In this document: positions 1 to 28,376 of the stretch, piece after piece
Layout: every line of letters starts with the position of its first letter
How positions within the stretch are numbered: position 1 is the stretch's first letter
The notes under the pieces: generated by a model
Seen by the model: only the letters and a program-made list of their open reading frames with translations
Told to the model about the DNA's origin: nothing
Databases searched by the model: none
Program-made: the position numbers and the translations under genes
NCBI GenBank assembly: GCA_022579005.1
Contig: MU401812.1
Span: 1-28,376 of the forward strand
Direction: 5' to 3'
From: Poronia punctata
Lineage: Eukaryota; Ascomycota; Sordariomycetes; Xylariales; Xylariaceae
DNA length: 28,376 bases

Positions 1-782
1 AAAAGCTTATAGTTTTAAGTATAAAAACTACTTATGCTAGCTTTTTAGTGCTATAAAAAAAGCTTATCTTTTTTTTACTTATATTAAAAAAAAATTTATT
101 TTTAAGTTTATAGCTTTTGCTATATAAGTAAAAGCAAGTTTTTAACCTTTTTTTATATTTACTTATAATAGTATAAAAAAATAAAAGTAGCTAATATTTT
201 TAAACTATAAGAAATATTAAGTAAGCAGCTTTTACTTTTTTTTTTATATATTTTTTAATAATATAAGTAATTTTAAAAAAAAAGCTACGTATTTTTTAAA
301 AGGTCTTTTTCTTAGTCTTAAAAGGTTTTTTTTGTTAGTTTGCAAAGGTTGTCTTTATTATAACATTATATATATTATAAACTTAAAAATAAAATCTTAA
401 AAAGTAGTAATTTTTTAAAAAAGTAAAAGTAAAGTTTTAAATAATAAAAACTTATAATAATTTTAAAAAGAAATAGTAGTATTAAACAATTTTATTTAAT
501 ATTGTCTAAATTTAAAGTTTTTAAGTTTATATATTATAAAAATCTTATTTTTTATATAATAATATATAGTTATAGTATAGCTAATTAAGCAAACTTGCTA
601 GCTACTATTTAATAGCACTAAGATCCTTAAATTTAAAAATAAAATATAAATAAATTAATTAACTAACTAAAATTAAAAAACTAAAGGTTTTTTATATTAA
701 AATCTTAAATTCTAGTGCTTTTAAATTATATAATATAATCTAGTTTAATTTATTTAGTAGTAGACTGTTTAGTTACTTATTA
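1..782. other. AT-rich gene-free flank
   Basis: No reading frame, RNA gene or repeat pair could be supported here. The sequence is dominated by poly-A/poly-T runs, TA steps and scattered AGCT words, with stops in all frames. It resembles the rest of the window and is probably older RIP-decayed transposon sequence, but no homology within the window shows which element it came from. Confidence 0.6.
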
Positions 783-859
783 TAATATATATACTACCTA
801 CGCTAATCTTAGCATCGTTTTTTACTTTTTACTTTGCTAAATATAGTTAATACAATTTA
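783..859 (+). repeat. Left terminal inverted repeat
   Basis: It begins TAATATATATACTACC and contains GCTAATCTTAGC. Its reverse complement matches 3624-3699 nearly throughout, including the shared core GTGCTAAGATTAGC (here with A for the second G) and a GTAAAAAGTAAAAA stretch. Weaker inverted similarity continues inward for about 40 bp. Confidence 0.65.
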
Positions 860-3059
860 TTAAAAGTTATTAGCAATTTTATATAACTTTTTTACTAGGT
901 TAGCTTAGTATAAGCTAGCTTTTTTTAGTATATAATATTTTTATACTATTTTTTAACTTATTTTTTTAAGTAGTTTAAAAAGTATGTTTATATAATATGC
1001 TACTATATTAGCAATATATAAAAAAGCTTCTTTTTTAATAAACTTGTTAAAAATAAAAGTGCTTTATAAACTTATTTGCTTAAGACAATAATTTATAAAT
1101 TAGCGTTAATAGCTAATTTAAGCAATTTAAATAAGACTTTTACTGCTAGGTTATATATTATAAAATAATATAAAATAATAAGCAAAAATGTAAAAGGTTT
1201 TTTATATTTTTTAAAAGGTTTTATAAACGTAAAAAAACCTTTTTTATATTTCTTTAGCTTTTTATAAAAATAGCTTTTTTTATTTAAAAAATTTAAACAA
1301 AACACTTAAGCTTTTTATTATAAGTATACTAATTTTATTTTATATAATTAAACTTTCTATAACTGTATTATTTTTATTAAAAAGTATAAGTATATTAGTA
1401 TTGTTATATAAAAACTTATTGCAGTTTTTATAATACTAGTTTAAAAATATAACTATAAGTTTAAAGTTTTTATTAAATGCTATAATAATAAATTTATTAT
1501 TATTAAAATATTTTTAAACATTTTTTACTTTTTTCTTATTTTTAAAAACTTTAAGTAAGCTTTTTTTAAAACTATTAAAAAAGCTTATAAGCTTTCTTTT
1601 TTAAATTAATTTTTGTTTAATATAGTATAGTACTAGATTTAATTTAGCGTTATTTTTATTTTCTACGTCTAGCTTTAAATTGTAAAGCTTTTTTTTAAGT
1701 TTTGTTTTACTAAATTTATATTTTTAGCAAATATAGAACTTAAAATTATTTTATGCTTTTATAAACAATTATAAATTATATTATATATATAATAAATATT
1801 TAGCTTTTAATATTAATTTCTTTTTAATTTTTTAAAATCTCTTAACCTTTTTTAAATAATAAACATGTTTTTTTTTCTTGTACTTTTAGCGCAGCTATTA
1901 GCATATTTAAAAAAATATTTAGTTTAGTTTTAAAAAGTAGTTTTATTAATATACTATTTAAAAAAGTAGCTAGATTATCTTTTATAACTTTTTAGCTTAT
2001 AAGGCTTATTTTTTGCTTTTTTGCTTTTAGACTTTTTTATAAGCTACTTTACTTTTTTTTTAAATAAAGTTTTTTTAAAGTTTTTTTAAAACCTATATTT
2101 AGCTATATTTTGCTTATTAAGTATTAGCGTAGCTTTTTAGTTATTATTATAGTTTATACTTTTAGCTTATAAGCCTTTTACCTTTTTAGCTATATGGTTA
2201 TTAATTGCTTTATTAAGCGTTTTTATTATTAGTACTGCTTTTTATAGTATAAGTTATGCTGCGTTTTAAACTTTAAAATTTGCTAATAACTTTTAAAGTA
2301 AAGCTATATTTTAAAATTTGCTAATTTTAATTACTTTTTTTATAAGTGTAAACATATTTTTATAAATAAATCTATACTTGCTTTTTATTTACTTAATATT
2401 AGACTTTTTTAAAGTACTGCTTATTAGCATATTATTTATTTATATATTGCTTTTTTTATAAAACAATAGTTATAGTTTATAAAATTTGTTTATAATACTA
2501 ATAACCTTTTTTTTTATTTTATTTTTATTACTAAAAGCTTTTTTTAAGTGTTTAAGCTTTTTTTTATATTAAATAATAACCTTAAAAGGTTTGTTTTTAA
2601 AATTAAAAACTTTTGCTTTTATTGTTATAACTAAAAACTTTATATTCCTTTTTTTAAGTACTTATTTTTATATTAAAATAAGAAGGTTTTAATATATTTA
2701 AGTTATAAAGAAAAGTTTTTATTTCTTTATATATTTATATTGTTTAAAAAGTTTTATTAACTTTTTTATAAGCATTATATACTATTAATAAAAAATAAAA
2801 CTTAAGTTTAAAGCGTTTTTAGTACGCTATAAAAATTGCTTTAATATATTTTTTAATGTTAATAAAGCAGCTATATAAATTTAAACGTTTTTTATAGTTA
2901 TTAATATTTATACTAAGTATATTAATAAAAGCATTAAATAATAAAGTAAAAAACTTAAAAAAGTTTTATAGTTTTAATATAAAAGTATTAAAACCTAATT
3001 CTTTATATAAGTAAACTTATAAATTCTTTAACTAAAAGTTAAAAAATAAGTAAATTTTA

Positions 3060-3400
3060 AAAAATTAAAAAAATTAAGAAAGGTTACTGCGCAAAAAGCT
3101 AAACAGTAATTTTTATAGCAAAATTTAATACGTTTTGTTATATAAAATATAAATTTTTAGTAAACAGCAACGTCTTTTTTTATATTAGTATAACCTAGCT
3201 TGAAGTAGCGCAGCACGCGTTACTTAAGCTAGTGCAATCTAGAAATAATAAAATTTACCTCTAATTTTAAGTTAACAAAATAATATTACCCTATATTATA
3301 TTATTTTATTGCTTAATAATACGTTAGCACGTATAATTTATATGTATATAAGTAAAGTAGTATAAGTAGGCCCCCTTATAAGCATATATATTTTATTTTT
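3060..3400. other. Higher-complexity island inside the TIR element
   Basis: This stretch retains CpG, CpA, TpC and short C runs (for example GGCCCCC at 3369-3375) that are rare around it. It therefore looks either less RIP-mutated or of different origin. No open frame or RNA gene was recognised. It includes the hairpin at 3195-3232. Confidence 0.5.
3195..3232. repeat. Imperfect hairpin, CTAGCTT/AAGCTAG stem
   Basis: The outer arms CTAGCTT (3195-3201) and AAGCTAG (3226-3232) pair perfectly. The stem continues through AAGTA/TACTT and CGC/GCG with single-base bulges around a short AGCA loop. It is one of the most GC-rich hairpins in the window. Confidence 0.6.
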
Positions 3401-3623
3401 TGCTTTACGTTTTAAAATAAAATTTATTATATTAAGCATAAGCATTTAAGTTAGCTTTTACTTTATACTTTTTTAAAATTAGTTTTTTAAAAAGTATATA
3501 GTTAAGTTTTTTTACTTTAAAAGTAGTAGCTTAATAAAGTTATTATAATATATACGCTTTAATAGTACTATACTAATTTCTTTTGTTCTTTTTTATTATA
3601 TTGCTACTATAAATATTATTTAA

Positions 3624-3699
3624 TAGATTATATTAATTATATTTAGTAGAGTAAAAAGTAAAAACGGTGCTAAGATTAGCATAGCTAGTATATATATTA
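3624..3699 (-). repeat. Right terminal inverted repeat
   Basis: This is the inverted partner of 783-859. The match ends at ...GTATATATATTA (3699), after which the two sequences diverge completely. That sharp outer boundary is what defines the element edge. Mismatches with the left copy are mostly transitions, plus one single-base length difference in an A run. Confidence 0.65.
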
Positions 3700-5189
3700 A
3701 ATATATAAAATTAATTAATATATATATATAACTAGTTTATAAGTACGTGTTGTTTAACTTTTATAGTTAAGCAGTACTTATATTTATTTTAGTTATATAT
3801 TAGTTAAGCAGTTTAACTTACACTTTAACTATAAGTGCTATAAAGTAAATTATGTTTGCTGCTTAATTAAGTAGTAAGTAAAATGTGCTTTATCTTTTTT
3901 TTTTTTTTTAATATTGCGCACTTTTTATTTTAGCTTTATTTTTAACGTTATAATTATTAAACAACTTAAAAGTATTTTTATTTAGTACTATATAGCGCGT
4001 ATACTTTATACTAAGTATATAAACCTTTTTTTTATTAGTTATTATATATATCCTTATTATTAATAAACCTAAAATAATTATAGCATAATTTATAAAGCGC
4101 GCAGTTAATTTCTTAATTAACGCGCTATATATATTATATTTTTTAAAATAAGCTTTGCTTATTATTTTAATATTAAACTAATTGTTGCTTAATTTGCTAA
4201 TATATGCTAAACCCTTTTTTACTTTAATAATAACTACTTAGTTATTTTTAAAGTAAACCTATTATTTATTATATATTATATATAATATTTTATACTTATA
4301 ATTGCTTATATATATAATATTTATATATTTTAAAAAAATATTTATATAAACTTTATAAAGTAATTATTTTTAAAAACAAAAATATTTTTTATACTATATA
4401 GTAGCGTATACTATATAGCTTAACTTATTAAAGTTATTTAAATTATTTAGCTTAACTTTTTTAAACTTTTAGCTTATATATAAAGCTAATAAGTAATTTG
4501 TTTTTATATTTACGTTTTATTATAAGTAGCGCTTTTTTTTTTTTTTAACTTTTAATAAGCTTTTTGTTAGCATTTGCAAAAGTGCTAGTTTTTTTAAAAG
4601 TATTTTAAATTATGCTAGCTTTGCTATTTTTAGTTGCTATGCTTATTTTAACAAAGCAGCTTTTTTAAAAAAATATAACTACGCTGCTAACAAAGCCTTT
4701 TTTAAAAAAAGCAACTATATTAATAGCTTTAAAACTTTTGTTTATTATATAAATACTTTTTTTATATATTACTTAAAAGCTATTAAGCCTTATTTAATAG
4801 CTTTTTTGCTTTATTTAGTTATTTTTAATACTATACTTTATTTAAGTTAACTTTTTTTGCTTTAACTACTTTTAAATAGCTAGCGTTTTTTATATTTACT
4901 TAAATTTAAATTTAAATTTAAAAGCTTTATTTATAATTTAAATTTAATTAAAATAAATAGTTTTATTTTTTTGCTTTTTTATTTTTATTATTATTATTTT
5001 TACTACTACTTTTTATATTAAAACTAGCTTATCTTTTACTTATAAAATAGTTAACTACTTATTTTATAAGCTATTTAGCTACTTAATATATAAGCTAATT
5101 AATAACTTTTTTTAATTAACTAGTTATATTTTATATACTTTAATTAATTACCTATTTTTTTATAATATATATAGTAAGTATAGTAAAAA
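3700..5189. other. AT-rich spacer, no gene recognised
   Basis: No frame with recognisable protein similarity was found on either strand. It contains a hairpin at 4096-4126, two direct copies of ATACTATATAG (4391-4401 and 4408-4418), an (AAATTT)n run near 4900-4922 and ATT/ACT-rich simple sequence near 4987-5020. It is probably decayed transposon sequence. Confidence 0.5.
4096..4126. repeat. Hairpin with AGCGC/GCGCT and GTTAATT/AATTAAC arms
   Basis: AGCGC (4096-4100) pairs with GCGCT (4122-4126), and GTTAATT (4104-4110) pairs with AATTAAC (4115-4121) across a TCTT loop, with a small internal bulge (GCA against nothing or C). The stem is seen directly; no function can be assigned. Confidence 0.55.
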
Positions 5190-5396
5190 TACCTAATTAG
5201 TAAAGGATACTATAAAGTAGTATAGTAAATTTTGTATATTAATAATATAAAGAAAACAAAATCTAGCAAGCCTAGGTTAATTAGCTAATAGTAACTAATT
5301 AGCTTTAATATACTAGGTTTTATTTAATTTAGCTATTTAATTTAAAGCTATAAGACTTTATTTTTATAATAGGTTTTTCTATAATATATTATATTA
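5190..5396 (-). repeat. 3' LTR remnant of element 1
   Basis: Aligned with 26190-26391, this segment shares long exact blocks such as GCAAGCCTAGGTTAATTAGC and ATAAGACTTTAT. Most differences are transitions, nearly always with the solo LTR keeping C or G (GTGCAC against ATATAC, CTAAGG against TTAAAG). The match ends at ...ATATTA at 5396, the LTR edge next to internal sequence. Sequence left of about 5190 does not match, so the LTR is truncated. A short inverted repeat (AATTAG...CTAATT) sits near its centre. Confidence 0.75.
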
Positions 5397-7629
5397 AGTG
5401 CTGGCTATAAAAAAAAAGCAACGTTAACCTTAACAATTTAAAGTGCTAATTTGTTTTTTTTTGCATTCTTTTTGTTTTTTTCCCTTATAAGGTCTTTTTG
5501 CTGCTTATAGTTAGTTTTATTAAATATAACCTTTTTTGTTGTTAGTTAACCTTTTAGTTAGTTTTAATACTTTTAAATTAACTGTTTTGTGCTATATAGT
5601 TGCTATTTAGAGCGCTACTAATTATTTTTATAACTATAACCTTTTTATTTAACTAAGTATTAAAAACCTTTTTTAAAGCAGTTTAGTTAATAGTTTAAAA
5701 TAGTTTTAATTTTAAATAATTTATTAGCATTTTATAAGTCTAGTTAGTTGTTTTAAATTAAACTTAGTGCTAAACTAAATTAATAAAACAAATCTTTACT
5801 TTTTTATTTAAAAAATAAGTAAGCTATAAATATAACTAAATAAATTTTAAATGTTTTTAGTAAATTAATTTTATTAGCTAGTTTTTTAATTTTTATTTTT
5901 ATTTTTTAAAAGCTAGCGGGTTATTAAAAGTATTTTTTAAAAAGTTGCTTAAGTAAGTAATATTTATAATAAACTTAAATGTAAACCTTGTTTTCTTTGC
6001 TAAATTTAATTAGTTTATGCTTTTAATTATAATATTGTTTAGCATAAGTAGTAGTAAAGTTTATAGCTAATTTTATATTTTATTAAAAGTAAATTTAAAA
6101 AGTATTTAACTTATTTAAATTTAATACTATTAAAGTTATTTTTTTAACTATATAATAACGTTGTTAAATTTAAACAGTTAAAATTTAAATAGTAGTTTAT
6201 AAGCAAAGGCCTTAATAGTTTTAAAGTAACTACTATTTAAGTTTTATTATAATGCTAGCAATAGTTTAGTTTATTTTTTTAAGTGCTTAAAATAAAAATT
6301 GCGTATTGCTATTTTAACTATTTAATATTTTTATTTTAAAGCTTTATTTATTTATAAATAATATGGTATTAATATTAAGAGTTTTACTTTAAATCCTTTT
6401 TATAGCGCTTTTTAAAAAGCTAAAATAAACTTTTAATTTTAGTTTAAAATAATACTAAATAAAACGCTTAAGTTAGTTAGTAAGATTATTTAAATAAATA
6501 TTACTGCTTAGCTTTTTATAATATACTTAATATTACTAAGTATTAGTAGTAACTGTTTAAAAGTAATATAAGTAGTTATTATTAAAGTATTAAAATATTT
6601 ATAGCTTTTTAGTTTTTAAAGCAAGTTAGCTAATTTAACTTTTAAAAGCTTTATAATAAAGTTTATAGCAATAGTTTTTATAAGTTATAAATTTATTAGT
6701 TTTGTTGCTTAATAAGAACTATATAGCTTTCTTTATAAAATAGCGTAAGGTTTGCATATATTATAGTAGTTAATATATTTTCTAACTAAACTTGTTTTAA
6801 ATTAAATTAAATATTAGTTTAGGTTTTATAATATATATTATTTTTAAAGTAGTATTTATTATTATATATTATTACTATAAACATTATTACTATGCTTTTT
6901 AGTATATATAGCTTTTATGTTTTTTTTTAGTTTATATTGTAAATTAAACTTTTAATAACTTTAAATAAATAGCTAGGCTTTAAAAAGTTTATAACGTTTT
7001 TATTGTTGTTTTAGATTTTTTGCAAAATTTAGTAATACTTTAAGTCTTTTTTATAGCTTTTTAAAAAAGAAATTTATTTTAAAATTTATAATAGCAGTTG
7101 TTTTCTTAATAAACTATACTTAGTTAAGTATAGGGTTTTTATTTAATTTAATTACTTTACTATTTCTTTTTACTTTATTAGTAACGTTTTAAAGTTAGCT
7201 TAGTGCGTTTAAAACAAAGTTTAGCTATTTTAAAAAATAATAAATTTGCAAGCTATACTAAAAAAAAGATTTAATATGTTTACTAGCTTTTTATTTACTT
7301 TATTTATTAAAGCAATATTAAAGCTAGTTTAGTTAAGTATTTATTTAGTAGCTAAATAGTTTATTAATATTACTACTAAGTTATTTAAAGCTTTAATTAT
7401 TATTTTTAAATGTTTATAAGCTTATACTATATATGCTACCTATATTTTAAATAATTTATATTTTAACTTTAGTTAAAATAATAATTAGCTTAAAAATATA
7501 ATAAGTTTTATTTAAGTATTTAAAATAAAAGTACTAAGTTGCTAGTTATAGCCTTTTTTAGTATAAAACAATATAATACTAAATTCTTGTTTTAGTAAAG
7601 TATTTACTTATATAAACAAGTTTTATACT
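5397..7629 (-). pseudogene. Decayed 3' part of element 1 pol (expected integrase region)
   Basis: By the standard Ty3/gypsy gene order this minus-strand stretch, between RNase H and the 3' LTR, should hold the zinc-binding HHCC domain and the DDE integrase core. I could not read either with confidence: stops are frequent in all frames and frame slips are likely. The call rests on position alone. Near the LTR the plus strand is pyrimidine-rich (5455-5520), so the minus strand is Lys/Glu/Gln-codon-rich, which would be compatible with a charged C-terminal tail. Confidence 0.35.
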
Positions 7630-8277
7630 AAGTTATAATGTTAAAAAATTGTATATTTATAAATTAGGTTTTATATAGCTTAAAAGAACGCAAGTTTAGC
7701 TTTAGTAGGTTTAAAATAAGTTAATTAAATATAAGCTTACTATTTTTTTAAGTTGCTATTTAATACTTTCTTTTTTTTTACGTTTTTTATTTAATAAAGC
7801 AGTTTGTTTTTTAATAAAGGTTTTGCATATTAAGTATAATATAATAATAATGTTTATAAAAGTCTGCTACTATTAAAGTACTGTTTTAAAGCTTTTAAGT
7901 TATTTAAAAATATAAAGTTTTTAAAAGCAGCTAACTTATACTTAGTTATTAATATTTTTAAAAAGTTAATATAAAAGCTTAGTAGTTTTATAAAAAGATA
8001 TTTTAAAAAGAACTTTTTAAATAATATTATAATTTGTTTTTATTTAAATAAGTTAAATACTTTTTATAAGTGTTTTAAGTAACTATCTTTATTATTTAAA
8101 AATATAATAATATTATTAATAAAAGTTTTTTAAAATAACTTATATAGCATTAATATTTAATTTATAAAACGCTAAATATAAGATAGCAAGTTATAAAATC
8201 TTATAAGTGCTACTATAAAGCGTTTTAGTTTTTATAAACTTATTATAGTAAATTAGTTTTAATAATTTAAATAAACT
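7630..8277 (-). pseudogene. Ty3/gypsy reverse transcriptase and RNase H, RIP-inactivated
   Basis: One minus-strand frame (codons starting at 8171 minus multiples of three) aligns with fungal Ty3/gypsy Pol for well over 150 codons without an indel. In order it reads RFIN*ILM (8171 on), the catalytic motif as FINNIIIF at 8123-8100 (family F/Y-x-D-D, both Asp codons now AAT), KDSYLKHL, a KKFFLKY...KLLSFYI block (the family's ...SFxxYPSxxLLG...), KYKLAAFKNF, then LKALKQYF and YYTQYAKPL, the hallmark entry to RNase H, and PTKAKLAFF near 7709. Upstream (8277-8200, shifted by one base) LIYYN...KTLYSSTYK matches the NLIRI...KTAFRT region. All stops in this frame are TAA or TAG. Order and spacing of motifs are visible; the family call is from known Ty3/gypsy architecture. 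It is not functional. Confidence 0.88.
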
Positions 8278-10298
8278 TTAAATTAATAAAAAAAAGCTAT
8301 AGCGTGTTTTAAAATAATATAAGGTTTTTTTTAAACTAATTTAATTACTTTTAATTATAAAGGTTATAAGTAATTATTAAAAACAATTATTTTATTAAAA
8401 GCTTAAAAGTTTATTATAAGTTTAGTTTATATACTTTCTTTTACTTGCTAATAAGCTATAAAAGTTAAGTAAGTAAAAAAACTTAGTTTATTTACTTATT
8501 TTATTTAACTTTACTTATATAGCTTATTAAAAACCTTGTTTACAATTACTTAGTTTTTAGCGCTAAGTAAATTTAGTTAACTATTTAACTTTATTTATTG
8601 CTAGTTATTTACTAAAGGCATTTTTATTTAGTTTTTTTAAAAAAATATTAATAATTTTTTAATTAGTTTAAATTTTTAAAAAATCCTTTAAAATTAAAAT
8701 AATTTTGCTAGCAGCAAAATTTAGTTTAGCATATATAGATTATTTATTAAGACTAGTAATTTCCTTTATTTTAAAAGGCTTTTAAATTTTTATAGTTAAC
8801 AAGAATTTAGTTATTTTAAGTTTAAAGTTACTTTTTTTTTCTTTTAGCCTAATTAGTTTTAGCGTTAGAAATTTTAACAATTTTTAGTTAAGTTATTATA
8901 TTTTATACTTTTTTACTTAGTATAAAGTATTTTTTAGTAGCTAAAGTAGTATATATAAGTAAGTTTAGTATTTTAAAGTTAATTAAGCATTTAATAAAAA
9001 CATTGTTAATAATATTTACTTTGCTAGTTATTTTAATAAGTATAAGCATTTATAATATTATAGCTACTACTGCTATAGCTTTTAAATATTTTTTTAAGTA
9101 GCCTTTTATACTTTAGTTTTAGTTTATTTATTAATAGTACTTACTTTTATACTTTTTTAACCTTTTTTAGCTTAGGTAATAAGTTAGCTATAATTATAAT
9201 ATTTAAAGTAGTTAATTTTATAAACAAAAAAATAGCGTTTTTATATATTAGTTTAAAAGTAAAATCTTAGTTTAAAAGTAGCAATTTATATTAACTTAAA
9301 GCTAATAAAGTCTTTTTTAGTTTTAATAGCACTTTATAAGCTAAAATTACTTTTTAAACATAAAGGTATAATTTTAATTAAATTATAAAAAAGGTATTAA
9401 AACCTTTTATTGCGTTAAACATAATAGTTCTTTAGGTTTTAAACTTAATTTTAGCTTTATAAGTATTATTAACATTAGTTCTTAATAGTATTTAAAGCTT
9501 TATAATTTTATTTAGTACTTATATAAATACTATAAATTTAACTTATTTATTTTTAAATTTGCTAATTTTTACTATATACATTTTTAAAATAGCTTATTTA
9601 GTATATTTAACTTGTTTGCTACTAATATTTTAAACCTTGCTTAACTATGTTTTAATAGTATATATAGTTATGTTTAATAGGTTGCAAGTAATAATATTAT
9701 AACCTGTTTTAGTATTAAAATAAATAGTTATTTTTATAAATTTAGGTTTTATATAAACTAGAATATATAATTAAAAGTATTAAAGTTAACTAATAGGTTT
9801 TTTTATTTAGGTTTTTAAAAGGGGTATAATTTAAATACGTAGTTTTAAAATGTTTAATTTATTAAATCTAGTAAAATAGACTTTGTTATTAGGTTTTAAA
9901 TTAGGTTTTTTATTTATTTTCTTTTAGCATTTTTTAAGGTGCTTAAACAGTTGATTTAATAACTTAAAGGATTGCTTATATTTTATATATTTAGCTTAGC
10001 TAGCTTTAAAGTAAAGGTGTTATAAGACTTTGCTAGTTTTTAAGTATACTTTTAGCTATAGCGTTTTTTTTCTTTTAGGCCCGAAAATATGCTATTATAA
10101 TGTTTATAATATATATTATAGTTAATAACTATAAATATTTTATTTAATTTTAAATTTAAAGAGTTTGTTTTTAATAAGTTTGTTAAGCTTTTATTTAAGT
10201 TAGATTTATAGTCTGGCTTTTCTTTTACTAGGTTTAAATAGTTTTTTCTTTATTTTTGTTTTTTAATATATTCTTATTTTAAGGTTTATTTTTATTTT
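8278..10298 (-). pseudogene. Decayed 5' pol / protease region of element 1
   Basis: This stretch lies upstream of the readable reverse transcriptase in minus-strand orientation and should contain the start of reverse transcriptase and the aspartic protease. No D-S/T-G protease motif or other landmark was recognised. Small islands keep more G and C (AAAAGGGGTATA near 9820, GGCCCGAAAA near 10078-10087). The assignment is positional only. Confidence 0.35.
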
Positions 10299-10449
10299 AT
10301 TTTCTAATCCTTAGATTAGTATTTGTTTTTTTTGTAGTTATTTTTATAATAATTGTAGTTGTTGTAATTTTAACTTTTATTGCAATTACGGCTCTTGTTG
10401 CATTTATTATGCTAGCGGCTTTTTCTTTTATTGTTGCTTTTATTGTTTA
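10299..10449 (-). pseudogene. Lys/Thr/Ala-rich fragment, possible Gag or Pol tail of element 1
   Basis: A 50-codon minus-strand stretch is free of stops, unusual in this window. It reads KATIKEKAASIINATRAVIA and then a Lys/Thr-rich low-complexity run, and is bounded on both sides by TAA codons that could be decayed Gln codons. Alternating Lys and Ala residues suggest a charged helix or linker. Its place between the 5' LTR and reverse transcriptase suits a Gag C-terminus or Gag-Pol linker, but no CCHC knuckle was found. The plus strand also has an open stretch here, a hydrophobic reading I consider the shadow. Confidence 0.35.
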
Positions 10450-12654
10450 ATTAGTTTTTAGAAAGGTTATTTAGCTACTTTGCTTGTTTTCTTTTTCTAA
10501 ACTTAAAAGTATATAAATTTAGCTGCTAACAAAAGTACTGCGTTTTTATAAGCAAGAAGTTTAAAATATTTACTAATACTTTTTTTTAGTTAAATATAGG
10601 TATATTTTGCTTTAAAGGTAGGTTTATTACTAACTATGTAGTTATAACTACTTTTATTTAGTTAAAATTGTTGCTTGCTAGTAAGTAACTTATTTTAGCA
10701 TATTTAAGCTTTTTTAAAAAATATTTTTTTAATATATTTTTATTATATGCAATTTTCTTAAGCTTGAGCTATAAAAGGTTGCTTTGCTTAATAGCAATGC
10801 TTAAAGCTATAGTAAAACGTTAGCTAAGCTAATTTATTATTTTTTAAATACTTTTATTTTAAAGCGTTTTTTTTAATAGTAAAGACTAAATTTTATTAAC
10901 AAGCTGCAGCTTTTTTTAACAAAGTAAGCTATAGCTATATTAGCTAGCCTTTATAAGTGCTACCTTTAAAGCTTTTTAGTATAGTATTAACTTTATTAAT
11001 AAAAGCTTATATATTTATATAAATAGTTTTAAATCTTTTATTTACTTAATTAAAACTTTTTAAATTTTTAAAATTCAGTATAAAAGTGCTAATATCCTTT
11101 TTTTTTAATCTTTATTTTTTAATTACTAAAATTGTTGCTAAATAGCAATATTAAGTTGTAATATAGGTATTTATTATTTTTAAGTAGTTTTTATAAACTT
11201 AATAGTTTTTATAAACTTATAGGTTTTAGTAGTTCTTATAAAGGACTATTATTATTATTAGCTAGGTTTTTTTAGGTTTTTTTTAAAGGCTCTTCCTTAC
11301 TATTTAGTTTATTACAGTTTTCATTTATATTTTAACTATTTATATAACATAGGAAATTAGGCTTTTTTAAAATAGTTAAAGTAATCTTTTAAATTGTTTA
11401 TTATTACTTATTTAGTTAAAAGTTAAACTAGAAACTATTAAGCTAAAACCTTTATAAATTAAATTTAAGGTTGATTAATTTTAAAAAGTGTATAACTAAT
11501 TAATTAAAAGTTAACTTATAATAATAAATTGCTATTTTTATAAAAGTTGTTAGCTTGGTTTAAGTTTTAAAACGGCTTTTAAAATTTAATTTTTTTTTAT
11601 ATAATATATTGATTTTAAATGTATATAGTTTAAATACTTACTAAGTAAGTTATAAGTGTGCTATTTTCTTTTTAGCATATATGCTAGTTGTGCTACTTAA
11701 ACTTATTTTTAAATTATAAGGTACGTTTGCTTTTATATAAAGTATGCTAGATTTTATGCAAGGTGCGCTAGATTTTATATAAAGTACGCTTGCTTTTAAT
11801 TTATTAAATATGCTTGTATTAAAGTTAATAGTAGCAGTATTACTAGCTTACTTTAAGCAATTTAAATAAATAAGTTCATTTTACTTATTATAGATTTTAT
11901 ATTAAATTTTATATTTGTTTAAAAATTGTTTACTTTTTTAATTTAATTTACTAAGTACTTAATAGTTTAATTAGTTCGCTTTTAAATCTGCTTTTAATTA
12001 AATACGTTTTGTTTTAAAGCTTATTATATTGCTTTATTATTATTTTATTTTTCAATATTTTTAGCGCTTATAGTATATAAATTATTTTATTAGTTTTGTT
12101 AAGGTTTAAGCGTTACTTAAAAATTAAGCAAATTATAATAATTTAATAAAGTTAATATATTAATAGTATTAATTATTTAAAACTTATAGCTTAATTTATT
12201 AACGTTGCTTATAATAAGGTTAGTATTGGCTTTATTGCTATTATTACTTATTTTATTTATTTAGCTTTAAGCTTAACTAAAGAAAATATATAAAAAATAA
12301 ATATATATAATAAATAAAAAGTAAAAGAAAATATTTAATATAAATTTTAAAAAAATAGGTGCTTTATATAATATTTATATAGTTTGCAAGTTTAAAATAA
12401 TAAGCAGTTTATAATATATAAAGTATAGCTAAGCGTTTTAATAAATTAAGCCCTAGCAAAAGTAACTATAAACGTTAGCGTTATAAAAGATTGCTTTATT
12501 TATAACCTAGATATAGTAGTATAAAAATAGCTTTAGCTATTTAAAAGAAAATTGTATAATTTTTAACTTATTTATAAGGTTTCTTTGCTTAAAGTAAAAA
12601 AGCGTAGCAAAAAGATGCAATAGTGTTAACATTAATTAAAAAGACTTTAAAAAA
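10450..12654 (-). pseudogene. Decayed 5' leader and gag region of element 1
   Basis: The region between the 5' LTR and the Lys-rich fragment is expected to hold the untranslated leader and gag. Stops occur at the density expected for AT-rich sequence in every frame, so no gag reading can be defended. It includes a 21-bp tandem repeat at 11721-11800, whose 7-codon period would be compatible with coding sequence. Confidence 0.35.
11721..11800. repeat. 21-bp tandem repeat, about 3.8 copies
   Basis: Units start at 11721, 11742, 11763 and 11784 with consensus GTRYGYTWGMTTTTATRYAAR. Adjacent units differ at a few positions, several of them C/T or G/A. The 21-bp period equals seven codons. On the minus strand one frame reads a repeating K-[SI]-x-R-T-L-[YH] heptad, with TAG in place of what would be Gln. 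This could be a repeat within a former gag or simply a minisatellite. Confidence 0.75.
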
Positions 12655-12975
12655 ATAACTTTAATTGTAATAAGGTTAGGAAGAATAACTAGTGCAAAGA
12701 CTAATATATGTCCTATGTTAACAATAAAATCTAAAGGTAAAGAACTAAAAACTAAAATATATAGTATAGTGTTGTTTATACTTATTTATATTTCTTTTAT
12801 TTTAAGGTTTTATTATAGCCTTTGCTTAAAGTTTAATTATAGCTATTATTTTTTGTTATAAGCTTTTAATAAAAAGGTAGTAAGTACGGTTTTATAACTA
12901 TTAAATTAATAGGTTTATTTTATATTTATAAAATTAATTAAATTAATATATATAAAAACTACTTTTTTATTATAA
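12655..12975 (-). repeat. 5' LTR remnant of element 1
   Basis: This aligns with 25661-25985 of the solo LTR over about 320 bp, with shared blocks such as ACTAAAATATATAGTATAGT and AAAGTTTAATTATAGCTATTA. Differences are mainly transitions. Similarity stops abruptly near 12975, where the solo LTR continues into unrelated sequence, so the outer part of this LTR is missing. Confidence 0.75.
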
Positions 12976-15789
12976 TCCTTTCTTTATAAAAGAAATTTGC
13001 TTTAAATTTAAAAATCTGCTGTTTTTTTATTAATTGCGCTTAAAATTAAAGAAGTAACGTAGCAAAAACGAATATATTTAAGCAATAAAAAGTTACTTTT
13101 AGTATACGCAATTAGTTAATTAGTAAAAGTCTTTAATTTTTACGTCTTTTTTAATTGCGTTAATAGGTAATTTTTAAAATATTTAACTTTAATTTAGGCT
13201 TATATAGTAAATAGTTTTATTAATTTAAAAGTACCTTGTTAAAAACTAAATATTTATATTTATTAAATATTTAAGGTTTTATATTGCTTTTTTTTTACTT
13301 ATAACATTAAATAAAATTTGTTTTTAACGTTATAAGTAGTTATTATTTTTATATAATTTTAAATAAGTATTTTCTTTTATAGCTTATAACTATTTTTTTA
13401 AACAAACTAAAGATTTTAGTTTTATTAAATAAGCTTTATAAAATTAATATAATTTAATAAGTATATTTTAAAAATTTAATACTAAGTACTATATATTATT
13501 TAAATCTTAACTTTTTTATATTACTTAATAAAATAGCTAACTATACTAAATTTAAAATAATAAGATTTGTTTAACTTTTTATTTTTTATTTTTTAATAAG
13601 TTATTAACTATTTTATTAAATAAGCAAAGTAGTTCTTGTTTTAAAAGCAAAGTATTTAAATATTTTTATAAAAAGTTAGCATAAAACTATTAGTTGCTTT
13701 TTTATATTAATAAAAAAATTAATTAAAATATATTATTTAGCTTGTTTTAAAAAGTCTAGTAATGCTTTTAAGTTATAAAATAGTTAAGTTTATTACTTAA
13801 ATAGTTAGTTTAAGTTTTAGTTTTTTTAATAAAGTATACTAAATTTTTAATTATAAAATCTAAGTTATAATAGTATTAATTAGCTTATATAATTATTTAA
13901 TTTTATACTTATTAAATAGCTTTATATACAGCTTTTATATACTATTATATTTAAGTAGCAAAGTTCTAAGCTTGTTGCTTAGTTACTTGCTTTATTAAAG
14001 TTAAATAAATAAGTTTTTTAGTTTTAAACTTTTAATTAAAACTTATTTTTATTAGTTTACTTATAATTACTTTTTTTAGTAATAGTTTGCTTAATAATTT
14101 ATATAGTATTAATATTTAAACTATATTTATTATTAATAATCTTTTAGCTTAATTATTTTAAAAGTAATTTATATAAAAATATAAACGTTGTTTAAAGTAT
14201 TAGTTTATTATTTTAGCTTATTTTGCTATTTGTTTATAAATTATAGCAGCAAAGTTTAGCTTAGTTTTATAAATTTTAAATAATTTATTTATAAAATTAA
14301 AAATAAACTATAGTTTTTAATTACTAGTAAAGCTTTTTAGCTATTTAAAAAAATAATATAGTTTTTAATAAAACATTTAAGCAGCATTTTAAGCTATTGC
14401 TATATTTTTATATAAAGTAGTTTAAAAAGCTTTAAATAGCGTATTTATAACTATAAAAGCGTTATTATATTTTTGCTTATTTTAAAAAAAACTTTTAAAG
14501 TTTATAATTAAATGTTACTATAAATATTTAAATACTAGCAATAAAGTTAATTTACTTAAAAACCTATTTTTTAAAACTTTTATAGCTTTATAAAAGCAAT
14601 TAGCTATATATTAGTTAATATTATTATATAGTTTTCTTTACTAGTAATGCTATATAATTAGCTTTTTTATTTTCTTACGTTTTAAGTAAGCAGTAGCTAG
14701 TTAAGTATGCGCTTTTTAAATTAATTTAGTTTAACAGTTATTAATATTTAAAACTACTAAATAATTTTTATATAGCAATAGTTTGCTTAATATAAACTAA
14801 TTTAATAGTTTTAGCTTTTAAGGTTTACTTTTTAAATCTTTTAAATTAAAGTTTATTTTATTAGCTTATATAAAAAAGTTTATTAAAATAACGCTAAATA
14901 TATTTAGTATTGTTTAGTTTTTTATTATATATATAATAAACCTTATAAGTGTTTTAAATAAGTTTTAAGCAATAAGTTTAAATAAAGCTATAATATATTA
15001 CTTATTTTTTTTCTTTTAAGCTTTTAAGTTTTCTTTTAAATATAATAAAATGTTAACTAAAGTATTTTTAAATTTTAGCTTATAAATAATAATAAAGTTG
15101 TACTAAAAAATAAGCTTTACTTATTTAGCTTAATAAAAATTAAGTACTTGCTTAACTATAAAGTACTTTAATTTAAAGTAGTTTATTAGTACTATAAAGA
15201 GCTTATAATTTTATAAACTTATTAATTTAGCTTTTTAGCACAATAGCGCTTTTATAATAGCTAACATTTTTTTATTATAAATTTTATAGTTAAGCTTTAT
15301 TTTATATAGTAACTTAAAATAAAAAGCAATAAGTTTTTAATTATTAAACAAGTAATTTTTTTATAAAAAAACACTTATAGCTACTTTATTAAATATATTT
15401 ATTTTTACTAATGTTTTAACTTTAAATAAAAAATAATAAAAAATAAAAGCTTTAATTAGCATAATTTAAAGTATATTAAATATATTTTAATATTTTTATA
15501 TTTATTTTTTTATTAATATAGCACTAGTTAAGTTATTTAATAGCTTTGCTATTTTTTTATAATTTTAAATAAATTGCTAATAAAAGTTGCAAAATTTTAA
15601 AAATAAGCAAATTTCCTTTAAGTTAGCTTTTTTTTTATTTATAAGTAAATTTTAATACTTTATAACTTTAACCTTTTTTTAGTTAACTTTAATACTTTTA
15701 GTACTTATAACAAATCTTAAAAACTTAGTTTTTATTATATAAAATTTGCATTTTTTAATATTAGCTTATAATTTTGCTTTTTATAAATA
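12976..15789 (-). pseudogene. Decayed RNase H / integrase region of element 2
   Basis: This is downstream (minus sense) of the element 2 reverse transcriptase, where Ty3/gypsy elements carry RNase H and integrase and then the 3' LTR. No individual motif was readable with confidence. A palindrome copy lies at 13242-13277. Positional assignment only. Confidence 0.35.
13242..13277. repeat. AAAACTAAATATTTA palindrome, copy 1
   Basis: The left arm AAAACTAAATATTTA (13242-13256) is followed by TATTTAT and then an imperfect right arm TAAATATTTAAGGTTTT. It is nearly identical to 16662-16698, exactly 3,420 bp away, including the central TATTTAT; in this copy the right arm carries a small AG/GG change. 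Confidence 0.6.
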
Positions 15790-16311
15790 GTTAAATATTT
15801 AAAATATATAATGTTAATATTTTAACTTATTATTTAAGTAAATTAAAATATTATTAATATATATAATATAAAATATGTTTAAATATTTATATAATATATT
15901 ATTAAAAAACTTTTAAAAAGTTGCTAGTTTATTAGTTAACTTAAAAAGTAAGACTTTAAATTTATAAGCACTATATCTAGTTCTAAAAGCAGTTAAAGTT
16001 TTATTTTTTTTAGCTATTTAAATTTTATAAAAAGCTTAATAAATATTTATTTTAGTATATATTTTAGCTTAAGCTAATTAAGTTAAAATCTTATTAATTA
16101 ATAAAAAAAAGTATTAGTTTTTTTAAGTTTATATATTTAATTTGCAATAGTTTATATATAGTTAAAAGAAATTGTTTTTTTAAGCAAAAAAAACAAAAGC
16201 AGCTTATAGTACTATAGTTAATTTAATAAAGCTTTTTTATAAGTTGTTTTAAATATAGTTATAATAGGTTTTAGCTTTTTTAAAAGTTATTTTATATAAA
16301 AAACTATATTT
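15790..16311 (-). pseudogene. Ty3/gypsy reverse transcriptase (element 2), RIP-inactivated
   Basis: From 16311 downward one minus-strand frame reads the Ty3/gypsy fingers and palm in order. It gives YYNYIQNNLQKSFIKLT (the family's ...IxEnLxKGFIrpS), AAFVFFAQKNN (A-P-V-x-F-v-K-K-D), LYINYCKLNIQT (LRLCVDYRxLNxxT), PLI-type FFLLINKILTQLAQAK, then IYTKINIYQAFYKI (motif A, Asp now AAT), TAFRTRYSAYKFKVLLFKLT (TAFRTRYGxYEFxVMPFGLT, with Gly to Ser and Pro to Leu), and ATFQKF. After a one-base shift the catalytic motif appears as YINNILIYLNN, with Asn codons at 15855-15850 where Asp-Asp is expected. Every stop in frame is TAA or TAG. The succession and spacing leave little doubt about family. The protein is dead at its catalytic aspartates. 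Confidence 0.92.
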
Positions 16312-17668
16312 TAAAAACTTAGGTTTTTTATTTATAATAATGTAGTAGTTTACTTTTATTTATTTTAATAATATTTTATTTAATAATGCTTTGCTAAAAA
16401 CATTTAAATGCTTATAGTATTAATTTAATATTGCTTTTTTTACTAAATTTTATAAGTTTTGCTAATTAAAAAAAAGCATTTTTTTTTATAATATTAAATA
16501 ATTTAGTTTATTTTATATTAAAAAAAATATAATATTTTGTTTTATTTTATTTAACTAATAGTGCAAAAGCTTTTATAATAAAAGTAAATATATAAAGTAG
16601 TTAATGCTTATACTAGCTATAGCAATTATATTTTAGCTAGTAAAGCTTATAAGTACTATTAAAAACTAAATATTTATATTTATTAAATATTTAGTTTTTT
16701 ATTCTTTTTTTAATTATATTTTAAAAAAAGTTTATAGTTTTTTTTATTTAAAATTTATTTTATTAAGTTATATTTTTACTATATTTAGTTTATACTTAAG
16801 TTTTTTTTTAAGCTTTAAAATGTTTTAATATTATAACTAGTTAGTTTAGCTTTATTTTTAGTAGTTAGTTAAATTTCTTTAGTTAAGTATATTATAACTT
16901 ATAAATATGTTTTTAAATTAAAAAAATAAACTTGTTTTTTTGTTTATAAGTTATTTATTTATTATATTACTTTTTATTTTCTTTATTTATTAAACAATTT
17001 TATTAATAAACGTTAGGTTAAGCTTTAAAATAAAAAGAAAAGTTACCTACTAAATTTATAGCAATTTTTAGTAGTTAGTATGCTAGTTTTTAATTATTAA
17101 AAAATAATAAATATTAATAGTATAAATTAACTAAAATATTATAATGCTAAAAAAACTTTTTTTTAATAATTATATTATGTTTTATATTAATAATAAAAAA
17201 TAATATATTTTATAAAACTTATTTTTAAATTTTTAAATAAGCTTATAAAGCTTAGTTAATTAATTATAATCTTTTATTATTATATTTAGCTACTAAAGTA
17301 AGCTTAAAGTTTTTAATTTTTTTAGCTTATAAGTATTTTAATATTTTAGCAATAAAACTTATATTTAGTAAAAAATATAAGTTTGCTTTTATATTTATAA
17401 AAGCTTTAATATTTAATATATATTTATTATTTATTATAGTATAATTAACTATTAAAAAATCTTTTTTAAAAAGGTTTTTTAAAAAGTTAAATAAAATATT
17501 TTAATATGTTTTTATTTTTAAAGCTAATATAATACTTTGCTTAAAATAACAGTTTAGTTTTTTAAGCTGCTTCTTTTTTTATTTTTTTAGTACTTTTATT
17601 TTTATAGCTTTAATTATAATTATGCTAACTTAAACAGCACTTAAATATTTAAATTTTGCTTTTTTAAA
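16312..17668 (-). pseudogene. Decayed protease / linker region of element 2
   Basis: The region lies between the Gag zinc knuckle and reverse transcriptase of element 2, where the retroviral-type aspartic protease is encoded in Ty3/gypsy elements. No D-T/S-G motif could be read. It includes the better palindrome copy (16662-16698) and a 12-bp inverted repeat, ATAACTTATAAA (16894-16905) with TTTATAAGTTAT (16943-16954). Confidence 0.35.
16662..16698. repeat. AAAACTAAATATTTA palindrome, copy 2
   Basis: Fifteen-base perfect arms, AAAACTAAATATTTA and TAAATATTTAGTTTT, flank a 7-base TATTTAT spacer. The same arm sequence recurs near 13242, at 25565-25580 and inverted at 26881-26896. Confidence 0.65.
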
Positions 17669-17710
17669 ATAATTGCTACTTTAATAGCTTTATTTATAAT
17701 AAGTAAAGCA
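17669..17710 (-). pseudogene. Gag CCHC zinc-knuckle remnant (element 2)
   Basis: Minus-strand codons read C-F-T-Y-Y-K-*-S-Y-*-S-S-N-Y. The first Cys is intact (TGC). Each later ligand position of the C-x2-C-x4-H-x4-C nucleocapsid knuckle is now TAT, exactly what TGT (Cys) and CAT (His) become after G to A or C to T change. Spacing is exact. The upstream minus-strand sequence (about 17720-17990) is rich in Lys and Gln (counting TAA/TAG as Gln), as expected for the basic Gag C-terminus. The reverse transcriptase of element 2 follows 1.4 kb downstream on the same strand. The knuckle is inferred from spacing, so chance is not excluded, but the context is right. Confidence 0.62.
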
Positions 17711-18939
17711 TTGTTTTTTTATAATTAATAGCTTAGCTTACTTAAAGTTAAGTTTAGCATATATAAATATTTTGCTTTTTTTAATTTTAAAGCAAAAAAT
17801 ACTATAATAGTTTATTTTTATTTTTTAATTACTAAATTTTTTAGTTTATTTTATAGTTTTAAGTTTAGCATTAAGTTATTTAAGTTTAACTAGTACTTTT
17901 TTTTAAATTTAAATTTTTTATTTTTAAGTAAGTTAACTTTTTATTTATTAATAAAGTTTTTATATTGCTAATAATTAAAAATCTAAGTATACTTATAATA
18001 CTATATAAAAATAATAATTAAGTTAATTTCTTTTAGTAAACAAAAAACATTTAAATAGTTTAAAACTTTATTATATATATTACGTTTAAACTTAAATAAA
18101 AAAATCTAAGCTTAGCTAGCTTATTTAGTAAACTAAATATTAAAATTATTAAATTTGTTTTTATTAGCTATTTTAAAATCTTAGTATTTAATTTAAGCTG
18201 TTTTATATTTATTTAAGTTATAATATTATTAGTATAAATAGTTTAACACCTTAGCTAATATTTTTAAAATTAGTTTTTTTTTTAAATAAAGCTATTAAGT
18301 CTTTAGCTATAGTTTTGCTTATTTAACTAGCAATATAGGTAATCTTGTTGCTATTATTAATAAAATAATTATAATTATATTTTAATTTCCTTTTTAATAA
18401 TATATACTAATATTTAAATTAAACTTTAAACTTTTTTTTTATTTTATTATTAGTAAAAATAAAAAGTAAGTTTATTTTTGCTATTTGTTTATTTTTTATT
18501 TTAAATTTACTAGATTTTAAAATAAATTAACAAAATTAGTTTATTAAAGCAATAACCGCTATAGTTATAATTTAGTTTTTTAAACCTATATAAGTTTTCT
18601 TTAATTTCTATGCTTTTTTTTGCTAAGCTATACTAGCAATATATTCTTTTTTAAAAATTTTAATTTTAAAAAGCTTAACTAAACTTAATAGCTTAAGCTT
18701 ATATTTTTAATATATTTTTTTTAAGTTTATTGCTATATTATATAAGTTTTTAACAATAAAAAGTACTACTTATAACGTTAACAATCTATGCTTAAATTTT
18801 TAATATATAGCTTTAAAATCTTTATTTACTATTTTAGTAAATCTTTTTTTATTTATTAGTTTTTAAAAATTTAAATATACTTAAATAGCATTAAAGGTTA
18901 TAGCTTTAAATAGTACTATAAAGGTTTGCTTTTTTTTTT
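17711..18939 (-). pseudogene. Decayed gag and 5' end region of element 2
   Basis: This is upstream (minus sense) of the zinc knuckle. Gag matrix/capsid sequence and a 5' LTR would be expected, but neither can be read. It ends at the sharp boundary of the next element at about 18940. Confidence 0.35.
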
Positions 18940-19039
18940 AGCTTAGGTTATAGGCCTATAAGGCCTTACCTATAACCTTACCTTTTATACTACACTTTTT
19001 ATATACATTTTGCAGCGCTAGCAGGTTAAAATTAATTTA
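18940..19039 (+). repeat. Split direct repeat A1 (left terminus)
   Basis: It matches 24663-24762 over exactly 100 bp without gaps. This copy retains more C and G (GGCCTATAAGGCCTTACC against AGCTTATAAAGCTTTACT). It contains a strong hairpin, AGGTTATAGG (18945-18954) with CCTATAACCT (18969-18978), around CCTATAAGGCCTTA. Sequence left of 18938 has no counterpart at 24660, so this is the left edge. Confidence 0.8.
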
Positions 19040-20700
19040 AAAGCAATATATTAATATAATAACGTTATATTATATATTAAATTGTTTTTTTTCAAGTTTA
19101 TTTACTTTTTTTTAATAGCTTTATTACTTATTATAATAGCTGCTGCAAAATTTATAAAAAGTAAATAGCTTATAAAAAATTTATATAAAAATATTAACTT
19201 TATTTAGTAAATTAAAAGCTAGCTAAGCTAAAAGGCTTAAACTAAACTGCTATAGCTTATAAATAATAATGTTTATATAAGCAAGTTTTAGCTATTAGTT
19301 ATTTTAAGCTTAATTAAACTACTAACTTAGCTAAAAGTGCTTAATATACTAATAAAGCAGGTAATAATTAACTTAGCTAAAGCTTTAGCTTAAGTAAATA
19401 AAAACTTAAAGTATTATAAATAACTAGTTTATATTTGCTGCTTTAAACGCTTTAAGCAATTTAAAGCTAAAAAAGTATAATTAGCTATGCTAACTTATAT
19501 TTTAAGTATATTATAAGCTTAAAACTAACTTAGCTTTAATTAGTTACTAAATAAGATTTATAAGTACTTTTTTATTATTATTATAACTACAAAAAAGGTT
19601 TTTAGTATTAACTTTAAATACGTTTAAAGCATTTATTAAAATAAACTTAACTTAGCTAACTTAATTAACTTTTAAGTTAAAACATATAACGCGTTTTTAA
19701 TATTTTAACTATATGCTAACTAGCAAATAAGCATAGTTATAATAGTTATTTTTATAGCAAAACTTAAAGCTTATAATATAAATATTAGTATTTAAGCATA
19801 TTGTTTTATAATTTATATAGCAATATACGCTTGCTTTTTTATAAAGCATTTTAAAGTTATTTAAGTAATAAACAATTTTAGCTAACATATTTTTAAGCTA
19901 TTAATAATATATAAACTTTAAGCTATTATTATATTTATAATAATATAAATAAAGTTTATTAACGTAAGCTTTTATAATATAAAACTTTAAGCTAAGCAAA
20001 ATGCTAGTTAAAAATAATATCTTTATTACTATATATGCTAAAGCAATTACTTTAATTAAGCACTACTTTTAATAGCTTATTATTAAGCTATAAAACTTAT
20101 ATTTAATAAAATAAAAGTAAATATAACTTAGTAAAAATATGCTATTGCTACTTTCATATTTATAGCTATTATAAGTTTAAATTATATAAGTCCTTTGCTT
20201 GCTTTAAAAAAATTAAAATAGCATAGCTAAAAATAAACTATTTTTTAGCTAGTTTTTAAACGTTAATAACTTAAAACTAAAGCTGCTTTTAATTTAAAAG
20301 CGCTTTTTTAAAAAAAGACTAAAGTATTATAAGCTAAATTAGCAAGCTATGCTTTATACTAGCTTAATTAGCGCGTAATATAATTTTTTTTTTTACTTTT
20401 AACTTAAAAGGCCTTTTATTAGTTAACCTTTTTTTGCTTTTAAATATATATACTTAAAAGCTTAGCTTTTTTTAGTATTTTAGCAACTTAAAACTAATAA
20501 TAAGCAAAATTTTATATTTTAAAGCTTTACTTAGCTTAGTATTGTTTTTAAAACTAGTTTAGTTAAAAAACTTTTATTTTATAAATAATAACTATATAGT
20601 TATTAAGTAGCAAATTACTATAAACTTAGCTTTTAAAAAAATTATAAAAGTTTTATTTTATATAAAGCTTTTAACTTTACTACTTAGTTTAGTTTTTAAG
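19040..20700 (+). pseudogene. Decayed first ORF region (possible gag) of the YR element
   Basis: This plus-strand stretch precedes the reverse transcriptase. DIRS/Ngaro elements place a gag-like ORF here. The sequence is richer in A-containing Lys/Asn codons on the plus strand than on the minus, consistent with plus-strand coding, but no CCHC knuckle or other landmark was read. Confidence 0.35.
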
Positions 20701-21540
20701 TTTAATAAAAGCTATTAGCATATATATTACTTTTTTTGCTTTAATAAATAATTAGTTAATAACTATATTTTAGCTAAATATAGCATATTAAAATATATTA
20801 TAATTTTAAACATTTTTAACTTAGTTTAATAAGCTAGCTATAATATATACTTTATTAAAAAAGATTTAAAAAACGCTTTTTAGCTTATATTAATTACGTT
20901 GCTATAGCGCTAGCTACTTACCTTTTAATAAAAAAAACGTTTTTATATAAAAAACTGCTTGCTTTTTAAGCTTTGTTTAGCTTTTTTTTTATTTAACTTT
21001 TTTATAAAAAGCTTTTATTAAATACTATAAACTTTATTATTTTAGCTTAGTATTATATATTATTTTAATAACTTTATTTTTATTATTTTAAAAGCAATAG
21101 CGCGCTATGCGCTTAAAGTATATACTACGTACTTTTTTTTTACTTAAGCCTTTAGCCTTTTTTTAATAATAAAAAGAATATTAAAAGCACTTATATTAAA
21201 ATACTTAGCATTATAGTTAATTTAATATTAATAACTAAGCTTTTATTAAATATAAAGCTTTAAAAAGCAAACTACTTAATATTTTTTGCTTTATTATAAC
21301 TTTTAGTTATAAAAAACAAGCTTAAGTTTTTAATAAGCTACTTTTTTTTTACTTATTAATTATATTTATTAAAAAAGCTTTTTTAATTAACTTATAGTAG
21401 TTATTATAACTTTTTTAAAGCTGTTAGCTATATACTTTGCTTTTAATAATATAAGCAAAGTTAAAATAGTAAAAAAACTTAATTAAAACGTTTAATAGGT
21501 CTTTTATGCTTTTAATAAATAATTGCTTAATGTTTTACTT
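20701..21540 (+). pseudogene. DIRS/Ngaro-type reverse transcriptase, RIP-inactivated
   Basis: A single plus-strand frame (codons in phase with 20863) runs through the whole domain without an indel. It shows VNNYI near 20755 (the S-V-N-D-x-I motif typical of this group), DLKNAF at 20863-20880 (motif A, catalytic Asp preserved), LLTF, then KKRFYIKNCLLFKLCLAF. The latter keeps the spacing of the F-Y-x-x-x-C-L-P-F-G-L-R-S-A-P segment (Pro to Leu, Gly to Lys). Next comes motif C as YYFNNF at 21058-21075, where Y-L-D-D is expected and both Asp codons are AAT/AAC, and then LKYLALQL (21199-21222; family ...EFLGxxxD). The first residue of motif A to motif C is 68 codons, normal for reverse transcriptases. 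Stops are all TAA or TAG. The FYxxxCLPFGLRSAP-like segment and the VND motif favour DIRS/Ngaro over Ty3/gypsy. RNase H should follow but was not read. Confidence 0.85.
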
Positions 21541-23835
21541 ATTTATTAATATTTTAAGCTATAGCTTAAATAGCTTTTAGTACTAAGCTAGCTTAGTATA
21601 ATTAAATTAATATATAGCTTTGCTAATTAGCTTATATTAAGCATATTAGTATTATTAAAATAGCTTTAAAATAGTAGCATATATAAATATAGCTAAAATT
21701 AATATAATTATAATTGCTTTTGCTTAATAATATATAATATAATAGTTAAATACTATAATTATTTATATTAATAATATAATAGCTTAAGCTAGCATTATAA
21801 ACGCTTTACTATAAAACTTGCTTTTTTTAGCTTTGCTTTATTAAGTACTAATAATAGTAATAATATTAAATATTTTATTATATATTTATTATGTTTTTTA
21901 GCTAATAATAGCTTAGCTAACGCTTTTTTATAGTTTAATACTTAAATATTAACTAACTTATATTTTATTTAGCAGCTTTTTTTAAAAAGTACTTTTTTAA
22001 GCGCTTTTTTAAGCATATAGCAAGCTTAATAATAAACTTAAACTATATTTATTTACTTTAAGCTAATATAGTAAAGTTTACTTAGTAAAAATATAAATTA
22101 GTAATAAGCTAATTTAAATAATAGTATAGCTTTTATAGCTTTTAGCTTTAGCTTGCTTAAAAAAAAGTTTTTGCTTATTATATTTTTAACTATATTTATA
22201 AATAATTAATAACTTATATTTAAAAGTTAATACTTTTATTTTACTTATTTAAACTATAAGCAATTTATATTAACTTAATACTTAACTTAATAGTTTTTAA
22301 TAGCTTATATATTTGCTATTTAATATAAAAAACAACGTACTTTTTATTTTATTTTATATATAATAAAAAAAAGTAAGTAATTTTAGCTTAGCTATTAATA
22401 TAATTATTATTTATTTAAGCTTATATAAGCAAAACTTAAAAAATATTTATATTGCTAATATAGCATTTTTATTAGCTTAGTATAGCTTTTTATACTTTAG
22501 CAAAATTATTTATTTTAATTATAATACTTTAAATATTTACTATTTTATAAAGCTTAGCTTAATATAAAAATATATTAACTTTTTGCTTTAAGCTAACTAC
22601 TTTTATATTTTTTTTTATACTTTAAAAATAAATTATAACTAAAATAGTATAAATATTATAATTTATATAACTAAGCTAATAGCTTGCTTAGTTAAGTATA
22701 TAAAAGCTTTGCTTAGTTAAACTTTATTTTTAGCTTATATTGCTAGCTTTTTACTTTTTTTTTAACTTAAAGCTAGCATATTTTTATATTAAAAAGCTTT
22801 AGCTATTTTAATAAAATGCTTAGCTAACTTTAATATTTTATTAAAAATTTATATTAAATATAGCTTTTATAAAAAAGCAATATAGTATGCTTATAATATA
22901 AGCTTAATAAGCATTAAAATTAAACTACTTAGTAAATAGTTATTAAATATATTTAAACGCTATTATAAAGCATTACTTTTAAACTTTTTTAAACTTTAAA
23001 GCAAGTTTATTATAAGCTTTAGTACTTAATAGTTAATATAGTTTACTTATAATATTATATACTTTATTTTACTTAAATAATTAAATTTTTTATAAATTAT
23101 AAACAAAGCGCTACTAGCTTATAATAGTTATATATATTAAAATTTATTTTATATTTTAAGCAAATAGTAAGTTTAATAACTTAAATTTTTTATAAAGTAT
23201 AAGTAATATAATAATAATTTACTACTAATTTATAAAACCTACTTTTTAGCTTTTTTATTTTTATTTCTTACTTTTATTAACTTTTTATTTTAAGCAGCAG
23301 CTTTAGCTTTATATGCTTTTTTTTTTACTTATAAGCATTTTTAACCTTTTTTAAAAAAGCTTTTTAAAAATATTAGTTTTTATAATATATTAGCAATTTA
23401 TAGCTAAATTGCTAAAAAAGCACTTATAGCTTATTTTATAAAAAGTAAGTTTTTATTTTAAATTATTTAAAAGTTAAATAGCTTTATATACTATAAACTA
23501 TATATTAAACTTTTTTTTAATATTATAGCGTTTAATAAAAAGCTACTAAAATATTAATATAGCAATAATATATTATGCTTTTTTAACTTTACTTATAATA
23601 TAATAGCTATTGCTTTTTTATTTTTTATAAAACTTAATATATTATATATACTTATTAGTTTTTAAAATATAGTTTATAATATAAAAGTTATTATAATTTT
23701 ATAAACTATTAGTAGTATACTATAATATTAGCGCTGCTTTATAAAAATTTAGTTTTTATTTACTTAAGTAATAAAATTAAAGCAATTTTTATAAAGTATA
23801 TTTTGTTTTTTAAAACTTAATAAATTTTAATTTAT
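21541..23835 (+). pseudogene. Decayed RNase H and recombinase N-terminal region of the YR element
   Basis: This lies between the readable reverse transcriptase and the recombinase core. RNase H and the SAM-like N-terminal domain of the tyrosine recombinase are expected here. Plausible fragments occur but none carries enough landmarks to be claimed. Assignment is by position between two identified domains on the same strand. Confidence 0.4.
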
Positions 23836-24490
23836 AAATTATTAAAAGCTTATTACTAAGTTATAAAAATAGCATTTATACTTATTATTATATTTAAAAT
23901 ACTTAAAATTTATAAGCGCTAAAAGTATTTTTTTTATTTTAAGCATACTAATTAAAACATTGCTTTTATAAAGTATTAATAATATTTTATTAATTTATAC
24001 TTTAACAGCTTTTAAAAAACTTACTTTAATATAATTTAATAATAAAAAGCAATAAAAAAAAACTTATTTTTTAAAAAAGTAATATAAAAAAAAAAAAAAA
24101 AAGGTTTAGCAACTTAAAAAAAAGCTTTTTTTTATGCTTGTTTTTTACTTACTTTTATTACTTTTTTAAATAATATAGCACTATTAGCGCTTACTAATAT
24201 TATATTATTTTTTACTACTAAGCTTTAGTTACTTTTTATTTTAAAACTAATAACTACTTATTATAAAACTAACTTCTTTTTTATTTTAATTTAAAACTTG
24301 CTTACGCTTTATATTTTTTACTAATTTAAAAGTTAATAACTTTATATTAATATATTTTATTAAAAGTTTAACTTAAATATAATTAAGCATAAATATAAGT
24401 AGCTGCTAGCTAGCTAGCAATTTAGTTATATATTATAATTTTTACTTAGCTATAGCTATATTAATTAAGCTTAATAAAAGCTTTGCTATT
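23836..24490 (+). pseudogene. Probable tyrosine recombinase (YR) of the DIRS/Ngaro-like element
   Basis: In the plus-strand frame starting at 23836 the reading is KLLKAYY*VIKIAFILIIIF, KILKIYK (23896-23916), then KHTN*NIAF near 23941 and FNSF*KTY near 24001. This matches the order of the tyrosine-recombinase catalytic domain in these retroelements: A-F-x-L-x-x-x-x-G-x-L-R-x-x-E (box I; the Arg would be AAA at 23905, from AGA), the H-L-T-x-x-D-I-x-F segment, and the S-K-T-D segment with the beta-turn Lys. Downstream KHKYK at 24385-24399 has the H-x-x-R spacing of box II (His intact, Arg now AAG). After a one-base shift AAS*LAI follows, compatible with G-A-A-T/S-x-A. The C-terminal part, including the nucleophilic Tyr, would fall inside repeat B1. 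The enzyme would cut and rejoin the circular cDNA with the target. The call combines motif order with the split repeats; individually the motifs are weak. Confidence 0.6.
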
Positions 24491-24662
24491 AATATAGCTA
24501 TATAATACTAACTTATAAAATATTAGCTAAGCTTACTAATAAAACTTTATTTTATTAAGCTTATTATATATTTTTTTTGCTAGCTAGCTATAAAGCTTAT
24601 ACTTTTTTAATATATATACTAATTAACTTTATAAAATATATGCTTATAAGTATACTATAAAT
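24396..24662 (+). repeat. Split direct repeat B1
   Basis: It aligns gap-free with 24902 onward at a constant offset of 506. Over 265 bp I count 39 differences, of which 36 are C to T or G to A in this copy, one the reverse, and two transversions. It starts TAAGTAGCTGCTAGC and joins A2 directly at 24662/24663. It probably encoded the end of the recombinase. Confidence 0.82.
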
Positions 24663-24762
24663 AGCTTAGTTTATAAGCTTATAAAGCTTTACTTATAACT
24701 TTACTTTTTATATTATATTTTTTATATATATTTTATAGCGCTAATAAGTTAAAATTAACTTA
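24663..24762 (+). repeat. Split direct repeat A2
   Basis: This is a gap-free 100-bp match to A1, beginning AGCTTAG and ending AATTAACTTA. It is more mutated than A1 at most differing positions. It is contiguous with B1, forming the composite B1A2 that resembles a joined terminal junction. Confidence 0.8.
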
Positions 24763-24901
24763 CTTACTATTTTTATTTTAACTAGCTAGCACTATATATT
24801 ATTAAAAAAAGGGGTTTAAAAATAAAAAAAGCTTAAATAAGCTAAAATAGCTATATATTTTTATTTTTTAGTTTTTTATTTTAAGTTTTTTTTTTTTTAA
24901 C
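24763..24901. other. Spacer between A2 and B2
   Basis: 139 bp of A/T runs, with a short GGGG at 24811-24814, AAAATAAAAAAAGC and TTTTATTTTTTAG segments that are partly complementary, and a 13-T run just before B2. It has no match to either end of the coding region. Confidence 0.6.
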
Positions 24902-25169
24902 TAAGCAGCTGCTAGCTAGCTAGCAATTTGCTTATATATTGCAATTTTTACTTAGCTATAGCTATATTAATTAAGCTTAATAAAAGCTTTACTATTAATA
25001 TAGCTACGTAACGCTAACTTATAAAATACTAGCTAAGCTTACAAATAAAACCTTATTTTATTAAGCCTGCTACGTACCTTTCTTGCTAGCTAGCTGCAAA
25101 GCTTACGCTCTCCTAATATACGTACTAATTAACCCTACAAAATGTGTGCTTACAAGTGTGCTATAGATG
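24902..25169 (+). repeat. Split direct repeat B2 (right terminus)
   Basis: This is the less mutated copy of B, retaining GCA, TGC, CGT and CTCTCC words that are ATA/TTT-type in B1. Similarity to B1 runs from TAAGCAGCTGC to CTATAGATG and stops at about 25169, the same internal point at which B1 meets A2. This marks the right edge of the element. Confidence 0.82.
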
Positions 25170-25653
25170 CGTAGTAGGCAGCATTAGTTTCTACTTGCAT
25201 TTGCAGATTTTAGTTTATTTATTCTTTTATTACTAAAAACCGGGCTTTAGCAAATACCTTATTGCTTATTACTTTTATAAAGTAGTTAAAAAATATAAAG
25301 GCCGCGTTTATCTTTTAAAGCTTTATATTTTCTTTTTATTTATATTTCTTTATATATAAGGTCGTTAGTTTTTTATAGTTAAAATAAACAAAGTTTTTAA
25401 ATATATATTATATTAGTTTTTTATATTTTATTAAATTTTAAGGTTTTATGCTTTAAAGATTATTTAAGTTTAACTAAACCTATTGTCTAGGTTTAACAAT
25501 ATATTAATTATTAGTTTATAAGACTAAGAGGTATACTTTTTTTAGCATAGTATTAAAAAAGTCTAAAAACTAAATATTTATTATATTTAATCTAGTTAAT
25601 TTTATTATATTAAGTAGTTAGATAGTAAAATAATTAAAGTTTTTTTAAATAGT
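25170..25653. other. Spacer with a less mutated island
   Basis: The first 170 bp keep more G+C (AACCGGGCTTTAGC near 25239, GGCCGCG near 25301) than the surroundings. Short plausible readings exist on both strands, but none is recognisable. A hairpin AAACCTA/TAGGTTT lies at 25476-25494. One arm of the recurrent palindrome (AAAAACTAAATATTTA) is at 25565-25580. Confidence 0.5.
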
Positions 25654-26391
25654 TAATATAATAACCTTTAAATTATAATAAGGTTAAAAAGAATAACTAG
25701 TATAAAAACTAATATATATTCTATATTAACAATAAAATTTAAAAGTAAAAAACTAAAAACTAAAATATATAGTATAGTATTGTTTACACTTATTTATATT
25801 TCCTTTATTCTAAGGTTTTATTATAGCCCTTGCTTAAAGTTTAATTATAGCTATTACCTTTTACTATAAGCCTTTAACAAAAGGGTGGTAGTTACGGTCT
25901 TATAACTATTAGATTAACAGGTCTATCCTATGTCTATAGGATTAATTAGATCAATATATATAGAGACCACCTTTCTGTTATATTAACTAGGTTTTAGCTT
26001 AGTAACAATGCTTAAAGTTTTAAGAAACAACCTTGCATATTACTTTAGCTAGGATGTAGGCTTTAAAAAGGTGCAAGATAAATGCTAAGGTTTTAAAAAA
26101 GAATGTACTTAATTTATACCTAGCTGCTGCTATAAAAAAAAGTAAAATATAACTAAATAGGTCGTATTAATTAATTAACTTACTGCACTGTTTAGTAAAA
26201 AAAACTATAAAGGAGTATAGTAAATTCTATAAATTAATAATGTAAAAAGGAAAGAATCTAGCAAGCCTAGGTTAATTAGCTAATAATAACTAATTAGCCT
26301 TAGTGCACTAGTTCTTATTTAATCTAGCTATCTAATCTAAGGCTATAAGACTTTATCTTTATAATAGGTCTTTTTATAATACGTTATATTA
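25654..26391 (-). repeat. Near-complete solo LTR of the element 1 Ty3/gypsy family
   Basis: The 738-bp unit matches both LTR remnants of element 1: 25661-25985 to 12655-12975 and 26190-26391 to 5190-5396. Between them is about 200 bp with no other copy in the window, as expected for a whole LTR. Its ends, TAATATAA and TTATATTA, form an 8-bp inverted repeat consistent with a RIP-altered TG...CA pair. It keeps noticeably more C and G (CTATCCTATGTCTATAGG near 25923) than the other copies. Flanking pentamers (ATAGT, TTAAT) do not match, so a target-site duplication is not evident. Strand is given by element 1's coding direction. Confidence 0.72.
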
Positions 26392-27589
26392 TTAATAAAG
26401 CTATATTTTAAATCTTTTTAATTTAATATATTTTAAAAGCGCTACTTTTAAGCCTATTTTATTATACGTTTTTATATTATATTTAATAAAAGTTATATAC
26501 TTTTTTTTTTAGTTGTTTTATACTAATACTTTTTTAAAAGCTTTTTTAAAATTGCTTGCTTTAAACTAGCTTTAATAGCTTAAGCATTACTAAAAAAATA
26601 AAAGTTTTGTTTATAAATAAAGTTTTAAAATATATTTAACTTTTTTTATTAATTTTTTAGCTATACTTAGTTTTAACTTTTGCTTTTAAAAGCTTTTAAG
26701 TAACTATACTATATAGTGCTTACTTTTAAATTAATTAGTTTTTTATAGTACTTTTTAAAAATACTTTTGCTGCTATAGCTATGCTTTTAATCTTTTATTA
26801 AATAGTGTTAAAATCCTTTTTAATACCCTTAACCTTATTAACTATATTAGGACTATTAAAACGTAAATATCTTATAAACATAAATATTTAGTTTTTTATA
26901 TATTTGTTATAAATTGCGTTAAACTTACTTTATTAAAAAAGTATATGCGCAGTATATGTACATAGTATATAACTAGTATATAAAAAGTATACGTTTTTTG
27001 CGTATTAAATATATAAGGTATATATGTCCTTTTTATATTGCTAATAAGTTTTAATTAACTATAAACTTTTATAGCTATATAAAACTTGCTAAAAAAAGTC
27101 CTTATAATTTTTTTTCTTTTTAATTAATTAAGTTAATATAGTATTATAAATAGTAATATGTTGTAATTATATTAACTTTTAGCTAAACTAATACTAATTA
27201 GTAGTTAAATTAATAATTATAAAAAAGCAAGGTTTAAAGACAAAAACTATTGTTATACTTATTTCTTACTTAATTTAAAGTTGCTTTAGCTTTATATTGC
27301 TTTTAAAATTTATTATATTTAAGTAAATAATAAATAAAAAATTTAACTTAAATTGTTATATAACTACTTAAAAAAATAAAGTAAGCAAAAAAAGCATATA
27401 TTAAATTATAGTAAGCATTTTATAAGTTATATACTAATAAAATAAAAAATAGTAAGCATTTTTTATTACTTTTAACTTATAGCTAATTTAAAAACTAATT
27501 AGTATTAATTTATAATAATATTATTATTATGTAACTTTAGTTTATTTTCAAAAAAAAAATTTAAAAAACTAACTCTAACAATAAGTTAC
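26392..27589. other. AT-rich flank, no gene recognised
   Basis: No supportable coding frame. It contains the inverted palindrome arm TAAATATTTAGTTTTT (26881-26896), a degenerate array at 26940-26990, direct copies of ATAGTAAGCATTTT near 27409 and 27449, and an inverted pair, ACTAATACTAATTAG near 27185 against ACTAATTAGTATTAA near 27494. Confidence 0.5.
26940..26990. repeat. Degenerate AGTATAT tandem array
   Basis: Five units beginning AGTATA recur with spacing of 11, 13, 11 and 11 bp (tails GCGC, GTACAT, AACT, AAAA, CGTTT). In such AT-rich sequence the period could be partly coincidental. Confidence 0.45.
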
Positions 27590-27755
27590 AGCAAACAAAG
27601 TGGATTAAAATAGGTGCAAAGCATTAAAAGTAAAACTATACGCTTAAAAATGTAATGTAATTAACTATGATCTATAAAAGTATCTGACTAGGTCTAAGGT
27701 GCTTTATATATTTCTAGTACCCTTTAGGTATAGGTACATGTTATATAATAGTCTA

Positions 27756-27774
27756 AGATACGCGCAGCGTATCT
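27756..27774. repeat. Hairpin AGATACGC-GCA-GCGTATCT
   Basis: Perfect 8-bp arms with a 3-base loop; GC-rich for this window. Confidence 0.8.
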
Positions 27775-27775
27775 C

Positions 27776-27794
27776 ACCTTATCTAAGATAAGGT
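27776..27794. repeat. Hairpin ACCTTATCT-A-AGATAAGGT
   Basis: Perfect 9-bp arms with a single-base centre, starting one base after the previous hairpin ends. Confidence 0.8.
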
Positions 27795-27802
27795 CACTAT
27801 AT

Positions 27803-27844
27803 ACCTGGTTACCTAAGGTACTTCTAATACCTTTAGGTCCAGGT
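27803..27844. repeat. Long imperfect hairpin, ACCTGG/CCAGGT outer stem
   Basis: Outer arms ACCTGG (27803-27808) and CCAGGT (27839-27844) pair perfectly. Inside, ACCTAAGGTA pairs with TACCTTTAGGT with one bulged base, around a 7-base loop. Confidence 0.75.
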
Positions 27845-27860
27845 TATATGCTTTATTCGT

Positions 27861-28376
27861 TACACTAACTATATTAAAAATTGTAATATATATAGTAGTT
27901 AGTACTACTTTACTTTAAAAACGCTTTTAATAATAACTTAAATTAAGTTAAAATTTTTAAAAAAATAAGTATAGCTGTTTATTTATTAAAAAAGCATATT
28001 ATTTTTAAAAAATAAAGTATAAAAAAACTTAACTTTAAAATACTAGTAAAAAATAAGCTAAATATATACGTTTTATATAAAATAACTAAGTATATATATA
28101 TATAGCTTAATAATAAAAACTTTTTATAAGTTATTTAAAAAGATTTTAAAAAATAAATATGCTAATATTTTAATAATATAGTATATATAGTATAATATTT
28201 ATTATTACTAGTACTATAGCAAAAAAGTATTAATTATAGCTTAATTTAAAGCTATAATATAATAAGCAATAAGTTGCTTATTATTATAAATAGCAATATA
28301 ACTATTAGCAAAGCTTAGTACTTTTTTTATATATTTTTAATTAAAAAATAAAAACTTAGTTTAACTTTTATATTTA
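27861..28376. other. AT-rich gene-free flank
   Basis: Strongly AT-rich sequence with (TA)n runs (near 28091-28104). An inverted pair ACTATATTA / TAATATATATAGT lies near 27867-27896, beside the hairpin island. Nothing coding was recognised. Confidence 0.55.

What the first reader, a model, noticed from the sequence alone, without database searches (positions are those of the whole stretch)
18940..25169. DIRS/Ngaro-like tyrosine-recombinase retrotransposon hidden in RIP-destroyed DNA
The order A1 - coding - B1A2 - spacer - B2 is the split-direct-repeat signature of YR retrotransposons. It coincides with a DIRS/Ngaro-type reverse transcriptase (VNNYI, DLKNAF, FYIKNCLLF, YYFNNF in one frame) and a probable tyrosine recombinase on the same strand. 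B1 stops resembling B2 at the same base where A2 begins resembling A1, which a chance pair of truncated LTRs would not predict. To my knowledge YR elements are reported less often in ascomycetes than in basidiomycetes and early-diverging fungi, so this lineage may be undescribed.
Basis: partly seen in the sequence, partly recalled or inferred. Interest (0 to 1): 0.85.

Follow-up and report, generated by a model that had tools for sequence, protein, structure and literature searches.

The report
Dead tyrosine-recombinase retrotransposon in RIP-scarred fungus
The window holds one copy of a small family of retrotransposons that apparently inserted themselves with a tyrosine recombinase instead of the usual integrase; the copies found in this fungal genome are all heavily mutated, apparently by the fungus's own defence against repeats, and such elements are rarely reported from ascomycete fungi.

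Summary
A1 18939-19039, B1 24396-24662, A2 24662-24762 and B2 24902-25168 are real repeats. The layout is a family trait: six full-length copies, and 10 of 10 right ends and 10 of 10 left ends examined, fit A1 - coding - B1A2 - spacer - B2, none with B beside A1. A second family, 65-68% alike, shows it in 4 of 7 loci. There alone can all 14 copies be read as H..R..[H/W]..Y with Cre/XerD spacing; no profile recognises it. The B/A junction of the least damaged ends resembles a recombinase core site. Decay is RIP-like: 1322 of 1441 variable columns are C/T- or G/A-only. Ngaro-type by structure; phylogeny was not possible. Ascomycete precedents exist (N. fischeri, Z. tritici): a new member of a known kind.

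The parts
18939..19039 (+). A1, left terminal repeat; starts TAGCTTAG
   Evidence: 10 of 10 left ends examined start with the same octamer after unlike flanks
19535..21936 (+). Approximate extent of the first coding frame (gag-like part, RT, RNase H); stops and small frameshifts throughout
   Evidence: third-position excess of transversions between two families in most 300-bp bins of element positions about 600-3000; limits judged by eye
20857..21075 (+). Reverse transcriptase core: KKDLKNAF 20857-20880, FKLCLAFFLF 20965-20994, YFNNF 21061-21075
   Evidence: copy L040 hits RVT_1 at E 0.0047, below the curated cut-off, L038 does not; RIP-aware score of L040 45.8 against 27.9 (sd 3.1) for 40 codon shuffles
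21761..21936 (+). Probable RNase H end: IYINN 21761-21775 and LANNSLANAFL*F 21898-21936
   Evidence: assignment by motif (recalled), no profile hit
22163..23080 (+). Tyrosine recombinase frame; box I FLYFSK 22487-22504, lysine block 22622-22639, HxxR block KYSFYKKAI 22856-22882, tyrosine RYYK 22958-22969
   Evidence: no profile hit
24396..24662 (+). B1, internal copy of the right terminal repeat
24655..24676 (+). Core-site-like junction inside B1A2: arm 24655-24661, octamer TAGCTTAG 24662-24669, arm 24670-24676 (in this mutated copy 6 of 7 arm positions are complementary)
   Evidence: perfect 7-bp arms are seen only across the less damaged B2 and A1 ends of L038 and L040
24662..24762 (+). A2, internal copy of the left terminal repeat
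24763..24901 (+). Unique spacer between A2 and B2 (139 nt here, 146-154 in the five other full-length copies)
24902..25168 (+). B2, right terminal repeat; ends ..CTATAGAT
   Evidence: empty-site paralogs resume at about 25169

Best explanation
This is a degenerate copy of a Ngaro-type tyrosine-recombinase (YR) retrotransposon. Shown: A1-coding-B1A2-spacer-B2 in 6 of 6 complete copies; an RT frame followed by a second frame with YR catalytic spacing on one strand; insertion without target duplication or deletion beyond one shared T; RIP-like decay. Inferred: the RNA starts near A1 and ends in the 3' repeats; the internal B1A2 supplies the terminal sequence lost at both RNA ends; the cDNA closes into a circle whose B/A junction equals B1A2; the YR recombines the 8-bp core of that junction (CTGTAGA-TAGCTTAG-TCTACAG as read across the B2 end and A1 start of copies L038 and L040) with a chromosomal site that need share only its first base, T. 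After integration the left end keeps the element's octamer and the right end the target's. RIP then damaged the copies found here.
For: Layout in 6 of 6 full-length copies plus 4 further right ends and 4 further left ends; same layout in 4 of 7 loci of a second family. Empty sites: for the window insertion 8 of 10 fetched paralogs align across the join without indel, inside a T run that hides single bases; for L037 5 of 5 and for L039 6 of 6 fetched paralogs equal the joined flanks plus one T. Coding phase. RT: RVT_1 E 0.0047 in L040; RIP-aware alignment of L040 to an intact gypsy RT of the same genome 45.8 against 27.9 (sd 3.1), 0 of 40 shuffles reaching it. YR: H(0)R(3)[H/W](26)Y(35) possible in all 14 copies at 1 of 6223 start positions, inside the predicted frame; same spacing in XerD and Cre; the box I arginine is still encoded in 1 of 14 copies, L040. 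Junction arms: 164 of 100000 shuffles as good. RIP.
Against: No profile recognises the recombinase: PF00589 finds nothing in the genome at E up to 1 while its 14 control genomes ring; Pfam gives nothing for eight YR read-throughs but one weak unrelated hit; the AlphaFold model is useless (mean pLDDT 42.6); RIP-aware alignment to Cre, XerD and lambda Int does not single out the YR frame. Lambda Int itself departs from the tested spacing (Y at +34, K at +26). The RVT_1 hit is below its cut-off and came from 1 of 2 copies tried; the window copy gives none and its RIP-aware RT score is not above other frames; the second gypsy RT does not stand out in any copy tried. Two protein searches returned no relative. 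The H,R,W,Y test is permissive, since TAT can stand for several residues; without H/W a second position passes, and single copies pass at 5-9 places. The junction arms are perfect only in the two least damaged copies, 5 bp in L045, 4 bp in L046, absent in L048; L047 was not scored. Ngaro rather than PAT rests on layout and on not seeing a methyltransferase.
Confidence: 0.92

Rival explanations
1. An ordinary Ty3/gypsy LTR retrotransposon whose LTRs were truncated, next to a solo LTR in tandem, giving A1...B1 then A2-spacer-B2 by accident.
For: A2-spacer-B2 taken alone looks like a 507-nt solo LTR (coordinates), and the RT of L040 scores against a gypsy RT.
Against: The same breakpoints recur in 10 of 10 right ends and 10 of 10 left ends examined and the same layout in a second family; no direct duplication above 2 bp in 6 of 6 complete copies and none against empty sites; the gypsy residues after FGL are unreachable in 14 of 14 copies.
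Confidence: 0.02
2. A PAT-type element (DIRS group) with split direct repeats and a methyltransferase that can no longer be recognised.
For: PAT and Ngaro share split direct repeats (PMC4157794, passages); about 1.3 kb between the YR frame and B1 has no assigned function.
Against: No consistent codon-phase excess after element position 4200, so no sign of another gene there; in the fungal survey the split-repeat elements are Ngaro and DIRS have inverted repeats (PMC3783388, passages).
Confidence: 0.05
3. A Crypton or other YR DNA transposon that picked up RT sequence, or a chance RT fragment beside repeats.
For: Only the YR and the clean insertion would be needed.
Against: The RT frame is under coding constraint between the two families and lies inside the repeats in the six complete copies.
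Confidence: 0.01

Closest known systems
Ngaro retrotransposons (fungal groups 1-4 of Muszewska et al. 2013, PMC3783388; abstract and passages seen)
   Same: A-pol-B-A-B repeats; RT, RNase H and YR; no inverted terminal repeats
   Different: The copies found here are all RIP-mutated; which Ngaro group it would join is unknown
Zymoseptoria tritici Ngaro family RYN (PMC4502367; passages seen)
   Same: YR retrotransposon with complete copies in an ascomycete
Neosartorya fischeri Ngaro remnant (PMC3783388; passages seen)
   Same: YR retrotransposon in an ascomycete
   Different: That one is single, truncated and without terminal repeats; here two multi-copy families with complete repeats
Cafeteria Ngaro elements (PMC8547959; passages seen)
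   Same: A1-[ORFs]-B1A2B2 layout, YR with HxxR and Tyr, typically about 6 kb
   Different: In a flagellate, partly nested in virophages, with YR and RT recognised by Pfam
DIRS1-like elements (PMC3266345; passages seen)
   Same: Proposed circle junction that recombines with a matching target and leaves no duplication
   Different: Inverted terminal repeats and a 3-bp junction there; split direct repeats and a single shared T here

Membership tests
Ngaro | Split direct repeats ordered A - ORFs - B A B, internal repeats downstream of the YR | tested here: met
   second family in 4 of 7 loci
Ngaro | RT encoded | tested here: met
   hit below cut-off, in L040 only
Ngaro | RNase H encoded | tested here: inconclusive
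   motif reading only, within the coding frame
Ngaro | Tyrosine recombinase on the same strand after RT-RNase H | tested here: met
   by coding phase and catalytic spacing; profile, fold and pairwise tests negative
Ngaro | No methyltransferase domain | tested here: inconclusive
   no coding phase after element position 4200 and no Pfam hit, but RIP hides known domains too
Ngaro | No target-site duplication | tested here: met
   one T is shared (that Ngaro lack duplications is recalled; shown for DIRS1 in PMC3266345)
Ngaro | RT/YR phylogeny within Ngaro | not testable with these tools
   no relatives retrieved; mutation load
DIRS1-like | Inverted terminal repeats with internal complementary regions | tested here: not met
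   of 66 inverted pairs in 18-26 kb the 25 longest are listed, at most 54 nt and 82% complementary, AT-rich; none joins the two element ends
Ty3/gypsy LTR element | Complete LTR at both ends | tested here: not met
Ty3/gypsy LTR element | 4-6 bp target duplication | tested here: not met
PAT | Methyltransferase in pol | tested here: inconclusive
   as for Ngaro
Crypton | YR without RT | tested here: not met
   RT frame inside the repeats

The most novel reading that the evidence does not exclude
The B1A2 junction is a lox-like core site (inverted arms around an 8-bp spacer) and integration has fixed polarity: in family 1, 10 of 10 left ends examined keep the element's octamer while 10 of 10 right ends carry T followed by target sequence. 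Two-strand exchange of unlike spacers followed by replication should give the mirror arrangement about half the time, so the recombinase may exchange only one strand, as if a single-stranded or half-site cDNA were the substrate, with replication finishing the insertion. (The dull alternatives, biased mismatch repair or a crossover of only one to three bases at the T, are not excluded.)
Probability: 0.25. Interest if true: 0.65.

Novelty: new member of a known kind. Interest (0 to 1): 0.45.

Why it matters
YR retrotransposons were reported as nearly absent from ascomycetes (one truncated element in a 2013 survey, one family in Z. tritici in 2015). Two multi-copy families here, almost invisible to Pfam because of RIP, suggest that the absence may partly be a detection problem: repeat layout finds them where profiles cannot. 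The copies also come with empty sites, which show the integration product directly, and with paired terminal and internal repeats that measure how RIP falls off at the edge of a duplicated stretch.

Tried and rejected
Pfam scans of the window reading gave nothing. A profile search of the 5.8-billion protein set (7995 candidates scored, E up to 1) and a region search (368 candidates, E up to 10) gave no relative; the third allowed search, with E. coli XerD, listed only close XerD relatives and was of no use. PDB profile search empty; a PDB search with XerD was made as a yardstick and not used further. AlphaFold on the YR frame: pLDDT 42.6, not used further. RIP-aware pairwise alignment to Cre, XerD and lambda Int did not discriminate frames. 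Degenerate-motif scans of IMG/VR found nothing; of GTDB one bacterial hit that I did not follow. PF12012 (Crypton-like by recall) silent, but its control was silent too. Script failed on file names; one search used scoring too loose for such AT-rich DNA and was replaced. An LTR reading, a PAT reading and a Crypton reading were weighed and put lower.
Full report
WHAT IS THERE. The window is contig C359 of an unnamed 45.05-Mb genome in 573 contigs. GC in 500-bp steps is 11-26%. A2 starts on the last base of B1, one T being shared.

A FAMILY, NOT AN ACCIDENT. A B2 probe found 22 matches in the genome and an A1 probe 12. An RT-region probe found 49 matches, of which 10 are strong (89-100% identity) and seven form a second group at 70-74%; the rest are short, and only 40 of 93 candidates were scored. 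I fetched 20 stretches. Six copies are complete (window, L033, L037, L038, L039, L040; 6230-6343 nt); L034, L035, L036 and L041 give four more right ends, L042 and L043 two more left ends, C130 and C112 two more left ends. In 10 of 10 right ends B1 runs into A2 at the same base; in the six complete copies a unique spacer of 139-154 nt follows before B2. In 10 of 10 left ends A1 starts with TAGCTTAG after unlike flanks, and no B match lies beside it. Set aside: C132, which holds a truncated A2-spacer-B piece and a second short B match, and L044, which has neither end in the stretch fetched. So the order A1 - coding - B1A2 - spacer - B2 is the element's own anatomy.

A SECOND FAMILY. Seven loci (L045-L050, L052) share about 65-68% DNA identity with the first family over parts of the coding region. 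Four of the seven (L045, L046, L047, L048) show the same layout by self-comparison; L049, L050 and L052 did not in the stretch fetched. Their ends resemble those of family 1: B ends GTGCGCTGTAGAT in L045, and A starts TAGGTTGT (L046, L048) or TGGGTTGT (L045, L047).

CLEAN INSERTION. The two flanks of the window element match 15 other loci where they lie side by side. Ten such sites were fetched: eight (L064-L069, L072, L073) align across the join without indel, inside a T run that hides single bases; L070 and L071 carry small indels there. In the six closest, the T run is as long as in the window's left flank, one T more than the L037 and L039 rule would predict, which I put down to slippage in the run. 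For L037, five of five fetched paralogs equal the joined flanks plus exactly one T; for L039, six of six. None of the six complete copies has a direct duplication longer than 2 bp, even counting that T. This is recombination-like insertion, not DDE-integrase insertion.

CODING CONTENT. Transversions between L040 and four family-2 copies, counted by codon position in 300-bp bins, show third-position excess in one frame in most bins from about element position 600 to 3000 (weak at 1201-1500) and in another from 3300 to 4200; after that no consistent excess (the four copies are related, so counts are not independent). The first frame holds RT: read with stops as X, L040 hits RVT_1 with E 0.0047 (17.1 bits, cut-off 29.6), L038 does not, the window does not. 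A RIP-aware alignment to the genome's own intact gypsy RT L001 scores 45.8 in that frame for L040, against 27.9 (sd 3.1, maximum 34.0) for 40 codon shuffles, and 39.5 for L038 (not shuffled); the second gypsy RT, L002, does not stand out, and in the window copy another frame scores higher. Codons at FGLxxAP, YxDD and DLKDAF fit in 14 of 14 copies (12 of 12 at one position), but the gypsy residues T-N or T-G after FGL fit in 0 of 14. A DIRS/Ngaro-type pair, as I recall it, fits in 14 of 14; no such reference sequence could be retrieved. RNase H is named from motifs only.

THE RECOMBINASE. The second frame is window 22163-23080. Across ten family-1 and four family-2 copies only one of 6223 start positions lets every copy be read as H, R at +3, H or W at +26 and Y at +35; it lies in this frame, element position 3929 (positions with fewer than 8 readable copies were not counted). 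XerD has H, R, H at +26 and Y at +35; Cre has H, R, W at +26 and Y at +35; lambda Int has Y at +34 and K at +26 (sequences). With H, R and Y alone a second position, 2834, also passes; single copies pass at 5-9 places. The test is therefore suggestive; its strength is the agreement with coding phase and with two families. The box I arginine is still encoded in 1 of 14 copies, L040. Other methods failed: PF00589 silent in the whole genome, Pfam silent on the reads but for one weak unrelated hit, fold useless, pairwise RIP-aware alignment not discriminating.

THE JUNCTION. In L038 and L040, whose ends are the least damaged of the six complete copies, the B2 end followed by the A1 start reads CTGTAGA-TAGCTTAG-TCTACAG with the single T shared: 7-bp perfect inverted arms around 8 bp. 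164 of 100000 shuffles of the L038 ends do as well, with spacers 4-12 and small offsets allowed. In L045 (family 2) it is GTAGA-TGGGTTGT-TCTAC (2275 of 100000); L046 keeps 4 bp with the same 8-bp spacing; L048 does not show it; L047 and the other four complete copies of family 1 were not scored. Inverted arms around 6-8 bp are the usual form of YR core sites (recalled; annotates a lox repeat). Right flanks of family 1 start with A (7 of 10) or G (3 of 10) after the T; the four family-2 right ends seen start with C, A, A and T, so there is no shared preference beyond T.

DECAY. In a 12-copy alignment 1322 of 1441 variable columns are C/T-only or G/A-only; 35 gap-rich columns were set aside. Between B2 and B1 of the same copy, pooled over 10 copies, 382 changes go in the RIP direction, 18 the reverse and 5 are others; mutated fractions by context are CA 0.76, CG 0.73, CT 0.29, CC 0.25. 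In 10 of 10 copies the terminal B2 keeps more G+C than the internal B1, and in 6 of 6 A1 more than A2. Three complete copies (L033, L038, L040) sit in 41-49% GC DNA, so the ends stand out against normal sequence. All 28 matches listed for an RT-RNase H read-through contain stops.

HOST. 48 matches to the HET domain fit a filamentous ascomycete (that this family marks Pezizomycotina is recalled); the assembly carries no name.

WHAT IS KNOWN. Muszewska et al. 2013 (PMC3783388, abstract and passages) give the A-pol-B-A-B order for Ngaro and report a single truncated ascomycete element without repeats (N. fischeri). PMC4502367 (passages) reports one complete Ngaro family in Z. tritici; PMC7181583 (passage) lists one Ngaro in Z. 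tritici by repeat masking. PMC3266345 (passages) found no well-conserved DIRS1-like copies in 75 ascomycetes and describes circle-junction integration without duplication. PMC8547959, PMC4157794 and PMC6681497 (passages) describe split direct repeats in Ngaro, PAT and VIPER. PMC4905642 (passages) added nothing on ascomycete Ngaro. The searches listed no further ascomycete family that I recognised from titles and abstract starts; the passages I read describe no core site at the B/A junction. I opened nine of the listed papers, passages only, and subscription papers are not held, so this does not show that none is in print.

VERDICT. A Ngaro-type YR retrotransposon family by structure and insertion mode, damaged beyond function by RIP. 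Ordinary in kind, uncommon in place, with an unusually clear view of the integration product.

Noticed in passing
A1/A2 and B1/B2 of the copies; window 18939-19039, 24396-25168: Terminal repeats are less RIP-mutated than their internal twins (B2 over B1 in 10 of 10 copies, A1 over A2 in 6 of 6). If both twins started equal, this measures how RIP fades at the edge of a repeat.
   Followed up: partly
window 12660-12959 and 25668-25967: 300-nt direct repeat, 86% identical, 13,008 bp apart, embracing the YR element: possibly the two LTRs of an older element into which it inserted; the immediate flanks recur side by side at 15 other loci.
   Followed up: partly
window 5197-5396 and 26192-26391: 200-nt direct repeat, 86% identical, 20,995 bp apart; suggests another nested layer.
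   Followed up: no
G000 C178 (L001) and C12 (L002): Two full RT matches without stops in open frames of 1461 and 1353 aa, gypsy-like by motif, among 32 RT matches of which only these and a partial one on C74 have no stop: probably young copies that RIP has not reached.
   Followed up: partly
window 23080-24395: About 1.3 kb between the recombinase frame and B1 with no consistent coding phase and no known role.
   Followed up: no
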